From Nocardioides sp. Root190 (GTDB lineage Bacteria > Actinomycetota > Actinomycetes > Propionibacteriales > Nocardioidaceae), in the NCBI RefSeq assembly GCF_001428565.1, contig NZ_LMIA01000013.1:392739-456738 (forward strand): a stretch of DNA of 64,000 bases. Direction: 5' to 3'. The position numbers and the translations under genes are program-made. Within the stretch, counting starts at the first letter, position 1. Each line of letters begins with the position of its first letter. Shown here one piece after another: positions 1-64,000 of the stretch. Below the pieces are notes generated by a model, which worked only from the letters and a program-made list of their open reading frames with translations, was not told where the DNA came from and did not search any database.

Positions 1-264
1 GACATCGGCCGCACCGCCCGCCTCCACCGCCCCCACCAACGACGAGCCATCCGGCTACGCGACCGCCGATGTCGCGGCGAAGGCTGCACCATCCCCGCCG
101 CCTGGTGCGAGATCCACCACAAGGTCCCCTGGAGCCAAAGCGGGCCAACAAGCGTCGAGGACGGCGTCTGCTTCTGCTCCCATCACCACCACCTCATCCA
201 CGACACCACCTACGACCACACCTGGCTCCCCAACGGCGACGTCCGCTTCCACCGACGACAGTGA
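1..264 (+). CDS. HNH endonuclease domain protein (DUF222/13E12-type), C-terminal fragment
   Basis: Frame 1 is open from the window edge to a TGA at 262-264, giving the last 87 residues of a protein that starts upstream. The visible part is an HNH nuclease fold: two zinc-type cysteines (CRGEGC), then WCEIHHKVPW, then CFCSHHHHLIHD, ending in LPNGDVRFHRRQ. This layout is typical of the abundant actinobacterial DUF222/13E12 family, in which an N-terminal DUF222 region precedes a C-terminal HNH domain. Such genes are often multicopy and are thought to be mobile or selfish; their physiological role is not established. The start and the DUF222 part are outside the window. The call rests on the HNH residues only. 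Confidence 0.85.
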   Translation, partial: DIGRTARLHRPHQRRAIRLRDRRCRGEGCTIPAAWCEIHHKVPWSQSGPTSVEDGVCFCSHHHHLIHDTTYDHTWLPNGDVRFHRRQ

Positions 265-333
265 AGACGACGATGAAGACCCCAGCGGGGACATCAGTGA
301 GCCCTGAGAGCCGGCCTCCCGCACAATGTCCCC

Positions 334-549
334 ATGGACGACACCCGCTATGGCAAGGCCCCCCGCTGGCGGATACTGGCGCTCGGCCTGCCGTGGGCGC
401 TGATGCTGACCATCGGCGGCGGCTACCTCACGCTCGTGTCGTGGGGCGTGATCGGTGACGAAGAGTCGAAGTCCCTCAGCATGATCGGACCGCTGTGCGC
501 CGGCCTCGGCATCGCCCTCGGCTTCGTCTGCCTGCGACCGCGCCCGTAG
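334..549 (+). CDS. Small hypothetical membrane protein
   Basis: A 71-residue protein starting at ATG 334. It has two hydrophobic stretches (about residues 13-37 and 50-66) separated by a short acidic loop (GDEESKSLS), so a two-helix inner-membrane protein is likely. The C-terminus is a short basic tail. I do not recognise the family. It stands alone between the HNH fragment and the convergent regulator gene and shows normal high-GC third-position bias, so it is probably real, but no function can be assigned. Confidence 0.55.
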   Translation: MDDTRYGKAPRWRILALGLPWALMLTIGGGYLTLVSWGVIGDEESKSLSMIGPLCAGLGIALGFVCLRPRP

Positions 550-560
550 GGCGCGTCTCC

Positions 561-1049
561 CTAGGCGCCTGCGGCCCTCAACCGGTGCGCTTCGCCCAAC
601 CACGGCTTGACCCACGTCATGGCCTCGGGGCGCAGCGGCTCCCCGCAGGCACTGCACGACTCGGCGCGGGTCGTCTCCTCGCCGCACGTCTCGTGCACGA
701 GCGTCATGTGGCCGCCGCCGTCGGGGGTGTCGGTGTGCTTCTCCGCCCAGATCGCGAGGTGGTTCAGCATCGGGAGCAGGTCGGCGGACGCCTCGGTGGC
801 GACGTAGCGCTGACGGGTCCGGCCGTCGCGGACGTAGTCGACGGTCTCCAGCAGACCTGACTCCACCATCGCGCGCAGCCGGCGGGCGAGCACGGCCTCG
901 GAGATGCCCAGGTTGTCGCGCAGCCCGTCGAAGCGGCCGTTGCCGTGCAGGACGTCGCGGACGATGAGCAGGACCCACGGGTCGCCGAGGACGTCGAGCG
1001 AGCGCCGGACCGGGCAGAGCTCGGTCGACCAGTCGGATCTCAGCGGCAT
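561..1049 (-). CDS. HxlR-family winged-helix transcriptional regulator
   Basis: A 162-residue DNA-binding protein. The start ATG at 1049 gives an N-terminus CPVRRSLDVLGDPWVLLIV, the usual HxlR opening with its conserved cysteine followed by the winged helix (FDGLRDNLGISEAVLARRL) and wing. The C-terminal 50 residues carry extra cysteines (ETCGEE, SCSACGEPL), reminiscent of a small zinc-binding knuckle seen in longer HxlR proteins. It is divergent from an MFS transporter, with only about 45 bp between the probable starts, so it likely regulates that transporter and itself. Ligand or redox signal is unknown. An in-frame upstream extension is possible, but the family alignment supports 1049. Confidence 0.85.
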   Translation of the reverse strand: MPLRSDWSTELCPVRRSLDVLGDPWVLLIVRDVLHGNGRFDGLRDNLGISEAVLARRLRAMVESGLLETVDYVRDGRTRQRYVATEASADLLPMLNHLAIWAEKHTDTPDGGGHMTLVHETCGEETTRAESCSACGEPLRPEAMTWVKPWLGEAHRLRAAGA

Positions 1050-1093
1050 GGGTGCTAGCGTACGGGAGCAACTTCGTTCAAGAAAGTCATCCG

Positions 1094-2398
1094 TTGACCC
1101 TCGACGCCCGTCCCACCACCCGCCGGCGCTTCCATCCCGCCTGGGCGGTCGCTGCCGTCGCCTTCGTGGCGTTGATCGGCGCGGCCGGCTTCCGGGCGGC
1201 GCCCGGCGCGTTGATGGTGCCGCTGCACGACGAGTTCGGCTGGTCGACGAGCGTGATGTCACTCGCCGTCAGCATCAACCTGCTGCTGTTCGGGCTGACC
1301 GCACCGTTCGCAGCGGCACTCATGGACAAGTTCGGCATCCGCCAGGTCGTGGTCGTCGCACTCAGCCTGGTCGCCCTGGGCGCCGGCGGCAGCGTGCTGA
1401 TGACGGCGTCGTGGCAGCTGCTGGTCTTCTGGGGCGTGCTGATCGGCCTGGGCACCGGGTCGATGGCGCTCGTCCTCGCCGCCACCATCGCCAACCGCTG
1501 GTTCCACGCCCGCCGCGGGCTGGTCATGGGGATCCTGACCGCAGGATCCGCGACCGGACAGCTGATCTTCCTGCCTGTCGTCGCCCACCTCGCCGACAGC
1601 GCGGGCTGGCGGCAGGCGTCCCTGGTCGTCGCGGTGGCAGCCCTCGCCGTCGTACCCCTCGTCTGGTTCGTCGTGCGCGACCACCCCCACGAGCGCGGGG
1701 TGCTGCCGTACGGCGCTCCCGCGGACCACGTGCCTCCTGCCCCGGTGACCGGCGGTGCGGCCCGTCGGGCGATCGAGGGGCTCACCTACGCCTCGAAGCA
1801 CTGGTCGTTCTGGGCGCTCGCGATCGCCTTCGCCATCTGCGGCGCCACGACCAACGGGCTGATCGGCATCCACTTCATCCCCTCGGCGCACGACCACGGG
1901 ATGTCGAGCACGACCGCCGCGGGCCTGCTCGCCGCGGTCGGGGTCTTCGACATCATCGGCACGATCGCCTCGGGGTGGCTGACCGACAAGTTCGACCCGC
2001 GGATGCTGCTCGTCCTCTACTACCTCTTCCGCGGGCTGGGCCTGCTGCTCCTGCCGCAGCTCCTCGCGGACTCAGTTCACCCCAGCATGATCCTGTTCAT
2101 CGTGATCTACGGCCTGGACTGGGTCGCCACCGTGCCACCGACGGTCGCACTGTGCCGCGAGGCCTTCGGTGACCGGGGCACGATCGTGTTCGGCTGGGTC
2201 TTCGCCTCCCACCAGATCGGCGCGGCCGTGGCCGCGCTCGGCGCCGGCGTCATCCGCGACACCTTCGGCACCTACACCTATGCCTGGTGGGCCGGTGGCG
2301 CGCTCTGCGCGATCGCCGCTGTGCTCTCGGTCATGGTCGGAACCGGACCGGAGAGCAGCGCCCGGGCCGAGGCGGCACTGCCCGCTCTCGAGAAGTAG
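1094..2398 (+). CDS. MFS transporter
   Basis: A 434-residue major facilitator with about 12 hydrophobic segments, a central loop near DHPHERGVLPYG, and the MFS-type segments MDKFGIRQ and LTDKFDPR after helices 2 and 8. It resembles the actinobacterial OFA/monocarboxylate-like MFS group, but the substrate cannot be read from sequence. I chose the TTG at 1094 (giving TLDARPTTRRRFHPAW). An in-frame GTG at 1052 would leave only 2 bp to the divergent HxlR start, with no room for a promoter. Divergent pairing with the HxlR gene suggests inducible efflux or uptake. The exact start is uncertain. Confidence 0.8.
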   Translation: MTLDARPTTRRRFHPAWAVAAVAFVALIGAAGFRAAPGALMVPLHDEFGWSTSVMSLAVSINLLLFGLTAPFAAALMDKFGIRQVVVVALSLVALGAGGSVLMTASWQLLVFWGVLIGLGTGSMALVLAATIANRWFHARRGLVMGILTAGSATGQLIFLPVVAHLADSAGWRQASLVVAVAALAVVPLVWFVVRDHPHERGVLPYGAPADHVPPAPVTGGAARRAIEGLTYASKHWSFWALAIAFAICGATTNGLIGIHFIPSAHDHGMSSTTAAGLLAAVGVFDIIGTIASGWLTDKFDPRMLLVLYYLFRGLGLLLLPQLLADSVHPSMILFIVIYGLDWVATVPPTVALCREAFGDRGTIVFGWVFASHQIGAAVAALGAGVIRDTFGTYTYAWWAGGALCAIAAVLSVMVGTGPESSARAEAALPALEK

Positions 2399-2425
2399 GC
2401 TCGCCCCACGGCCGGTTCCCGGCCG

Positions 2426-2465
2426 CCGGACGAGGGAGCCGTACCCGGAGCGCGACAAGACGGCC
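2426..2465 (+). promoter_or_regulatory. Guanidine-III (ykkC-III) riboswitch
   Basis: The 40-nt segment reads CCGGACGAGGGAGCCGUACC then CGGAGCGCGACAAGACGGCC. This matches the compact ykkC-III pseudoknot as I recall it: stem 1 CCGG (2426-2429) with CCGG (2445-2448), and stem 2 GCCGU (2438-2442) with ACGGC (2460-2464), with the conserved ACGAG and ACAAGACGG segments. Stem 2 ends next to the ribosome binding site (AAGGAAG, about 2468-2474) of the SugE-type gene, so guanidinium would be expected to control translation initiation. The gene served is the expected type for this class. Confidence 0.88.
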
Positions 2466-2483
2466 ATGAAGGAAGTGGCTGTC

Positions 2484-2798
2484 ATGGCCTGGTTCGTGCT
2501 CGTCCTCTCCGGTGTCCTCGAAGCAGCGTGGGCGACCGCGCTCTCCCGCTCCGAAGGCTTCACCCGGCTCACGCCATCGGTGATCTTCGGCGTCACCGTC
2601 GTGGCCAGCATGCTCGGTCTCGGCTATGCGATGCGGACCCTGCCGGTCGGCACCGCCTATGCGGTGTGGGTCGGCATCGGCGCGTCACTCACCGTTGCCG
2701 TGGCGATGGTGTCCGGCGACGAGCCGGTCAGCGCGGCGCGGATCCTGCTGATCCTCGGCCTCGTCGGCTGCGTGATCGGCCTCAAGCTCGTCCACTGA
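2484..2798 (+). CDS. sugE: SMR-family guanidinium exporter (SugE/Gdx type)
   Basis: A 104-residue, four-helix small multidrug resistance protein beginning MAWFVLVLSGVLEAAWATAL. The conserved membrane-embedded glutamate (LEAAW, Glu13) is present, and GTAYAVWVGIGA is the characteristic helix-3 motif. Members next to guanidine riboswitches export guanidinium in exchange for protons. ATG 2484 is preceded by AAGGAAG at good spacing; an upstream ATG at 2466 would overlap the riboswitch. The last 114 bp overlap the convergent minus-strand gene that ends at 2685. Confidence 0.9.
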   Translation: MAWFVLVLSGVLEAAWATALSRSEGFTRLTPSVIFGVTVVASMLGLGYAMRTLPVGTAYAVWVGIGASLTVAVAMVSGDEPVSAARILLILGLVGCVIGLKLVH

Positions 2799-3311
2799 GC
2801 CGAGCAGCCAGCTCGCCAGGACCCGGCAGTCCCCCTCGGCGTACCAGTGCAGCTCGAGGCGCTCCGCCCGGCACCGCACCGGCAGCAGTCCGGCGAGCTC
2901 CGCCGCGACGGACGCCACCGACACCTCGGGTGAGAGGTGGTCCAGCGTCAGATGAGGTACGACGTCCGCGAACTCCCCCGCATACGGCGGGCACTCCGGG
3001 AACGCCTCCCAGAGCGCTGCGGTGAGTGCGGCGAACGGACCGGGCGGGTCGGGCACGACGTGGACGATCCCGTCCGGGAAGGCCGCGACCTCGGCCAGGG
3101 TGACGTCGAAGGACGCCGTCGCAGCTGCGATCGCAGCGATCCGGGCGAGGTCGACCGCGCCCGGCTCGGCGAGGAACGGGGCCAGCGCCGTGACGTGGGC
3201 GTGCGTGAAGGCGGGGTCCCGCGACACCCACGCGGGGTCGTAGTGCTGCCACCGGGCGCGCACCCAGGTGTCGAGGGCCGGGACGGGGACCGCCAGGACC
3301 GTGTGAGCCAC
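2685..3311 (-). CDS. 2H phosphoesterase (2'-5' RNA ligase superfamily) protein
   Basis: A 208-residue protein from GTG 3311 (MAHTVLAVPVPALD). Two H-x-T signatures, HVTAL near residue 43 and HLTLDH near residue 128, are the paired catalytic motifs of the 2H phosphoesterase superfamily (LigT/CPD-like), which hydrolyse or ligate 2',3'-cyclic or 2'-5' phosphodiester bonds. The spacing and the terminal region ELHWYAEGDCRVLASWLL fit actinobacterial members of unknown substrate. The C-terminal 38 codons run antisense into sugE; this acidic and His-rich tail (ELEADHAADEAEDQQ) looks poorly conserved and may be run-through into the neighbour. It is divergent from cobT, with 24 bp between starts. Confidence 0.72.
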   Translation of the reverse strand: MAHTVLAVPVPALDTWVRARWQHYDPAWVSRDPAFTHAHVTALAPFLAEPGAVDLARIAAIAAATASFDVTLAEVAAFPDGIVHVVPDPPGPFAALTAALWEAFPECPPYAGEFADVVPHLTLDHLSPEVSVASVAAELAGLLPVRCRAERLELHWYAEGDCRVLASWLLGSVDELEADHAADEAEDQQDPRRADRLVAGHHRHGNGE

Positions 3312-3335
3312 GTCGTGACGGTAGCGTTCGGGCCC

Positions 3336-4370
3336 ATGAGCACCATCGCTGCACCCGATCCTGCCGTCCGTTCCGCCGCTGCCGAGCGACTCGCGGGGCT
3401 GGCGACGCCTGCCGGCGCCCTGGGCCGGCTCGGCGAGCTCGGCGTGTGGCTCTCCGCCGTGCAGGGCGTGTGCCCGCCGGCTCGGCTCGACAACGTCCGG
3501 CTGGTGATCTTCGCGGGCGACCACGGGGTCGCCCAGCACGGCGTCTCCGCCTATCCCCCGGCGATCACGCCCGCGATGGTGCGCACCTTCGTGCTCGGCA
3601 AGGCCGGAGTCTCCGCACTCGCGGCAGCCCACGACGTCCACGTCCGGGTGCTCGACATCGGCGTGGACGACGACCTCGAGGGCGTGCCCGCGGAGGTGCT
3701 CGCGCACAAGGTGCGCCGCAGCAGCGGCGCGATCCATGCCGAGGACGCCCTCACCGCGGAGGAGACGGCGAAGGCGATCGAGACCGGCCGGGCCGTCGCC
3801 CGCGAGGAGATCGCCGCCGGTGCGCAGCTGCTCCTGTCGGGCGACATGGGCATCGGCAACACGACTCCCGCGGCCGCGATGGTGGCGGCCGCGCTCGGCC
3901 TGCCCGCCGCCGAGGTGACCGGCCGCGGCACCGGCGTCGACGACGCCTCGCTGCTGCTCAAGCAGGCCGTCGTGCAGCAGGCACTCGACCGTGCGGGCGA
4001 CCGCCTCGACGACCCGATCCAGACCTTGCAGGCCATCAGCAGCGCCGATCTCGCCGCGACCGTGGGCTATCTCCTCGAGGCGGCCGCGCACGGCGTACCC
4101 GTCCTCCTGGACGGCCTGATGTCCGTCGCCTGCGCACTCACCGCCGAGCGGATCGAGCCGGGCGTCTCCGCGTGGTTCGCCGCCGGCCACCGCTCCACCG
4201 AGCCCGCCCAGTCCCTCGCCCTGGACAAGCTCGGCCTGGAGCCGGTCCTCGACCTCGGGCTGCGCCTCGGCGAGGGCTCCGGTGCGGTTGCGGCCGTCCC
4301 GGTCCTGCGCTCGGCGTCCGCGCTGCTGCGTGACGTCGCGCTGCTCGCCGACCTGATGCCGCCCGAGTGA
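3336..4370 (+). CDS. cobT: Nicotinate-nucleotide--dimethylbenzimidazole phosphoribosyltransferase
   Basis: A 344-residue CobT (CobU in Pseudomonas naming). It transfers ribose phosphate from nicotinate mononucleotide to dimethylbenzimidazole, making alpha-ribazole phosphate for the lower axial ligand. Diagnostic segments: LGRLGELG near the N-terminus, FAGDHGVAQHGVSAYP, SGDMGIGNTTPAAAM, and the catalytic-glutamate loop LRLGEGSGA near the C-terminus. Length equals the usual family size of about 340-350. The stop overlaps the start of cobS by 4 bp (GTGA), so the two are translationally coupled. BluB, which supplies its base substrate, lies at 18.8 kb. Confidence 0.95.
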   Translation: MSTIAAPDPAVRSAAAERLAGLATPAGALGRLGELGVWLSAVQGVCPPARLDNVRLVIFAGDHGVAQHGVSAYPPAITPAMVRTFVLGKAGVSALAAAHDVHVRVLDIGVDDDLEGVPAEVLAHKVRRSSGAIHAEDALTAEETAKAIETGRAVAREEIAAGAQLLLSGDMGIGNTTPAAAMVAAALGLPAAEVTGRGTGVDDASLLLKQAVVQQALDRAGDRLDDPIQTLQAISSADLAATVGYLLEAAAHGVPVLLDGLMSVACALTAERIEPGVSAWFAAGHRSTEPAQSLALDKLGLEPVLDLGLRLGEGSGAVAAVPVLRSASALLRDVALLADLMPPE

Positions 4371-5191
4371 GCGAGCCCGACGACGCAGCCGACGACGCAG
4401 CCGAAGGACCGGCTGGTCCACCCCGGGCCGCCGTGGTCGGACGCAGTCTCCGACTCGCGATCGGCATGCTGACGGCGCTGCGCGTGCCGCCCGTCCTCAC
4501 GGTCACGCCGGGCACCGCAACCGGTGCCCTGCTCCTCGCGCCGATCGCCGTGCTCCCCCTCGGCGTGCTCGTCGGCGCCACCCTCTGGGTCGGCGGTCGC
4601 CTCGAGCTCCCCGCCCTCGCCGTCGCCTTCGTCGCGATCGCACTGCTCGCGGCCGGCAGCCGCGCGCTGCACCTGGACGGACTGTCCGACGTCGTGGACG
4701 GCCTGACCTCGTCCTACGACCGCGATCGCGCGCTGTCGGTCATGAAGTCGGGTACGGCGGGCCCGGCCGGTGTCGCCGCCCTCGTCCTGGTCCTCGGCGC
4801 CCAGGCCGCGGCCCTGACCTGCTTCGTGCCCTGGGACACCACCGAGCTCCGCCTCCCGGTCATCGCCGGACTCGCGGTCTGCGCATCCCGGGCGGCGCTC
4901 TGGATCACCTGCTGCACCCTCGCTCCTCCGGCGCGCGAGGACGGTCTCGGCGTGAGCTTCACGCGGCGGATCCCCGTCCCCGTGGCGGCCCTCGGCTGGA
5001 TCGGCCTCGCCGCGCTCGCCATGCTCATCGACCCGGTCCGTGGGCCGGTGACGGTCGCCGTCGCCGCCGTGGTCGTGCTCGCACTGACGCTGCGCACCGT
5101 GCGCCGCTTCGGTGGTGTCACCGGCGACGTGTTCGGCGCCGGGATCGAGCTCACCCTCGCCGTGCTGCTGATCGGGCTGGCCGGGGCCTGA
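4367..5191 (+). CDS. cobS: Adenosylcobinamide-GDP ribazoletransferase (cobalamin synthase)
   Basis: A 274-residue integral membrane protein that joins adenosylcobinamide-GDP with alpha-ribazole (phosphate), the last assembly step. Recognisable features are the acidic motif HLDGLSDVVDGL near residue 103, the SYDRDRALSVMKSGTAGPAG segment, and five or six hydrophobic helices ending in FGAGIELTLAVLLIGLAGA. GTG 4367 overlaps cobT. It adds an acidic, probably disordered N-terminal extension (SEPDDAADDAAEGPAG) before the usual start LRLAIGMLTALRVPP, so a shorter start is possible. It converges on cobU with an 18-bp gap. Confidence 0.93.
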   Translation: MSEPDDAADDAAEGPAGPPRAAVVGRSLRLAIGMLTALRVPPVLTVTPGTATGALLLAPIAVLPLGVLVGATLWVGGRLELPALAVAFVAIALLAAGSRALHLDGLSDVVDGLTSSYDRDRALSVMKSGTAGPAGVAALVLVLGAQAAALTCFVPWDTTELRLPVIAGLAVCASRAALWITCCTLAPPAREDGLGVSFTRRIPVPVAALGWIGLAALAMLIDPVRGPVTVAVAAVVVLALTLRTVRRFGGVTGDVFGAGIELTLAVLLIGLAGA

Positions 5192-5209
5192 GCCCCCACC
5201 GGTCGGGTC

Positions 5210-5731
5210 TCAGATCTTCAGCACCCGGCCGGCGACGACGAGGTGCACCTCGTCGCAGACCGCGCCGACCCGCTGGTTGATCGTCCCGAGCAGGTCGCGG
5301 AACAGTCGCGCCGACCGGTGCTCGGGGACGACGCCGAGGCCGACCTCGTTGGTCACCAGGACCACCGGGACACCCGCTCCTGCGAGCGCTGCGGTCACGA
5401 GGTCGAACCGACCGAGCACGTGCTCCTCGACCTGATCCACCGGCGCCTCCCACAGCGATGCCTGGTCGATGACGGCGCTCAGCCAGGTGCCCAGGCAGTC
5501 CACCAGCACGGGCTGCCCGGCCGCGTCGAGCACTCCGGCGATGTCCTGGGTCTCCTCGGTGGTCCACGACGCCGGGCGCCGCACCCGGTGCGCGGCGATG
5601 CGCGCGGCCCAGTCGGCGTCGTCGTACACAGGTCCGGCGGCGAGGTAGACGACCTCGTCGTGCTCGGCGAGCAGCTCCTCGGCATGGCGCGACTTGCCGG
5701 ACCGGACCCCGCCCGTCACCAGGATCCTCAC
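5210..5731 (-). CDS. cobU: Adenosylcobinamide kinase / adenosylcobinamide-phosphate guanylyltransferase
   Basis: A 173-residue CobU/CobP. It phosphorylates adenosylcobinamide and then transfers GMP, producing the CobS substrate. The P-loop GGVRSGKS is at residues 7-14; WTTEE and VDCLGTWL match the substrate and metal-binding regions; VTNEVGLGVVPE is the family signature. The GTG start (5731) lies 1 bp beyond the TGA of the upstream RNase II-like gene (5735-5733), so translation is probably coupled to a gene unrelated to cobalamin. It is convergent with cobT-cobS. Length is normal for the family. Confidence 0.93.
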   Translation of the reverse strand: MRILVTGGVRSGKSRHAEELLAEHDEVVYLAAGPVYDDADWAARIAAHRVRRPASWTTEETQDIAGVLDAAGQPVLVDCLGTWLSAVIDQASLWEAPVDQVEEHVLGRFDLVTAALAGAGVPVVLVTNEVGLGVVPEHRSARLFRDLLGTINQRVGAVCDEVHLVVAGRVLKI

Positions 5732-5732
5732 C

Positions 5733-7190
5733 TCACGCCCCCGAGGTCCCCGCGGGCGACGCCACCGTGAAGGAGACCTTGCGAGCCTGGAGGTCGGCGC
5801 TGGCCAGCGTGGCCGTGACCTCGCCACCGAGCGGCAGCGGCCCTGCCGAGGTCACCGGCGCCTCGACGCCGACCTCCTCGATCAGGAGCACCCCGTTGGT
5901 CGCCTCGTCGTCACGCACGGAGGTCACCACGCCCTCGAACTGCTCCCCCACCCGGTCGGCGAGCAGGGCCGCCTCGATCAGGTCGAGGACCGCACGCTGG
6001 TAGGAACCGGCGCGGCGACCGGAGTCCTGCAGGGTCTTCGGCAGCCCGGGCAGCGCAGCGCGCACCCAGTCCGGCACGGGCTCACCGGCGCAGATCGCGA
6101 GGCACACCTCGCCGGCGTACCGGTCGCCCAGGCGGCGCAGCGGCGCCGTCACGTGGGCGTACTCCGCCGCGATCGCCGAGTGCATCGTCTGCTCGGGCAG
6201 CTCGCCGTCGAAGGCGGCGTACCCGCTCCCCCGGAGCAGTCGGGTGCACGCGACCACCATCGCCTGGTGCTGCGAGCGGGACGGGTCGAGCGAGCGGATG
6301 AATCCGGCGTAGTCGAGGTCGGCGGGCCAGTCGATCCGCAGGCCCTTGGCGACCCGGCGCAGTCGCTCCACGTCACGCGGGTCGGCGGGCGGCAACGTCC
6401 GCAGCAGGCCGACCTTCGCCCCGACCATCAGCGACGCGGCGCCGATGCCGGTGAGGAGCGAGATCTGGGCGTTCCACTGCTCGACCGGAAGCTGCTCGCG
6501 GAAGACCAGGTGGAGGCTGCCGTCGCTCTCCTCGATCTCCTGCTCCGGCAGGGGGAGCGAGATGCCGCCACGGGCCGTCTCCTGCGCCTCGCGGAGCAGG
6601 CCGACCTCCTTGAGCAGGGAGAGCACGTCGTCCGCGGTGCCGTCGTCGAGTGCCGCCTGCGCCTCGACGTAGGACCACCGCCGGGTCGACCTGACGAGTG
6701 CGCGCTCGACGTGCACGTCGGTGCACGAGCCCTCGGCGTCGACGGCGAGGGTCCACAGCAGCGAGGGGCAGACCTGGTCGGGCAGCAACGAGGCGGCGCC
6801 CTCCGACAACGCGGGCGGGTGCAGCGGGATCCGGCTGCTGGCGCCGTACAAGGTCTCGCCCCGGCGGTTGGCCTCGAGGTCGATCGGGTCGCCCGCCGTC
6901 ACGAACGCGGCGACGTCGGCGATCGCGTAGTGGACGACGAAACCGTCGCCCGCGCGCTCGATGTGCACCGCCTGGTCGAGGTCCATCGAGCCGGCCGGGT
7001 CGATGGTGACGAACGGCAGGTCGGTGCGGTCCAGCTCGGGGAGCACGACGGCCGCTGCGGCCTTCTCGGCGGCGGCGGTCACCTCGGCGGAGAACTCTCC
7101 GGGGAGCTCCAGCTCCTGCGCGATCGCCCGGAACCCCTCCTGGAGCGTCGGGGAGCTCACCTTGACCCGGACCACGAGGTTGCTCGGCAT
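5733..7190 (-). CDS. RNB-domain ribonuclease (RNase II/R family)
   Basis: A 485-residue exoribonuclease. The RNB catalytic segment TIDPAGSMDLDQAVHI (about residues 62-77) carries the conserved metal-binding aspartates; HYAIADVAAFV, RRGETLY and IPLHPPALSEGAASLLP follow in the order seen in the family. HSAIAAEYAHVTAPLRRLGDRY corresponds to the C-terminal RNB motif. It lacks obvious N-terminal cold-shock domains and has a short C-terminal beta-rich region, as in other actinobacterial RNB proteins. Expected role: processive 3'-5' degradation of RNA in the cytoplasm. ATG 7190 was chosen because the protein then starts MPSNLVVRVKV. cobU follows immediately. Confidence 0.88.
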   Translation of the reverse strand: MPSNLVVRVKVSSPTLQEGFRAIAQELELPGEFSAEVTAAAEKAAAAVVLPELDRTDLPFVTIDPAGSMDLDQAVHIERAGDGFVVHYAIADVAAFVTAGDPIDLEANRRGETLYGASSRIPLHPPALSEGAASLLPDQVCPSLLWTLAVDAEGSCTDVHVERALVRSTRRWSYVEAQAALDDGTADDVLSLLKEVGLLREAQETARGGISLPLPEQEIEESDGSLHLVFREQLPVEQWNAQISLLTGIGAASLMVGAKVGLLRTLPPADPRDVERLRRVAKGLRIDWPADLDYAGFIRSLDPSRSQHQAMVVACTRLLRGSGYAAFDGELPEQTMHSAIAAEYAHVTAPLRRLGDRYAGEVCLAICAGEPVPDWVRAALPGLPKTLQDSGRRAGSYQRAVLDLIEAALLADRVGEQFEGVVTSVRDDEATNGVLLIEEVGVEAPVTSAGPLPLGGEVTATLASADLQARKVSFTVASPAGTSGA

Positions 7191-7225
7191 GCGAGGGACA
7201 TTACCGGGGCCCCTATCCTTGCCCG

Positions 7226-8005
7226 GTGCTGATCCTGCTGCCACCGAGCGAGGGCAAGTCCGAGCCGAGGCGCGGCAAGCCGCTGGACCTCGCGTCCCTG
7301 ACCTCGCCGGAGCTCACGCCCGCGCGGCGGGAGGTCCTCGACGCCCTCGTCACCCTCTGCCGTGACGACGCCGACAAGGCCGCCGCGGTCCTCGGCCTCT
7401 CCCCCGGTCAGGTCGACCTCGTCGCCCGCAACGCCGGCCTGCCGACGGCACCGACCGCTCGGGCGGACCGGATCTACACCGGCGTCCTGTACGACGCCCT
7501 CGACGTCGAGACCCTGTCGGCCGCCGCGAAGCGCCGCGCCACCAGCCGGCTCGCGGTGGCCTCCAGCCTGTTCGGGATGGTGCGGCCGGGCGACCGCCTG
7601 CCGTCGTACCGGCTCTCCGGCGACGCCTCCCTGCCGGCCCTCGGCCCGGTCGCGTCGATCTGGCGCGAGGCGTTGCCGGCCGTCATGACCGACGCGATCG
7701 GCAAGGGCCTGTTCGTCGACCTGCGCTCCGGGATGTACGCCAACTTCTGGCGCCCCGGCCCCGAGCTCGCGAAGCGGACCGCCACCGTGCGCGTCCTGCA
7801 CGAGCACAACGGCACCCGCAAGGTCGTCAGCCACTTCAACAAGGCGACCAAGGGCCGCATCGTGCGGGCCCTGCTCGAGGACGGCGCCGACCCGCGCACC
7901 CCGACCGCGCTCGCCGCGACACTGGAACGTCTCGGCTGGAGCGTCGAGGTCGACGCCCCGACCAGGAACGGCACCCAGCTCGACGTGGTCGTCAGCGACC
8001 TCTGA
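7226..8005 (+). CDS. yaaA: YaaA family peroxide-stress protein (DUF328)
   Basis: A 259-residue member of the YaaA family. It begins MLILLPPSEGKSEP and contains YTGVLYDAL, ASSLFGMVRPGD, YRLSGDASLP, DLRSGMYANFW and VSHFNKATKGRIVRAL, all typical blocks. In Escherichia coli YaaA lowers free iron and limits oxidative DNA damage; the fold binds DNA. A TATCCT box at 7214-7219 places a predicted transcription start at about the GTG itself (7226), so a leaderless transcript is possible. It is divergent from the RNase II-like gene with 35 bp between starts. Confidence 0.9.
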   Translation: MLILLPPSEGKSEPRRGKPLDLASLTSPELTPARREVLDALVTLCRDDADKAAAVLGLSPGQVDLVARNAGLPTAPTARADRIYTGVLYDALDVETLSAAAKRRATSRLAVASSLFGMVRPGDRLPSYRLSGDASLPALGPVASIWREALPAVMTDAIGKGLFVDLRSGMYANFWRPGPELAKRTATVRVLHEHNGTRKVVSHFNKATKGRIVRALLEDGADPRTPTALAATLERLGWSVEVDAPTRNGTQLDVVVSDL

Positions 8006-8053
8006 GCCGTCGACCGGCCGGGACCACCAACGGCCGGACCCTCGACGGCCGGG

Positions 8054-9253
8054 CTACCAGCGGCCGGTGTCGCGCAGTGTGCGTCGTCCCGGCGCGAGCG
8101 AGTTGAAGAATCGCAGCGAGCCGCGCTGCCTGCCCGTCGAGGGGTCGGGATAGAACGCGATCACCGAGACCGCAGCCGGTGCGAGCTCCATCCGGAACAG
8201 CGCGTCCAGCGGGGCCTCCATCGCGTGGGCGACGAGGGTCTTGATCGGGGTGACGTGGCTGACCACGACGACGGTGCGGCCCGCGTGGGCCTCCAGCACC
8301 CGGTCCAGTCCGGCCAGCACCCGCTCGCGGACCTGGACGAAGGACTCACCGCCGGGCGGTGGGGTCGCCATGTCGGCGAACCACGCCTCCATTGCCGCCT
8401 TGTCGCGCTCGGCGACCTCGGTGAAGGTCAGGCCGTCCCACTCGCCGAACTCCATCTCGGCGAAGCCGGGCTCCTCCTCGACGGGCAGTCCGAGCGCGCC
8501 GGCGACGATGTCCGCTGTCTCGCGGGTACGACGCACCGGCGAGGCGACGACGACGTCGATGCTGTCCTTGAGCTCGGTGAGCCACCCGGCGACCTCGGTC
8601 GCCTGGGCGCGGCCCTCCTCGGACAACGCGGGGTTGTCACCGCCGAGGCCACCCGAGAAGCGGCGCCCGGTGGTGTGCGGCGTGACGCCGTGGCGCACCA
8701 GCACGATGGTCGTCGGCTCGCCGGGACCGGCGGCCGGGGAGGACGCCTCCTCGGCAGCGGACTCGGGGGCGTCGGGCACGCCGTCGCCGGGACGACTCGT
8801 TCCCGGCACGTCGCCACCCGGGACGCTGACGCCCTCCCGGACGCCGTCCAGGGCGTCGTTGGCCAGCTGGTCGGCAGGGCCGTTCTCGGCCCGCGGGACC
8901 CAGCGGTACGTCGTACCGGCCGGAGCGATCGCGGCGGCCTCGGCGGCGAGCACCCGCATGTCGGGATGCTTGATCTTCCAGTTGCCCGACATCTGCTCGA
9001 CGACGAGCTTGGAGTCCATCCGGACCTCGATGGCCGCGCCGGGCGCGTACTCGACCGCGAGCTTCAGCCCGGCGACGAGTCCGGAGTACTCCGCGACGTT
9101 GTTGGTCGCGACGCCGAGCGTGCGGGCGTCCTCGGCCAGGACGGCTCCGGTGACGGCGTCACGGACCAGGGCGCCGTACGCCGCAGGTCCGGGGTTCCCG
9201 CGCGAGCCACCGTCGGCCTCGACGACGACCCGGCCCGGCCCCGAGGCGGTCAC
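8054..9253 (-). CDS. Bifunctional RNase HI / alpha-ribazole phosphatase (CobC-type)
   Basis: A 399-residue two-domain enzyme. Residues about 7-135 are an RNase HI domain: EADGGSRGNPGPAAYG, the metal-binding glutamate in NVAEYSGL, the aspartate in RMDSKLVVEQM, and NGPADQLAND. After an Asp/Gly/Pro linker, residues about 185-385 are a histidine phosphatase (VLVRHGVTPHTTGRR, and VVVSHVTPI with the second histidine). The mycobacterial relative (Rv2228c/MSMEG_4305 type) has RNase H and alpha-ribazole phosphatase activity, so this gene probably supplies the CobC phosphatase step next to cobTSU. GTG 9253 overlaps the zinc-ribbon stop (GTGA). The gene order matches mycobacteria. Confidence 0.9.
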   Translation of the reverse strand: MTASGPGRVVVEADGGSRGNPGPAAYGALVRDAVTGAVLAEDARTLGVATNNVAEYSGLVAGLKLAVEYAPGAAIEVRMDSKLVVEQMSGNWKIKHPDMRVLAAEAAAIAPAGTTYRWVPRAENGPADQLANDALDGVREGVSVPGGDVPGTSRPGDGVPDAPESAAEEASSPAAGPGEPTTIVLVRHGVTPHTTGRRFSGGLGGDNPALSEEGRAQATEVAGWLTELKDSIDVVVASPVRRTRETADIVAGALGLPVEEEPGFAEMEFGEWDGLTFTEVAERDKAAMEAWFADMATPPPGGESFVQVRERVLAGLDRVLEAHAGRTVVVVSHVTPIKTLVAHAMEAPLDALFRMELAPAAVSVIAFYPDPSTGRQRGSLRFFNSLAPGRRTLRDTGRW

Positions 9254-9993
9254 AGTCCGCTCTCGGCCGTCCGCACCAGGATCCGCTGGCACTCCTCGTG
9301 CCGGACCACCGTCTCGGGGGCGGTGGCCCGGATCTCCCCGAGCTCGCTCGCGTCGAGGGCGAGCTGGCATCCACCGCACTGGCGCAGGCGCAGCTCGGAC
9401 ACCACGACACCGCCCTTGGAGGCGCGGAGCTTGTCGTAGAGGCCCAGCAGGTCGGCGGGCAGGTCAGCGATGATCGCGCCGCGGCCCGACAGGACCTGCT
9501 CGATCTCGCGGTCGACCGCCGCCGCGCGGTCGTCACGGGAACCGGTCAGGACGCCGAGGCGTCCGTCGAGCTCCTCGATCGCGGAGGTCAGCTCGCCGAG
9601 TGCGGACTGCGCCTCCTCGAGCTGCTCCATGACCTCGAGCTCCTCGTCCTCCAGGGTCGAGATGCGGCGCTCCAGGGTCGCGAGCTCGTGCTGCATCCGC
9701 TCGAGGGCCTTGGGGTCGCCGATCGCGCCGGAGTCCATCCGGTCGCGGTCGCGGGTACGACGTGCCTTGACCTGCTCGACGTCGGCGTCGGCCTTGGACT
9801 GCGCGAGGGAGAGGTCGTCCACGACGATGCGCTGGTCCCGCAACCGGCCGTCGACATCGGCACGCTTTCCGAGCAGCTCCTTGATCTCGGCGGCTTCGGC
9901 GGGGTTGGCCCGCTGGTGCCGGAGCTTGTCGACCTGGGCGTCGATCGCCTGCAGGTCGAGCAGGCGGAGCTGGGCTGCGGGGTCGGCGTTCAC
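9250..9993 (-). CDS. Coiled-coil zinc-ribbon protein (DUF164/C4-type family)
   Basis: A 247-residue protein: a long helical coiled coil (residues about 10-180, rich in Glu/Leu/Arg heptads) followed by a C-terminal zinc ribbon. The ribbon has CGGC and then HEECQRILVR, so one of the usual four cysteines appears to be histidine (CCHC). The family is often annotated as a putative nucleic-acid-binding zinc ribbon; its function is unknown. GTG 9993 overlaps the Nif3 stop by 4 bp, and its own stop overlaps the RNase H-CobC start by 4 bp, so the three are one coupled operon. A TTG at 10008 is an alternative start. Confidence 0.88.
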   Translation of the reverse strand: MNADPAAQLRLLDLQAIDAQVDKLRHQRANPAEAAEIKELLGKRADVDGRLRDQRIVVDDLSLAQSKADADVEQVKARRTRDRDRMDSGAIGDPKALERMQHELATLERRISTLEDEELEVMEQLEEAQSALGELTSAIEELDGRLGVLTGSRDDRAAAVDREIEQVLSGRGAIIADLPADLLGLYDKLRASKGGVVVSELRLRQCGGCQLALDASELGEIRATAPETVVRHEECQRILVRTAESGL

Positions 9994-11111
9994 AGGTGCA
10001 TTGTCCAAGGGTCGGTGACCACGGCACTCACCCGGGTCTCCACGGCGTCACCGAGGGCGTCGCGCAGCCGTCCCTCGACCACCGGCAGCCAGGTCGACTC
10101 AGCGGCCCAGTGGGCGACATCCACCAGTGCCGGACCGCGCTTCTCGACGAACTCCGAGGCGGGGTGGTGCCGAAGATCGCTCGTCACGTAGGCGTCGACG
10201 TCGAGCCGGGCGACGTGGTCGAGGAGGAAGTCACCGGCCCCGCCGCAGACCGCGACCCTGCGCACCGGGCGCTCCGGATCTCCTGCGACGCGTACGCCGT
10301 GCCGGGTCTCGGGCAGCGCCGCGGCCACGGCCGCAGCGAACTCGGCGAGGCTCACCTGGGGCAGGGTCCCGATCCGCCCGGTGCCCGTGCCGACCAGGCC
10401 CGGGTCGGCCAGCTCGGAGACGTCGTAGGCCGGCTCCTCGTAGGGGTGCGCCGCGAGCATGGCCTGCACGACCGCGGTCCGCACGCTGCGGTCGAGGACC
10501 ACCTCGACCCGCACCTCCTCGACGGTCTCGATCACACCGACCGTGCCGAGCATCGGGTTCGCGCCGGCGAGCGGCCGGAACCGGCCCTGCCCGGGCGCAC
10601 TGGTGAAGGAGGCCAGCTCGTAGTCACCGATCCGGCCGGCGCCGGCCTCGGCGATCGCGGCCCGCACCGGAGCCGCCGCGTCCGCCGGGACGAACACCGT
10701 CAACTTGTCACGCGGCGCCTCGGGGGCGGGAAGGATCGGGACCAGGTCCTCGAGCCCGAGGGCCAGCGCGAGGGACTCCGAGACGCCACCGACAGCCTGG
10801 TCGGCGTTGGTGTGCGCGGTCAGCAGGGCGCAGTCGGCCTTGGCGAGGGTGTGCAGGGTCCGCCCCTTCGGCGTCGTCGCGGCGAAGCCGGTGACCCCCT
10901 TGAGGAAGAGCGGGTGGTGGACCACCAGGAGGTCGGCCTTCCAGTCGGCGGCCTCCTCGGCGACGGCGGGCGACGGGTCGACGGCGAACAGCACCCGCTT
11001 CACCTGCTGGCCCGGGTCGCCGTACACGAGGCCGACGGCGTCCCAGCCCTCGGCGGTCGAGGGTGGATACCAACCGTGGAGCAGGTCGACGACCTCGGAG
11101 AGAGCAGGCAT
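9990..11111 (-). CDS. Nif3-like dinuclear metal centre protein (GTP cyclohydrolase I type 2 family)
   Basis: A 373-residue Nif3/YbgI family protein, expected to form a toroidal hexamer with a two-metal site. Metal ligand motifs are VVHHPLFLKG (about residue 64), LLTAHTNADQA and, near the C-terminus, VDVAHWAAESTWL. The central insertion (residues about 130-235, KLTVFVPADAAAPVRAAI to HPYEEPAYDV) is the PII-like domain found in long Nif3 proteins. The biochemical role is not settled. It is first in the operon with the zinc ribbon and RNase H-CobC genes and is divergent from the cob operon. ATG 11109-11111 is the natural start (MPALSEVVDLLHGWYPP). Confidence 0.92.
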   Translation of the reverse strand: MPALSEVVDLLHGWYPPSTAEGWDAVGLVYGDPGQQVKRVLFAVDPSPAVAEEAADWKADLLVVHHPLFLKGVTGFAATTPKGRTLHTLAKADCALLTAHTNADQAVGGVSESLALALGLEDLVPILPAPEAPRDKLTVFVPADAAAPVRAAIAEAGAGRIGDYELASFTSAPGQGRFRPLAGANPMLGTVGVIETVEEVRVEVVLDRSVRTAVVQAMLAAHPYEEPAYDVSELADPGLVGTGTGRIGTLPQVSLAEFAAAVAAALPETRHGVRVAGDPERPVRRVAVCGGAGDFLLDHVARLDVDAYVTSDLRHHPASEFVEKRGPALVDVAHWAAESTWLPVVEGRLRDALGDAVETRVSAVVTDPWTMHL

Positions 11112-11156
11112 GCCCGTCAGGCTACTGGGGCGGGGAGTCGGCCATCCCTCGCCCAC

Positions 11157-11200
11157 CTGTCGCCCGTCTGTCGCCCATCTGTCGCCCATCTGTCGTCCGC
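11157..11200 (+). repeat. Four tandem 11-bp repeats upstream of the cob riboswitch
   Basis: Four consecutive 11-mers run without gaps: CTGTCGCCCGT, CTGTCGCCCAT, CTGTCGCCCAT, CTGTCGTCCGC. They lie between the divergent Nif3 start (11111) and the probable riboswitch 5' end near 11241. The period is about one DNA helical turn. A protein-binding array or simple slippage are both possible; nothing in the sequence decides. Confidence 0.75.
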
Positions 11201-11240
11201 ACCTCGGGCAGTCGGCCCGGCGTTGGTACGCTGTCGGCGC

Positions 11241-11425
11241 CAGTCGACCTCCATGCAAGTGGCGGTCAGGGAACCCGGTGAGAGTCCGGGACTGACGCGC
11301 AGCGGTGTGGGTGACGGGCGGAGCCCCGAGCAATCGGGAAAAGTCACTGGATGGTTCGCCATCTGGGAAGACGCTCCGCGCCGGATGATCCCGAGTCCGA
11401 AGACCTGCTGGCCCTTGCGACACAG
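11241..11425 (+). promoter_or_regulatory. Cobalamin (B12) riboswitch upstream of cobG operon
   Basis: The conserved B12-box-like core is visible: GCAAGTGGCGGTCAGGGAAC near 11255-11274, followed by CCGGTGAGAGTCCGGGACTG and ACGCGCAGCGGT. The 3' half has AAAAGTCACTGG, TCTGGGAAGACGC and CCGAGTCCGAAGACCTGC, the usual actinobacterial ending. It sits about 60-240 bp before cobG, so adenosylcobalamin should repress the whole cobG-cobC operon. Ends are approximate. A TACGCT at 11227-11232 is a possible -10. Confidence 0.93.
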
Positions 11426-11483
11426 ACGTTCGCGAGGTCGTAGTGGGGTGATCGCGAGGATCCTCGACCTCGAAGGACTCCCC

Positions 11484-12335
11484 ATGGCTCGCAGCCGACC
11501 GGACCGGTGCCCGGGCATCGTGCACCCGTGGCCGGCCGAGGACGGCGGACTGGTCCGGATCCGGGTGCCCGGCGGACAGCTGCCCCTGTCCTCGCTGGTG
11601 GCGCTGGCCGAGGTCGCCACCGAACACGGCGACGGCCGGATCCGCACGACGGGTCGCGCGAACCTCCAGGTCCGTGGCATGCCCGTCGACGGCGACCGTC
11701 TCGCCGAGCCCGCCCTGGCCGCGCTCGAGGCCACGGGCCTCCTGCCGTCCCGCGCCCACGACCGCGTCCGCAACGTCCTGGCCTCACCGCAGACCGGACT
11801 CACCGGCGGTCGCGCCGACCTGCGCCCCGTGGTCGCGGCCCTCGACGCGCACCTGCTCGCGGACGAGTCGCTCGCCGAGCTGCCCGGCCGCTTCCTGTTC
11901 ACCCTCGACGACGGCCGCGGCGACCTGGCCGACCGGCACAAGGACCTCGGCCTGGTCGCCCTCGACGGCACCCGGGCCCAGCTCCGCGTCGGCGAGGGGT
12001 ACGGCGACGTGGTCGCCCTCGACGACGCGGCCGCCGCACTCGTCGCGCTCGCCCACCACTTCCTGTCCGCCCGGGGCACCGGCCCCGCCGCGGCCTGGCA
12101 CGTCGACGAGCTGGCCGACCCCCTCGTCGTACCCTCGCCGCCCGAGCCGGGTGCCGACGTGCGCTCCGCACCGCTCGCGTTCGGCACCGTCCCCGGCGGC
12201 GAGCACCTCGCCGTCGGCGACGGCCTCACCCTCAACGACCTGACCACGATGGCCGGCCGGAGCGCCGCGTCCGTCGTCATCACGCCGTGGCACGGCGTCC
12301 TGATCCCCGCACCGCTTCCCGAGGAGACCCCGTGA
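11484..12335 (+). CDS. cobG: CobG-like precorrin-3B synthase homologue (short, cysteine-poor)
   Basis: A 283-residue protein related to the sulfite/nitrite reductase ferredoxin-like half domains of CobG. It begins MARSRPDRCPGIVHPWPAEDG and contains GRIRTTGRANLQVRGMP, a segment typical of CobG. Classical CobG (about 360-460 residues) makes precorrin-3B with an iron-sulfur cluster. Here the only cysteine is Cys9, so no [4Fe-4S] ligand set is present. It ends VVITPWHGVLIPAPLPEETP, like the end of the second half domain, so the repeat is compressed rather than cut off. The position right behind the riboswitch and before cobH supports a role in cobalamin synthesis. The stop overlaps cobH (GTGA). 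Confidence 0.82.
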   Translation: MARSRPDRCPGIVHPWPAEDGGLVRIRVPGGQLPLSSLVALAEVATEHGDGRIRTTGRANLQVRGMPVDGDRLAEPALAALEATGLLPSRAHDRVRNVLASPQTGLTGGRADLRPVVAALDAHLLADESLAELPGRFLFTLDDGRGDLADRHKDLGLVALDGTRAQLRVGEGYGDVVALDDAAAALVALAHHFLSARGTGPAAAWHVDELADPLVVPSPPEPGADVRSAPLAFGTVPGGEHLAVGDGLTLNDLTTMAGRSAASVVITPWHGVLIPAPLPEETP

Positions 12336-13018
12336 CCGACACCCAGCTCGAGACGCCGACCCTGTCCGCTCCCCCGCGCCGGTTCGACTACATCGCCGAC
12401 GGGCCGGCGATCTACGTCGACTCCTTCGCCACCATCCGCCGCGAGTCGGACCTCTCCTCCGTGCCTGCCGACGCGGAGAAGGTCGCCGTGCGCATGATCC
12501 ACGGCAGCGGCCAGACCGACCTGACCCGCGACCTGGTGGTCCACCCCGACCTCGCCCGGGCCGGTCGCGCGGCGCTCGCCGCGGGCGCCCCGATCCTGTG
12601 CGACGCCCGGATGGTGGCGATGGGCATCACCGCCGGCCGGCTCCCGGCCGACAACCCGGTCCACTGCTTCCTCACCGACGAACGGGTCCCGGACCTCGCC
12701 CGGAGCTGGTCGACGACCCGCACGGCTGCGGCGGTCTCGCTCTGGGAGCCCTTGCTCGACGGCGCCGTCGTGGCGATCGGGAACGCTCCCACCGCGCTGT
12801 TCCACCTGCTCGAGATGATCCTGGACGGCGCCCCTCGACCGGCCGCGATCGTCGGCTGCCCGGTGGGATTCATCGGCGCGGCCGAGTCGAAGGACGCGCT
12901 GGCGTCGTTCGCCCGGGACCACGGCATCGACATCCCGTTCGTCACCGTGCGCGGTCGCCGCGGCGGGTCCGCGATGGCGTCCTCGGCGGTCAACGCACTC
13001 GCCCAGGAAGAGGAGTGA
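12332..13018 (+). CDS. cobH: Precorrin-8X methylmutase
   Basis: A 228-residue CobH/CbiC. It moves the methyl group from C-11 to C-12, giving hydrogenobyrinic acid. The conserved catalytic histidine lies in VRMIHGSGQTD (His57), followed by PILCDARMVAMGI and VGCPVGFIGAAESK, all characteristic. GTG 12332 overlaps the cobG stop, and its stop overlaps cobIJ (GTGA). The order cobG-cobH-cobIJ is the same as in mycobacteria. Confidence 0.95.
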   Translation: MTDTQLETPTLSAPPRRFDYIADGPAIYVDSFATIRRESDLSSVPADAEKVAVRMIHGSGQTDLTRDLVVHPDLARAGRAALAAGAPILCDARMVAMGITAGRLPADNPVHCFLTDERVPDLARSWSTTRTAAAVSLWEPLLDGAVVAIGNAPTALFHLLEMILDGAPRPAAIVGCPVGFIGAAESKDALASFARDHGIDIPFVTVRGRRGGSAMASSAVNALAQEEE

Positions 13019-14658
13019 GCGCCGGAGTGGAGACCGACGACAGCACCGCGAAGGGCCAGTTCTTCGTCGTCGGGATCGGTCCCGGCGATCCCGAGCTGAT
13101 CACCCGCAAGGCGGAGCGGCTGATCGGCGCCGCGAGCGTGATCTCCTTCCACGCCGGCGTCCGCAAGCAGTCCCACGCCCGCCGCATCGCCGCGCACCTC
13201 ATCCCGACCGACGCGGTCGAGGAGGAGCTGCGCTACCCGGTGACCACCGGGACGACGGACCACCCCGGTGGATACGTCGGCGCGCTGGCCGACTTCTACG
13301 ACGAGTGCGAGGCCCGGCTGGCCGCGCACCTCGACGCCGGCCGTGACGTCGTCCTCCTCGCCGAGGGCGACCCGCTCTTCTACGGCTCCTCGATGTACCT
13401 CCTGGACCGGTTCCGCGACCGGTTCGAGATCGAGGTCGTCCCCGGCATCCCCGCCTTCGCCGCGGCCACGGCGACGATCCCGGCGCCGCTGGTCCGGCAG
13501 AACGACGTGCTGACCGTGCTCCCCGGCACGCTCCCCGAGCCCGAGCTCGCCCGCCGCCTCGCCGACACCGACGGCGCCGTGATCATGAAGCTCGGCCGCA
13601 CCTTCCCCGCCGTCCGCTCCGCACTGGAGCAGGCCGGTCGGCTCGAGGGCGCGATGTACGTCGAGCGCGCCTCGCAGCCCGAGGAGCGCTGGCTGCCGGT
13701 CGCCGACGTCGATGCCGACTCGGTCCCGTACTTCTCGCTGATCGTCGTCCCCGGCGACTCGGCAGGCCGTCCGACCGCCTCCCGCCTGCGGGCGACCGAC
13801 CCGGTGGTCGAGGAGGCCGCCCGCGGCCGTCTCGAGACCTCCGGCACCGGTGCCGGGAGCCTCCCCGACACCATCCCACCGGGTCTCGAGACGGTTGCTG
13901 CGCAATCTCCTCGACCGCCGGCCGAGCTCCTCGTCATCGGCCTCGGCCCCGGCCCCGACGGCTGGCTGACACCCGAGGCCACCGCGGCACTCACCGAGGT
14001 CGAGCACGTGGTCGGCTACGCGCCGTACGTCAACCGGGTCCCGCAGCGCGTCGGGCTGCAGCGGCACGCTTCCGGCAACACCGTCGAGGTCGACCGCGCC
14101 CGGTTCGCCCTCGACCTCGCCCTGCGGGGCGAGCGGGTTGCCGTCGTCTCCGGCGGTGACGCCGGTGTGTTCGGCATGGCCTCCGCCGTGTTCGAGGCAG
14201 CCGCCGACCCGGCGCACCCCGAGCACGCGACCGTCCCCGTCCGGGTGCTGCCCGGCGTGAGCGCGGTGCAGGCCGTCGCGGCCCGGGCCGGTGCCCCGAT
14301 CGGCGCGGACTTCGCGGTGATGAGCCTCTCGGACCGGCTCAAGCCGTGGGCGGTGGTGGAGAAGCGACTGCGTGCGATCGCCGAGGCCGACCTGGTGCTC
14401 GGCATCTACAACCCCGCCTCGCGCTCACGTCGCGAACAGGTCGTGGAGACCCAGAAGATCCTGCTCGAGCACCGCTCCCCCGACACCGTCGTGGTCGTCG
14501 GCCGTGACGTCGGCCGGGCCGAGGAGTCGCTGACCGTGACCACGCTCGGCGCCCTCGACACCGACACGGTCGACATGAAGTGCCTGCTCATCATCGGCGC
14601 CTCCTCGACGCGCGTGGAGCCCAACGGGGCCGTCTGGACACCGCGATGGGTGGACTGA
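13015..14658 (+). CDS. cobIJ: Bifunctional precorrin-2 C20-methyltransferase / precorrin-3B C17-methyltransferase (CobI-CobJ fusion)
   Basis: A 547-residue fusion of two SAM-dependent tetrapyrrole methylases. CobI (about residues 12-260) begins FFVVGIGPGDPELITRKA and has LLAEGDPLFYGSSMYL. CobJ (about 303-547) begins ELLVIGLGPGPDGWLTPEA and has VVSGGDAGVFGMAS and LGIYNPASRSR. Such fusions are usual in actinobacteria, at about 500 residues. The extra length here is accounted for by a linker (about 264-301) that is encoded by two opposed palindromic repeat elements. GTG 13015 overlaps cobH; the 3' end overlaps cobL by 13 bp. The linker sequence is low-conservation and probably flexible. Confidence 0.94.
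   Translation: MSAGVETDDSTAKGQFFVVGIGPGDPELITRKAERLIGAASVISFHAGVRKQSHARRIAAHLIPTDAVEEELRYPVTTGTTDHPGGYVGALADFYDECEARLAAHLDAGRDVVLLAEGDPLFYGSSMYLLDRFRDRFEIEVVPGIPAFAAATATIPAPLVRQNDVLTVLPGTLPEPELARRLADTDGAVIMKLGRTFPAVRSALEQAGRLEGAMYVERASQPEERWLPVADVDADSVPYFSLIVVPGDSAGRPTASRLRATDPVVEEAARGRLETSGTGAGSLPDTIPPGLETVAAQSPRPPAELLVIGLGPGPDGWLTPEATAALTEVEHVVGYAPYVNRVPQRVGLQRHASGNTVEVDRARFALDLALRGERVAVVSGGDAGVFGMASAVFEAAADPAHPEHATVPVRVLPGVSAVQAVAARAGAPIGADFAVMSLSDRLKPWAVVEKRLRAIAEADLVLGIYNPASRSRREQVVETQKILLEHRSPDTVVVVGRDVGRAEESLTVTTLGALDTDTVDMKCLLIIGASSTRVEPNGAVWTPRWVD
13806..13839 (+). repeat. REP-like palindrome inside cobIJ (forward copy)
   Basis: This 34-nt element starts GGTCGAGGAG and ends CCGTCTCGAGACC, with a GGCCGC-CC-GCGGCC centre. 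The same arms occur in the three copies after aceE (46.9 kb), where the centre is GGTCGC-CC-GCGACC. The change on both sides of the centre keeps the pairing. It is read in frame as part of the CobI-CobJ linker. Confidence 0.85.
13882..13916 (-). repeat. REP-like palindrome inside cobIJ (inverted copy)
   Basis: On the minus strand this reads GGTCGAGGAG, then ATTGCGCAGCAA, then CCGTCTCGAGACC. The outer arms are identical to the forward copy 42 bp upstream; the centre is again a near-perfect inverted repeat. Two opposed copies in one linker make a BIME-like pair lying between the CobI and CobJ domains. Confidence 0.85.
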
Positions 14659-15902
14659 GCGTCACCGTCGTCGGCATCGGCGCGGACGGCTGGGACGGCC
14701 TGGTCGCCTCCTCCCGCGCGATCGTCACGGGCGCCGAGGTGCTGCTCGGCGGCGAGCGCCACCTCGATCTCGTGCCTCCGGTCGAGGGCCAGGAACGGCG
14801 GGCCTGGCCGCGACCGATGTCCGGTCTCCCCGGCTTCCTGGAGCAGTACGACGGACGACGCATCGTCGCTCTCGCCTCCGGCGATCCACTGGTCTCCGGC
14901 ATCGGTACGACGCTGATCCGCCTCCTCGGCCCGGACGCCGTCACCGTCATCCCCGCCGTGTCCTCGGTCGCCCTCGCCCGGGCCCGGCTGGGCTGGTCGG
15001 CCGAGGGGTCCGAGGTCCTCACGCTGGTCGGGCGCGACGTGGCAGCACTACGGCGCGAGCTCTCCGACGGCCGGCGACTCCTGGTCCTGTCCTCCGACGA
15101 GAGCACCCCCGCAGCCGTGGCCGCGCTCCTCACGGAGTCGGGCTTCGGCGCCACCGTCCTCGACCTGCTCGGCGACCTCGGCGGGGACACCGAGAGCCGG
15201 ACCACCTTCCTCGCGACCGGCCCCGTGCCCGACGCCCTCCCCCGGCTCCACGTCCTGGGCCTCACCGTTCGCGGCGGACCCGGATCGTGGGCGAGCGGCC
15301 TGGCCGACGACGCCTTCGAGAACGACGGCCAGCTCACCAAGCGCGACGTCCGCGCCAGCGCCCTCTCCCGGCTCGCCCCCGCCCCGGGACACCTGCTGTG
15401 GGACCTGGGCGCCGGCGCCGGATCGGTGGGCATCGAGTGGCTGCGCGCCCATCCCCTCGCCGAGGCGATCGCCGTGGAGGCGGACGCCGAGCGGGCTGCC
15501 CGGATCGGGCGCAACGCCAGCGCCCTCGGCGTACCCCGCCTGCGGGTGGTCGAGGGCAGCTCCCCGGACGTGCTCGACGACCTGCCGACACCGCACGCGA
15601 TCTTCGTCGGCGGCGGCGCCACCGCCCCCGGCCTGCTCGACCTGTGCCGCGAACGGCTGGCTCCTCACGGGCGCCTCGTCGTGCACGGCGTCACCCTCGA
15701 GACCGAGGCCCTGCTGATCGCGGCGTTCCACGAGCACGGCGGCGAGCTCACCCGCCTGTCCGTCGAGCACGTCACCCCCATCGGCGGCCGGTTCACCGGC
15801 TGGACCCCCGCTCGCGCAGTGACCCAGTGGACCTGGACGTCCAGCGGTTCCTCGAGTGACCGCGAGGAACGCGCGGCGAATCGGGACGGGAGCCTCTCAT
15901 GA
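14646..15902 (+). CDS. cobL: Precorrin-6Y C5,15-methyltransferase (decarboxylating)
   Basis: A 418-residue two-domain enzyme. The N-terminal CbiE-like methylase (about residues 4-200: VTVVGIGADGWDGL, ALASGDPLVSGIGTTL) methylates C-5 and C-15. The C-terminal CbiT-like domain (about 230-400) has the Rossmann SAM motif LLWDLGAGAGSVGIEWL and decarboxylates the C-12 acetate. ATG 14646 overlaps the cobIJ end. The last 35 or so residues, rich in Ser/Arg, extend beyond the usual family end to reach the ATGA overlap with cobM. Confidence 0.94.
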   Translation: MGGLSVTVVGIGADGWDGLVASSRAIVTGAEVLLGGERHLDLVPPVEGQERRAWPRPMSGLPGFLEQYDGRRIVALASGDPLVSGIGTTLIRLLGPDAVTVIPAVSSVALARARLGWSAEGSEVLTLVGRDVAALRRELSDGRRLLVLSSDESTPAAVAALLTESGFGATVLDLLGDLGGDTESRTTFLATGPVPDALPRLHVLGLTVRGGPGSWASGLADDAFENDGQLTKRDVRASALSRLAPAPGHLLWDLGAGAGSVGIEWLRAHPLAEAIAVEADAERAARIGRNASALGVPRLRVVEGSSPDVLDDLPTPHAIFVGGGATAPGLLDLCRERLAPHGRLVVHGVTLETEALLIAAFHEHGGELTRLSVEHVTPIGGRFTGWTPARAVTQWTWTSSGSSSDREERAANRDGSLS

Positions 15903-16657
15903 CGATCCACTTCGTGGGGGCCGGCCCCGGCGCCGCCGACCTGATCACGCTGCGGGCCGCGTCCCTGCTCGCCACCGCCGACGTCGTGCTCTATCCCGGC
16001 ACCTACATCGACGCCGCCGTGCTCTCGCACTGCCGCCCGGGCACCACCCTGGTCGACACCCAGGAGATCGACCTCGACCGGATCACTGCCGTCATGGTCG
16101 AGGCCGATGCGGCCGGTCAGGACGTCGTCCGCCTCACCTCCGGCGACCCGTCGCTCTACTCCGCGCTGCACGAGCAGACCCGTCGTCTCGCCGCGGCCGG
16201 GGTGGCGTGGGACGTCACGCCAGGGGTCCCGGCGTACGCCGCCGCGGCCGCCATCGTCGGCCGCGAGCTGACGGTGCCCCTGGTGACCCAGTCGGTCGTG
16301 CTCACCCGCACCCAGGCGCGATCGACCGCGATGCCCGAGCGGGAGTCGCTGGTGGCCTTCGCCGCCACCGGAGCGACCCTCGTGCTGCACCTGGCCATCA
16401 CCCGGGTCCGGGACCTGATGGCCGAGGTCGCGCCCCACTACGGCACCGACTGCCCGGTCGCCGTGGTCTCGCGGGCCTCCCAGCCCGAGGAGCTGGTCCT
16501 GCGTGGCACGGTCTCGACGATCGCCGACCTCGTCGAGGACGCCGGCCTGCGCCAGGCAGCCGTGATCCTCGTGGGTCCGGCCCTCGCGTCCACCTCGGAC
16601 GCCGAGTCCTACCTCTACTCCCCCGAACGAGTGCAACGGAAGGCACGTCTGCGATGA
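15899..16657 (+). CDS. cobM: Precorrin-4 C11-methyltransferase
   Basis: A 252-residue SAM-dependent methylase. It begins MTIHFVGAGPGAADLITLRA, then VLYPGTYID, LTSGDPSLYSALHEQ, GVPAYAAAAAIVGREL and SRASQPEELVLRGT, in the expected order for CobM/CbiF. Length is standard. The start overlaps the cobL stop and its stop overlaps the chelatase start (both ATGA), so the operon is tightly coupled. Confidence 0.95.
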   Translation: MTIHFVGAGPGAADLITLRAASLLATADVVLYPGTYIDAAVLSHCRPGTTLVDTQEIDLDRITAVMVEADAAGQDVVRLTSGDPSLYSALHEQTRRLAAAGVAWDVTPGVPAYAAAAAIVGRELTVPLVTQSVVLTRTQARSTAMPERESLVAFAATGATLVLHLAITRVRDLMAEVAPHYGTDCPVAVVSRASQPEELVLRGTVSTIADLVEDAGLRQAAVILVGPALASTSDAESYLYSPERVQRKARLR

Positions 16658-18792
16658 GCCACCCCACCCTCAACCGGAACTTCCCCTTCAGCGCCGTCGT
16701 CGGCGCCAACGGTCCCGACGGACCGGATCCGATGGCGCTCGCGCTGCTCCTCACCACGATCGCGCCCGAGGTCGGCGGCGTGCTCGTGCGCGGCGAGAAG
16801 GGCACCGCGAAGTCGACGATCGTGCGCGCACTGGCCGCCGTGCTGCCGCCGATCGACGTCATCGCGGGCGACCGCTTCTCCTCCGACCCGCGCGACCCGT
16901 CGGCCCACTCCCCCGACGGGCCGTTCGAGGCGGACACCGAGGTCGAGACCCGTCCGGTGCGCCTGGTCGAGCTCCCCGTCGGCGCCACCGAGGACCGCGT
17001 GCTCGGCTCGCTGCACCTCGAGCGCGCGCTCTCCGAGGGCAAGGCCGAGTACGAGCCCGGCCTGCTGGCCCGCGCCCACCGCGGAATCCTGTACGTCGAC
17101 GAGGTCAACCTGCTCCACGACCACCTGGTCGACCTGCTGCTCGACGCCGCCGCGATGGGCCGCTCCACCGTCGAGCGCGACGGCGTCTCCGTCGAGCACG
17201 CCGCCCGCTTCGTGCTGGTCGGGACGATGAACCCCGAGGAGGGCGAGCTGCGTCCGCAGCTCCTCGACCGGTTCGGCCTGACCGTCGAGGTCGCTGCCCC
17301 GCGGGTGCCGGCGCTGCGCGCCGAGGTGGTCCGCCGCCGGATGGCCCACGACGCCGACCCCGAGGCCTTCGCCGAGCAGTACGCCGACGCCGAGGAGGCG
17401 CTGCGGGCACGGATCTCCGAGGCCCAGGCCCTCGTCAGCCGGGTCCGGCTCACCGATGCCGCGCTGCTGAAGATCGCCGAGGTGTGCGCGGCCTTCGATG
17501 TGGACGGCCTGCGCGCCGACATCGTCACCGCCCGCACCGCCGTCGCGCACGCCGCCTGGTGCGGCCGTTCGCAGGTGATCCTCGAGGACATCCGCGTTGC
17601 GGCCACCCTCGCGCTGCCGCACCGCCGCCGACGCAAGCCGTTCGACGCCCCCGGCCTCGACGAGGACCTGCTCGACCAGGTGCTCGGCAACGAGGACCTG
17701 CCCCCCGACGACGATCCCGAACCGGACGGCCCGGGCGACGACGGCCCCGGCGACGACGGCTCGACGGACGACGGCCCCGACGACGACGGCTCGACGGACG
17801 ACGGCTCGACGGACGACTCTGACGGTGGCCCCGACAGCGGCCCCGACGGCGGTCCGGAGACGTCATACGACGTGGATGCTCCGGCGACCAGTTCGCATGA
17901 CGTCCCGCCCGAGCCTCCCGAGACGTCATGCGATCCGGCTCCCGGACCGACCACCTCGCATGACGTCACCGCCGCCACCGGATCGACCTACCGCACCCGC
18001 CTGCTGACCGTTCGCGGCGTCGGCACCGGGACCGCCGGGCGACGGAGTCGCGCGCGCACCACCAACGGCCGCCGGATCGGAGCGACGATCCCGATCGGCA
18101 ACCACAGCGGCGCGATCCACCTCACCGAGACGATCCGCGCGGCTGCGGCCCACCAGTTCGCTCGCGGTCGCCGGACCGGACCGCTCGTGCTGCGCCCCCA
18201 GGACCTGCGGATCGCGGTGCGCGAGGGGCGCGAGTCCAACCTGGTCCTGTTCTGCGTGGATGCCTCGGGCTCGATGGCGGCCCGCCGGCGGATGGAGCAG
18301 GTGAAGACGGCCGTGCTGAGCCTGCTGCTCGACGCCTACCAGCGTCGCGACAAGGTCGGTCTGGTCACCTTCCGCGGGTCCGGCGCGGAGGTCGCGCTGC
18401 CCCCGACCCACTCGGTCGACGCAGCCGCGCAGCGCCTCGAGGACCTGCCTGCCGGTGGACGCACCCCGCTCGCCGAGGGACTGCTCGAGGCGGCGCGACT
18501 GCTCACGGTCGAGCGCACCCGCGACCCGAACCGCCGCCCACTCCTCGTCATCGTCACCGACGGCCGGGCGACCTCGGGGCCTGACGCCGTCGCCCGTAGC
18601 CGCCAGGCGGCCGGCCTCCTCGCCGATTCCGGGATCTCCTGTGTCGTCGTCGACTGCGAGAGCGGACCGATGCGGATGGGGCTGGCCGCAACGCTGGCCG
18701 CAACGCTCGGCGCGGAGCACGTGCCGATCGGCGAGGTCAGTGCCGACGCCCTGGTCGACGCAGCGCGCAGCACCCGGGACCGCGCGGCATGA
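16654..18792 (+). CDS. Chelatase AAA+/VWA subunit (ChlI-ChlD fusion) acting with CobN
   Basis: A 712-residue fusion. Residues about 10-335 are an AAA+ ATPase related to magnesium chelatase ChlI: Walker A GEKGTAKST (47-55), Walker B GILYVDEVNLL, then VGTMNPEEGELRPQLLDRF. Residues about 350-450 are an Asp/Gly/Ser/Thr/Pro-rich linker. Residues about 525-712 are a VWA domain with the MIDAS motif DASGSM. It should power cobalt insertion by CobN, replacing the separate CobS/CobT ATPases of Pseudomonas. The linker contains four alternating 12-bp palindromic repeats. Coupled by ATGA to both cobM and bluB. Confidence 0.9.
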   Translation: MSHPTLNRNFPFSAVVGANGPDGPDPMALALLLTTIAPEVGGVLVRGEKGTAKSTIVRALAAVLPPIDVIAGDRFSSDPRDPSAHSPDGPFEADTEVETRPVRLVELPVGATEDRVLGSLHLERALSEGKAEYEPGLLARAHRGILYVDEVNLLHDHLVDLLLDAAAMGRSTVERDGVSVEHAARFVLVGTMNPEEGELRPQLLDRFGLTVEVAAPRVPALRAEVVRRRMAHDADPEAFAEQYADAEEALRARISEAQALVSRVRLTDAALLKIAEVCAAFDVDGLRADIVTARTAVAHAAWCGRSQVILEDIRVAATLALPHRRRRKPFDAPGLDEDLLDQVLGNEDLPPDDDPEPDGPGDDGPGDDGSTDDGPDDDGSTDDGSTDDSDGGPDSGPDGGPETSYDVDAPATSSHDVPPEPPETSCDPAPGPTTSHDVTAATGSTYRTRLLTVRGVGTGTAGRRSRARTTNGRRIGATIPIGNHSGAIHLTETIRAAAAHQFARGRRTGPLVLRPQDLRIAVREGRESNLVLFCVDASGSMAARRRMEQVKTAVLSLLLDAYQRRDKVGLVTFRGSGAEVALPPTHSVDAAAQRLEDLPAGGRTPLAEGLLEAARLLTVERTRDPNRRPLLVIVTDGRATSGPDAVARSRQAAGLLADSGISCVVVDCESGPMRMGLAATLAATLGAEHVPIGEVSADALVDAARSTRDRAA
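17859..17967 (+). repeat. Four alternating 12-bp inverted repeats inside the chelatase linker
   Basis: GACGTCATACGA at 17859-17870, TCGCATGACGTC at 17893-17904, GACGTCATGCGA at 17922-17933 and TCGCATGACGTC at 17956-17967. They alternate in orientation, three are exact complements, and the start-to-start spacing is 34, 29 and 34 bp. They are translated as the tail of the low-complexity linker (TSYDV, SHDV, TSCD, SHDV). This is a different family from the GGTCGAG element of cobIJ. Confidence 0.85.
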
Positions 18793-19457
18793 GCCCCTCC
18801 GCGACGGCCACGTCCGCAGCGTCCTCCACCGCGACGTTGTACGACGTCATCGAGCGGCGCCGCGACGTCCGCGCCGAGTTCACCGGCGAGCCCGTGCCCG
18901 AGGAGACGCTGCTGCGGGTCCTCGGCGCCGCCCACCGCGCGCCGAGCGTCGGGATGAGCCAGCCCTGGGACTTCGTCGTCGTCCGCGACCCGGTGGTGCG
19001 TCGAGCCTTCCGCGACCACGTCGCCGACGAGCGCGACACCTTCGCCGCGTCGCTCCCGCCCGAGCGACGTTCCACCTTCGACAAGATCAAGGTCGAGGGG
19101 ATCTGCGAGTCCTCGATGGGCATCGTCGTCACCCACAGCCAGGACCGTGGCGGTCAGCACGTGCTCGGTCGCCACGCGATCGCCGACGCCGGTCTCTTCT
19201 CGAGCGTCCTCGCGATCCAGAACCTCTGGCTGGCCGCGACGGCCGAGGGCCTCGGCCTGGGCTGGGTGTCCTTCTACCGCGAGCCCTTCCTGCGCGACCT
19301 GCTCGGCATCCCCGCCGCCGTCCGACCGATCGCCTGGCTGTGCGTGGGCACGGTCAGCCATCTCGAGACCGTTCCCGACCTGGAGCGCCACGGCTGGCGC
19401 TCGCGCCGGTCCCTGGCCGACGCCATCCACGACAACGCCTGGAGGGACCATGCCTGA
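18789..19457 (+). CDS. bluB: 5,6-dimethylbenzimidazole synthase
   Basis: A 222-residue nitroreductase-fold flavoenzyme that cleaves reduced FMN with oxygen to make 5,6-dimethylbenzimidazole, the lower ligand base. Motifs: VIERRRDVRAEF, APSVGMSQPWDFVVV, the segment VTHSQDRGGQHVLGRHAI, and LWLAATAEGLGLGWVSFY. The presence of BluB shows oxygen-dependent lower ligand synthesis, which fits the aerobic CobG/CobN route. ATG 18789 overlaps the upstream stop; its own 3' end overlaps cobO by 8 bp. Confidence 0.95.
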   Translation: MSPSATATSAASSTATLYDVIERRRDVRAEFTGEPVPEETLLRVLGAAHRAPSVGMSQPWDFVVVRDPVVRRAFRDHVADERDTFAASLPPERRSTFDKIKVEGICESSMGIVVTHSQDRGGQHVLGRHAIADAGLFSSVLAIQNLWLAATAEGLGLGWVSFYREPFLRDLLGIPAAVRPIAWLCVGTVSHLETVPDLERHGWRSRRSLADAIHDNAWRDHA

Positions 19458-20064
19458 GGGCAAGCCGCTCGTCGTACCCGAGGACGGGCTGACCACCCGC
19501 CAGCGCCGCAACCGGCCGCTCGTGATGGTCCACACCGGCGACGGCAAGGGGAAGTCGACTGCCGCCTTCGGGCTCGCGATCCGCTCGTGGAACCAGGGCT
19601 GGAACGTCGGCGTCTTCCAGTTCGTGAAGTCCGCGAAGTGGCGCATCGGCGAACAGACCGTCCTGGAACGCCTCGGCGAGCTGCACGAGCAGACCGGCGA
19701 GGGCGGCCCGGTGGCCTGGCACAAGATGGGCGCCGGCTGGTCCTGGTCGCGCAAGGAGGGCTCCACCGAGGACCACGCAGCGGACGCCATCGAGGGCTGG
19801 GCGGAGATCAAGCGTGCGCTGGCCGAGGAGCGCCACGACCTGTACGTGCTCGACGAGTTCACCTACCCGATCAACTGGGGCTGGCTCGACATCGACGACG
19901 TCGTGGAGACCCTGCGCAGCCGCCCCGGGCGGCAGTACGTCGTGATGACGGGCCGCCGCGCCGACGCGAAGCTGGTCGAGGTGGCCGACCTGGTCACCGA
20001 GATGACCAAGGTCAAGCACCCGATGGACGTGGGCCAGAAGGGCCAGCGAGGCATCGAGTGGTGA
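19450..20064 (+). CDS. cobO: Cob(I)yrinic acid a,c-diamide adenosyltransferase
   Basis: A 204-residue CobO/BtuR-type ATP:corrinoid adenosyltransferase, which adds the upper adenosyl ligand. The P-loop variant GDGKGKST is at residues 30-37, followed by VGVFQFVKSAKWRIGEQ, YVLDEFTYPINWGW and VMTGRRADAKLVEVADLVTE. It ends KGQRGIEW, the typical C-terminus. It lies 5 bp before cobB, its metabolic partner. Confidence 0.95.
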   Translation: MPEGKPLVVPEDGLTTRQRRNRPLVMVHTGDGKGKSTAAFGLAIRSWNQGWNVGVFQFVKSAKWRIGEQTVLERLGELHEQTGEGGPVAWHKMGAGWSWSRKEGSTEDHAADAIEGWAEIKRALAEERHDLYVLDEFTYPINWGWLDIDDVVETLRSRPGRQYVVMTGRRADAKLVEVADLVTEMTKVKHPMDVGQKGQRGIEW

Positions 20065-20068
20065 CGCG

Positions 20069-21427
20069 ATGACCGCGCCCGTCCAGGTTCCCCGTGTCGT
20101 CGTCGCTGCTCCGGCGACCGGCCAGGGCAAGACGACGGTCGCCACCGGCCTGATGGCCGCGCTGGCCGCAGCCGGCCATGCCGTCAGCGGCCACAAGGTG
20201 GGCCCGGACTACATCGACCCCGGGTACCACTCCCTCGCGTGCGGGCGTCCGGGCCGCAACCTCGACCCGCACCTGGTCGGCGAGGACCTCGTCAACCCCC
20301 TCCTGCTGCACGGCGCTCGTGGTGCCGATGTCGCCGTCGTCGAGGGCGTGATGGGCTTGTACGACGGCCGGATCGGCGGCAACGGGTTCTCCTCGACCGC
20401 GCACGTGGCGGCGCTGACCCGCAGCCCGGTCGTGCTGGTGGTCGACATCTCCCGTTCGTCGCGCTCGATCGGTGCGGTCGTGCACGGGATGGCGACCTGG
20501 GACCCGGACGTCGAGGTCGCGGGCGTGATCCTCAACCAGGCCGGATCGGTCCGTCACGCCGACGAGGTCCGTTCCTCGATCTCCCTGCCCGTCCTGGGCG
20601 TGATCCCCCGGGACAGCTCGATCGCCACCCCCTCGCGCCACCTCGGCCTGGTCACCGCCGCCGAGCGCGGCGAGTCCGCCGCCGTCGTCGCCCGTCTCGC
20701 GGAGGTGATGACCGAGCACGTCGACCTCGACGCCGTGCTCGCGATCGCCCGCTCGGCCCCGGCGATCGACGCGATCCCCTGGTCCCCTGTCGTCGGTCGA
20801 GCAGCCCGCGCGGAACGAGCGGGCGGGACGAGACCCCGCGTCGCCGTCGCCGCCGGACGCGCCTTCACCTTCCGCTACGCCGAGACCGCCGAGCTGCTCG
20901 AGGCCGCCGGTTGCGAGGTCGTCGCCTTCGACCCCGCCCACGACACAGCGCTGCCGGCGGGTACCGCCGGTCTCTACCTCGGTGGCGGCTTCCCCGAGGT
21001 CCATGCGGCCGACCTGAGCGGCAACGCGGCGCTGCGCGTGCAGATCCGCACGGCGGTGCTCGACGGCCTGCCGACGGTCGCCGAGTGCGCCGGCCTCCTC
21101 TACCTCTGTCGTACCCTCGATGGCGTGCCGATGACGGGCGTCCTCGAAGCGGACGCGGCGATGACCGAACGCCTCACCCTGCGCTACCCCGTGGCGGAGG
21201 CGCTGGGCGACACCCTCCTCACCCGCAGGGGCGAGCGCGTCACCGGCCACGAGTTCCATCGCACGACCGTGACGCCCTCGACCGGCACGCAGGCCGCATG
21301 GACCCTCGACGGTGAGCAGGTCGGCTTCGCGTCCGAGACCCTGCACGCGTCGTACCTCCACACCCACTGGGCCGGACACCCCCAGCTGGCGTCGCGATTC
21401 GCGGATGCGGTCCACCGCCATGGATGA
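20069..21427 (+). CDS. cobB: Cobyrinic/hydrogenobyrinic acid a,c-diamide synthase
   Basis: A 452-residue glutamine amidotransferase that amidates the a and c side chains (CobB/CbiA). The N-terminal ATP-binding domain (about 8-235) has APATGQGKTTVATGL and HKVGPDYIDPGYH. The C-terminal class-I-like GATase domain (about 255-450) has LYLGGGFPEVHA, the catalytic cysteine in VAECAGLLYL and the histidine in VTGHEFHRT. Residues 243-256 (VGRAARAERAGGTR) between the domains are encoded by a palindromic repeat. The 3' end overlaps cobC by 8 bp. Confidence 0.95.
   Translation: MTAPVQVPRVVVAAPATGQGKTTVATGLMAALAAAGHAVSGHKVGPDYIDPGYHSLACGRPGRNLDPHLVGEDLVNPLLLHGARGADVAVVEGVMGLYDGRIGGNGFSSTAHVAALTRSPVVLVVDISRSSRSIGAVVHGMATWDPDVEVAGVILNQAGSVRHADEVRSSISLPVLGVIPRDSSIATPSRHLGLVTAAERGESAAVVARLAEVMTEHVDLDAVLAIARSAPAIDAIPWSPVVGRAARAERAGGTRPRVAVAAGRAFTFRYAETAELLEAAGCEVVAFDPAHDTALPAGTAGLYLGGGFPEVHAADLSGNAALRVQIRTAVLDGLPTVAECAGLLYLCRTLDGVPMTGVLEADAAMTERLTLRYPVAEALGDTLLTRRGERVTGHEFHRTTVTPSTGTQAAWTLDGEQVGFASETLHASYLHTHWAGHPQLASRFADAVHRHG
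20795..20835 (+). repeat. REP-like palindrome inside cobB linker
   Basis: A 41-nt element opening GGTCGAGCAG and closing ACGAGACC, with inner arms GCCCGC and GCGGGC around GCGGAACGA. It has the same overall GGTCGAG...GAGACC architecture as the cobIJ and post-aceE elements but a longer centre. It falls exactly between the ATP-binding and glutaminase domains. Confidence 0.7.
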
Positions 21428-22415
21428 CCCGCTGCGCCACCACGGGGACGTCGAGGCGCGCGACGCGACCCTCGACTTCGCCGTCAACGTGTACGACGGC
21501 GCGCGACCCCCGTGGCTGGACGCAGCCCTGCTCGCCTCGCTCGACGAGGTCGGCCGCTACCCGACCTCGGACGCCGCGCGGGCAGCCGTCGCCGCTCACC
21601 ACCACCGCCCGAGTGACGGCGTGCTGATCACCGCCGGTGCCGCAGAGGCCTTCACGCTGATCGCCCGCCTGCGGCCCTGGCGCCGGCCCGTCGTCGTGCA
21701 CCCGCAGTTCACCGAGCCCCACGCTGCGCTGGAGCAGGCCGGGCACCGGGTGACGTCGGTCGTGCTGACCGAGCCGTTCGTCCTGGACCCCGAGCAGGTC
21801 CCCGAGGACGCCGACCTCGTCGTGATCGGCAACCCCACGAACCCGACGGGCGTCCTGCACCCGGCCGCGACGATCCGCGCCCTGCTGCAGCCCGGCCGGG
21901 TCGTGGTCGTCGACGAGGCGTTCATGGACTGCGATCCCGACGAGACGGAGTCGTTGGCGGGCGTCAAGGCGGCCGGACTCGTCGTCCTCCGCTCCCTCAC
22001 CAAGCACTGGGGCATCCCCGGGATCCGCGCCGGCTACCTGGTCGGCGACGCGATGATCGTCACCGGCCTCGCGCTCAACCAGACGCCGTGGAGCGTCGGC
22101 ACGACGGCCGCCGCAGCGGTCGTCGCGTGCACCTCCCCCGAGGCCGCGAGCGAGGGGAGGCGCCGCGCCGAGCAGGTCCGGGACTGGCGCGAGCACCTCG
22201 AGAAGGGACTGGCCGACCTCGGGGTCCACCACCTCGCCTCGACGGCCTCCTTCGTCCTGGCCCAGGTCGGCCCCGGGATCCACGAGCGGCTCCGCGACCG
22301 GGGCATCGCGGTGCGCCGGGCCGACACCTTCCCCGGCCTGGACCAGAGCTGGGTCCGGATCGCGGTCCGCTCCCCGGAGATGACCGACCGCCTTCTCGCG
22401 GTCCTGCTTCCCTAG
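21420..22415 (+). CDS. cobC: CobC-like threonine-phosphate decarboxylase (PLP aminotransferase fold)
   Basis: A 331-residue fold-type I PLP enzyme related to CobC/CobD and histidinol-phosphate aminotransferase. NPTNPTG (about residue 138), VVDEAFMDCDPDE and the PLP-lysine segment RSLTKHWGIPGIRAGY are clear. In mycobacteria the equivalent (Rv2231c) lies beside the Nif3 cluster. It probably makes the aminopropanol phosphate arm, though true histidinol-phosphate-type activity cannot be excluded. ATG 21420 overlaps cobB. It is the last gene of the riboswitch-led operon. Confidence 0.87.
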   Translation: MDDPLRHHGDVEARDATLDFAVNVYDGARPPWLDAALLASLDEVGRYPTSDAARAAVAAHHHRPSDGVLITAGAAEAFTLIARLRPWRRPVVVHPQFTEPHAALEQAGHRVTSVVLTEPFVLDPEQVPEDADLVVIGNPTNPTGVLHPAATIRALLQPGRVVVVDEAFMDCDPDETESLAGVKAAGLVVLRSLTKHWGIPGIRAGYLVGDAMIVTGLALNQTPWSVGTTAAAAVVACTSPEAASEGRRRAEQVRDWREHLEKGLADLGVHHLASTASFVLAQVGPGIHERLRDRGIAVRRADTFPGLDQSWVRIAVRSPEMTDRLLAVLLP

Positions 22416-22462
22416 GTCCTCCCCCAGTCCTTCCTCACCCCGCCACCTGTCGCCGATTGGGC

Positions 22463-22514
22463 ACAAACCGCAGCCAGAAGGCCCGAATCGTTGCGGTTTG
22501 GGACCAAACCGCAG
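22463..22514 (+). repeat. AAACCGCA inverted repeats between cobC and the second riboswitch
   Basis: CACAAACCGCAG at 22463-22474 is followed by a perfect palindrome, TGCGGTTTGG (22492-22501), GA, CCAAACCGCA (22504-22513). The hairpin has no T-run. It could stop cobC transcription, be an operator, or be a small REP-type repeat. The rest of 22416-22570 shows no gene. Confidence 0.6.
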
Positions 22515-22573
22515 CATCTCGGACCGGGCTGCGGACTCACCTCCCGCCCGACCTCGCGATGCCCTAGAGTCAG

Positions 22574-22690
22574 GCCTGCAGGCACGAGGAAGCCGGTGAG
22601 ACTCCGGCACAGTCGCGCTACTGTGACATCGCCTCCGCGAGGGGTGCGGTGAAGTCAGGAACGAGTGTCTGCACACCTCACCCCATTCGA
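22574..22690 (+). promoter_or_regulatory. Cobalamin riboswitch upstream of cbtB-cbtA-cobD
   Basis: A classical cobalamin aptamer: GCAGGCACGAGGAAGCCGGT, GAGACTCCGGCACAGTCGCG, CTACTGTGA, then GTGAAGTCAGGAACGAGTG. A TAGAGT at 22565-22570 just upstream is a plausible -10. The aptamer ends about 30-40 bp before cbtB, whose ribosome binding site (GAGGAGG) could be masked by the 3' part. Expected effect: repression of cobalt uptake and cobD when B12 is abundant. Confidence 0.95.
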
Positions 22691-22720
22691 CCAGGGACGC
22701 AGAATCCCTGAGGAGGCACC

Positions 22721-22939
22721 ATGTCGCAGATCACTGCCACCCCCCACGGCGGAGCCATCGTCGTTCCCGTCGTCCCGCTGCTCAAGCTCGGCACCTGGGT
22801 GGTCTTCTTCGGACTCCTCGCCATGCTGGCGATCTTCTTCGTGAGCGCCGACCAGGGCGCGATCTCCTTCCCCGCCGGCAACGCGGTCCACGAGTGGGTC
22901 CACGACGCGCGGCACCTGCTCGGCTTCCCCTGCCACTGA
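22721..22939 (+). CDS. cbtB: Cobalt transporter subunit CbtB
   Basis: A 72-residue single-span membrane protein. The hydrophobic helix is about residues 22-42 (LGTWVVFFGLLAMLAIFFVS). It is followed by a short histidine-rich metal-binding tail, HEWVHDARHLLGFPCH, diagnostic for CbtB. A strong GAGGAGG precedes ATG 22721. It is the first gene after the B12 riboswitch and pairs with CbtA 15 bp downstream. Confidence 0.93.
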   Translation: MSQITATPHGGAIVVPVVPLLKLGTWVVFFGLLAMLAIFFVSADQGAISFPAGNAVHEWVHDARHLLGFPCH

Positions 22940-22954
22940 GCGGGGAACCAGCTC

Positions 22955-23776
22955 ATGAGCACCGTTTCCCAGGACAAGTCCGTCCTCACACCGGCCGCCT
23001 TCCTGATCCGCGGTCTCGCCGTGGGCCTGGTCGCGGGCCTGCTCGCCTTCGTCGTGGCCTTCGCCCTGGGCGAGCCCACCATCGATGACGCGATCGCCCT
23101 CGAGGACGCCGCCGCCGCGCAGATGACTCCGCAGGAGGTCGCCGCCGAGGAGGCTGCTGCCGCCGAGGAGGACCACTCCGGCATGGTCGCGGTCTCCCGC
23201 GACAACCAGAAGAGCTGGGGCCTGCTCACCGGCACGGTCGTCGTCGGCGCCGCACTCGGCGGACTGACCGCGCTGGCCGCGGCCGCCGTGATCGGACGCC
23301 TCGGCAACCTGTCGGCCCGCGGATCGACGGCGCTGGTGGCGCTGCTCGGCTTCGTGTCGATCGTGCTGGTGCCCTTCGCCAAGTACCCCTCGACCCCGCC
23401 TGCGGTGGGTGACGGCGAGACGATCGGTGGTCGCACGGCGTCGTACTTCGCGCTGGTGCTGATCTCGGTCCTCGCCGTCATCGCGGCCGTCGTGATCGCG
23501 AACAAGCTCCGCGCCCGGGTCGACGGCTGGACCGCCACGGGCATCGTCGCGGCCGGCTACATCGCCGTGGTCGCCGTCGCTGCGGCGCTGCTGCCGAGCG
23601 TCAACGAGCTCGGGGACTTCCCGGCCGACCTGCTCTGGTACTTCCGGCGTTCGTCCCTGCTCACCCTGATGACGCTGTGGGCCGCGATCGGGGTCGGCCT
23701 GGTCGCCCTGCTCGGCCGCCTGCACGACACGGCCACGGCCGACGCCAACCGGCGTGAGCTCGCTGCCAACCTCTGA
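22955..23776 (+). CDS. cbtA: Cobalt transporter subunit CbtA
   Basis: A 273-residue membrane protein with about five hydrophobic helices and an acidic Ala/Glu-rich periplasmic-side loop (residues about 45-75, MTPQEVAAEEAAAAEEDHSG). AFLIRGLAVGLVAGLLAF at the N-terminus, VPFAKYPSTPPAVGDGETI and RTASYF are typical CbtA blocks. With CbtB it is predicted to import cobalt for cobalamin. Its 3' end overlaps cobD by 23 bp. Confidence 0.92.
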   Translation: MSTVSQDKSVLTPAAFLIRGLAVGLVAGLLAFVVAFALGEPTIDDAIALEDAAAAQMTPQEVAAEEAAAAEEDHSGMVAVSRDNQKSWGLLTGTVVVGAALGGLTALAAAAVIGRLGNLSARGSTALVALLGFVSIVLVPFAKYPSTPPAVGDGETIGGRTASYFALVLISVLAVIAAVVIANKLRARVDGWTATGIVAAGYIAVVAVAAALLPSVNELGDFPADLLWYFRRSSLLTLMTLWAAIGVGLVALLGRLHDTATADANRRELAANL

Positions 23777-24680
23777 TCGGGCCGTCGGCCTCCTGCTCGG
23801 GTACGCCGCGGATCGGCTGCTCGCCGATCCGCGGCGTTGTCACCCGGTCGCCGGCTTCGGACAGGTCGCCGCCGCCCTGGAGCAGCGGATCTGGCGCGAC
23901 CACCGGGCCAACGGCACGGCGTACGTCGTGGTCCTGGTCGGCGCCACGGTCGCGCTCGGCGTCGTCGCCGAGCGCACCCTGCCCCGCACCCTGGCCACCG
24001 CCGTGGCCACGTGGGCGGTGCTGGGCGGCACCTCGCTGGACCGTGAGGCAGCCACGGTGAGCCGACTTCTCGCCGACGGCCGACTGCCGGAGGCGCGGGT
24101 GCAGCTGACCCACCTGGTGGGCCGGGACACCTCGCAGCTGGACGAGGGCGAGGTCGTGCGGGCCACCCTCGAGTCGCTGGCCGAGAACACCTCGGACGCC
24201 GTCGTCGCGCCGCTGGTCTGGGGGGCGATCGCCGGCGTCCCCGGCCTGATCGGCTACCGCGCCGCGAACACCCTCGACGCCATGGTCGGTCACCGCAGCG
24301 CACGTCACGAACGGTTCGGTTGGGCGGCCGCCCGGTTCGACGACATGGCCAACCTGCCGGGTTCCCGACTGACCGCCCTCCTCGCCGTCGCCCTCGGCCC
24401 CGACCACCGCAACGCGTGGCGGGCCTGGCGACGTGATGCCGCGGGCCATCCCAGCCCGAACGCAGGTCCGGTCGAGTCCTCCTTCGCGGGTGCGCTCGGC
24501 ATCCGGCTGGGCGGCACCAACGACTACGCGGGCCGGATCGAGCACCGTGCGGTGATGGGCTCGGGACCCCTCCCCGGTCGTGCCGACCTCGACCGTGCCC
24601 GGACCCTGGCCCGTCGGGTCGGCGTCGCCGCCGCGTTGAGCGCCGCCGCGATCGCGTGCGTGCGATCATCACCTCGATGA
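23754..24680 (+). CDS. cobD: Adenosylcobinamide-phosphate synthase (CobD/CbiB)
   Basis: A 308-residue membrane protein that attaches the aminopropanol (phosphate) arm to adenosylcobyric acid. Typical segments: LLLGYAADRLLADPRRCHPVAGFG, LESLAENTSDAVVAPL, YRAANTLDAMVGHR, RFDDMANLPGSRLTALL and PNAGPVESSFAGALG. GTG 23754 overlaps cbtA; the TGA overlaps the following SDR start (ATGA). Confidence 0.94.
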   Translation: MSSLPTSDRAVGLLLGYAADRLLADPRRCHPVAGFGQVAAALEQRIWRDHRANGTAYVVVLVGATVALGVVAERTLPRTLATAVATWAVLGGTSLDREAATVSRLLADGRLPEARVQLTHLVGRDTSQLDEGEVVRATLESLAENTSDAVVAPLVWGAIAGVPGLIGYRAANTLDAMVGHRSARHERFGWAAARFDDMANLPGSRLTALLAVALGPDHRNAWRAWRRDAAGHPSPNAGPVESSFAGALGIRLGGTNDYAGRIEHRAVMGSGPLPGRADLDRARTLARRVGVAAALSAAAIACVRSSPR

Positions 24681-25591
24681 TCACCAGGCTGCTGCACACC
24701 CCGCTCCTCGCCTCGCCCCGCGCCGCCGTGTCGCGCGTCGCGCGCGCCGTCACCGGCGCCCCCGGGCCCCTCGACGGGCGCACGGTGCTCGTCACCGGAG
24801 CCACCTCGGGCATCGGCGAGGCCACTGCTCACGCGGCGGCCCGTCGCGGTGCGACGGTCCTGCTCGCCGCGCGCCGGGAGACCGAGCTGGCCCGGGTCCG
24901 GCAGGCGATCACCGACGAGGGCGGCCGCGCCGCGTCGTACGTCGTGGACCTGACGGTCGGCGCCTCCGTCGACGCCCTGGTCGAGCAGCTCCTCGCCGAG
25001 CACGGCGCGGTCGACTACGTCGTCAACAACGCCGGGCACTCCATCCGGCGCTCCCTGGACCTCACCCACGACCGCTTCCACGACTTCGAGCGGATGATGG
25101 CGGTGAACTACTTTGGACCCGTCCGGCTGACGATGGGGCTGCTCCCGGCGATGCGGGAGCAGCGCTTCGGCCACGTCGTGAACATCGTGACGTGGGGCAA
25201 CCAGATCCGGGCGCCCAAGTTCGCGCCGTACATCGCCTCCAAGACCGCCCTCGACGTCTTCGGGCGGATCCTGGGGCGTGAGGCGTTCTTCGACAACGTC
25301 ACCTGCACCAACATGCGGGTCGCGATCGTGCGCACCCCGATGATCGGTCCCACGGCGGCGTACGAGGGCCGGGGCGAGAGTGCCGAGCACTGTGCCGAGC
25401 GCGTGGTCCGTGCCCTGGAGGACCGGCCGGTGACGGTCGACGGTGCGTTCGGGACCTTCTACGCCGCCTTCAACGTGCTGGCACCGCGGCTCTCGGACCT
25501 GGCGATGGCCATCGCGCACCGCCACGAACCGGACTCGGCGGCAGCGCTCAGGACGAGCGGGAGGAGCCAGCCGGGTCCGACGGCCCGATGA
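24677..25591 (+). CDS. Short-chain dehydrogenase/reductase
   Basis: A 304-residue SDR. The NAD(P)-binding motif TGATSGIG (about residues 40-47), NNAG, and the catalytic YIASK are present. The N-terminal 35 residues (MITRLLHTPLLASPRAAV) form a positively charged amphipathic extension, as in SDRs that touch membranes and act on lipids. The substrate is unknown. ATG 24677 overlaps the cobD stop, so it may be co-transcribed with the B12-regulated unit although it has no obvious cobalamin role. The 3' end overlaps the convergent HxlR gene by 44 bp. Confidence 0.8.
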   Translation: MITRLLHTPLLASPRAAVSRVARAVTGAPGPLDGRTVLVTGATSGIGEATAHAAARRGATVLLAARRETELARVRQAITDEGGRAASYVVDLTVGASVDALVEQLLAEHGAVDYVVNNAGHSIRRSLDLTHDRFHDFERMMAVNYFGPVRLTMGLLPAMREQRFGHVVNIVTWGNQIRAPKFAPYIASKTALDVFGRILGREAFFDNVTCTNMRVAIVRTPMIGPTAAYEGRGESAEHCAERVVRALEDRPVTVDGAFGTFYAAFNVLAPRLSDLAMAIAHRHEPDSAAALRTSGRSQPGPTAR

Positions 25592-25961
25592 CGGCCTCGG
25601 CGTTGCGCCCGACCCAGCGCAACAACGGCACCATGACCTCGGCGAGCTCCTCTCCGAGCGGTGTCAGGCTGTAGTCCACGCGGGGCGGCATGACCGGCTT
25701 CTGGTCGCGGTCCACCAGTCCGTCGGCCTCGAGGGTCCTCAGGGTCTGGGCGAGCATCTTCTCGCTCACGCCCTGGGCGCGGCGCCTCAGCTCGCTCCAG
25801 CGCTGGGGTCCGTCGGTGAGCGACACCAGGACGAGCACGCCCCACTTGCTCATGACGTGGTCGAGCAGCACCCGGCTGGAGCAGGCGGCAGGGAACACCC
25901 CGCCCGGGAACTGCTCGAAGATCCCGGCCTCACCGCTCGCCACCTGCAGGCTTTCCGTCAT
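25548..25961 (-). CDS. HxlR-family transcriptional regulator
   Basis: A 137-residue winged-helix regulator. The usual HxlR cysteine lies at PAACSSRVLLDHVMSKWGVLVL, followed by WSELRRRAQGVSEKMLAQTLRTLEADGLV and VDYSLTPLGEEL. In QorR/HypR/YodB-type proteins the N-terminal cysteine senses quinones or electrophiles. The divergent neighbour is a quinone-reductase-like SDR, with a palindrome in between, so a redox- or quinone-sensing pair is likely. This is the second HxlR protein in the window. Confidence 0.88.
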   Translation of the reverse strand: MTESLQVASGEAGIFEQFPGGVFPAACSSRVLLDHVMSKWGVLVLVSLTDGPQRWSELRRRAQGVSEKMLAQTLRTLEADGLVDRDQKPVMPPRVDYSLTPLGEELAEVMVPLLRWVGRNAEAVIGPSDPAGSSRSS

Positions 25962-25964
25962 GGC

Positions 25965-25989
25965 AGTACCTTACTTCAAAGTGCGTACT
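25965..25989. promoter_or_regulatory. Candidate HxlR operator
   Basis: An imperfect palindrome AGTACCTTACTT - CA - AAGTGCGTACT covers 25965-25989, starting 4 bp from the regulator start codon and 77 bp before the divergent quinone-reductase-like gene. Size and position fit an HxlR dimer site repressing both genes. The assignment is an inference. Confidence 0.6.
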
Positions 25990-26065
25990 AACCATTGGGA
26001 AGCAACTACCTCATCGACAGGTTGAGACCGGCAGCAAGCCATCCTCCCCGTCGAAAGGTTCCACC

Positions 26066-26914
26066 ATGTCCCTCGTCGTCACCGGTGCCACCGGCCACCT
26101 CGGCCGCCTCGTCATCTCCTCCCTGCTAGCGCAGGGCGTCCCCGCCGACCAGGTCGTCGCCGTCGGTCGCGACGAGGGCCGCCTCGCCGAGCTGGCCGCG
26201 CTCGGCGTGCAGACCCGACGCGCCGACTACGGCGACCCCGCCTCCATCACGGCGGCGCTCGCCGGCGCCCGCCGCGTCCTGCTCATCTCGGGCAGCGAGG
26301 TCGGCCAGCGCCTCGCCCAGCACCAGACGGTCATCGACGCCGCCAAGGACGCCGGTGTCGAGCTGCTCGCCTACACCAGCATCGCCAACGCCGACACCAG
26401 CGGTCTCGCGCTCGCCGTGGAGCACAAGGCCACCGAGGAGGCCGTCGTCGCGTCCGGCCTTCCCCACTCGCTCCTGCGCAACAGCTGGTACGTCGAGAAC
26501 TACGGCGACCAGCTCCCCACCTACCTCGAGCACGGCACCGTCCTCGGTGCGGCCGGCGACGGCCAGGTCAGCGCCGCCACCCGCGCCGACTTCGCCGAGG
26601 CCGCGGCCGCCGTCCTGCTCGCCGAGGCGCCGAAGCCGGTCTACGAGCTCGGGGGCACCGCCTTCAGCCTGAAGGAGCTCGCCGCCACGGTGAGCGAGGT
26701 GAGCGGCACCGACGTCACCTACACCGACGTACCGGCCGAGGAGCTCACCAAGGTCCTCGTCGGCGCCGGGGTGCCCGAGCAGTTCGCCGCGATCCTCGCC
26801 GACGGCGACGAGGGCCTGGGCCGTGGCGAGCTGTACGTCGACACCGCGGACCTCGCCGACCTGCTGGGCCGTCCGGCCACGTCGCTGGCCGACGGGCTGC
26901 GCGCGGCGCTGTGA
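26066..26914 (+). CDS. NmrA-like NAD(P)-binding quinone oxidoreductase (YtfG/QOR2 type)
   Basis: A 282-residue atypical SDR. It begins MSLVVTGATGHLGRLVISSL with the TGATGxLG dinucleotide motif, and has TSIANADTS, HSLLRNSWYVENY and ELGGTAFSLKELAATVSEV. These match NAD(P)H:quinone oxidoreductase type 2 (YtfG). The preceding GAAAGG serves as ribosome binding site. Divergent control by the adjacent HxlR gene is expected, so the pair likely detoxifies quinones or similar electrophiles. Confidence 0.85.
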   Translation: MSLVVTGATGHLGRLVISSLLAQGVPADQVVAVGRDEGRLAELAALGVQTRRADYGDPASITAALAGARRVLLISGSEVGQRLAQHQTVIDAAKDAGVELLAYTSIANADTSGLALAVEHKATEEAVVASGLPHSLLRNSWYVENYGDQLPTYLEHGTVLGAAGDGQVSAATRADFAEAAAAVLLAEAPKPVYELGGTAFSLKELAATVSEVSGTDVTYTDVPAEELTKVLVGAGVPEQFAAILADGDEGLGRGELYVDTADLADLLGRPATSLADGLRAAL

Positions 26915-26952
26915 CCCGTGTGCTCCTCGTCGGTCGCGGGCACCTTGCAGCC

Positions 26953-27387
26953 ATGACGATCGACGAGGAGCACACCCGCCCCGAGGGCGTCGACGACCGC
27001 ACGGTCGCCGCGCTCGGCAAGATCTCGGAGGCGCTCGAAGCGGTGGAGGTGGCCCGCGGGGCGCTCTACACCTTCCACCGGCTCAGCGGCACCGCCGACC
27101 TGACCCTGGGCGAGGGCGTCGACGAGCTCCGCGAGGCGGGGCACGGCGAGCTCGCCGACCGGCTGCAGACCGAGCTCGTCGGGCTCAACGTCCTCCGGGG
27201 ACGCTGGACCTTCCAGGTCGTCGAGGAGTACGACGACGGGTACTACGCGACCTTCCGGCAGCTGGAGCGTGAGGCTCGTGAGCGCCTGGTCGGCGGGCGC
27301 CGGCACCTCTACGAGGCGGAGATGAAGGAGGACCGGCGCACCCACGGCCGGGACGGCCACGAGGCCGCTCCGCGGGAGGGTTCCTAG
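26953..27387 (+). CDS. Conserved hypothetical actinobacterial protein
   Basis: A 144-residue soluble, charged protein. Distinct blocks include [56 protein letters not shown] and [21 protein letters not shown] recognise the pattern as a conserved actinobacterial family but know of no assigned function. The mostly helical composition suggests a small helical bundle. ATG 26953 was chosen; a GTG at 26911 overlapping the upstream stop is possible. It converges on cobK with a 4-bp overlap. Confidence 0.75.
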
Positions 27388-28106
27388 AGCCCGCGCAGCC
27401 AGTCGAGGACCGCGTCCACCTCGGCCACGGTCCCGACGCCGGCCGGAGCCGCTGCCCGTCGTACCACCACCACGGGGATGCCCAGCTCGGCCGTGGCCTC
27501 CATCTTGGGCCAGGTGAGCTCGCCGCCGGAGTCCTTGGTCACCAGGACGTCGCGATCGGCCATCAGCGCCCGCTCGCCCTCGAGCGTGTAGGGGCCGCGG
27601 GAGGTCAGCAGCTCCCAGGCCGGCGGGATGGCGACGTCCGGCGGGTCCACCACCCGCGCGAGGACCTCGTGGTCGTGCAGCGCCGGCACGAAACGTGCCA
27701 GCTCCTGGCGGCCGATCGTGAGGAACGGTCGACTACCGAGCTCACCTGCGACGGTCGCGGCCTGCTCGTGGGTGTCCACCCAGATCCAGGACGGCGTCGC
27801 CCGATCGGCCCAGCCAGGGCGCTCGAAGCGGAGCAGCGGGACGCCGGACGCGACGCAGGCCTGCGCGGCGTTGCGGCTCATGCCCTGGGCGAACGGGTGG
27901 GTCGCGTCCACCACCACGTCGAAGTCGGCGAGCACGGCCCGCAGTCCCTCGACACCGCCGAAGCCGCCGATCCGCACCTCGCCCACGGGCAACCGCGGCC
28001 GGGCCACCCGGCCGGCGAGGGAGGACACCACCGGGATGTCCGCGTCGACCAGACGGGCCGCGAGCTCACGCGCCTCGCCCGTTCCGCCGAGCAGCAGGAC
28101 CCTCAC
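27384..28106 (-). CDS. cobK: Precorrin-6A reductase
   Basis: A 240-residue NADPH-dependent reductase giving precorrin-6B. It begins [15 protein letters not shown], a family hallmark, then [36 protein letters not shown] and [20 protein letters not shown] 28106 overlaps the cobQ stop (GTGA). It is the last gene of the minus-strand cobN-cobF-cobQ-cobK unit. Length is normal. Confidence 0.95.
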
Positions 28107-29491
28107 CGGGTCAGCTCCAGCAGGGCGTCGAGGTCGAGGTGCTCCTCGACCAGGTCGCCGAGCAGGTCCAGACGTGCCGCCCGGGCCGCCGGGAAGGACG
28201 CACCGGAGACCACGTCGAGGGCGCCGGCGAGGTAGGCCGCACGGGTCCCGTCGTCCTCCAGGCTGCCGTGCACCATCGTCCCGGTCACCTTGCCCGCCAC
28301 GGTCGAGCCGGTGACCCGGCCGTGATGGATCTCGTAGCCGGCGGGCTCGACCAGCGTGAGCTTCTTCTCGGACCCGAACCGGGTCGTGAGGTCGAGCAGT
28401 CCGAGTCCGTCGGCCGCAGCCCCGGGAGTTCCCTCGACGCCGTCGGGGTCCTCGATCCGTCGACCGAGCATCTGGCACCCACCGCAGATCCCCAGCACCG
28501 GCCGACCTGCCGCCGCATGACGGGTGATCGCCGCGTCGAGACCGCGCTCGCGCAGCCAGGCCAGGTCGGCGAGGGTCGCTCGAGAACCGGGCAGCACGAT
28601 CAGGTCGGCGTCCGCGAGACGGCTCGCGTCGGAGACGAACTCGACGTCGAGACCCGGCTCCAGCCCCAGCGCGTCGACGTCGGTGAAGTTGCTGATCCGG
28701 GGCAACCGGACGACCGCGACCTTGCGGGTGCCCGCCGCCAGTGCGGTCCGGCGCCCGTCGAGGTCGAGCGCGTCCTCGGAGTCAAGCCAGAGATCCGGGT
28801 GCCAGGGAAGCACGCCGTACGTCGGCCGTCCGGTCCGCTGCTGCAGGTCGTCGAGCCCCGGGCGGAGCAGGTCCACGTCACCGCGGAACTTGTTGACGAC
28901 GTACCCCTTGACCAGGGCCCGGTCGTCCTCGTCGAGCAGCATCAGCGTGCCGTAGGCCGCGGCGAACCAGCCGCCACGGTCGATGTCGCCGACCACGATC
29001 GTGGGGACCTCGCCGTGCCGGGCCAGCCCCATGTTCACGTAGTCGCTGGACCGCAGGTTGATCTCCGCGGGACTGCCGGCTCCCTCGGCGACGACCAGGT
29101 CGAAGCGCGAGCGCAGGTCGTCGAAGGCCGCGAACGCGGTCGCGGCCAGACGGGCCCGGCCGTCGTGCCAGTTGCGGGCCGAGACCTCGCCGTCGGGCTG
29201 GCCCATCCGCACCACGTGGCTGCGCCGGTCGCTGCCGGGCTTGAGCAGCACCGGGTTCATCGCGACCTCCGGTGTGACGCCGGCGGCCAGCGCCTGCACC
29301 CACTGCGCCCGCCCGATCTCGCCGGGCACGCCGTCGGGTCCGCGCACGACCATCGAGTTGTTCGACATGTTCTGCGCCTTGTACGGCGCCACCCGGATCC
29401 CGCGCCGCGCGAACGCCCGGCACAGTCCCGTCGTCACGATGCTCTTGCCCGCGTCGGAGGTCATGCCCGCGACGAGGAGGGCGCCGGTCAT
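28103..29491 (-). CDS. cobQ: Cobyric acid synthase
   Basis: A 462-residue amidotransferase that amidates the b, d, e and g side chains. N-terminal ATP-binding domain: [46 protein letters not shown]-terminal GATase: the catalytic cysteine in [11 protein letters not shown] and the histidine in [10 protein letters not shown]. Somewhat shorter than some homologues (about 480-510). The ATG overlaps the [2Fe-2S] protein stop (ATGA). Confidence 0.95.
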
Positions 29492-29850
29492 CCGCGCTTG
29501 CCCCGGAACAGGTGTCGCTGCAGGGACGCCGGCACCGGACCGCCCTCGCGCACCCACTCGACCACGGCGTCGGTCGCAGCGCCGGACAGCACTCCCCCGA
29601 GCCAGAAGTCCTTGGGTCGCCGGCCGTTGGGATTCCACGTGAAGTCCCGGACGAGTACGACGTTGGAGCGGTCGCACTCGTCGAGGCAGTCCACCACCCG
29701 CACCCGGACCCGCGGCCCGCGGCGACCGGCCGGGTCGTCCAGCGCCTCGATCTCGTCGCGCTGGGTCGAGTGGTCGACGTCGGGGTGCTTCTTCGTCGTC
29801 CCGCAGCAGCAGTCGCGACAGAGCAGGATGTCGCGCTCAGGCAGAGCCAT
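29488..29850 (-). CDS. Thioredoxin-like [2Fe-2S] ferredoxin
   Basis: A 120-residue protein. It starts MALPERDILLCRDCCCGTTK and later has VVDCLDECDRSNVVLVRD, so the probable cluster ligands are an N-terminal Cys group and the C-x3-C pair, as in thioredoxin-fold [2Fe-2S] ferredoxins. DFWLGGVLSGAATDAVVEWVREGG is the usual C-terminal block. Its place between cobF and cobQ, coupled at both ends by overlapping codons, suggests it serves electron transfer in cobalamin synthesis. The partner enzyme is unknown. Confidence 0.83.
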   Translation of the reverse strand: MALPERDILLCRDCCCGTTKKHPDVDHSTQRDEIEALDDPAGRRGPRVRVRVVDCLDECDRSNVVLVRDFTWNPNGRRPKDFWLGGVLSGAATDAVVEWVREGGPVPASLQRHLFRGKRG

Positions 29851-30632
29851 CAGCAGGCCCCCGCAGCAGGACCGCGCAACAGGAACAGGTCCATCACCCA
29901 GCCGGCTTCGGCCTTCGCCGCTGCCCGGGCCTCCACGATCTCGCCGACCACGGACCCGACCGGTCCGGTGACCAGTCGCTCCCCCACGCCGCCGAGGTTC
30001 GCGCCCCACCAGATCGTCCAGTCCTCGAAGCCGTCGAGGTCCACCCCGCCGGTGAGCATCACGACCAGGTTGCGCTGTCCACCGGCGACGTCGTCGCGCA
30101 GGCGGCGGGCCGTGGTGACGTGCACCGGCTGCCCGACGTCGTGCAGCACGATGCCGTGCCGGGCGGCGAGCACCTGCGGGGCACTGATGCCGGGCAGGAC
30201 GTCGATGTCGTCGGACAGCTCGCGCACGATCCGGATGGTTCCGTCGTACAACGACGGGTCGCCCCACACGAGGAATGCGCAGGTTCCGCCGCGGGCCTCG
30301 AGCACCTCGCGGTAGGCGGCGAGCCGGGCGGCGTACCAGTCCACGACCGCGCCTTCGTAGCCCGCCCGGTCCAGACCCGGCGAGCGATCCCGCTCGGGGT
30401 CGCGGACCACGACGAGCTCGACGCCGTGGGCGTCCGCCACTGCCTGACGTACGGCGAGGAGCGGGTCCTCCTCGCTCTTCTGGACGGCCAGCGCGTAGTC
30501 GCACCCGGCCAGTGCCGCGGCGACCTCCGGGGTGACGTGCTGGGGGCCCATGCCGAAGCCCAGGACCCTGACCCTCGCAGCAGACCGGCCGGACGGCACG
30601 GATCGCACGGACGGCACGGAGGCCTCAGGCAC
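29850..30632 (-). CDS. cobF: Precorrin-6A synthase (deacetylating)
   Basis: A 260-residue tetrapyrrole methylase that methylates C-1 with loss of acetate, specific to the aerobic pathway. Recognisable blocks: VRVLGFGMGPQHVTPEVAAAL, FLVWGDPSLYDGTIRIV, VLPGISAPQVLAARH and VMLTGGVDLDGFEDW. GTG 30632 overlaps the cobN end by 8 bp. The first 20 or so residues (VPEASVPSVRSVPSGRSAAR) are low-complexity and may not be translated if an internal GTG near VRVLGFG is used. The stop overlaps the ferredoxin ATG by 1 bp. Confidence 0.92.
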   Translation of the reverse strand: MPEASVPSVRSVPSGRSAARVRVLGFGMGPQHVTPEVAAALAGCDYALAVQKSEEDPLLAVRQAVADAHGVELVVVRDPERDRSPGLDRAGYEGAVVDWYAARLAAYREVLEARGGTCAFLVWGDPSLYDGTIRIVRELSDDIDVLPGISAPQVLAARHGIVLHDVGQPVHVTTARRLRDDVAGGQRNLVVMLTGGVDLDGFEDWTIWWGANLGGVGERLVTGPVGSVVGEIVEARAAAKAEAGWVMDLFLLRGPAAGAC

Positions 30633-33600
30633 CGGCGGAGTCCTCGAGGTCACCCTCGACCTCGAGGTAGGCCGCCTGCAGCGCCGCGAGCACCTCGGGA
30701 TCGGGCGACTCCCACAGGCCGCGGTCCTTGGCCTCGTGCAGCCGCTCGACGATGCTGCGCAGCGCCCAGGGGTTGGACGTGCGCAGGAACGCCTGGTTGG
30801 TCTCGTCGAGCACGTAGGACTTCGCCAGCGACTCGTACATCCAGTCGTGGACGACACCGGCGGTCGCGTCGAAGCCAAAGAGGTAGTCGACCGTCGCCGC
30901 CAGCTCGAAGGCGCCCTTGTAGCCGTGGCGCTGCATGGCACCGATCCAGCGCGGGTTGACCACACGGGCACGGAACACCCGGTTGGTCTCCTCCTGCAGC
31001 GTGCGCGTGCGCACCGCGTCCGGCGAGGTCGAGTCGCCGACGTACGCCTTCGGGTCGGAGCCGGTCAGCGCACGGATCGTGGCGACCATCCCGCCGTGGT
31101 ACTGGAAGTAGTCGTCACTGTCGGCGATGTCGTGCTCGCGGGTGTCGATGTTCTTGGCCGCGATCTTGATCCGTCGGTAGTTGGCGCGCATGTCGTCTGC
31201 GGCGGGTACGCCGTCGAGGTCGCGGCCGTAGGCGAAGCCGCCCCAGGCGGTGTAGACCTCGGCGAGGTCGGCGTCGTCGCGCCAGGTGCCGGACTCGACG
31301 GCCTGGAGGATGCCGGCGCCGTACGACCCCGGCTTGGAGCCGAAGATCCGCGTCGTCGCCCGACGCTCGTCGCCGTGCTCGGCGACATCGGCCTGCGAGT
31401 GCGCGCGCACGAAGTTCTTCTCGAGCGGCTCGTCGAGCTCGGCGACCATCCGTACGGCGTCGTCGAGCATCGCCACCACGTGCGGGAACGCGTCCCGGAA
31501 GAAGCCGGAGATCCGCACCGTCACGTCGATGCGCGGACGACCGAGCTCCTCGAGCTCGATCACGGTCAGCGTGTGCACCCGCTTCGAGGCCTCGTCCCAC
31601 TCGGGACGCACGCCGATCAGGGCCAGCACCTCGGCGATGTCGTCGCCGGAGGTGCGCATCGCGGAGGTGCCCCAGACCGACAGGCCCACCGACTCCGGAT
31701 AGGTGCCCTCGTCGTCGAGGTAGCGCTGGATGAGCGAGTCGGCCATCGCCTGACCGGTCTGCCACGCCAGGCGCGAGGGGACCGCGCGCGGGTCGACGGT
31801 GTAGAAGTTGCGCCCGGTCGGGAGCACGTTGACCAGACCACGCAGCGGGGATCCCGAGGGACCCGCCGGGACGAAGCCGCCAGCCAGGGCATGCAGGGTG
31901 TGGTCGAGCTCGTCAGTGGTGCGTGCCAGACGCGGCACCACCTCGGTGGCAGCAAAGTCCAGCACCTGGCGGACCACCGGGTCGGCGTGCAGGTCCTCGA
32001 CGCGCGCCGGGTCCCAGCCCGACTTCTCCATCGCCTCGATCAGCTCGCGGGCCTCGGCCTCGACCCGGTCGACCTCCGGGGTCGGGGCGTCGGGCACGAG
32101 ACCGAGCGCGGACCGCAGGCCCGGGAGTGCGTGGGACTGACCGCCCCAGACCTGGGAGGCCCGCAGGATCGCGAGCACGAGGTTGACCCGCGCCTCGCCG
32201 TCGGGCGCCTGCCCGAGGATGTGCAGTCCGTCGCGGATCTGGACGTCCTTGATCTCGCACAGCCAGCCGTCGACGTGCAGCAGGAAGTCGTCGAAGTCGT
32301 CGTCCTCGGGACGCTCCTCCAGACCGAGGTCGCGGTGCAGCTCCGCGGCCCGCATCAGCGCCCAGATCTCGCCGCGGATGGCGGCCAGCTTGGCCGGGTC
32401 CATCGCCGAGATCTTGTCGTAGTCCTCCAGCAGGCCCTCGAGGCGCGCGATGTCGCCGTACGCCTCCGCGCGTGCCATCGGCGGGATCAGGTGGTCGATG
32501 ATCGTCGCGTGGGCGCGGCGCTTGGCCTGCGCGCCCTCGCCGGGGTCGTTGACGAGGAACGGGTAGATCAGCGGCATGCTGCCGATCGCGGCGTCCGTGC
32601 CGCAGGACGCCGACAGTGCGGCGTTCTTGCCGGGCAGCCACTCCATCGAGCCGTGCTTGCCCAGGTGGACCACCGCGTGGGCGCCGAAGCCGTGCTGCAC
32701 CCAGCGGTACGCCGCCAGGTAGTGGTGCGACGGCGCGAGGTCGGGGTCGTGGTAGATCGCGACGGGGTTCTCCCCGAAGCCGCGGGGCGGCTGGATCATC
32801 AGCACGATGTTGCCGGCGCGCAGCGTCGCCAGCACGATCTCGTTGTCGTCGTTGACGAAGAGGGTGCCGGGCGACTCGCCCCAGGCCTCGACCATGTCGC
32901 CGCGCAGGTCGGCCGGGATGTCCGCGGTCCACGCGTCGTAGTCGGCCTTGCTGATCCGGACGTGCGCGTCGCTGAGCTGGACCGAGGTCAGCCATTCCTC
33001 GTCCTGGCCACCGGCCGCGATCAGGGAGTGGATCAGCGTGTCGCCGGCCACGGTGTCGTCCTCGAGGTCGAGGACCCCGAAGCCGTCGCCGACGTCGTAG
33101 CCCGCGTCGCGCAGGCGGCGCAGCATCCGCACGGCCGACACCGGGGTGTCGAGGCCGACGGCGTTGCCGATGCGGGAGTGCTTGGTCGGGTAGGCGCTGA
33201 GCATCAGCGCGATCTTCTTGTCCGCGTTGGGGACCGAGCGCAGCCGGGCGTAGTTGACCGCGAGGCCGGCCACCCGGGCGCTGCGCTCCGCGTCGGCGAC
33301 GTACGACGGCAGGCCGGCCGGGTCGAGCTCCTTGAACGAGAACGGCACGGTGCTGATCCGCCCGTCGAACTCGGGGATCGCCACCTGGTTGGCGTAGTCG
33401 ATGGGTGTGACGCCCTCGTCGGACGCCTCCCAGTCCGCACGGCTGCTGGTGAGGCACAGGCCCTGCAGGACGGGGATGTCGAGGGCGGCGATGCGCTCCA
33501 CGTCCCACGTCTCGTCCTCGCCACCGGCGCTGACCGCGGCGGGTGTGCTGCCTCCGGCAGCGAGCACCGTGACGACGAGGGCGTCGAGATCGCCCAGCGC

Positions 33601-34206
33601 CACGAAGAGGTCGTCCGGCGCCGCGCGCAGCGACCCGGCGTAGATCGGCACACCGACGGCGTCACCAGTGGCGTCGATGGCGTCGCAGAGGGCGTGGACG
33701 AACGAGGTGTTCCCGCTCGCCTGGTGCGCCCGGTAGAACAGCACGCCGACGCGCGATGCCCCGGGGTCCGCCTGGGCCGGCCGCTCGAGGATCCCCCACG
33801 CGGGGATCACCTCCGGCGGCTCGAAGCCCTCGCCGGTCAACAGCACCGTGTCGGAGAGGAAGCGGTGGAGCTGCTCGAGGTTGCGGGGACCGCCCTCGGC
33901 CAGGTAGCGGTGCGCCTCGGCAGCGAGGCCGACCGGGACGGTCGACATCTCCATCAGCTCGGCGCTCGGCGTCTGCTCGCCGCCGAGCACGACCATGGGC
34001 TTCCCGGTCGCGCGGATCCGCTCGAAGCCGGTGCACAGGTCCTGGGGGCCGCCGAGGATGCGTGCGACCACGAGGTCGGCTGCCTCGATCGCGGCCGCCA
34101 TGTCGGTGTGCCCGGGACGGCCGGGGTTGGCCCAGGTGTAGTCGGCGCCGCTCGACCGTGCGGAGAGCAGGTCGGTGTCGGACGTGGAGAGCAGTGCGAT
34201 GCGCAT
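30625..34206 (-). CDS. cobN: Cobaltochelatase subunit CobN
   Basis: A 1,193-residue large chelatase subunit, the normal size. It inserts cobalt into hydrogenobyrinic acid a,c-diamide using the AAA+/VWA partner at 16.7 kb. It begins MRIALLSTSDTDLLSARSS; central blocks include QPPRGFGENPVAIYHDPDLA, HLGKHGSMEWLPGKNAALS and GRNFYTVDPRAVPS, all CobN signatures. The C-terminal region (RIFGSKPGSYGAGI, DDYFQYHGGMVATIRALTG, NPRWIGAMQRHGYKGAFE) is complete. It is preceded by a cobalamin riboswitch and GGAGGAATCGCGCC before the ATG. It is first in the cobN-cobF-fdx-cobQ-cobK operon. Confidence 0.96.
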   Translation of the reverse strand: MRIALLSTSDTDLLSARSSGADYTWANPGRPGHTDMAAAIEAADLVVARILGGPQDLCTGFERIRATGKPMVVLGGEQTPSAELMEMSTVPVGLAAEAHRYLAEGGPRNLEQLHRFLSDTVLLTGEGFEPPEVIPAWGILERPAQADPGASRVGVLFYRAHQASGNTSFVHALCDAIDATGDAVGVPIYAGSLRAAPDDLFVALGDLDALVVTVLAAGGSTPAAVSAGGEDETWDVERIAALDIPVLQGLCLTSSRADWEASDEGVTPIDYANQVAIPEFDGRISTVPFSFKELDPAGLPSYVADAERSARVAGLAVNYARLRSVPNADKKIALMLSAYPTKHSRIGNAVGLDTPVSAVRMLRRLRDAGYDVGDGFGVLDLEDDTVAGDTLIHSLIAAGGQDEEWLTSVQLSDAHVRISKADYDAWTADIPADLRGDMVEAWGESPGTLFVNDDNEIVLATLRAGNIVLMIQPPRGFGENPVAIYHDPDLAPSHHYLAAYRWVQHGFGAHAVVHLGKHGSMEWLPGKNAALSASCGTDAAIGSMPLIYPFLVNDPGEGAQAKRRAHATIIDHLIPPMARAEAYGDIARLEGLLEDYDKISAMDPAKLAAIRGEIWALMRAAELHRDLGLEERPEDDDFDDFLLHVDGWLCEIKDVQIRDGLHILGQAPDGEARVNLVLAILRASQVWGGQSHALPGLRSALGLVPDAPTPEVDRVEAEARELIEAMEKSGWDPARVEDLHADPVVRQVLDFAATEVVPRLARTTDELDHTLHALAGGFVPAGPSGSPLRGLVNVLPTGRNFYTVDPRAVPSRLAWQTGQAMADSLIQRYLDDEGTYPESVGLSVWGTSAMRTSGDDIAEVLALIGVRPEWDEASKRVHTLTVIELEELGRPRIDVTVRISGFFRDAFPHVVAMLDDAVRMVAELDEPLEKNFVRAHSQADVAEHGDERRATTRIFGSKPGSYGAGILQAVESGTWRDDADLAEVYTAWGGFAYGRDLDGVPAADDMRANYRRIKIAAKNIDTREHDIADSDDYFQYHGGMVATIRALTGSDPKAYVGDSTSPDAVRTRTLQEETNRVFRARVVNPRWIGAMQRHGYKGAFELAATVDYLFGFDATAGVVHDWMYESLAKSYVLDETNQAFLRTSNPWALRSIVERLHEAKDRGLWESPDPEVLAALQAAYLEVEGDLEDSAGA

Positions 34207-34239
34207 GGCGCGATTCCTCCTGGGGGTTCTCGCCCCTCA

Positions 34240-34362
34240 TCGGCGGTGCGTCCGTGAGCAGTGTCTGGCTCTCCGGCCCGATCTGCGTGGCCCGGATCAC
34301 AGTGGCGGAACCGCCCCGGTCTCACACCGGGTTCCTGCACGACGGACCTGTGGGGAGTCAGC
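34240..34362 (-). promoter_or_regulatory. Cobalamin riboswitch upstream of cobN
   Basis: On the minus strand: GGTCCGTCGTGCAGGAACCC, GGTGTGAGACCGGGGCGGTT, CCGCCACTGTGATCC, then GGAGAGCCAGACACTGCTCA. This is the third B12 aptamer in the window and belongs to the cobN-led operon. The downstream piece before the start codon has a GGGGCGAGAACCCCC hairpin immediately before the ribosome binding site, a plausible expression platform. Confidence 0.94.
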
Positions 34363-34375
34363 CTACGGTGGTGCC

Positions 34376-34933
34376 ATGCAGGCTCAGGCGAGTGGTCTCC
34401 AGGTCTCGGTGCACGGACACCCCAATGCCGACACCCTCTTGCTCTGGCACCCAGCGATCCAGACCGATCCCGACGGCGTCGCCGCTCTCGCGAGCCGCAT
34501 CGCCGGTCGGAGCAACGTGCGCGTCGTCCTGCCCGTCTGGGCCGCCGCGACGGCCGCGCAGGACCTCCTGCGCTCGGTCCGCTACGCCCGGGAGTCATCG
34601 GTGCACCGGCCCGACGGCCTCTCCGTGGTGGGGTACGCCGACGCCGGCATCGCCGCGCTGAGCCTGGCCCAGAACCAGCGACGCCTGGGCATCGGCCTGG
34701 TCCGTGCGACCTGTGTCGACGGCCGCCCCGGCTTGGGCGACCCGATCAGTGGCCAGCTCCTCGGCGACCCCGCGTCGGCCCCGGTGGAGACCGCGATCGA
34801 CGTGATCGAGGGCAGTGACGAGGCCGCAGCGAGCTGGGCCCGCGCCACGGTCGAGGCGTGGCGCGGCGCCGGCTGGGACGCGAACCTCGTCCCGAACGAT
34901 CAGTTCACCTGGCGGGTCAGTCCGTCCCAGTAG
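34376..34933 (+). CDS. Hypothetical alpha/beta-hydrolase-like protein
   Basis: A 185-residue protein starting at ATG 34376. The order of segments (VHGHPNADTLLLWHPAIQ, VRVVLPVWAA, GLSVVGYADAGIAALSLA, LGIGLVRATCVDG) looks like a small alpha/beta hydrolase core, but the nucleophile turn reads GYADAG with no serine. It may therefore be non-catalytic or a different fold. I do not recognise a named family. It is divergent from the B12-regulated cobN gene across the riboswitch, and its 3' end overlaps the acyl-CoA ligase end by 34 bp. Confidence 0.6.
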   Translation: MQAQASGLQVSVHGHPNADTLLLWHPAIQTDPDGVAALASRIAGRSNVRVVLPVWAAATAAQDLLRSVRYARESSVHRPDGLSVVGYADAGIAALSLAQNQRRLGIGLVRATCVDGRPGLGDPISGQLLGDPASAPVETAIDVIEGSDEAAASWARATVEAWRGAGWDANLVPNDQFTWRVSPSQ

Positions 34934-36453
34934 GGCGCCCGCAGCTTGAACTTCTGCAGCTTGCCGGTGGCGGTGCGGGCGAGCTCGTCGCGGAACTCGA
35001 CCGACGTCGGGGACTTGTAGCCCGCCAGTCGGTCCTTGCACCAGCGGATCAGCTCCGCCTCCATCTCAGGGCCGGCGGTCGCCTCACCGGTCAGCACGAC
35101 GAGTGCCTTGATCGTCTCGCCCCACTTCTCGCTGGGCACGCCGATCACGGCCACCTCGGCCACGGCGGGGTGCGAGAACAGGGTGTCCTCGACCTCGATC
35201 GAGGTGACGTTCTCGCCCCCGGTGATGATCACGTCCTTCTTGCGGTCCGCGATCGTGAGATAGCCGTCCTCGCCGACGAAGCCGCCGTCGCCGGTGTGGA
35301 ACCAGCCCTCGGCCAAGGCGGTGGCGCTCTCCTCGGGCTGCTCCCAGTAGCCCTCGAGCACGACGTTGGAGCGGGCCAGCACCTCGCCGGCGCCCTCCTC
35401 CGACTCGTCGATGCGCAGCCTGACGCCGATCGCCGGCGCGCCCGCGCGGGTCAGCCTGGCCGCCCGTTCCTCGGCCGGCAGGTCGTCCCACTCGGCGCGG
35501 GTGCGGTTGAAGGTGAGGAGCGGTGAGGTCTCGGTGAGGCCGTAGATCTGGATGAACTCCCAGCCCAGCTCCTCCTGGACCCGGATCACCGTCTTCGTGG
35601 GCGGCGGAGCACCGGCCATGATGATCCGCACCTTGTCCCGACCGGGGATCTCGCCCTCCCAGCTCTGGGCCGCCTCGAGCACCGCAGCGGCGACGGCCGG
35701 CGCGGCACACATCACGGTGACACCGTGGTCGCGCACCCGCCGCAGGATCTCGGCCCCGTCGACCTTGCGGAGCACGACGTGCTGCGCGCCCATCCCGGTC
35801 ATCGCGAACGGCATCCCCCACCCGTTGGCGTGGAACATCGGCAGCGTGTGCAGGTAGACGTCGCGGTCGCTGATCTGCGCGTGCAGCCCGAAGGTCACGG
35901 CGTTCGTCCAGATGTTGCGGTGCGTGATCTGCACGCCCTTGGGGCGCGCGGTCGTGCCCGAGGTGTAGTTGATCGTGGCGGTCGCCGCCTCGTCGTACTC
36001 CCAGGGGCGGGGCTCGACACCCTCGGGGGCGTAGAGCACGGAGTCGTCGCCGATCACGAACTTCTGCTCGCAGCTCACCCCGGCGAGGGACTCCTCCAGC
36101 TCCGGGTCGACGTACAGGACGCGGGCGCCGGAGTGCTCGACGATGTACTGCACCTCGTCCGGGCTGAGTCGGAAGTTCACGGGCACCAGCACCCGTCCCC
36201 AGCCGCTGACGCCGAAGAACGACGTGAGCAGGCGGCTGCTGTTGTGGCTGACGACCGCGACCCGGTCCCCGACGCCGATCCCGAGCTCGTCCAGCTTCGC
36301 CGCCTGACGACGGGCCAGCGCACCCATCTCGGCGTAGGTGAGCTCGCCCTGGGTCGGGGCGGGCTGGGTGGGCTCGTCCACGACACCCACCCGCTCGCCG
36401 TACACGGTGACGGCGCGGTCGAGGAAGTCGTTGACGCTGAACGGCACGAACAC
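34900..36453 (-). CDS. AMP-forming acyl-CoA synthetase / ligase
   Basis: A 517-residue adenylate-forming enzyme. The ATP-binding motif TINYTSGTTARPKGV, the motif IYGLTETSP and the hinge region WFHTGDGGFVGEDGYLTIADR are present; the C-terminal catalytic lysine lies in ARTATGKLQKFKLR. It activates a carboxylic acid, probably medium or long chain, to an acyl-CoA. The motif HANGWGMPF is often seen in FadD-like enzymes. GTG 36453 is preceded by AGGAGG at ideal spacing. The substrate cannot be read from sequence. Confidence 0.88.
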   Translation of the reverse strand: MFVPFSVNDFLDRAVTVYGERVGVVDEPTQPAPTQGELTYAEMGALARRQAAKLDELGIGVGDRVAVVSHNSSRLLTSFFGVSGWGRVLVPVNFRLSPDEVQYIVEHSGARVLYVDPELEESLAGVSCEQKFVIGDDSVLYAPEGVEPRPWEYDEAATATINYTSGTTARPKGVQITHRNIWTNAVTFGLHAQISDRDVYLHTLPMFHANGWGMPFAMTGMGAQHVVLRKVDGAEILRRVRDHGVTVMCAAPAVAAAVLEAAQSWEGEIPGRDKVRIIMAGAPPPTKTVIRVQEELGWEFIQIYGLTETSPLLTFNRTRAEWDDLPAEERAARLTRAGAPAIGVRLRIDESEEGAGEVLARSNVVLEGYWEQPEESATALAEGWFHTGDGGFVGEDGYLTIADRKKDVIITGGENVTSIEVEDTLFSHPAVAEVAVIGVPSEKWGETIKALVVLTGEATAGPEMEAELIRWCKDRLAGYKSPTSVEFRDELARTATGKLQKFKLRAPYWDGLTRQVN

Positions 36454-36540
36454 GGCAGTCCTCCTGGAAGCCTCGGGTGATGTGCACCACCCTAGAGCCG
36501 GACCGGCTGCCGCAAACCCCTCGAAAGGAGGGCGGCCGCT

Positions 36541-36560
36541 CGATGAGAGTCCTCTCATCG
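36541..36560. promoter_or_regulatory. 20-bp palindrome, candidate response-regulator site (copy 1)
   Basis: Perfect arms CGATGAGAG (36541-36549) and CTCTCATCG (36552-36560) around TC. It lies 44 bp before the first gene of the small protein/histidine kinase/response regulator operon. A near-identical site with the same 2-bp spacer is at 40523-40542. Confidence 0.65.
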
Positions 36561-36603
36561 ACCTCTCACCCCCCACCCATCGTCGGGCAGGATGATCCGG
36601 GTC

Positions 36604-36939
36604 ATGGGTCCGCTCTGGAAGACGTTGCTGCCGTTCGGCCTGCTGCTGGCCGCTGTCGGCTTCATCGTCGGCGCCGTCGTCGCGAGCGGTACGGGGGAGC
36701 CGCCCGCGCGGCGCCCCGTCGACATGAGCGTCGTGCCGGGGTCGGGGACTCCCTCGACGCAGGTCTCGCCGACGCCCTCCCCCACCGCCCCGGCCAACCG
36801 CCCCAGCCGGACGCCGAGCGCGGAGGTGCCCGTGGTCACGCCCCGGCCGGGCGGAGCCGGACGCGACGACGATGACGACGACCGGGACGACCGGGACGAT
36901 GACGACGACCGGGACGAGCGCGACGACGATGACGACTGA
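36604..36939 (+). CDS. Small membrane-anchored protein with Asp/Arg-rich tail
   Basis: A 111-residue protein with one N-terminal hydrophobic helix (about residues 6-30, LLPFGLLLAAVGFIVGAVVA). A Pro/Ser/Thr-rich stalk follows (about 40-80), then a tail made almost only of Asp with regularly spaced Arg (last 26 residues). No known domain. The highly acidic tail suggests cation binding or charge interaction outside the membrane. It is the first gene of the two-component operon and overlaps the kinase start. An upstream ATG at 36592 would add four residues. The role in signalling is an inference from position. Confidence 0.7.
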   Translation: MGPLWKTLLPFGLLLAAVGFIVGAVVASGTGEPPARRPVDMSVVPGSGTPSTQVSPTPSPTAPANRPSRTPSAEVPVVTPRPGGAGRDDDDDDRDDRDDDDDRDERDDDDD

Positions 36940-38362
36940 GCGGTCCCGCCCCGGGCTCTCGGTCCGGATCCGGATCACCGCCGCCGTCGCCCTGCTCGTC
37001 TCGATCGCGCTGGCCGGAGCCGGCGTGATCGTCCACTGGGTCGAGAGCGGCGCCATCGTCGAGGACACCCAGCGCGAGGTCGAGCAGGAGCTCGACGAGT
37101 TCGTCGCCCTCCAGCGCTCCGGCGACTTCACCTCCATCCCCGATCTCCTCGAGGGCTTCCTCGAGCGCAACGTCCCCGACGACGACGAGCTCCTGGTCGG
37201 CTGGGTGGAGGACGGGCCGGCCTTCCAGTTCCCCCGCGACCCGCTCGTCGAGGACGCAGAGTTCCAGGAGGCGGCCGCGACGCTCGTCGCCTCCGGAGGT
37301 ACGACGTACCTCGACACCGCCGGCGGCGAGGTCCGGATCACGGCCCAGCCGGTCCGCCGCGACACGGAGTCCGGTGCGCTGCTGGTCGTCACCTACCTCG
37401 CCGAGGACCGCGACGAGCTGCTGCGCACCATGCGGACCTACGCCCTGGTCGCGCTCCTGTCCGCCGTGCTGGTGACCGGGACGGCAGCGTGGCTCTCCGG
37501 GCGCCTGCTGCGCCCGCTGCGCACGCTGCGGGTCGCCGCCGACGGCATCGGGGCCACCGACCTCGGACGCCGTCTGCCGGCGACCGGGAACGACGACATC
37601 ACCGCCCTCACCCACACCATCAACGGCATGCTCGACCGCCTGGAGCAGGCCTTCGCCGGCCAGCGGGAGTTCCTCGACGACGCCGGCCACGAGCTGCGGA
37701 CACCGCTCACCGTCCTGCGCGGCCACCTCGAGCTGCTCGACGTCGCCAGCCCCTCCGAGGTCGCCGAGACCCGCGCTCTGCTGCTCGACGAGGTCGACCG
37801 GATGGCCCGGCTGGTCGGCGACCTGATCCTGCTCGCCAAGAGCGACCGACCCGACTTCCTCACCCTCGACGACGTCGACCCGTCCGACCTCCTCACCACG
37901 GCCATCGGCAAGGCCCGCGGACTGGGCGAGCGTCAGTGGGCGCTCGAGCTGCCTGCCCCCGATGCCGTCGACGGGCTGCCACCGAGCGTGGTGATGGACG
38001 GACAGCGGATGACCCAGGCCCTGCTCGCCCTCGCCGACAACGCCGTCAAGCACACCGGCACCGGCGACCGGATCGCGTTCGGTGCGGCCCTCCACGGCCC
38101 GCTGCTGCGCTGCTGGGTCCACGACGACGGCGCCGGGGTCGCCCCCGCGGACCAGGAGCGGATCTTCGGCCGCTTCGGTCGCGCCGCAGTCCCGCCCGGC
38201 GACGAGGGCTTCGGACTGGGTCTGTCCATCGTCGGCGCCATCGCGCACGCCCATGGAGGCACGGCGTACGTCGACCCGCACACCCGCGCCGGCGCCCGCT
38301 TCGTGCTCGACGTACCCGCCGTCCTGACCGCCGCCGAACCCACCCACGACGGAAGGCTGTAG
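36929..38362 (+). CDS. Two-component sensor histidine kinase
   Basis: A 477-residue OmpR-class kinase. Transmembrane helix 1 is about residues 16-38, an extracytoplasmic sensor region about 39-168, helix 2 about 169-189, then a HAMP domain. The HisKA phosphoacceptor is in FLDDAGHELRTPLTVLRGH (His254). The ATPase domain has ALADNAVKHTGTGDRI (N box), HDDGAGVAP and GFGLGLSIVGAIAHAHGG (G boxes). ATG 36929 overlaps the small acidic protein by 11 bp. Signal unknown. Confidence 0.93.
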   Translation: MTTERSRPGLSVRIRITAAVALLVSIALAGAGVIVHWVESGAIVEDTQREVEQELDEFVALQRSGDFTSIPDLLEGFLERNVPDDDELLVGWVEDGPAFQFPRDPLVEDAEFQEAAATLVASGGTTYLDTAGGEVRITAQPVRRDTESGALLVVTYLAEDRDELLRTMRTYALVALLSAVLVTGTAAWLSGRLLRPLRTLRVAADGIGATDLGRRLPATGNDDITALTHTINGMLDRLEQAFAGQREFLDDAGHELRTPLTVLRGHLELLDVASPSEVAETRALLLDEVDRMARLVGDLILLAKSDRPDFLTLDDVDPSDLLTTAIGKARGLGERQWALELPAPDAVDGLPPSVVMDGQRMTQALLALADNAVKHTGTGDRIAFGAALHGPLLRCWVHDDGAGVAPADQERIFGRFGRAAVPPGDEGFGLGLSIVGAIAHAHGGTAYVDPHTRAGARFVLDVPAVLTAAEPTHDGRL

Positions 38363-38364
38363 CG

Positions 38365-39036
38365 ATGGCCCGGATCCTGATCGTCGAGGACGAGCAGCGC
38401 ATCGCCTCGTTCCTCGCCAAGGGCCTGCGCGCCGAAGGCCACCAGACCACGGTCGCGGCCGACGGCCGGACCGGCCTGGACCATGCGCTCAGCGGCGAGT
38501 TCGACCTGCTGGTGCTCGACATCGGACTGCCCGTCCTGGACGGGTTCGCGCTCCTGGACCAGCTGCGCTCCCAGGGCTCCCGGATGCCCGTCATCGTGCT
38601 CACCGCCCGGGACTCGGTGGCCGACACCGTCAGCGCGCTGGAGGGCGGCGCGGACGACTACATGCCCAAGCCGTTCCGGTTCGCCGAGCTGAACGCCCGC
38701 GTCAAGCTCCGCCTGCGCCAGCTCTCCGGCTCCGGGGACGCAGGTCCCGTGGGCAGCCTCGAGGCCGGCGGCGTGCACCTGGACCTGCGCACCCGCCGCG
38801 CCACCGTCTCCGGCCGGGAGGTCGAGCTCTCCGCCCGGGAGTTCGCCCTGGCCGAGATCTTCCTGCGCAACGCCGGACAGGTCCTCTCCCGCGAACAGCT
38901 CCTCGACCACGTCTGGGGCCTCGACTTCGACCCCGGCTCCAATGTCGTCGACGTCTACGTCGGCTACCTGCGCCGCAAGATCGGCGCCGGCGCCATCTCC
39001 ACCGTGCGCGGGATGGGCTACCGGCTCGACCGCTGA
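38365..39036 (+). CDS. OmpR-family response regulator
   Basis: A 223-residue regulator. The receiver domain has phosphoacceptor Asp52 (LLVLDIGLPVLDG), with acidic residues VEDE near the N-terminus and the conserved lysine in MPKPFRF. The C-terminal winged helix ends LSREQLLDHVWGLDFDPGSN, VVDVYVGYLRRKIG and TVRGMGYRL. It follows the kinase by 2 bp and is its obvious partner. The 20-bp palindromes at 36541 and 40523 are its likely targets. Confidence 0.95.
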   Translation: MARILIVEDEQRIASFLAKGLRAEGHQTTVAADGRTGLDHALSGEFDLLVLDIGLPVLDGFALLDQLRSQGSRMPVIVLTARDSVADTVSALEGGADDYMPKPFRFAELNARVKLRLRQLSGSGDAGPVGSLEAGGVHLDLRTRRATVSGREVELSAREFALAEIFLRNAGQVLSREQLLDHVWGLDFDPGSNVVDVYVGYLRRKIGAGAISTVRGMGYRLDR

Positions 39037-39042
39037 CCCCGC

Positions 39043-39073
39043 CCTCCCGCCGAGTTGTCGGCGAGTCGGGAGG
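39043..39073. terminator. Possible bidirectional terminator hairpin
   Basis: Arms CCTCCCG (39043-39049) and CGGGAGG (39067-39073), with an inner CCGA/TCGG pair, lie between the convergent response regulator and kinase genes. There is no T-run, so termination is only plausible. Confidence 0.4.
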
Positions 39074-39082
39074 AGGGGGAGG

Positions 39083-39967
39083 TCAGCCCTTCCAGTTGAG
39101 GGTCGGGGCCGGCAGTGCCGCCAGCTCCGGCTCGAGCGCCTCGGCCACCTCGCGCGGGAGCGGGCGGTCGGCCGGGTCGGGCTCGAGCATCGCGTGCACC
39201 AGCTTCGACACGGCGGAGGGGACGTCCTCGGGCAGCTCGGCCGGGGCGTCACGCAGCTGCGGGAACCGGGCGACGGGCTCGCGCGCGTCGGGGTCCCCCG
39301 CCGCGAACGGTCGGCGCCCCCCGATGGCGTGGAACAGCGTCGCACCCAGGCCCCAGACGTCGCTGGCGTAGCCGGGGACGCCGAACGGGCCCGGCGAGGC
39401 CTGCTCGGGTGCCATGTAGGCGTCGGTACCGATCAGGCCGTCGATCTCGGCCGCCCGCTCGGCCTGACGGGCGACGGACAGGTCGATCAGCCGGGCCGGG
39501 GAGCCCATGATCACATTGCTGGGCTTGATGTCGAGGTGGCACACGTCGGCGTGCCTGAAGAAGTGCAGAGCCGAGGCGATGTCGACCGCGAGCGGGAGGT
39601 ACTGCTGCGGAGAGAGCCGCCCGTGCCTCCGGATCAACCGGGACAGGCTGGGACCCTCCACGTGCTCGAGCACCAGGTGCGGGCGGGGGCCGGCGTCGTC
39701 GTACCTCAGCCCGCGTACGACGACCGGGTGGTGCGCCACGTCCAGTGCCGTCGCCTCGCGCACCATGCCACGGACCGTGTGCTCGTCGTCGGCCTCGTCG
39801 GGGCGCACGACCTTCACCACGACCGGGCCGAGGGTGATCTCGTCGAACGCCAGCCACGCCTCGTAGGCGGACCCACCCCCGAGCGACCGGATCGCGGTCA
39901 GCTCGGGGGCGATCGCGTCACCCTCGGCGAAGCCCCAGGTGGACAGCTCCCTGTCCTGCTCGTTCAC
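39083..39967 (-). CDS. Soluble serine/threonine protein kinase (DLS variant)
   Basis: A 294-residue Hanks-type kinase with no transmembrane helix and no sensor domain. Glycine loop LGGGSAYEAW (29-38), ATP-binding lysine in VVVKVV (Lys52), catalytic loop CHLDIKPSN (Asp146, Asn151), activation segment GTDAYMAPEQ. The metal-binding DFG motif reads DLS (Asp162), a change that keeps the essential aspartate. The start GTG 39967 lies 4 bp after the stop of the Asp/Arg-rich protein gene, so they form one operon. Substrates are unknown; the two-component proteins next door are candidates. Confidence 0.88.
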   Translation of the reverse strand: MNEQDRELSTWGFAEGDAIAPELTAIRSLGGGSAYEAWLAFDEITLGPVVVKVVRPDEADDEHTVRGMVREATALDVAHHPVVVRGLRYDDAGPRPHLVLEHVEGPSLSRLIRRHGRLSPQQYLPLAVDIASALHFFRHADVCHLDIKPSNVIMGSPARLIDLSVARQAERAAEIDGLIGTDAYMAPEQASPGPFGVPGYASDVWGLGATLFHAIGGRRPFAAGDPDAREPVARFPQLRDAPAELPEDVPSAVSKLVHAMLEPDPADRPLPREVAEALEPELAALPAPTLNWKG

Positions 39968-39971
39968 CCGG

Positions 39972-40439
39972 TCACCGGCGGGTGTTGTTGCGGCTGCGGT
40001 CGTTGGTGCGGTTGGCCGACCAGTCCCGCGCCTTCTTGCCGGGGCCGTCGGTCGTCCAGTCGCGGACCTTGCGACCCGAGCGGCTGTCGTCGCGGCCGCT
40101 GCGGGCGCCCGTGCGCGAACGGTCGGCGCGCGTGTTGCGCGAGACACGCGAGCGGGTGTTGGTCGCACGCGTGTTGGTGTCACGCGTGTTGGTCGCCGCG
40201 GCGCGGGCCTTGACGGACCCCGTCACGACCACCTTGTTGTCGGCCAGGTCGTCGTCCAGGTCGTCGTCCAGGTCGTCGTCCTCGGTGACCAGGACGATGT
40301 CGGGGGTGTCCTCCTCGCGCTTCACGGCCAGGTCCTGCGTGCCGGCGTCGGACGGCCAGGCAAGCAGGCTGACCGTCAGACCGGACGCCACCAGGCCGAC
40401 CAGACCGGTTGCCGCGACGACCACGGGCTTCTTCTTCAT
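39972..40439 (-). CDS. Secreted or membrane-anchored Asp/Arg-rich protein
   Basis: A 155-residue protein. An N-terminal signal or anchor (MKKKPVVVAATGLVGLVASGLTVSLLAWP style hydrophobic segment, about residues 5-28) precedes an acidic repeat (DDDL repeated three times, near residue 55). An Arg/Asn/Thr-rich region follows with repeats of NTRDT/NTRAT, then a basic Arg/Ser/Asp C-terminus. No known domain. A GGAGAAG ribosome binding site precedes ATG 40439. It is the first gene of the operon with the kinase. The mixed-charge composition resembles the protein at 36604. Confidence 0.72.
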   Translation of the reverse strand: MKKKPVVVAATGLVGLVASGLTVSLLAWPSDAGTQDLAVKREEDTPDIVLVTEDDDLDDDLDDDLADNKVVVTGSVKARAAATNTRDTNTRATNTRSRVSRNTRADRSRTGARSGRDDSRSGRKVRDWTTDGPGKKARDWSANRTNDRSRNNTRR

Positions 40440-40522
40440 GACTTCTCCTCCATCGGTGCGGACGTCGACTCCTGTCGACACCGAGGACTCTCCCGAGCGC
40501 GCGTGAGGCCACCATGAACCGA

Positions 40523-40542
40523 GGATGAGAGCCCCCTCATCC
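40523..40542. promoter_or_regulatory. 20-bp palindrome, candidate response-regulator site (copy 2)
   Basis: Arms GGATGAGAG (40523-40531) and CCCTCATCC (40534-40542) with spacer CC; one mismatch breaks the symmetry. It lies between the divergent Asp/Arg-rich protein gene and the small membrane protein gene, 16 bp before the latter start. Shares GATGAGAG-NN-CnCTCATC with the site at 36541. Confidence 0.62.
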
Positions 40543-40557
40543 ACTACCGTGCCGACC

Positions 40558-40812
40558 ATGTACGTCGAGCTGGTCAGCGATCGTCTCCACCACCGCCTCC
40601 GTCGCGTCCTGATCGCCTGGCTGGCGAGTATCGCGACGTGCGGCTACCTGTTCCCCTGGGCCGTGGCCACCACCCGTGGGAAGGCCGACGCCGACGCGAT
40701 CGGCTTCCTCAACCTCGCGCTGGGCTGGACCGTCGTGGGCTGGCTCCTCGCCCTGGCCCTGGCCTGTCGCCGCCACGGCATCGCCGGGCTGCGGGTCACC
40801 GGACCGGACTGA
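40558..40812 (+). CDS. Superinfection-immunity-like small membrane protein
   Basis: An 84-residue protein with two helices. The block GYLFPWAVATTRGKADADAI followed by GFLNLALGWTVVGWLLALALA matches the Imm_superinfect family pattern (FLPW...R....A...LNL.LGWT..GW..AL.WA). The family is named after a phage T4 protein that blocks DNA entry, but chromosomal bacterial members are widespread and mostly of unknown role. ATG 40558 lies right behind the palindrome, so it may belong to the two-component regulon. Confidence 0.72.
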   Translation: MYVELVSDRLHHRLRRVLIAWLASIATCGYLFPWAVATTRGKADADAIGFLNLALGWTVVGWLLALALACRRHGIAGLRVTGPD

Positions 40813-40857
40813 GCGAGCACGCAGGCCACCGGCACAGGAGGCCGGAGCAGGAACAGG

Positions 40858-40929
40858 TGGGCGCAGAGGGGATCGAACCCCCGACCACTTCGTTGTAAGC
40901 GAAGGGCTCTACCGCTGAGCTATACGCCC
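40858..40929 (-). tRNA. tRNA-Val (anticodon UAC)
   Basis: On the minus strand the 72-nt sequence starts GGGCGTATAGCTCAGCGGTA and ends GTTCGATCCCCTCTGCGCCC followed by A. Acceptor stem GGGCGTA pairs with TGCGCCC; the D arm has AGCTCAGCGGTAGAGC; the anticodon stem CTTCG/CGAAG holds the loop CTTACAA, giving anticodon TAC (valine). The T loop is TTCGATC. CCA is not encoded. Confidence 0.96.
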
Positions 40930-41020
40930 CAGAAGCCGGGTCAGCCTAGCGGAGCGGTCACCGACGGCTCCAAACCGCCGCGGTGGCGGGGCCACGTCGA
41001 CCCGAGAGCTGGGCGTGCCC

Positions 41021-41062
41021 AAAAAAGGTCGAACCGCCAGCGTCTCGGGTCGCCAGCGGTTC
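41021..41062 (-). terminator. Intrinsic terminator after the peroxiredoxin gene
   Basis: Read on the minus strand: GAACCGC (41062-41056) pairs with GCGGTTC (41037-41031), with further pairing inside, and six T follow at 41026-41021. It lies about 100 bp beyond the peroxiredoxin stop and before the tRNA-Val gene. The rest of 40930-41162 shows no gene. Confidence 0.82.
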
Positions 41063-41162
41063 AACAACTCGAACTCTACCGTCCGTCCTGCGTCCATCCA
41101 ACCGTCGGCGTCGAATTCCCCGGAAAATGACACGAACGGACTAGGCAGACCGGCCGAGAGAA

Positions 41163-41666
41163 CTATCGATCTGCGGCATCCCGCAGTGCGGTGAGCAGGT
41201 CGTCGAGGTCGCGGGCGGCGTGCTTGGGGTGGTGGACCGCCCAGGTGACGCGCCCCTCCTTGTCGATGACGTACGACGATCGTTCGGGGCACCCGGCACG
41301 CTCGTCGAGGACGCCGTAGGCCCGGGTGACCTCGCCGTGCGGCCAGAAGTCGCTGAGCAGCGCGAAGTTGAGCCCGTCGGTGTCGCTGAACGCGCGCAGC
41401 GCGTAGACGGGGTCGCAGGAGATGGCGAGCACCTCGGTGTCGAAGGTGAGGAACTCGTCGAGCCGGGACCGGATCACGCCCATCTCACCGGTGCAGACAC
41501 CGCTGAAGGCGTACGGGTAGAAGACCAGCGCGACCGATTTGGTCCCGCGGTACGACGACAGCGAGGTGTCCTGGCCGAACTGGTCGCGCAGGGTGAAGTC
41601 GGGAGCCATGGCGCCGACCGCGATACCGGTCGCGACGCCGGGAGGCCCGACCACGTCGGGCCTCAT
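41163..41666 (-). CDS. AhpE-type peroxiredoxin
   Basis: A 167-residue thiol peroxidase. APDFTLRDQFGQDTSL, YRGTKSVALVFYPYAFSGVC with peroxidatic Cys58 in VCTGEM, LLSDFWPHGEVTRAYGVLDE and YVIDKEGRVTWAVHH match the AhpE/BCP-like group. It reduces hydrogen peroxide or organic peroxides. ATG 41666 overlaps the stop of the acyl-CoA synthetase gene (ATGA). The first 12 residues exceed the usual start, so a downstream start is possible. Confidence 0.93.
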   Translation of the reverse strand: MRPDVVGPPGVATGIAVGAMAPDFTLRDQFGQDTSLSSYRGTKSVALVFYPYAFSGVCTGEMGVIRSRLDEFLTFDTEVLAISCDPVYALRAFSDTDGLNFALLSDFWPHGEVTRAYGVLDERAGCPERSSYVIDKEGRVTWAVHHPKHAARDLDDLLTALRDAADR

Positions 41667-43294
41667 TGCGAGGACTCGTGCGACGCGAGCTCGCGCTTGA
41701 GGACCTTGCCCGTCGCGTTGCGGGGCAGCTCGTCGAGGAAGATGATCTCGCGCGGCACCTTGAACCGTGCGAGGTTGGTCTTGACCAGCTCCTTGATCTC
41801 GTCCGCCGTGACGGGCTCGCCGTCGGGCACGCGCACCACGAACGCCTTGAGGCGCTTGCCGAAGTCGTCGTCGTCGACACCGATGGCGGCGACCTCCGCG
41901 ACCCGCTCGTGGGTGGCGATGCAGTCCTCGACCTCCTTGGGGAAGACGTTCTCGCCACCGGAGACGATCATCTCGTCGTCGCGGCCCTCGACGTACAACC
42001 GACCTTCGGCGTCGAAGCGACCGACATCACCGGAGGACATCAGCCCGTCGATCATCTCCTTGCCGCCGCCGCCGGTGTAGCCCTCGATCTGGAGGCTGTT
42101 GCCCACGAAGATGCGACCGGACTGCCCCGTCGGGACCTCGCGGCCGTCGGCGTCGAGGATCCGCACCACGGTCTGGTGGGGCAGCCGGCCGGCGCAGCCG
42201 GGGGCCTCGCGCAGGTCGCGCGGCGCGGCGATGGAGGCCCAGGCGACCTCGGTCGAACCGTAGATCGAGTAGAGGTTCTCGCCGTAGCGGTCCATCCACT
42301 GCGTCGGCAGGTCTCCGGGCAGGGCGGAGCCGGAGGACGCAACTGCCTTGAGGTGCGGCAGCGGATAGCGGTCGAGCGTCTCCTCGGGGAGCGCCAGGAT
42401 CCGCTGGAGCATGACGGGGATGACCGCGAACGAGTCGCAGTCCTCGTCGCGCAGGATGCGCAGCGCGTCCTCGGGGTCGAACTTGCGGGTCAGCACGAGC
42501 GTGGTGCCGAGCATCATCGCGAGCTGGTAGTGCGCGAAGCCCCAGGTGTGGAAAAGCGGTGCCGCGACGTGGCACTTCCAGCCACTGCGCAGAGGCATCC
42601 GGGAGAGCAGCGAGATCGCGGCCGGCAGGCCGCCCTGGGGACGCGGGGCGCCCTTCGGCGTCCCGGTGGTGCCGGACGTCAGGATGATCGTGCGGCCCTT
42701 CTGGCTGGGCGGCGCGAGGTCGGCGGTGCGCCCGGCGGCCACCTGCGCGGCGATGATGCCCTCGATGCTGTCGGGGCCGGCCTCACCGTCGGTCCAGCCG
42801 AGCACCCGGTCGGCGATGTCGGCGCTCGCGAGCAGTGCGCTGAACTCCTCGTCGTGGACGACGACGCGGGGCTTCTCGCGCTCGAGGACGTCGACCAGCT
42901 GCGGACCGGCGAAGGCGGTGTTCAGGTAGAGCACGTCGGCGCCGAGCTTGCTGATCGCGATCGAGGCCTCGATGAAGCCACGGTGGTTGCGGCACATGAC
43001 GGCGACGCCGTCGCCCGCCTTGACGCCCCGGGCACGCAGCCCGATGGCCAGTGCGTTGGTCCGCGCCTGCAGCTCACCGAAGGTGAGCGAGCCGCGCTCG
43101 TCGATGAGCGCCGTGTGGTGCGGCGTGCGCAGCGCGATCGTCTTGAAGCCGCCTGCCGGCGTGGTGCTCCAGCGACGCAGCGCATTGACCATCCCACCGA
43201 GGACCACGGGCGAGTACGGCCGGACGATGCCGGACTCGGTCAAGATCTTCAGACTGGTTCCGGCGTCCTTGACGCGCGAGCCGATCATTCCCAT
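41663..43294 (-). CDS. FadD-like AMP-forming acyl-CoA synthetase
   Basis: A 543-residue adenylate-forming enzyme. ATP motif IILTSGTTGTPKGA, then FHTWGFAHYQ, SIYGSTEVAWASIA, DGLMSSGDVGRFDAEGRLYVEGR (hinge region) and the C-terminal lysine in PRNATGKVLKREL. The N-terminal 60 residues resemble mycobacterial FadD12/FadD2-like proteins. It activates fatty acids for lipid metabolism; chain length unknown. Coupled to the peroxiredoxin gene. Confidence 0.9.
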   Translation of the reverse strand: MGMIGSRVKDAGTSLKILTESGIVRPYSPVVLGGMVNALRRWSTTPAGGFKTIALRTPHHTALIDERGSLTFGELQARTNALAIGLRARGVKAGDGVAVMCRNHRGFIEASIAISKLGADVLYLNTAFAGPQLVDVLEREKPRVVVHDEEFSALLASADIADRVLGWTDGEAGPDSIEGIIAAQVAAGRTADLAPPSQKGRTIILTSGTTGTPKGAPRPQGGLPAAISLLSRMPLRSGWKCHVAAPLFHTWGFAHYQLAMMLGTTLVLTRKFDPEDALRILRDEDCDSFAVIPVMLQRILALPEETLDRYPLPHLKAVASSGSALPGDLPTQWMDRYGENLYSIYGSTEVAWASIAAPRDLREAPGCAGRLPHQTVVRILDADGREVPTGQSGRIFVGNSLQIEGYTGGGGKEMIDGLMSSGDVGRFDAEGRLYVEGRDDEMIVSGGENVFPKEVEDCIATHERVAEVAAIGVDDDDFGKRLKAFVVRVPDGEPVTADEIKELVKTNLARFKVPREIIFLDELPRNATGKVLKRELASHESSQ

Positions 43295-43340
43295 GGCCCT
43301 AGGTTAGGACCCCGCTGCCCCGATGGGGTGACACCCTGTC

Positions 43341-43769
43341 TCAGGTGATCGACTTCGGGGCGACCAGTCGGGTCGCTGCCCAGTCCTTGCTGACGCTCGC
43401 AGCGGTGGTCTGCGCCAGTCCTGCGTCGGGCGCGGCCTCGGCGATGTCGGCGGCGTCGACGGCGCCGGGACGGCCGATCTTGGGCGTCAGGAGCCAGATC
43501 ACGCCACCACCGACGAGGTCGGTGAGGGAGTCGACGAGTCCGTCGACGAGGTCGCCGTCGTCGGCGCGCCACCACAACAGGACAGCGTCGACCACGTTGC
43601 CGTAGTCGCCGTCGACCAGGTCGCCGTCGATGGCGTCCTCGAGGGCTACGCGCAGGCCGTCGTCAGTGTCGCTGTCCCAGCCGAGTTCCTGGACCACCAT
43701 CCCTGGCGTGAGGCCCATCCGCTCGGCGGGTCCGGTCGGGGTGGTGCCGCCAGGGGCGGTCGAAGTCAC
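43341..43769 (-). CDS. DUF3052 family protein
   Basis: A 142-residue actinobacterial protein. Typical blocks: [58 protein letters not shown] and [16 protein letters not shown]. Function unknown; the family is commonly encoded divergently from aceE, as here. GTG 43769 has GGAGG upstream. Confidence 0.9.
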
Positions 43770-43861
43770 GGTGGAATCCTCCAGTTTTTCGGGTACGACG
43801 AAGCCCGCCCAGTGCGGGGCTACCCCCTAGTCCAGCGGAGTGAGGCCTCGCGGCGCAACCC

Positions 43862-43938
43862 TCGGGCGTCCTTCGGGTGTCGCTCCGACACGGATCGGGC
43901 CTCGATCGGGCGCCGATCGGGCCCCGTTCGGGCGTCGC
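43862..43938 (+). repeat. Phased 11-bp TCGGGC repeats upstream of aceE
   Basis: TCGGG(C/T) starts at 43862, 43873, 43895, 43906, 43917 and 43928; the missing position 43884 has TCCGAC. Every step is 11 bp. The four last units share GATCGGGC or GTTCGGGC. It lies in the 276-bp gap between DUF3052 and aceE, which otherwise contains only a possible -10 (TAGATT, about 44018). Confidence 0.75.
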
Positions 43939-44045
43939 GAAGCACCCCGGACGGCACTCCAGAAGGCACCCCTCACCTCACTGCGCCGGGACCGGTCCTC
44001 GGGCTACTGCTGGGTAGATTCCCCCCTCTGGCCCGCGGTGCGAAG

Positions 44046-46862
44046 ATGGGTCTCGTGACCTCCGACACCCCTGATGCCACAGCCTCTGGCCCCACCCCGG
44101 CCTCCCGCCCCGCCTCCGTCATCCACGAGGGCCTTCCCACGCAGCTGCCGGACATCGATCCGGACGAGACCCAGGACTGGATCGACTCGTTCACCGCCCT
44201 GGTCGACGAGCGTGGGCGCGAGCGAGCCAGGTACGTCATGCTGCGGCTTCTCGAGAGTGCACGCCAGAAGCAGGTCGGCGTGCCGGCCCTGCGCAGCACC
44301 GACTACATCAACACGATCCCGCCGGAGCGCGAGCCGTGGTTCCCCGGCGACGAGGACGTCGAGCGACGCATCCGCGCCTTCATCCGCTGGAACGCCGCGG
44401 TGATGGTGTCGAGCGCCAACCGCAAGGGGCTCGAGGTCGGCGGACACATCGCGACCTACCAGTCGAGCGCGAGCCTGTACGAGGTCGGCTTCAACCACTT
44501 CTTCCGCGGCAAGGACCACCCCGGCGGCGGCGACCAGCTCTTCATCCAGGGCCACGCCTCCCCCGGCATCTACGCGCGCGCCTTCCTCGAGGGCCGCCTG
44601 AGCGAGCAGCAGCTGTTCCGCTTCCGCCAGGAGGTCCAGCACGGCAAGGGCGCCGGCCTGCCGTCGTACCCGCACCCCCGGCTGATGCCGGAGTTCTGGG
44701 AGTTCCCGACGGTCTCGATGGGCCTGACCGGCATCAACTCCATCTACCAGGCCAGGTTCAACCGCTACCTCCACAACCGGGGGCTCAAGGACACCGCCGA
44801 CCAGCACGTCTGGGCCTTCCTCGGCGACGGCGAGATGGCCGAGCCCGAGTCGCTGGGCGCGATCCGCATCGCTGCCCGCGAGGAGCTCGACAACCTCACC
44901 TGGGTGATCAACTGCAACCTGCAGCAGCTCGACGGACCGGTCACCGGCAACGGCAAGATCATCCAGGAGCTCGAGGCCAACTTCCGTGGAGCCGGCTGGA
45001 ACGTCATCAAGGTCGTCTGGGGCCGCGAGTGGGACGCCCTGCTCGCCCGCGACGTCGACGGCGTGCTCGTGAACCAGATGAACTCCACCCCCGACGGCGC
45101 GTTCCAGACCTTCTCGGTCGAGAGCGGCGCCTACAACCGCGAGCACTTCTTCGGGCCCGACCCGCGCCTGCGGGCGATGGTCGAGCACATGAGTGACCGG
45201 CGGATCGAGAAGCTGCCGCGCGGCGGCCACGACTACCGCAAGGTGTACGCCGCCTTCGACGCCGCGACCAAGCAGGTCGGTCAGCCGACCGTGATCCTGG
45301 CGCACACCGTCAAGGGCTGGACGATCGACGCCCTCGAGGGCAAGAACGCCACGCACCAGATGAAGAAGCTCACCAAGGACGACCTCAAGAAGTTCCGCGA
45401 CCGGCTCTACCTGCCGATCAGCGACCGCGACCTCGAGAGCGCCTACGAGGCGACCGGCACCGCGCCGTTCTTCCACCCGGGCGCGGACTCTCCCGAGATC
45501 GAGTACATGATGGAGCGCCGCAACCAGCTCGGCGGCTCGGTGCCCCGGCGCAAGGACCGCTCGACCATGCTCACCCTCCCGGGCGACTCGACCTACGCCG
45601 AGCTCCGCAAGGGCGCCGGCAACCACAAGGTCGCCACGACCATGGCCGCGGTCCGGTTGCTCAAGGACTGGATGAAGGACCCGGGCATCGGCAAGCGGAT
45701 CGTCCCGATCGCTCCCGACGAGTACCGCACCTTCGGCATGGACGCGATGTTCCCCTCGGCGAAGGTCTACGACCCGGCGGGCCAGACCTTCGAGTCCGTC
45801 GACCGCAACATGCTGCTCCAGTACAAGATGTCGGCGCAGGGCCAGATGCTGCACGAAGGCATCTCCGAGGCCGGTGCGATGGCCTCGGCGACCGCAGCCG
45901 GCTCGGCGTACGCCACCCACGGCGAGCCGATGATCCCGTTCTACATCTTCTACTCGATGTTCGGCTTCCAGCGCACCGGTGACTCGATCTGGGCGATGGC
46001 CGACCAGCTGGCACGCGGCTTCCTGATCGGTGCCACCGCAGGTCGTACGACGCTCACCGGCGAGGGCCTGCAGCACGCGGACGGGCACTCCCCGCTGCTC
46101 GCCGCCACGAACCCTGCGGTCGTGCACTACGACCCGGCGTTCAGCTACGAGGTCGCGCACATCATGCGCTCCGGCCTGGAGCGGATGTACGGCTCCAGCG
46201 AGTCCCACCCCCGCGGCGAGGACGTCATCTACTACATGACGGTCTACAACGAGCCCGTCGCCCAGCCGGCTGAGCCGGCCGACCTCGACGTGGCCGCCCT
46301 GCTCAAGGGGATGTACCGCGTGTCGGCTCCGGCCGCCGGTGCCGAGGGCCCCCAGGTGCGCCTGCTCGCCTCAGGTGTCGGCTTCCCGTGGATCCACGAG
46401 GCCGCGCAGATCCTGGCCGACGACTGGGGCGTCCACGCGGAGACCTGGTCGGTGACCTCGTGGAACGAGCTCGCCCGCGACGGTGTCGCCACGGGCAAGT
46501 GGAACCTCCTCCACCCCGACGAGAACCACCGCACGGCATTCGTCACCGAGGCGCTCGGCGAGGGCCAGGCCCCCGTCATCGCCGTCTCGGACTACATGAC
46601 GGCCGTGCCGATGCAGATCTCGCAGTGGGTGCCGGCGGACTACCGCGTGCTCGGTGCGGACGGTTTCGGCTTCGCCGACACCCGGCCCGCCGCGCGCCGG
46701 TTCTTCCAGGTCGACGCCCAGTCAGTCGTCGTCCAGGCACTCGCCGCCCTCGCCGACTCCGGCGAGATCGACCCGGGCCGGGTCAAGGAAGCCCTCGAGA
46801 AGTACCGCATCGACGACCCGACCGCCGTCGCCGGCGTGAAGCAGGAGGGCGGCGACGCCTGA
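44046..46862 (+). CDS. aceE: Pyruvate dehydrogenase E1 component (homodimeric type)
   Basis: A 938-residue thiamine-diphosphate enzyme that decarboxylates pyruvate and acetylates E2. The TPP motif begins [14 protein letters not shown] and ends in the [12 protein letters not shown] stretch; other AceE blocks are [50 protein letters not shown] and [15 protein letters not shown]. Length is standard for the gammaproteobacterial/actinobacterial single-chain E1. ATG 44046 ([11 protein letters not shown]) was chosen; a GTG at 44055 is possible. E2/E3 are not in the window. Confidence 0.96.
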
Positions 46863-46869
46863 CGCCGCC

Positions 46870-47089
46870 CCACCGTTGGTCGAGGAGGTCGCCCGCGACC
46901 GTCTCGAGACCGCTGGAACCGGTGCCGGAACCCTCCCACGAGGCTCCCGGCCCCGGCCCACCGTTGGTCGAGGAGGTCGCCCGCGACCGTCTCGAGACCG
47001 CTGGAACCGGTGCCCACCGTTGGTCGAGGAGGTCGCCCGCGACCGTCTCGAGACCGCTGGAACCGGTGCCGGAACCCTCCCACGAGGCT
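46870..47089 (+). repeat. Three tandem REP-like palindromic elements after aceE
   Basis: CCACCGTTGGTCGAGGAGG starts at 46870, 46958 and 47014. Each copy continues TCGCCCGCGACC and GTCTCGAGACCGCTGGAACC. Copies 1 and 3 share a further 28-bp tail (GGTGCCGGAACCCTCCCACG and on). The core from GGTCGAG to GAGACC is the same family as inside cobIJ. The copies are nearly identical, indicating recent duplication. They lie between convergent genes; no coding sequence is seen in 46863-47114. Confidence 0.9.
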
Positions 47090-47114
47090 TCCGGCCCCCG
47101 TGCCGACGTCGTCG

Positions 47115-48350
47115 CTACCCGTCCCTCGCGCCGGCCGCGCCGCGCACGACCTCCCACGACTGCTCGATCCACTCGCTCGGCGGCGTCCCGTTGAGCACGT
47201 GGTCCCCGACGATCGTCTGGCGGTAGATCGCCGGGTTGTGCGAGGCGATGGTCCGCGCGTTGCGCCAGTGCCGGTCCAGCCGGAAGCGCTCGGTGACGGC
47301 CGAGGACCCGCCGACCTCGAAGAGCTCGCTCACCAGTGCCAGCACGGTCTCGATGACCGAGGTCTGCGCCGTGAAGGTCGCCAGGTCCGCGGCGTCGAAG
47401 ACCTCCGTCGGCGCCGAGCCCGCGACCTGGGCAAGATGGGCCACCTCCACCGCCTCGGCCGCCGCGATGGTGGTGGCGACGGCGGCGAAGGACCGGCCGT
47501 GGATGCGACCCACCACCTGCTGGACCTGCGGGTCCGTCTCCGGCGCGGGGTAGGCCGGGTTCGCGAAGTTGCGTCCCCGTTGGCGCACGAAGGCGACCGT
47601 GTCGTCGACGGCCGCGCGGCCGATCCCGGCCAGCGTCGCAAGATGGACGAGCTGGAAGAACGCCAGCAGGTAGGTCCCCGTGAAGGCCCCGTTGGGGCTG
47701 ATCTCGACGTCCTCGAGCTGGATCGGCACGTCCTCGAAGATGGTCGTGCCACTGCCGGTGAGGCGTTGGCCGAAACCGTCCCAGTCGTCGATCCGCTGGA
47801 CCCCGGGAGCGCTCGTCGGCACGAGCACGGTTGCACTGTTCGCCTCGTCGACGGTCGCGGTCGTGTGGATCCAGTCGGCGAACAGGCTGCCGGTCGAGTA
47901 GAACTTCCGGCCTGACAACAGCCAGCCGTTCCCGTCCCGGCGAATGGTCGTGGCGTTCTGCCAGAACGAGCTGTTCCCCTGCTCGGACTGGGCATTCCCG
48001 ACGAGTACGCCGGCAGCGACCCGACGCAGCCAGCGCTCCCGAACGTCCGGATCGGTGTGCGTGAGCCGGGTCTCGACGAACCCGGCGTGCCCCCGCAGCA
48101 GCTGCGGCAGGTTCGAGTCCGCACGCGCGAGCTCGACCAGCTGACGGAAGTACTGCGGCAACGTGGCGCCCAGGCCGCCGTGCTCCACCGGCACCCGGAT
48201 CTTGCCGAAGCCGGCCTCGCGCAACCACTCGACCTGCTCGAAGGGCAGCTCACGGTCGGACTCGCGCTCGGCCGCACCCTCGGCGATCTTCGCGAACACT
48301 GGAGCGAAGCGCTCGGTGAGCTCGGCGTCGGTCGTGCCCTGCCCGCTCAT
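47115..48350 (-). CDS. DszC/SfnB-type flavin-dependent monooxygenase (acyl-CoA dehydrogenase fold)
   Basis: A 411-residue acyl-CoA-dehydrogenase-like flavoprotein. The pattern fits the DszC/SfnB subgroup, which uses reduced flavin to oxygenate organosulfur compounds: IRVPVEHGGLGATLPQYFRQ, LVGNAQSEQGNSSFWQNATT, GWLLSGRKFYSTGSLFADWI and RQTIVGDHVLNGTPPSEWI. It is the last gene of the minus-strand operon with two DszA-type monooxygenases and an ABC importer. ATG 48350 overlaps the ATPase stop (ATGA). The exact substrate is unknown; it could act on sulfone or sulfide intermediates. Confidence 0.85.
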   Translation of the reverse strand: MSGQGTTDAELTERFAPVFAKIAEGAAERESDRELPFEQVEWLREAGFGKIRVPVEHGGLGATLPQYFRQLVELARADSNLPQLLRGHAGFVETRLTHTDPDVRERWLRRVAAGVLVGNAQSEQGNSSFWQNATTIRRDGNGWLLSGRKFYSTGSLFADWIHTTATVDEANSATVLVPTSAPGVQRIDDWDGFGQRLTGSGTTIFEDVPIQLEDVEISPNGAFTGTYLLAFFQLVHLATLAGIGRAAVDDTVAFVRQRGRNFANPAYPAPETDPQVQQVVGRIHGRSFAAVATTIAAAEAVEVAHLAQVAGSAPTEVFDAADLATFTAQTSVIETVLALVSELFEVGGSSAVTERFRLDRHWRNARTIASHNPAIYRQTIVGDHVLNGTPPSEWIEQSWEVVRGAAGARDG

Positions 48351-50089
48351 CGGGCGACCTCCAGTCGGGGCAGCGCGGTCAGCAGCTGCTGCGTGTACGG
48401 GTGCCGCGGTCGGTCGAAGACCTCGTCGGCACCGCCGGACTCGACGACCTCGCCGTCCTTCATCACCAGGATCCGGTCGCACATGTGGTGGATGACGCCC
48501 AGGTCGTGGGAGATGAAGAGGTAGGTGACACCGAGCTCGTCCTGCAGGTCGGTGAGGAGGTCGAGCACCTGCGCCTGCACGGACACGTCGAGCGCGGAGA
48601 CCGGCTCGTCACAGACGATCAGCTCCGGCTCGGGAGCGAGCGCCCGGGCGATCGCGACCCGCTGCCGCTGTCCCCCCGAGAGCCGCAACGGAGCGGACGT
48701 CAGGTGTCCGTGGCCGAGCCCGACCTGTTCGAGCAGCTCCAGCGAGCGCCGCCGTGCCTCGGTCGCGTTCGCCGGCGGCCGAGGTCCCCGGGACAGGGCG
48801 TCGGCGAGGATCCGGTCGACGCTCCAGCGCGGGTCGAAGCTGCTCAGCGGGTCCTGGTAGACCACCCCGATCCGGCTCCGCGCAGGCCGCCGCTGCCGCA
48901 GGCCCAGGGCCGACCAGGGCTCTCCGCGCAACAGCACCTCGCCACTGGTGGGCGGCGTCAGTGCCAGTGCGATCCGGGCAGTCGTGGTCTTGCCGGATCC
49001 CGACTCTCCGACGATCCCGAGGGTCTCCCCCGAGAACACCTCGAAGGACACGTCGCGCACGACCTCGCGGTCCTTGCCGTCGGGGCCGCGGAACGCCTTG
49101 ACGAGATGACGCGCCTCGATGAGGGGCCGACCCCGGTCGACCGGGCGTCGCGAGCGAACCGTCTTCTCCTCGCCGTCCGCCGGCCGCACGAGGTGCGTGC
49201 CACGAGTGTGCTCGGAGGGTACGGCGTCCAGCAGGGCCTTCGTGTACGCGTGCTGGGGGTTCCGGAGGATGTCCTCGACCGGTCCGTGCTCGACGATCTC
49301 GCCGCCCTTCATCACTGCGACGTCGTCGGCGAGCCGGGCGACGACGGCCAGGTCGTGGCTGATCAGGATGATCGAGGTGCCCCGCGACTTGGAGGCGGCG
49401 AGCAGGTCCAGGACCTGGGCGCCGACCGTGACGTCGAGGGCCGTGGTCGGCTCGTCGGCGATGACGAGCGGAGGGTCGAGTGCGATCGCGGACGCGATCA
49501 ACGCGCGCTGGCGCAGTCCGCCGGACAGCTCGTACGGGCGCTGTGCTGCACGGACCTCGGGCTCGGGCACGCCGACGGACTCGAGCAGCTCGATCGCCTT
49601 CGCCGCGCGGGCACGACGATCGCCGACCCCGTGGACGGCCAGCGGCTCGGCGACCTCGTGCCCGACCTTGCGGAGCTGGTCGAGGGACACGAGTGCGTCC
49701 TGCAGGACGAAGCCGACCTCCTTGCCGCGGATCCGGCGCCACTGGCGCTCGCCGAGGCCGGACAGGTCCCGGTCCCCGAGCTCGAGGCGGTCGACGGAGA
49801 CCTCCGACCCCGCGCCGGTGAGGCCCACCACCGTGCGCGCGGTGACGCTCTTGCCCGAGCCCGACTCCCCCACGATCGCCAGGCACCTCCCGGCGTACGC
49901 CGTGAACGAGATGCCCTTGACCACCTCGGTCCCTGCGAACGACACCCGGAGTCCCTCGACGTGGAGGAGCGGCACTGGCGGCGGTGCTGCTCCGGCCGCC
50001 CCGGGCTCGGCCGGAGCAGCGGTGGCTGCCGTCGCGGCAGTCACCGCCACCGCCCCATCGGTGTCGTTGCGGTCGTCGACGATGCTCAT
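48347..50089 (-). CDS. ABC transporter ATPase, DppD-DppF fusion
   Basis: A 580-residue double ATPase of the peptide/nickel/opine importer family. Module 1 (about 40-300): Walker A GESGSGKS, signature LSGGLRQRALIA, Walker B VIADEPTTALD. Module 2 (about 325-575): GESGSGKTTT, LSGGQRQRVAIA, VCDEPVSALD. The first 40 residues are Ala/Pro-rich linker-like. It powers the importer formed with the two permeases and the binding protein of this operon. Fusion of the two subunits into one chain is common in actinobacteria. Confidence 0.93.
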   Translation of the reverse strand: MSIVDDRNDTDGAVAVTAATAATAAPAEPGAAGAAPPPVPLLHVEGLRVSFAGTEVVKGISFTAYAGRCLAIVGESGSGKSVTARTVVGLTGAGSEVSVDRLELGDRDLSGLGERQWRRIRGKEVGFVLQDALVSLDQLRKVGHEVAEPLAVHGVGDRRARAAKAIELLESVGVPEPEVRAAQRPYELSGGLRQRALIASAIALDPPLVIADEPTTALDVTVGAQVLDLLAASKSRGTSIILISHDLAVVARLADDVAVMKGGEIVEHGPVEDILRNPQHAYTKALLDAVPSEHTRGTHLVRPADGEEKTVRSRRPVDRGRPLIEARHLVKAFRGPDGKDREVVRDVSFEVFSGETLGIVGESGSGKTTTARIALALTPPTSGEVLLRGEPWSALGLRQRRPARSRIGVVYQDPLSSFDPRWSVDRILADALSRGPRPPANATEARRRSLELLEQVGLGHGHLTSAPLRLSGGQRQRVAIARALAPEPELIVCDEPVSALDVSVQAQVLDLLTDLQDELGVTYLFISHDLGVIHHMCDRILVMKDGEVVESGGADEVFDRPRHPYTQQLLTALPRLEVAR

Positions 50090-50952
50090 CGTCCGGCTCC
50101 TTCCAGTCGGCGCTGCAGGGTCCGGCCCAGGGTCGTGACGGAGACCGCGAAGACCACGATCACCAGCCCCGGCAGGATCTCCAGCCACCACGAGGTGGTG
50201 ATGTAGAGGCGCCCCGCGTCGAGCAGGGCACCCCACTCGGGATTGGGTGGCGCGATGCCGAGGCCGAGGAACGCCAGGCTGGAGGCCCAGACGATCGACT
50301 GACCGACACCGAGGGTGACCACTGCGACCAGCGGGCGCATCGCGTTCGGGAACAGGTGGCGCCGGATGACGGTCCACCGTCCGTGGCCGAGTGCGGCGGC
50401 AGCCTCGATGTAGCCCGCCTGGCGCACGTTGAGCACCTGACCGCGGACCATCCGGGCATAGCCCGGAGCCGAGCCGATCCCGACCGCGATGACCTGGGTG
50501 GTCGCCGACGGACCGAAGATCGCGATCAGCAGGAGCGCGAGCAGGAGGGCCGGGAAGGCGAAGGCCACCTCGAGCACCCTGGTGATCAGGGTGTCGACGA
50601 TGCCGCCGGCCAGCGCGGCCGCGAAGCCGAGCACGATCGCGATCGACATCGCCAGTGCGGTGGCTCCCAGGCCGATGCCCAGCGAGAGCCGTGCCCCGTG
50701 GATCACCCGGGTGAGCAGGTCGCGGCCCACTTCGTCGGTCCCGAACGGGTGGCTCCACGAGGGCGCGGCGAGCGCGCTCGGGAAGTCGATCGCCGTGGGG
50801 CTGCGGTCGGTCAGCACCCCTGGCGCGACCGCAGCCACCACGACGAGACCCACGAAGCCGAGCGCGAGAACCGTGCTCGGTCGGGCTCTGAGGGCCGTCA
50901 GACGCGCGAGTCCGACGACGGGCAGGCGCAGCGAGGGCGCGAGGGCACTCAT
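50086..50952 (-). CDS. ABC transporter permease (DppC type)
   Basis: A 288-residue permease with about six helices. HPFGTDEVGRDLLTRVIHGARLSL is the hallmark of DppC/OppC proteins, and the EAAAALGHGRWTVIRRHLFPNA loop is the EAA coupling motif that contacts the ATPase. ATG 50952 overlaps the DppB stop and its stop overlaps the ATPase start, both by 4 bp. Confidence 0.93.
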   Translation of the reverse strand: MSALAPSLRLPVVGLARLTALRARPSTVLALGFVGLVVVAAVAPGVLTDRSPTAIDFPSALAAPSWSHPFGTDEVGRDLLTRVIHGARLSLGIGLGATALAMSIAIVLGFAAALAGGIVDTLITRVLEVAFAFPALLLALLLIAIFGPSATTQVIAVGIGSAPGYARMVRGQVLNVRQAGYIEAAAALGHGRWTVIRRHLFPNAMRPLVAVVTLGVGQSIVWASSLAFLGLGIAPPNPEWGALLDAGRLYITTSWWLEILPGLVIVVFAVSVTTLGRTLQRRLEGAGR

Positions 50953-51896
50953 GCGGTGGCCAGACGCGAGTGCGAGCGCAGCCGGGGGTCGACCACGGCG
51001 TACGAGATGTCGACGAGCACGTTGGCCACGACGTACACGCCGGCGACGACGAGCACGATGCCCGACACGGTCGGCACGTCGCGGGTGTTGACCGCAGTGA
51101 CGAGCACCTGGCCGATGCCGGGCCGCCCGTAGATGTTCTCGGCGATCACTGCACCCGAGACGAGCGCACCGAGCGCCCATCCCGACAGCGTGATGCCCGG
51201 CAGCACCGCGTGCCGCAGGCCGTGGCGCAGTCGCACGGCGGTGTCCCCCATGCCACGGGTGCGGGCGGTGGTCACGAACGGCTGGTCGAGCACCTTGTCG
51301 AACTCGTCGCGGGTGACCTGCCCCAGGAAGCCCGCCAGCGGGATGGCGAGGGTGAGGACCGGCAGGACCGTCCCCCACGCCCCGCTCCCCCCGATGACCG
51401 GGAAGATCGGCACCTTGACCGCGAGGACGACGAGCAGCACCACGCCCACCCAGTACGTCGGCAGGCTGGCGGCGAAGGTCTCCCACCCCGACCCGAGCCC
51501 GGTGACGAACCGGCCTCGCTTGACGGTCAGGAGGGTCACCCCGATGGCCAGCGCCCACGCGACGACCAGCGCCGACGCGGTGAGCACCAGGCTCGGGACG
51601 ATCTGGGCACCGATCACCGAGTTGACCGACTGGTACTGCGTGTACGACGTGCCCAGATCTCCCCGGAACAGGCCCCCGACGTAGTGCAGGTACTGCACCA
51701 CCAGAGGGTTGTCGAACCCGAACTTCTCGTTGACGGGCCCCAGCTCGGAGGCGGTCCACTCCTGCTCGCGTCCGTTCTGGAGGTTGAGGATCGTGGTCGC
51801 ACGATCACCCGGCACCATCAGCTGGGCGAAGAAGGTCACCGACGCAGCGGCGATGAGGACGGCCACCACGCTGAGCAGCCGGAAGGCGAGCTTCAT
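50949..51896 (-). CDS. ABC transporter permease (DppB type)
   Basis: A 315-residue permease. The N-terminal helix (FRLLSVVAVLIAAASVTFFAQ), a long extracellular loop with FGFDNPLVVQYLHYVGGLFRGDLGTS, the EAA-like loop TTARTRGMGDTAVRLRHGLRHA and the end VDISYAVVDPRLRSHSR are typical of DppB/OppB. It follows the binding protein gene by 7 bp. Confidence 0.93.
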   Translation of the reverse strand: MKLAFRLLSVVAVLIAAASVTFFAQLMVPGDRATTILNLQNGREQEWTASELGPVNEKFGFDNPLVVQYLHYVGGLFRGDLGTSYTQYQSVNSVIGAQIVPSLVLTASALVVAWALAIGVTLLTVKRGRFVTGLGSGWETFAASLPTYWVGVVLLVVLAVKVPIFPVIGGSGAWGTVLPVLTLAIPLAGFLGQVTRDEFDKVLDQPFVTTARTRGMGDTAVRLRHGLRHAVLPGITLSGWALGALVSGAVIAENIYGRPGIGQVLVTAVNTRDVPTVSGIVLVVAGVYVVANVLVDISYAVVDPRLRSHSRLATA

Positions 51897-51903
51897 GACG
51901 GCA

Positions 51904-53568
51904 TCACTCCACGAAGTACGCGTCGGAGAAGATCGGCTCGCCCTGGCTCTTCTCCACCCACACGTCCTTGAGGTTGTCGGCGACAGCCATGGTCGTGTTC
52001 TGGGTGTAGAGCCCGATGCCGGCGGCGTCGTCCTGGATGATCTGCTGGGCCTGCTCGTAGAGCGCCGTCGCCTTCGCCGGGTCCTGCTCGCTGTTCGCCG
52101 CCTGGATCACCTTCGAGAGCTCTTCGTTGTCGTAGAGCGAGCGGTTGTTGAAGTTGGGCAGCGCCTCGGTCGACGGGCGCCACACGATCCAGAGGATCGC
52201 GGGGCTCGGGCTCGTCCAGTACGACGGCATCGCGTCGTAGGTCGACGGGTCGGAGAACTTGCCGCCCCACAGCTCGGCCATCGTGGCGGGGATCAGCTTC
52301 ACGTCGAAGCCGATCTCCTTCCACTGCTCCTGCAGGGCCTGCAGAATGGTCGCGCCCTCGGAGGTGAAGATGAAGCCGGCACCGTAGACCAGCTTGGCGC
52401 TGAGCGTCTTGCCGTCCTTGGTCCGGACGCCGTCGTCGTTCCTCTCGGTCCAGCCGGCCTCGTCGAGGAGCTCGTTCGCCCGGTCCTGGTCGAACGGGTA
52501 GGCGTCGGCGGCCTTGTCGTTGTAGTCCGGCGTGGACTGGCTGACCGACGGGTTGCCCTCGTAGGGGATCACGCCGTGGAAGCCGGTCTCGACGGCTCCC
52601 TTGCGGTCGGCGCCGTGGGCGAAGGCCTGGCGGACCAGCTTGTCGGTGAACACGCCCTGCTGGGTGTTGATGAAGAAGGACACCGGCTTGCCGGGCGTGA
52701 TGTAGCGGATCGTGGTGTCGAACCTCTGTTCCGCCTCCTTCCAGTTCACCGTCGGCACCTCGTAGATGACGTCGGTCTGACCGGTGGTCAGCGAGGCGTA
52801 GCGGGAGACGCCGTCGGCCACGAACTTCCAGTGCAGCTCGTCGACGTACGCCGGCCCCTCGTGCTTGGCCGTCGAGGGCCACGAGGTGTAGTCGGGGTTC
52901 TTCTTGAAGATGACCTCCTCGCCCTTCTTCCACTCCTCGACCGTGAAGGCCCCCGAGCCGATCGGCTGCTCGCAGTTCTCCTCCTTGGTGCGCGTCTTCA
53001 GCGCCGTCGGCGACTGGATGCCGAAGTAGCCCTGGGTGATCAGGGTCAGGAACTGGGGATAGGGCTTGTTCAGGGAGATCTCGACGTGGGTGGCGTCGAT
53101 CGCCCGTGCCTTCTTGTAGTACGGGTCGATCGAGACCTTCGCGGTGCCGTTGAGGTCGGTGTTCTCGAACTGCTCGAAGTTGTAGGCGACGGCCTCGGCG
53201 TCGAGCGGGGTCCCGTCGGTGAACTCCACCCCGTCCTTCAGCGTGAACGTGTAGGTGAGCCCGTCCCCGGAGATCTCCCACTCGGTGGCGAGCCACGGCT
53301 TCACGGAGCCGTCCTCGTCCTGGGTGACCAGGCCGTCGAGCACCTGGCGCGAGATGTAGGCCTGCTGGATCCAGCCGCCGAAGATGCACGGCGGCTCCTG
53401 GACGTGGGCGTAGGTGATCACGCCACCGTCGACCTTGTCACCGGCCCCGTCGACCTCGGTCGAGCCGCAGGCGGCCAGGGCCTGCGCGGCGAGCGCGAGG
53501 CCCGCCGCGGTGGCGGCGAACCGGAAGCGTCGGCGCAGGTGGGGACGACGCTGGAGGGGACTGCTCAT
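51904..53568 (-). CDS. ABC transporter substrate-binding lipoprotein (SBP family 5)
   Basis: A 554-residue extracellular binding protein. It starts MSSPLQRRPHLRRRFRFAAT, and the lipobox ALAAC puts the lipid-anchored cysteine at residue 34. Family-5 blocks: LATEWEISGDGLTYTFTLKDGVEFTDGTPLDA (read in two parts), QPIGSGAFTVEEW, VRQAFAHGADRKGAVE and NELLDEAGW. Such proteins bind peptides, nickel, opines or other small polar ligands; the operon suggests a sulfur-containing organic solute. ATG 53568 has GAAGGA upstream; an ATGA-coupled ATG at 53616 is the alternative. Confidence 0.9.
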   Translation of the reverse strand: MSSPLQRRPHLRRRFRFAATAAGLALAAQALAACGSTEVDGAGDKVDGGVITYAHVQEPPCIFGGWIQQAYISRQVLDGLVTQDEDGSVKPWLATEWEISGDGLTYTFTLKDGVEFTDGTPLDAEAVAYNFEQFENTDLNGTAKVSIDPYYKKARAIDATHVEISLNKPYPQFLTLITQGYFGIQSPTALKTRTKEENCEQPIGSGAFTVEEWKKGEEVIFKKNPDYTSWPSTAKHEGPAYVDELHWKFVADGVSRYASLTTGQTDVIYEVPTVNWKEAEQRFDTTIRYITPGKPVSFFINTQQGVFTDKLVRQAFAHGADRKGAVETGFHGVIPYEGNPSVSQSTPDYNDKAADAYPFDQDRANELLDEAGWTERNDDGVRTKDGKTLSAKLVYGAGFIFTSEGATILQALQEQWKEIGFDVKLIPATMAELWGGKFSDPSTYDAMPSYWTSPSPAILWIVWRPSTEALPNFNNRSLYDNEELSKVIQAANSEQDPAKATALYEQAQQIIQDDAAGIGLYTQNTTMAVADNLKDVWVEKSQGEPIFSDAYFVE

Positions 53569-53612
53569 GGTGGATCGGTTCCTTCGATGTCTCGGGGTGG
53601 GAGGAGTGCTGG

Positions 53613-55052
53613 TCATGCGGTGAGCTGGGCGGGGTCCGAGATCCCCGTCCGGTTCGGGAGGTTCGCGCCGCCGCGGTAGCGAGCGGCGTGGTGACGCTCG
53701 GGAAGGCGGTCGCCCTCGCCGAAGATGCGGTCGCGCAGGGACTCGCGCTCGTCGTACGACGACCGGAGCCGGCCGCGCTCGCGGAGCACGGGCACGACCA
53801 GCTCGATGAAGTCCCTGGCCGTGTCGTAGGTGTGGTACTGCAGGAGGTTGATGCCGTCGATGTCGAGGTCGTCGAGCCAGATCTCGATCTCGTCAGCGAC
53901 CTGCTCCGGCGTGCCGACCGCGAAGAGCGGGTGGGCGCTGAGGTCGCCGAACCCGGCGAGGTAGTCGCCGACGGTCTGCTCGGCGTCGGCGATGCGGCGC
54001 CACCGTCCGTGGGCGCGGCTGTCGGCGAGCTCGCCGAGCTTCGCGTCGGCGGGGTGGGCGACCGGGTCCCAGGGCAGCCCGGCGTGGGCGAGGTAGCCCT
54101 CCGGGTCGGACAGCTCCTGGAAGCGGGCGAGCTTGGCGCGGGCCTCCTCCTCGGTGCGTCCGACGATGACGCCCGCCGTCGTGATGACCTTGAGGTCTCC
54201 CTCGCGACGTCCGGCCGTGACAGCGGCCTGCTTGAGCCGGGCGACGGTCTCGGCCAGTCCGGCGCGGTCGGCGCCGCCGGTGAAGACGACCTCGGCGTGC
54301 TTGCCCGCGAAGGCGGTGCCCGCCTCGGACTGGGTGGCCGTGATCAGCAGCGGCGTGCGCTGCCGGCTGGGCGAGGGCAGGTGCGGTCCCTCGACCTTGA
54401 AGTAGGTCCCGTCGTGGTCGATCGGGCGGATCCTCGCCGGGTCCGCGAACACGTTGTTCTCGCGGTCGGCGACGATCGCGTCGTCGTCCCACGAGCCCTC
54501 CCACAGCTTGTAGAGGACGTCGAGGTACTCGTCGGCGCGCGCGAAGCGCTCGTCGTGCTCGACCTCGTCCGCGAGCCCGAAGTTGCGCGCAGCGTTCGGC
54601 AGGTAGGACGTGACGATGTTCCAGCCCACGCGACCTGCGGTCAGGTGGTCCAGCGTGCTCGCCCGCCGGGCCCACGCGAACGGCGGCTCGTAGGTCGTGG
54701 AGAACGTGATGCCGAACCCGAGGTGCCTGGTCACCGCCGCCATGGCGGGTACGACGACGGCCGGGTCGTTGTTCGGGATCTGGAGTCCTTGGCGCACGGC
54801 GGTCTCCGCACTTCCCCGGAACACGTCGTAGGTCCCGACGACGTCCGCCAGGAACACCGCGTCGAAGCCGCCGTCCTCCAGCAACCGGGCCAGCTCGATC
54901 CAGTACTCGATGTCGTTGAACCGCTCGCGGTTGTTGTCCGGCAGTCGCCACAGGCCGTGCGTGATGTGGCTGACGCAGTTCATCTCGAACAGGTTGAGCA
55001 CGAGTCGCTTGGGCGCGGGAGCGGAGGACTCCTCGCCCGCCACCCCCGTCAT
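53613..55052 (-). CDS. NtaA/DszA-family flavin-dependent monooxygenase (copy 2)
   Basis: A 479-residue LLM-class (bacterial luciferase-like) enzyme of the NtaA/SnaA/DszA group. Blocks: LNLFEMNCVSHITHGLWRLP, DAVFLADVVGTYDVFRG, GRVGWNIVTSYLPNAARNFG, LWEGSWDDDAIVADRENN and HLPSPSRQRTPLLITATQSE. These enzymes use FMNH2 and O2 to cleave C-S or C-N bonds. It shares overall layout with the gene immediately upstream, from which it has diverged. ATG 55052 overlaps that stop (ATGA). Confidence 0.92.
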   Translation of the reverse strand: MTGVAGEESSAPAPKRLVLNLFEMNCVSHITHGLWRLPDNNRERFNDIEYWIELARLLEDGGFDAVFLADVVGTYDVFRGSAETAVRQGLQIPNNDPAVVVPAMAAVTRHLGFGITFSTTYEPPFAWARRASTLDHLTAGRVGWNIVTSYLPNAARNFGLADEVEHDERFARADEYLDVLYKLWEGSWDDDAIVADRENNVFADPARIRPIDHDGTYFKVEGPHLPSPSRQRTPLLITATQSEAGTAFAGKHAEVVFTGGADRAGLAETVARLKQAAVTAGRREGDLKVITTAGVIVGRTEEEARAKLARFQELSDPEGYLAHAGLPWDPVAHPADAKLGELADSRAHGRWRRIADAEQTVGDYLAGFGDLSAHPLFAVGTPEQVADEIEIWLDDLDIDGINLLQYHTYDTARDFIELVVPVLRERGRLRSSYDERESLRDRIFGEGDRLPERHHAARYRGGANLPNRTGISDPAQLTA

Positions 55053-56431
55053 GCCCCGAGGGGCGCGAAGGCGCCCCGGTAGCTCGCCGCCGGGTGCCGC
55101 TCGGGCAGCCGGTCACCACGACCGAAGAGCTTGTTGCGCAGCGATCCCTCGGTGTACTCCGTCTGCGCGAGACCCCGCTCCTGCAGGGTCGGGATCACGT
55201 GGTCGACGAACTCCTCGTAGGTCGCCGGGATCTCGGCGTTGACCAGGTTGATGCCGTCGACGCCGGCGTCGCGCCAGGCGGCCAGCTGGTCGGCGATCTG
55301 CTCGGGAGTGCCGACGATCCTGTTGTTGGTGGCTGTGAAGTGGGCGACGTCGCGCAGGGTGGCCGGGCGGTCGGTGACCAGGTCGTTGATCCAGCCGACG
55401 ATCGACTGGACCCCCTCGGTCCGGATCTCCCCCACCGGGGTGTCCAGGTCCTCGTGACCGAAGTCGATGCCGATCGCGCCGGACATGTGGGACAGCTGGG
55501 CGTCGTAGTCGATCCACTCGTCGAGCTCGGCGGCCTTGCGCTTCGCCTCCTCCTCGGTCGAGGCCGGTACGACGTACAGGCCCTGGAAGAACTTGAGGTC
55601 GTCGGCCTGTCGGCCCTGGGCGACGGCTCTGCTGCGGACGTCGCTGGTGTCACGGGCCGCGGAGGCGAGGGTGGGCGCCTGGATGAAGACGGCCTCGGCG
55701 TTGCGTGCGGCGAAGGTCCGGCCCGCCTCGGACGCGCCTGCCTGGAAGAGCAGGGGCGTGCGCTGGGGGCTCGGGCTGACCAGGTGCGGTCCCTCGACCT
55801 GGTAGCGGGCTCCCGCGTGGTTGATCCGGTGGACCTTGTCGTAGTCGGCGTGGATCCCCCGCTCGCGGTCCTGGACGAGTGCGTCCTCCTCCCACGAGCC
55901 CTCCCACAGCTTGTAGGTGACGTCGACGTACTCATCGGCCCACGCATAGCGCTCGTCGTGCGCCGTCAGCCCCTCGTGGCCGAAGTTCCGCGAGGCGTTG
56001 GGCAGGTAGTTCGTGACGATGTTCCACGCCACCCGCCCCTTGGTGGCGTGGTCCAGCGTGCTGATCCGGCGCGCGAAGTTGAACGGGTGCTCCTGCAGGA
56101 TCGAGGCCGTGAACGCGATGCCGAGGTGCTCGGTCGCATAGGCGATCGCACTGGCCAGCACGCTCGGGTCGTTGCTCGGCACCTGCAGCCCGGCCTCGAA
56201 GTACTTCCGCTCGTCACCGCGGTACGGCGCGTACAACCCGACGACGTCGGCGAAGAAGATCGCATCGAACTTGCCGCGCTCCAGGGTCTTGGCGAGATCG
56301 ACCCAGTGATCGAGGTCGTTGAAGTCACTCTGGCGCGCGGTCGGTCGACGCCACGTGCCCTGGACGATGTGCCCGGTCGTGTTCATCACGAAGGCAGCGA
56401 AGTGGAGAGGGCGCGGTGGGGTGCTGGACAT
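55049..56431 (-). CDS. NtaA/DszA-family flavin-dependent monooxygenase (copy 1)
   Basis: A 460-residue LLM-class monooxygenase, first structural gene of the sulfur operon. Blocks: HFAAFVMNTTGHIVQGTWRR, DAIFFADVVGLYAPYRG, TLDHATKGRVAWNIVTNYLP, LWEGSWEEDALVQDRERGI and SPSPQRTPLLFQAGASEAG. The resemblance to DszA and to YxeK/YtnJ-like enzymes of Bacillus sulfur operons suggests oxidative C-S bond cleavage. GAAGGAC precedes ATG 56431. It lies 166 bp downstream of the leader peptide stop. Confidence 0.92.
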   Translation of the reverse strand: MSSTPPRPLHFAAFVMNTTGHIVQGTWRRPTARQSDFNDLDHWVDLAKTLERGKFDAIFFADVVGLYAPYRGDERKYFEAGLQVPSNDPSVLASAIAYATEHLGIAFTASILQEHPFNFARRISTLDHATKGRVAWNIVTNYLPNASRNFGHEGLTAHDERYAWADEYVDVTYKLWEGSWEEDALVQDRERGIHADYDKVHRINHAGARYQVEGPHLVSPSPQRTPLLFQAGASEAGRTFAARNAEAVFIQAPTLASAARDTSDVRSRAVAQGRQADDLKFFQGLYVVPASTEEEAKRKAAELDEWIDYDAQLSHMSGAIGIDFGHEDLDTPVGEIRTEGVQSIVGWINDLVTDRPATLRDVAHFTATNNRIVGTPEQIADQLAAWRDAGVDGINLVNAEIPATYEEFVDHVIPTLQERGLAQTEYTEGSLRNKLFGRGDRLPERHPAASYRGAFAPLGA

Positions 56432-56520
56432 GGTCGTCCTTCGGTTCAGGAGTGCGTGCCCGCTCGAGCACGCGGCGATGGGGCGGGATCCGTGGCGGCG
56501 ACGCTGCCGACCGTCGGAGT

Positions 56521-56591
56521 GACCCCTCAGGGGTCGGATCGACCGGTCCGCGCCGGCTCCCCGAAGGGGGCAGGCGACAGGGAGGACCGGT
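56521..56591 (-). promoter_or_regulatory. Attenuator-like hairpins between leader peptide and monooxygenase gene
   Basis: On the minus strand, ACCGGTCC (56591-56584) can pair with GGACCGGT (56549-56542), enclosing a CCCC-TTC-GGGG hairpin. Next comes a second hairpin GACCCCT-G-AGGGGTC (56535-56521). The first strand of the outer stem begins 7 nt after the leader stop codon, where a terminating ribosome would cover it. No clear T-run is present, so a Rho-dependent or translational mechanism is as likely as intrinsic termination. Confidence 0.6.
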
Positions 56592-56597
56592 GTCGGG

Positions 56598-56669
56598 TCA
56601 GCGACAGGTCGCGCTGGAGACCAGACAGAGGTCGACGTGTCGGCGACTGATCAGCGTCAGGATGTCCAC
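56598..56669 (-). CDS. Cysteine/arginine leader peptide of the sulfur operon
   Basis: A 23-codon open frame, GTG 56669 to TGA 56598, with AAGGAGG 8 nt before the start. The peptide includes ISRRHVDLCLVSSATCR: tandem Arg-Arg, then His-Val-Asp-Leu-Cys, and a second Cys next to the end. This is the pattern of short leader peptides found ahead of sulfur-assimilation operons in actinobacteria, where ribosome slowing at cysteine codons during sulfur limitation is thought to switch on downstream genes. Two Cys codons (positions 15 and 22) in 23 fit such sensing. The operon it precedes is sulfur-related by gene content, which supports the call. Confidence 0.85.
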   Translation of the reverse strand: MDILTLISRRHVDLCLVSSATCR

Positions 56670-56727
56670 GGGTCGTACCTCCTTGCTCGGGTCAGGGCGG
56701 AGTCGGCACCCCCGACTCACAACAAAG

Positions 56728-56756
56728 ACAATAGAGTTAGTGCACTTTGAGGGCAA
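56728..56756 (-). promoter_or_regulatory. Promoter of the sulfur operon
   Basis: Minus strand: -35 TTGCCC (56756-56751), 17-bp spacer, -10 TATTGT (56733-56728). Predicted start near 56721, giving about 50 nt of leader before the peptide GTG. This is an unusually AT-rich patch for the window. Confidence 0.65.
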
Positions 56757-56828
56757 GCGGCTCGCCCCACGAGGCAGCAGGCGTTGCCGACCACCCCCGC
56801 GGGTGGACCTGCCACCCGGATCGGGACC

Positions 56829-57809
56829 TCAGGCGGTCGTGGCAGTGGTCGCGGTCGCGACCGGTGCGACCGGTGCCGAGAGCCCGGAGCGGAGCATCCG
56901 GCGGAACCGCGCACGGCTGTACGCCGCCGGCTCGCTCGAGGTGATGAAGTCGTCGAGGATGCGGGCGAAGTCCTCGGGGTGGTCCTTGTGCGGGAAGTGC
57001 CCCGCGTCGGCGAGGACCTCGATGCGCACGTCCGGCGCCAGCGCGGCGGCGTTGCTGGCATGACGCACCGGGATGACCTGGTCCTCACCACCCCACACCA
57101 CGGCCATGGGCATCGCATCGGTCAGGTACGCACGATCGGCCATGGTGACGATCTGTCCGCGCCAGTCGATCACCGCGCGCACTAGGTGCCGGATCGCGAA
57201 CCGGGTCCGGCGGTCCTTCCACGACTCGACGATGTCGGCGACCTCGTCGAGGTCGCGGGTGTACTTGCGCAAGGGCCCGAAGTCGCCGTACTCGGCGGCC
57301 GTGCGGAGCGCGAAGGTCTCGACGTGGCGCACGCCCGGCAGCGTCAGGGCCCCCATCACCCGGAACCAGCCGGGGACCTGGATCAGCTTGATCAGGGGCG
57401 TCACCTCGGGGCCGAGCCCTCCGGTGGCGACCAGCATCATCCGGTGGGTGCGCTCGGGGAACTGGTAGGCGAACTGCATCGCCACCCCGCCGCCGAAGCT
57501 GTGGCCGACGACGGTCACCTTGTCGATCCCGAGCACCGTGAGGAGGTCGCGCATGCCGTTGGCGTAGCCACCCAGCGTGTAGTCGGCCCGGGGCTTGTCC
57601 GAGAAGCCGTGGCCGAGGAGGTCGGGTGCGATCACCGTGTACTTCTCCGCGAGCCGGTCGATCACCGGGGACCAGGTGGTGTGGTCGCAGGCGAGTCCGT
57701 GGAGCAGGAGCACGGCGGGGCCGCTGCCCTTGATGACGAAGGCGCGCCTCTTGCCGTGCAAGGTGACGTACTGCACCTCACGCCCGGTCCGGTCAGCCTG
57801 TTCCGCCAC
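56829..57809 (-). CDS. Alpha/beta hydrolase
   Basis: A 326-residue alpha/beta-fold hydrolase. Oxyanion motif LLLHGLACDHTTW, APDLLGHGFSDKP, nucleophile elbow VVGHSFGGG (Ser104), acidic residue region VWGGEDQVIPV and catalytic histidine in DAGHFPHKDHPEDF. The C-terminal Ala/Thr-rich tail is low-complexity. GTG 57809 follows GAGGGGG. It is divergent from fasR across two TGCTAGCAGG repeats. An esterase, lipase or C-C hydrolase role is possible; the substrate is unknown. Confidence 0.87.
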   Translation of the reverse strand: MAEQADRTGREVQYVTLHGKRRAFVIKGSGPAVLLLHGLACDHTTWSPVIDRLAEKYTVIAPDLLGHGFSDKPRADYTLGGYANGMRDLLTVLGIDKVTVVGHSFGGGVAMQFAYQFPERTHRMMLVATGGLGPEVTPLIKLIQVPGWFRVMGALTLPGVRHVETFALRTAAEYGDFGPLRKYTRDLDEVADIVESWKDRRTRFAIRHLVRAVIDWRGQIVTMADRAYLTDAMPMAVVWGGEDQVIPVRHASNAAALAPDVRIEVLADAGHFPHKDHPEDFARILDDFITSSEPAAYSRARFRRMLRSGLSAPVAPVATATTATTA

Positions 57810-57830
57810 GGCGGCCCCCTCACACTGACG

Positions 57831-57860
57831 TGCTAGCAGGCGCTTGCTCCTGCTAGCAGG
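57831..57860. promoter_or_regulatory. Two identical TGCTAGCAGG repeats, candidate operator
   Basis: TGCTAGCAGG occurs at 57831-57840 and again at 57851-57860, exactly 20 bp (about two helical turns) apart, each with the 8-bp palindrome TGCTAGCA. The pair lies 22 bp upstream of the hydrolase start and 66 bp upstream of fasR. The layout fits cooperative binding of a dimeric repressor. The regulator is not identifiable here. Confidence 0.6.
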
Positions 57861-57925
57861 TGATGCCCGATTCAATCACGCCCGGCCGCCGCCACGACAG
57901 CCGTCCCCCCGAATAGGCTGCTCAC

Positions 57926-59107
57926 ATGTCCCCCACTGGACCGGCCGCCCGGCAGAGCGCGACCCGGCAGCTCCGTGCCGCCTCCGGATCCCTCGGCTCT
58001 GCCGCCATCTCGCGGATGGAGTCGGACCTGCCGTGGTTCGGCGCCCTGGGCGCGGAGGAGCGGTCCTGGGTCGGGATGATCGTCCAGGCGGGTGTGAAGG
58101 CCTTCGTTGACTGGTTTGCCGAGGGCGGCGGGACCGATCCCGACGACGAGCCGGTCGTCGTGCAGGTCTTCGGCGTGGCGCCTCGGGCGATGGCCGGCGT
58201 GGTCGACCTCCACCAGACCGTCGACCTGATCAAGCTCACCATCAACGAGGTCGAGCGCAACATCCGTGGCCTGCTCGAGCCCGACGTGCTCGACGACGTC
58301 CACGGGGCCGTGCTGCGGTACGGACGTGAGGTCGCCTTCGCGACGGCCGAGGTCTACGCGCGGGCCGCCGAGGTCCGCGGCCGCTGGGACGCACGACTGG
58401 AGGCGCTGGTCGTCGATGCCGTGCTTCGTGCCGAGACCGACGAGTCGGTGCTCTCGCGGGCCAGCGCCGTCGGCTGGGCGGCGCGCGGCGAGGTCGCCGT
58501 GGTCGTCGGCACCGCCCCCGCGGAAGCGGCCGGCGCCCAGACGCCCGTGTTCGACGCGGTCCGGCGCGCAGCCGAGGGCCGTGGGCTCGACGCGCTCTGC
58601 GCGGTGCAGGGCAACCTCCTCGTCGTGATCCTCGGCGGCATCACCCGCTCCGAGAAGGACGCCGCCGCACTGGTCGACCTGTTCGGCGACGGGCCGGTCG
58701 TGGTCGGACCGGCCGCCGACGGCCTCTCCGACGCCCACGTCTCGGCGAGCGTCGCGCTCGGCGCCCTGCGTGCCGCGGTCGGCTGGCCGGACGCCCCCCG
58801 CCCCGTCTCGGCGCACGACCTGCTCCCCGAGCGGATCCTCGCCGGGGACAGCGACGCCCGAGCCGAGGCCATCGACCAGCTCTACCGCCCCCTCGCCGAC
58901 GGTCGGGGCGAGCTCGTCGAGACCCTCGTCGCCTACTTCGCGAACGGCGCCGGCATCGAGGCGACCGCCCGCGCGCTCTTCGTCCACGCCAACACGGTTC
59001 GCTACCGCCTGGGTCAGATCGGTGACCTGACCGGCCTGACGCCCTCGGTTCCGCGGGACGCGCTCGTGCTCCAGCTCGCCCTCGTGCTGGGCCGCCAGGC
59101 GGGCTGA
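57926..59107 (+). CDS. fasR: PucR/FasR-type transcriptional regulator of fatty acid synthesis
   Basis: A 393-residue regulator with an N-terminal ligand or dimer domain and a C-terminal PucR-like helix-turn-helix (YFANGAGIEATARALFVHANTVRYRLGQI). Its place directly upstream of fabD-fabH-acpP-fabF matches Streptomyces FasR, which activates that operon. The N-terminal part (MESDLPWFGALGAEERSWVGMIVQAGVKAFVDWF) is typical of the same group. A perfect 17-bp palindrome between this gene and fabD is its likely target. Confidence 0.9.
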   Translation: MSPTGPAARQSATRQLRAASGSLGSAAISRMESDLPWFGALGAEERSWVGMIVQAGVKAFVDWFAEGGGTDPDDEPVVVQVFGVAPRAMAGVVDLHQTVDLIKLTINEVERNIRGLLEPDVLDDVHGAVLRYGREVAFATAEVYARAAEVRGRWDARLEALVVDAVLRAETDESVLSRASAVGWAARGEVAVVVGTAPAEAAGAQTPVFDAVRRAAEGRGLDALCAVQGNLLVVILGGITRSEKDAAALVDLFGDGPVVVGPAADGLSDAHVSASVALGALRAAVGWPDAPRPVSAHDLLPERILAGDSDARAEAIDQLYRPLADGRGELVETLVAYFANGAGIEATARALFVHANTVRYRLGQIGDLTGLTPSVPRDALVLQLALVLGRQAG

Positions 59108-59136
59108 CCCCCAGCAGGCAGCAGCAGCGACGACAC

Positions 59137-59153
59137 TTGTGGGACTCCCACAA
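59137..59153. promoter_or_regulatory. 17-bp palindrome, candidate FasR operator
   Basis: TTGTGGGA - C - TCCCACAA, perfect over 8 bp each side, lies 84 bp before the fabD start and 30 bp after fasR. Position and symmetry fit an activator site for the fab operon; the assignment to FasR is inferred from gene order. Confidence 0.65.
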
Positions 59154-59220
59154 AGCCCGGGCGCGAGTTTCGTGAGCAGCGCATGCGCGACCATGACCCC
59201 ACGCCGGGCAGGCTGGACCT

Positions 59221-60174
59221 GTGCTCGTGATCGTGGCTCCTGGACAAGGGGCGCAGACGCCCGGTTTCCTCGCCCCCTGGTTGGAGGACGAGACCTTCGC
59301 CGCGCGCATCGACTGGCTCTCTGCCGTGTCAGGCCTCGACCTGGCCCACTACGGCACCGCTGCCGACGAGGACACGATCCGCGACACCAAGATCGCCCAG
59401 CCGTTGCTGGTCGGCTCGGCGCTCGTCGCGTCCCTCCAGCTCTTCCCGCACCCGGCGGACGCCCACCGCAGCCTCGCCGCGGTCGCCGGTCACAGCGTCG
59501 GCGAGATCACGGCCGCCGTCGGAGCCGGAGTGATCACCGCAGAGCAGGCGATGGTGCTGGTCCGTGAGCGTGGCAACGCGATGGCCACGGCCGCCGCGAC
59601 CACCCCGACCGGCATGTCCGCCGTCCTGGGCGGTGACCGGGACGAGGTGCTGGCCACCATCGCCGAGCACGGCCTGACCCCGGCCAACGACAACGGCCCG
59701 GGCCAGATCGTGGCCGCCGGCACGATGGAGCAGCTCGAGGCCTTCGCCGGTGCCGCACCCCAGGGCGCACGGATCCGTGCACTCTCCGTCGCCGGCGCGT
59801 TCCACTCCCCCCACATGGCTCCCGCCGTCGACCACGTCGAGCAGCTGGCCCGCTCGGTGTCCACGCACGAGGCCCGGATCCCCTTCATCTCCAACTCCGA
59901 CGGCAGCGTCCTGACCGACGGGGGCGAGGTGTTGCGCCGCATCGTGGGCCAGATCGCGCGGCCGGTCCGCTGGGACCTCTGCCTCGAGTCGATGGCTGAC
60001 CTGGGCGTGACCGGCATCCTCGAGATGCCGCCGGCAGGCACCCTGACCGGCATCGCCAAGCGCTACTTCCGCGGCCGCGGAATGGCGGTCGAGACGCTGG
60101 CCCTCACCGGTCCCGAGCAGATCGCCCAGGCCCGTGAGTTCTGCGACCAGCACGCCCAGGTCGTCGCGTCATGA
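59221..60174 (+). CDS. fabD: Malonyl-CoA:ACP S-malonyltransferase
   Basis: A 317-residue acyltransferase. GTG 59221 gives MLVIVAPGQGAQTPGFLAPW. The nucleophile elbow is AGHSVGE (Ser92), with QPLLVGSALV before it and the histidine in VAGAFHSPHMAPA. It loads malonate on ACP for fatty acid elongation. It is the first gene of fabD-fabH-acpP-fabF; the stop overlaps fabH (ATGA). Confidence 0.95.
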   Translation: MLVIVAPGQGAQTPGFLAPWLEDETFAARIDWLSAVSGLDLAHYGTAADEDTIRDTKIAQPLLVGSALVASLQLFPHPADAHRSLAAVAGHSVGEITAAVGAGVITAEQAMVLVRERGNAMATAAATTPTGMSAVLGGDRDEVLATIAEHGLTPANDNGPGQIVAAGTMEQLEAFAGAAPQGARIRALSVAGAFHSPHMAPAVDHVEQLARSVSTHEARIPFISNSDGSVLTDGGEVLRRIVGQIARPVRWDLCLESMADLGVTGILEMPPAGTLTGIAKRYFRGRGMAVETLALTGPEQIAQAREFCDQHAQVVAS

Positions 60175-61169
60175 CCACGATCACCACCGCGCCGGGCCCG
60201 GCCCACGCCGCGATCCTCGGCGTCGGCGCCTACCGGCCCGCCCGCCTGGTGCCCAACTCGGAGATCGTCGATGCCATCGACTCGACCGACGAGTGGATCC
60301 AGCAGCGCTCCGGCATCAAGACCCGTCGGATCGCCGACGACAGCGAGACCGTGATCTCGATGTCGGTCGACGCGTCCCGAGTGGCCCTCGAGCGGGCCGG
60401 CATCGCGGCCGACCAGATCGACTGCGTCATCGTCGCCACCGTCAGCCACCTCCTCCAGATGCCGTCCGCAGCGACGGCGATCGCCCACGAGCTCGGCACC
60501 AAGGCCGCTGCGTTCGACGTGTCCGCCGCCTGCGCGGGCTTCTGCCACGGCGTGGCCCTCGGCAGCGACATGGTGCGCGCCGGAAGTGCCGGCTACGCGC
60601 TGGTGATCGGCGTGGAGAAGCTCTCCGACATCACCGACCCCACGGACCGTGGCACCGCCTTCATCTTCGCCGACGGTGCTGGCGCCGTGGTCATCGGTCC
60701 CTCCGACACCCCCGGCATCGGCCCGGTCGTGTGGGGCTCCGACGGCGAGCACTACGACCACATCCGCACCCGCGAGCCGTGGGTCGACGCGCTCGGCTCC
60801 GACGAGCCCGGGATCCCCTTCATCACCATGAAGGGCAGCGAGGTCTTCCGCTGGGCGTCCTACTCGATGGCCAAGATCGCCCAGGAGGCGCTGGATCGCG
60901 CGGGTGTCACCGTCGACCAGCTCGACTGCTTCATCCCGCACCAGGCCAACAACCGGATCACCGACGCCATGGCCCGTTCCCTGGGCCTGCCGCCCACGGT
61001 GCGGATCGCCCGCGACATCGTGGACGCCGGAAACACGTCGGCGGCGTCGGTCCCGCTGGCGTTCGAGCGGATGATCGCCGACGGCGACGCCCGCCCGGGC
61101 GACCTCGCACTCCTCGTCGCCTTCGGCGCCGGCCTGTCGTACGCCGCACAGGTCGTCACCGTCCCCTGA
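60171..61169 (+). CDS. fabH: Beta-ketoacyl-ACP synthase III
   Basis: A 332-residue condensing enzyme that starts fatty acid synthesis from an acyl-CoA primer. Catalytic Cys121 in DVSAACAGF, His in PHQANNRI and Asn in AGNTSAASVP are present. Actinobacterial FabH often accepts branched primers. It overlaps fabD by 4 bp and is followed by acpP after 68 bp. Confidence 0.96.
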   Translation: MTTITTAPGPAHAAILGVGAYRPARLVPNSEIVDAIDSTDEWIQQRSGIKTRRIADDSETVISMSVDASRVALERAGIAADQIDCVIVATVSHLLQMPSAATAIAHELGTKAAAFDVSAACAGFCHGVALGSDMVRAGSAGYALVIGVEKLSDITDPTDRGTAFIFADGAGAVVIGPSDTPGIGPVVWGSDGEHYDHIRTREPWVDALGSDEPGIPFITMKGSEVFRWASYSMAKIAQEALDRAGVTVDQLDCFIPHQANNRITDAMARSLGLPPTVRIARDIVDAGNTSAASVPLAFERMIADGDARPGDLALLVAFGAGLSYAAQVVTVP

Positions 61170-61237
61170 GCCCCCGGCTCCCCCGCACCTGACCCACCGG
61201 ACACCACCTCACCACCCAACACACACTGGAGAACAAG

Positions 61238-61483
61238 ATGAGCACCGAAGAGATCCGCGCCGCCCTCGCCGAGATCGTCAACGAGGTCGCCGGTATCCCC
61301 GCCGACAACGTCCAGCTCGACAAGTCGTTCAGCGACGACCTCGACGTGGACTCCCTCTCGATGGTCGAGGTCGTGGTCGAGGCCGAGGAGAAGTTCGGCG
61401 TCACCATCCCCGACGACGAGGTCAAGAACCTCAAGACCGTCGGCGACGCCGTGTCCTACATCGAGCGCAACCGCGCTTCCTGA
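61238..61483 (+). CDS. acpP: Acyl carrier protein
   Basis: An 81-residue acidic ACP. The phosphopantetheine site is Ser39 in DLDVDSLSMVEVV. Helix IV ends VGDAVSYIERNRAS. A GGAGAA ribosome binding site precedes ATG 61238. It carries growing chains for FabH and FabF. Confidence 0.97.
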   Translation: MSTEEIRAALAEIVNEVAGIPADNVQLDKSFSDDLDVDSLSMVEVVVEAEEKFGVTIPDDEVKNLKTVGDAVSYIERNRAS

Positions 61484-61505
61484 TCCCGGACGGAGACCTT
61501 CAGCC

Positions 61506-62756
61506 ATGTCGCGCACCCGTGTCGTCGTCACCGGCCTGGGCACCACCAGCCCGCTGGGCGGCGATGTCGCCAGCACCTGGGAGGGCCTCCTCGCCGGTCG
61601 TTCGGGGGTACGTGACCTCGGCGACGTGGCTGAAGGCCTCCCCGTCACCATCGGCGCCCCTGCCGCCGTCGACCCCACCGAGGTCCTCGACCGCGTCGTC
61701 GCCCGCCGGCTCGACCGGTCCTCGCAGCTCGCGCTCGTCGCGGCCCTCGAGGCCTGGGCCGACTCGGGTCTCGACGTCGTCCAGGCAGCCGGTGACCTCG
61801 TCAGCGAGCGCTTCGGTGTCGCCTTCGCCTCCGGCATCGGCGGCGTCCACACGCTCCTGTCGAACCACGCGATCCTGTTGGAGAAGGGACCCCGTCGGGT
61901 CTCGCCCATCTCGGTCCCGATGCTCATGGCCAACGCTCCCGCGGCCACCATCAGCCTCAAGCTCGGCGCCCGTGGACCGGTCAACACCCCGGTCTCGGCG
62001 TGCGCGTCGGGCAACGAGGCGATCTCCCTGGCCGCCGACCAGATCCGGCTCGGCCGGGTCGACGTCGCGATCGCCGGCGGCACCGAGGCGGCGATCCACC
62101 CACTGCCGATCGCCGCGTTCGCCAACATGATGGCGCTCTCGAAGAACCCCGGCGACCCGACCACGGTGTCGCGTCCCTTCGACAACGCCCGCGACGGCTT
62201 CGTCCTGGGTGAGGGCGCTGGCGCCCTCGTGCTGGAGTCCCTCGAGCACGCCCAGGCCCGCGGCGCCCGGATCTACGCCGAGGTGCTGGGCACCGGCATC
62301 ACTGCCGACGCCCACGACATCGCGCAGCCCGACCCCGAGGGACGTGGCGGCACCCGTGCGCTGCGCCTGGCGGTCCAGGATGCCGGCGTCTCGCCTGCCG
62401 ACATCGCGCACGTCAACGCCCACGCCACCTCGACTCCCCAGGGCGACGTGGCCGAGTCCCTCATGCTCCACGCGGTCCTCGGCTCGCACGCCTCCGAGCT
62501 GGTCGTCTCGGCCACCAAGTCGATGACCGGGCACCTGCTCGGCGGCGCCGGCGCCCTCGAGGGCGTCGCCACCGTCCTGGCCCTCCACCACCGCATCGCA
62601 CCACCGACGATCAACCTGGACGACAAGGACGAGCGGGTCGAGCTCGACGTCGCCACGAAGCCGACCGACCTGCCGCAGGGCGACATCGCGGCGATCAACA
62701 ACTCCTTCGGGTTCGGCGGCGCCAACGTCGCGGTCGTCTTCGGCACGCCGACCTGA
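61506..62756 (+). CDS. fabF: Beta-ketoacyl-ACP synthase II
   Basis: A 416-residue elongating condensing enzyme. Catalytic Cys166 in PVSACASGN, first histidine in VNAHATSTPQGD, second in KSMTGHLLGGAG, and NNSFGFGGANV near the C-terminus. It completes the FasR-type operon. Length is normal. Confidence 0.97.
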   Translation: MSRTRVVVTGLGTTSPLGGDVASTWEGLLAGRSGVRDLGDVAEGLPVTIGAPAAVDPTEVLDRVVARRLDRSSQLALVAALEAWADSGLDVVQAAGDLVSERFGVAFASGIGGVHTLLSNHAILLEKGPRRVSPISVPMLMANAPAATISLKLGARGPVNTPVSACASGNEAISLAADQIRLGRVDVAIAGGTEAAIHPLPIAAFANMMALSKNPGDPTTVSRPFDNARDGFVLGEGAGALVLESLEHAQARGARIYAEVLGTGITADAHDIAQPDPEGRGGTRALRLAVQDAGVSPADIAHVNAHATSTPQGDVAESLMLHAVLGSHASELVVSATKSMTGHLLGGAGALEGVATVLALHHRIAPPTINLDDKDERVELDVATKPTDLPQGDIAAINNSFGFGGANVAVVFGTPT

Positions 62757-62834
62757 TCATCACCGGGCCGCGTGGGCCCGCCCCCATCCGGGGTCACTGG
62801 ACTCCTCCCTTCCGGTGACCCTGACTGCACGAAA

Positions 62835-62879
62835 AACGAGAACGACCCGGCTGGTGTGACCAGCCGGGTCGTTCTCGTT
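62835..62879. terminator. Strong terminator hairpin between fabF and DUF3145
   Basis: A perfect 20-bp stem (62835-62854 with 62860-62879) closed by a TGTGA loop. On the minus strand the stem is followed by TTTTTC, a good intrinsic terminator for the DUF3145 gene; on the plus strand the tail lacks T, but the stem is long enough to serve fabF too. Confidence 0.9.
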
Positions 62880-62891
62880 GGGTCGTGCGGT

Positions 62892-63389
62892 TCAGACCAC
62901 CTGGTGGAGCCAGCGGACGGGAGCACCCTCACCGGCGTGCCGGAACGTCTCGAGCTCGTCGTCCCAGGGCTTGCCCAGGAGCTTGTCGATCTCGATCTCG
63001 AGGGTGACCTCGCCCAGTGCTGCGCGCACCACGGAAGCCTTGAGCCGGTCCTCGGGGATCATGATGTCCCCGTGGATGCCGGTCACCGCGTGGAAGACAC
63101 CGAGATCCGGGGTGTAGGAGAACCGGGCGCCCTCGGTGGACGCGGTCGGTTCCTCCGTGACCTCGAACCGGAGGTGGTTCCACCCGCGCAGCGCGGACGC
63201 CATCTCGGCGGCCGCACCGACGGATCCCTGCCAGGAGAACTCACAGCGGTAGCTGCCGGACTGCGCTGGCTGCGGCGTCCAGTTGGGGTTGACGGGCACG
63301 CCGAGTACGCCGCCCACCGCCCACTCGATGTGAGGGCACAGCGCGGACGGCGCAGAGTGGACGTAGAACACGCCCCTTGTTGCACTCAT
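62892..63389 (-). CDS. DUF3145 family protein
   Basis: A 165-residue actinobacterial protein. Blocks: TRGVFYVHSAPSALCPHIEWAVGG, GSYRCEFSWQGSVGAAAEMASALRGW, FSYTPDLGVFHAVTGIHGD and LGKPWDDELETFRHAGEG. Function unknown; the family is usually located just after fabF in actinobacteria, as here, which hints at a link with lipid synthesis. ATG 63389 was chosen over one five codons upstream. It converges on fabF. Confidence 0.92.
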   Translation of the reverse strand: MSATRGVFYVHSAPSALCPHIEWAVGGVLGVPVNPNWTPQPAQSGSYRCEFSWQGSVGAAAEMASALRGWNHLRFEVTEEPTASTEGARFSYTPDLGVFHAVTGIHGDIMIPEDRLKASVVRAALGEVTLEIEIDKLLGKPWDDELETFRHAGEGAPVRWLHQVV

Positions 63390-63584
63390 GCTTCCGGTCA
63401 CCACTTACTCCTCGACTGCTCCTACCTCCGGCGCGAGATACGCCTTCCCCAGCGGTCTCCTCGGAAGTGGGTGGTCAGTCCTGGAACGGGTGTTGCCATC
63501 GCCATGAGCGACATGTGTTGTTGTGGTGACCATTGTGGCCCATGGGGCGCGCTGAAACCAGTGCCTCGGCCGTGTGTTCCTCGA

Positions 63585-64000
63585 CTACTCGCCGAGGCCG
63601 ATCAGCGCGTCCATCACCAGGTGGGCGATCCCGAGGCCCCCCAGGTGGCTCTCGCCGTCGATCGTGGTCATGGTGGCGTCGGGCATCCGGTCCACGCAGT
63701 GCTGTCCGTGCCGGAACGGGACGATGTGGTCGTCGTCCCCGTGCCACCAGCGCACCGGCACCCGCACGTCCTCGAGGCGGAAGCCCCAGTCCCGGGTGAA
63801 CAGCACCAGGTCGGCGAGTGGGGCGGAGGTCTGGAACCGGCTGCCGTTGAGCAGGTCGTCCAGGAACATCGCCTTGAACTCGGGACGCCCGAGCAGGTTC
63901 TTGTCGCCCGCGGGCTGGACGGCGGCGTACAGGTCCAGGGCGGGGCCGGCGAGCGGCTTGACGCTGCGGATGGCACCGGTCAGCGCCACTCCCAGCGGCA
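63585..64000 (-). CDS. Alpha/beta hydrolase, N-terminus outside window
   Basis: The frame is open from the window edge to a TAG at 63585, giving at least 138 C-terminal residues. VRWWHGDDDHIVPFRHGQH and the histidine in IDGESHLGGLG are the acid and base regions of an alpha/beta hydrolase; the nucleophile lies upstream and is not visible. A GTG at 63989 is unlikely to be the true start, because the family needs the core before it. The 195 bp between this gene and DUF3145 shows nothing recognisable. Confidence 0.75.
   Translation of the reverse strand, partial: PLGVALTGAIRSVKPLAGPALDLYAAVQPAGDKNLLGRPEFKAMFLDDLLNGSRFQTSAPLADLVLFTRDWGFRLEDVRVPVRWWHGDDDHIVPFRHGQHCVDRMPDATMTTIDGESHLGGLGIAHLVMDALIGLGE

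Follow-up and report, generated by a model that had tools for sequence, protein, structure and literature searches.

A probable autoregulated envelope regulon under two-component control in Nocardioides

What joins the genes for a sensor histidine kinase (HK) and a response regulator (RR) to those for small charged envelope proteins and a Ser/Thr kinase in Nocardioides sp. Root190? The window analysed here is a stretch of 64,000 nucleotides (contig NZ_LMIA01000013.1, positions 392,739 to 456,738), and all coordinates count from its first letter. A preliminary description had placed six genes in one island bracketed by two palindromes of 20 bp and had read the island as a single regulon of the RR.

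Palindromes within directional promoter arrays

Both palindromes are present, at 36542–36559 (GATGAGAG-TC-CTCTCATC, with perfect arms of 8 bp) and at 40524–40541 (GATGAGAG-CC-CCCTCATC, with 7 of 8 arm pairs matched), neither with an assigned strand. Each is 18 bp long, not 20 bp; the six genes have the content ascribed to them. The exact pattern gave three strand matches at two places in the window, with 0.00 expected from 100 dinucleotide shuffles, and a search of the organism's own 5.0-Mb genome, which had been proposed as a check, found only these two palindromes at zero mismatches. Alignment of relatives (69 promoters at site 1 and 58 at site 2) indicated that each palindrome is the upstream part of a longer directional array, which consists of 36 bp with four TGAG/CTCA half-sites at a period of 11 bp and is followed by a −10-like element. 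Array 1 (36544–36579, forward strand; half-sites TGAG, CTCA, CTCA and CCCA; 1 mismatch in 20) reads into an operon for an Asp-tailed membrane protein, the HK and the RR, and array 2 (40504–40539, reverse strand; 2 mismatches in 20) reads into an operon for an exported protein and the Ser/Thr kinase. The array pattern matched the window twice, against 0.00 expected. The −10-like element GATGAT (36591–36596, forward strand) lies 12 bp past the last half-site of array 1, with its columns A50 and T54 conserved; at site 2, where A50 and T54 are conserved in 58 promoters, the corresponding element is probably GAGAGT at 40487–40492 (reverse strand). Tandem half-sites with a period of about 11 bp at a promoter are thus found, as expected for OmpR/PhoB-type regulation, and the half-site layout together with the −10-like element would suit activation of that type.

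Neighbourhood conservation, also proposed earlier as a check, was found in the form of oriented arrays kept at both promoters. The array points into the core operon at 64 of 73 loci for site 1, which probably drives that operon as first described, and into the exported-protein/kinase operon at 61 of 61 loci for site 2. No locus has an array in the wrong direction only, and no array with ≤4 mismatches is present at 9 of 73 core promoters. Site 2 had been described as lying between this second operon and a small membrane protein of the Imm_superinfect family (40558–40812, forward strand; PF14373, 46.2 bits against a gathering cut-off of 27.9). Array 2 points away from the gene of this protein, palindrome 2 ends 16 bp ahead of its start codon, and the gene is a neighbour in only 5 of 76 loci; we removed it from the set, and its family name is by itself no evidence for a block of phage superinfection. 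The divergent acyl-CoA synthetase gene was rejected as a target on array direction and broken synteny (for example, L061, L063, L067, L072 and L073).

We also rejected terC as a target. A full palindrome lies upstream of the TerC gene in the organism's own genome (L036), but without an array, and it was kept in 0 of 29 other terC loci of the genus (best 6–9 of 12). Full palindromes without an array also occur at the Geodermatophilus terC loci L207 and L208, and arrays are missing from the palindromes of L215 and L216. An Rfam search of L036 and L207 found no riboswitch and no other match. The palindrome search is confounded by LacI operators with a CG centre, TGAGAGCGCTCTCA (L210, L213 and many further CG-centred matches); direct repeats are absent from the operators of L210 and L213.

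Proteins of the two operons

The core operon begins with the Asp-tail membrane protein (36604–36939, forward strand), which has one N-terminal transmembrane stretch, a Pro-rich linker and an Asp/Arg-rich C-terminal tail. A longer reading starts at 36592, but ATG 36604 is the more probable start because of the −10-like GATGAT just upstream, whose position would also imply a leaderless transcript starting near this ATG. The protein matched no family in Pfam or NCBIfam, and in other genera a protein of the same architecture is encoded at this position. The start of the HK gene (36929–38362, forward strand) and the stop codon of the Asp-tail gene overlap. The HK has an acidic Cache/PDC-like extracellular domain (29 D/E against 7 K/R) and HAMP, HisKA and HATPase_c domains, all above Pfam gathering cut-offs, and its AF2 model has a mean pLDDT of 87.9 (also 87.9 for the sensor domain alone). 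Structure comparison of the predicted model placed WalK nearest to the sensor domain, with CusS and PhoQ lower; a sequence search of the PDB with this domain found no relative at E < 0.3. Among the HK fold matches, the cores of HprS (Z 21.1, rmsd 3.1, 241 aligned) and CusS (Z 20.6, rmsd 2.1, 208 aligned) ranked first or close to it, tied with WalK and others. The RR (38365–39036, forward strand) carries Response_reg and Trans_reg_C domains above Pfam gathering cut-offs, so that receiver and winged-helix domains pair with the HK domains of an OmpR/PhoB-type two-component system.

The second operon encodes an exported disordered protein (39972–40439, reverse strand), rich in Asp, Arg, Ser, Thr and Asn and carrying S/T-R repeats, with its gene 4 bp ahead of the kinase gene. 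"Exported" here means that an N-terminal hydrophobic stretch was judged by hydropathy and by eye, not by a signal-peptide predictor. The family comprises 61 distinct relatives. In Nocardioidaceae these are Arg/Asp-rich, with Ser or Thr mostly followed by Arg (shuffle z-scores, relatives counted as independent), and the composition of the exported proteins differs greatly between clades. The Ser/Thr kinase (39083–39967, reverse strand) is cytosolic, scores 118.1 bits against Pfam Pkinase, and has HLD in place of HRD and DLS in place of DFG. Its catalytic K, E, D, N and D are identical in 62 of 63 alignment rows, the remaining row being gapped there; the catalytic residues are intact and are those expected of an active Pkinase. 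Identity as a PknB/Stk1 PASTA kinase was rejected (NF033483, 116.2 bits against a cut-off of 450, with the match confined to the kinase domain), as was LanL/LanKC identity (93.9 against 650 and 33 against 575 bits).

Distribution across genomes and rival readings

Of the 98 genomes sampled in the genus, 65 carry an RR ortholog. The strict palindrome occurred in 53 of these 65 genomes, leaving 12 without it, and in none of the 33 that lack the RR; at least two arrays were present in 59/65 compared with 0/33 (Fisher 2.5e-20). The array pattern had 180 matches in the 98 genomes, five of which come from a single unrelated tandem repeat in G070, against 4 for a reversed-pattern control. Where the kinase operon lies 1.6–4.7 kb further away (L045, L048, L053 and L071), a palindrome-like site still stands upstream of it. 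Gene models outside the window came from a custom codon-score caller, not a published gene finder. The two halves of the island, treated at first as linked, are partly unlinked in relatives: a kinase ortholog is present in 55 of the 65 RR-bearing genomes, absent from the other 10, and found at 0 of 31 non-Nocardioidaceae loci. The part of the linkage that holds is that the kinase never occurs without the RR (0/33).

The core was also found in Geodermatophilus, Blastococcus, Rhodococcus, Pseudonocardia and others. Outside Nocardioidaceae an array stands at the core operon in 19/23 cases, and in 17/23 there is one at a convergent gene for an exported protein of low complexity, over a background of 2 in 2,014 window-strands. 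The kinase is missing there or has an APH-like one in its place (Pfam was run on three proteins, of which two reached the cut-off and L172 did not; the others were assigned by eye), and in APH-type genera the exported partner is rich in Ser, Thr, Ala, Pro and Asn (L214, L219 and L221–L223). Further array targets are mostly small exported proteins, together with cassettes of an RS peptide, an ABC exporter and a kinase; this second regulon kinase follows the RS/TR-repeat peptide and exporter at 5/5 loci examined. Neither an exported protein nor an ABC cassette follows 3 of 20 extra array sites (L259, L260 and L266). No small exported ORF was found after the L218 array, and the L209 array and the APH site of L181 are weak.

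Could the arrays instead serve a different regulator (an OmpR-type paralog of the RR, or a repressor of MarR/LacI type), with the linked RR a bystander? The genomes have many OmpR paralogs, visible in the E-value tail of the RR search, and relatives (L210, L213) contain LacI-type operators that resemble the sites in sequence and have a CG centre. We consider this very unlikely: genomes with at least two arrays are perfectly nested within those bearing the RR, an array lies ahead of the RR's own operon, in a position suited to autoregulation, and directional 11-bp half-sites were absent from the LacI operators compared. Chance or mere synteny, that is, two short palindromes close together in closely related genomes, would fit a palindrome count that is ordinary once three mismatches are allowed (5 in the window against 2.42 expected) and neighbouring acyl-CoA synthetase genes that are syntenic as well. 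However, exact-palindrome and array counts lie far above those of shuffles, and the sites are kept after rearrangement and in other taxonomic orders. This explanation, to which we give almost no credence, is already contradicted by the nesting and orientation of the arrays and by the arrays outside Nocardioidaceae.

Comparison between genomes shows that the RR, the HK and the poly-Asp-tailed membrane protein make up one predicted operon, that the same directional array stands at the exported-protein/kinase operon, and that the array is essentially confined to genomes with this RR. The best explanation of the locus, on this sequence evidence, is probably a regulon of the cell envelope in which a two-component system also controls its own operon. 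The single regulon of the preliminary description appears to stand as far as the Ser/Thr kinase and the envelope proteins of mixed charge are concerned, supported by the palindrome counts and oriented arrays, and is not supported for the superinfection-immunity-like protein. When stimulated, the HK would phosphorylate the RR, dimers of which would occupy the four half-sites (one inverted and three direct, at the 11-bp period) and recruit RNA polymerase, with the last half-sites covering the −35 region of the promoter. Both operons would be raised, giving positive feedback and output. Less certainly, the acidic Cache-like sensor and the Asp-tailed partner may sense cations or cationic compounds at the surface of the membrane, a suggestion drawn solely from charge and fold; the output may be a coat of small exported disordered proteins, charged or Ser/Thr-rich; and the dedicated kinase may act in the part of the pathway that concerns the envelope. 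Given the clade differences in composition, charge as such may not be what matters.

Kinase role, known systems and significance

What the kinase acts on allows several readings. A tentative one, on the doubtful side, is that the co-regulated kinases phosphorylate Ser/Thr of the adjoining small disordered proteins, which are then exported to form a coat of phosphorylated polyampholytes. The kinase type would have been exchanged (Pkinase in Nocardioidaceae, APH-like elsewhere) while its pairing with an exported Ser/Thr-rich protein was kept, and the second cassette would link a kinase with an ABC exporter and a peptide of RS/TR repeats; such a coat would be the bacterial equivalent of the phosphorylation of SR proteins or protamines. 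There is a fair chance, if short of even, that the kinase instead acts as feedback on the pathway itself (the RR, the HK or cell-wall enzymes), since it is cytosolic, whereas its exported partner is expected to leave that compartment, and two-component regulators are known targets of Ser/Thr kinases in actinobacteria. Feedback of this kind sits less well with the spacing of only 4 bp between the exported-protein and kinase genes, with the second kinase behind a peptide and exporter at all five loci, and with other genera that have the core pathway without the kinase. The exported low-complexity proteins could also be O-glycosylated wall proteins, with kinase-fold enzymes for sugar or small-molecule phosphorylation. 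The Ser/Thr/Ala/Pro/Asn-rich partner of APH-type genera resembles O-mannosylated actinobacterial proteins, and Pfam APH includes small-molecule kinases, but the Nocardioidaceae enzyme is of the protein-kinase type and its partner is Arg/Asp-rich with Ser or Thr mostly before Arg, and we regard this reading as unlikely.

Among known systems, CusRS/HprRS are the best NCBIfam subfamilies for the RR and HK (cztR_silR_copR and cztS_silS_copS), and HprS and CusS are among the top fold matches of the HK. Membership in cztRS/silRS/copRS was rejected, as the scores lie below the cut-offs (TIGR01387, 201.5 against 279.2 bits; TIGR01386, 164.1 against 292.55 bits). The E. coli Cus/Hpr box, ATGACA-4-TGTCAT, has the same palindromic geometry as the sites here. 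The core here differs in its extra Asp-tailed membrane protein, and the inspected targets, a partial list, include no metal-efflux genes and one MFS gene, in L209 with its weak array. Small accessory proteins made in an HK/RR operon are known from CpxP with CpxAR and, in the available part of its account, from GraX with GraRS; unlike these, the accessory here crosses the membrane once, carries a poly-Asp tail and matches no Pfam domain. Actinobacterial PhoP boxes are described, in the accessible portion of the source, as 11-nt direct repeats, and PhoP of Streptomyces and PolR resemble the present system in having promoter arrays of that period; their half-site is GTTCAC, compared with CTCA(T/C) here, where the first half-site is inverted (PMC6754071). 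CutRS, CssRS and MprAB are likewise envelope-directed actinobacterial two-component systems. The CutR motif TAWATAAA (PMC12802291) and the C. glutamicum MprA motif TKTTAAGAAM (PMC12113857) differ from the array, and the available parts of both accounts mention no Asp-tailed partner or kinase. In class V lanthipeptides, the APH-like CaoK/LxmK phosphorylates Ser/Thr of a peptide encoded alongside, according to the excerpted source (PMC9486802). The APH-like or Ser/Thr kinases here also adjoin Ser/Thr-rich exported proteins, their possible substrates. Unlike in class V lanthipeptides, reading through the gene models, rather than scoring with family models, turned up no lyase or cyclase next to the kinase, and the partner keeps its Ser/Thr and has no Cys in the sequences inspected. 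In the literature searched, mostly non-subscription, we found no description of a regulon of Asp-tail protein, HK, RR, exported protein and kinase, in line with the earlier remark that no system of this composition was known, and we conclude that this is probably an undescribed autoregulated envelope regulon.

What was an anonymous gene cluster can now be tested as a defined signalling pathway of actinobacteria whose promoter code can be read. A regulon is assigned to many small exported proteins of low complexity that lack a Pfam family, and the poly-Asp tails found at the membrane next to sensor kinases gain a suggested role. The kinase/partner pairs offer direct test cases for phosphorylation of an exported bacterial disordered protein.

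Island genes and their promoter arrays

The island comprises six genes bordered by an acyl-CoA synthetase gene and by a tRNA-Val gene (anticodon tac; minus strand, 40856–40929), which lies immediately outside it. The plus strand carries the core operon. Its first gene, which starts at 36604 or 36592 and ends at 36939, encodes a protein with one TM segment and an Asp/Arg tail; genes for a sensor histidine kinase (HK; 36929–38362), overlapping the stop of the Asp-tail gene, and for an OmpR-type response regulator (RR; 38365–39036) follow. Convergent to these genes is an operon for an exported Asp/Arg/Ser/Thr-rich protein (39972–40439) and, 4 bp after it, a Ser/Thr kinase (39083–39967); a gene for a small PF14373 membrane protein (40558–40812) completes the set. 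Domains were assigned from Pfam for HK, RR, the Ser/Thr kinase and the PF14373 protein; the Asp-tail and exported proteins matched no Pfam or NCBIfam family. Elsewhere in the window, a 1193-aa ORF (30625–34206) presumably resembles a CobN-type chelatase subunit.

The preliminary description had two palindromes bracketing the island, and both are present: the exact pattern gave three strand matches at two places in the window (0.00 expected), and the genome search it proposed returned only these two 0-mismatch copies in the 5.0-Mb genome. Loci of relatives were fetched (39 same-genus and 80 named), and 69 core-operon and 58 kinase-operon promoters were aligned on the palindrome. CTCA motifs were conserved 11 and 22 bp past its right arm, with a −10-like element, A and T at fixed positions, 12 bp beyond them. 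We therefore take the true element to be TGAG-N6-CTCA-N7-CTCA-N7-CTCA, an array with one reading direction. It occurs exactly twice in the window (36544–36579, plus strand, and 40504–40539, minus strand, upstream of the core and kinase operons, respectively), the copies departing from it at 1 and at 2 of 20 positions, against 0.00 in shuffles. Actinobacterial PhoP and PolR boxes, in excerpts of one account (PMC6754071), are likewise 11-nt direct repeats. The CutR and MprA motifs excerpted from PMC12802291 and PMC12113857, respectively, are different. The last half-site falls at the expected −35 position, which would fit class II activation.

Conservation of the arrays with the regulator

The 89 loci supplied for comparison reduced to 76 distinct ones (75 Nocardioidaceae and one Phycicoccus). 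Allowing up to four mismatches, a correctly oriented array was found at 64 of 73 core promoters and at all 61 kinase-operon promoters; none of the 76 loci had only a wrongly oriented array. Where the kinase operon was displaced by 1.6–4.7 kb (L045, L048, L053 and L071), a site still lay upstream of it. Among 98 genus genomes, 65 had an RR ortholog (E < 1e-80). The strict palindrome occurred in 53/65 RR-bearing versus 0/33 RR-less genomes (Fisher 2e-16), and a kinase ortholog in 55/65 versus 0/33. The array (up to three mismatches) was present in all 65 RR-bearing genomes, in two or more copies in 59; six of the 33 RR-less genomes had one copy, always with three mismatches, and none had two. 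A reversed-pattern control gave four matches in total. These counts uphold the proposal of one regulon containing RR, mixed-charge proteins and the kinase, which on sequence grounds is very probable. The kinase operon would belong to it; membership of the PF14373 gene did not hold up, as that gene adjoins in only 5/76 loci. Comparison across loci shows autoregulation and directional arrays.

Outside Nocardioidaceae, 23 of 34 loci (L152–L185) were non-Nocardioidaceae with sufficiently long flanks. The array preceded the core operon in 19 and the convergent gene downstream of RR in 17; 350-bp stretches taken arbitrarily from these loci had it in 2 of 2014 window-strands. Most of the convergent genes encode exported proteins that are small and of low complexity; those of Rhodococcus are Asp-rich, and those of Geodermatophilus and Blastococcus have TPDD repeats. 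An Asp-tailed first gene also occurs in these three genera, Pseudonocardia, Saccharomonospora and Actinomycetospora. The Nocardioidaceae-type kinase was not found in any of 31 non-Nocardioidaceae loci (six of them under 15 kb). In its place, several loci (L172, L184, L214, L219, L221, L222 and L223) have an APH-like gene; it has an array to itself, as does the adjoining gene, which encodes an exported Ser/Thr/Ala/Pro/Asn-rich protein. Two of three APH-like proteins tested met the Pfam APH cut-off.

Further array sites

We inspected 20 extra array sites from the genus genomes. Thirteen lay 24–70 bp upstream of a small exported protein, including a third site in the Root190 genome (C1:529183; 181-aa protein, no Pfam family) and a recurrent 104–148-aa exported family. 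A small exported family with the motif ..DDGR.EVE.. recurred behind arrays at L261, L262, L264, L267, L268, L271, L272 and L275; two members tested had no Pfam family. Four sites precede ABC exporters, and three (L259, L260 and L266) had neither kind of gene downstream. Counting Marmoricola L211, there are five ABC cassettes with an array (L263, 4001–6889; L265, 1011–4036; L273, 4001–6942; L274, 1111–4036; L211, 6000–8987), all with a 45–55-aa RS/TR-repeat peptide (MARS...) before the ABC gene and a Ser/Thr kinase gene after it; Pfam ABC and Pkinase were confirmed for L263 and L274. A full array also precedes a PepSY lipoprotein with Asp runs in Marmoricola (L212, 5323–6002), and in Kribbella (L220, 8551–10056) an array after the RR gene is followed by DUF4956 and VTC-domain (polyphosphate polymerase-type) genes.

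Separately, in a kinase-less Nocardioides MAG (L134, 9018–9421) the second array precedes an exported His/Asp-rich protein. Full palindromes without an array lie upstream of TerC genes in the Root190 genome (L036, 5003) and in two Geodermatophilus genomes (L207 and L208, 6002).

Proteins and proposed signalling

The best fold matches of the HK model (pLDDT 87.9) included the cores of HprS and CusS, tied with WalK and others. The HK sensor domain alone is predicted to adopt a Cache/PDC-like fold, the model matching WalK (Z 11.5, rmsd 3.0, 119 aligned), CusS (Z 8.8) and PhoQ (Z 8.8) at 7–12% identity; the domain is acidic (29 D/E to 7 K/R). All catalytic residues of the Ser/Thr kinase are kept in 62 of 63 alignment rows, the remaining row being gapped. 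In the exported family (61 distinct sequences, 45 after thinning), Ser and Thr together account for 26% of residues in the C-terminal part, compared with 10.6% across six proteins of the window; SR (182 versus 60 expected) and TR (215 versus 100) are in excess, and RT is depleted (71 versus 101).

Phosphorylated RR probably exerts positive control over the regulon. More speculatively, the acidic sensor and Asp tail might sense cations or cationic compounds, which we regard as rather unlikely, and that the kinase acts on its exported partner is a still more doubtful conjecture. With its conditional parts taken as such, the account as a whole seems to us likely. The component parts are of known kinds, in a combination that we did not find described in the literature searched; alongside this reading of known parts newly combined, we keep a bolder one.
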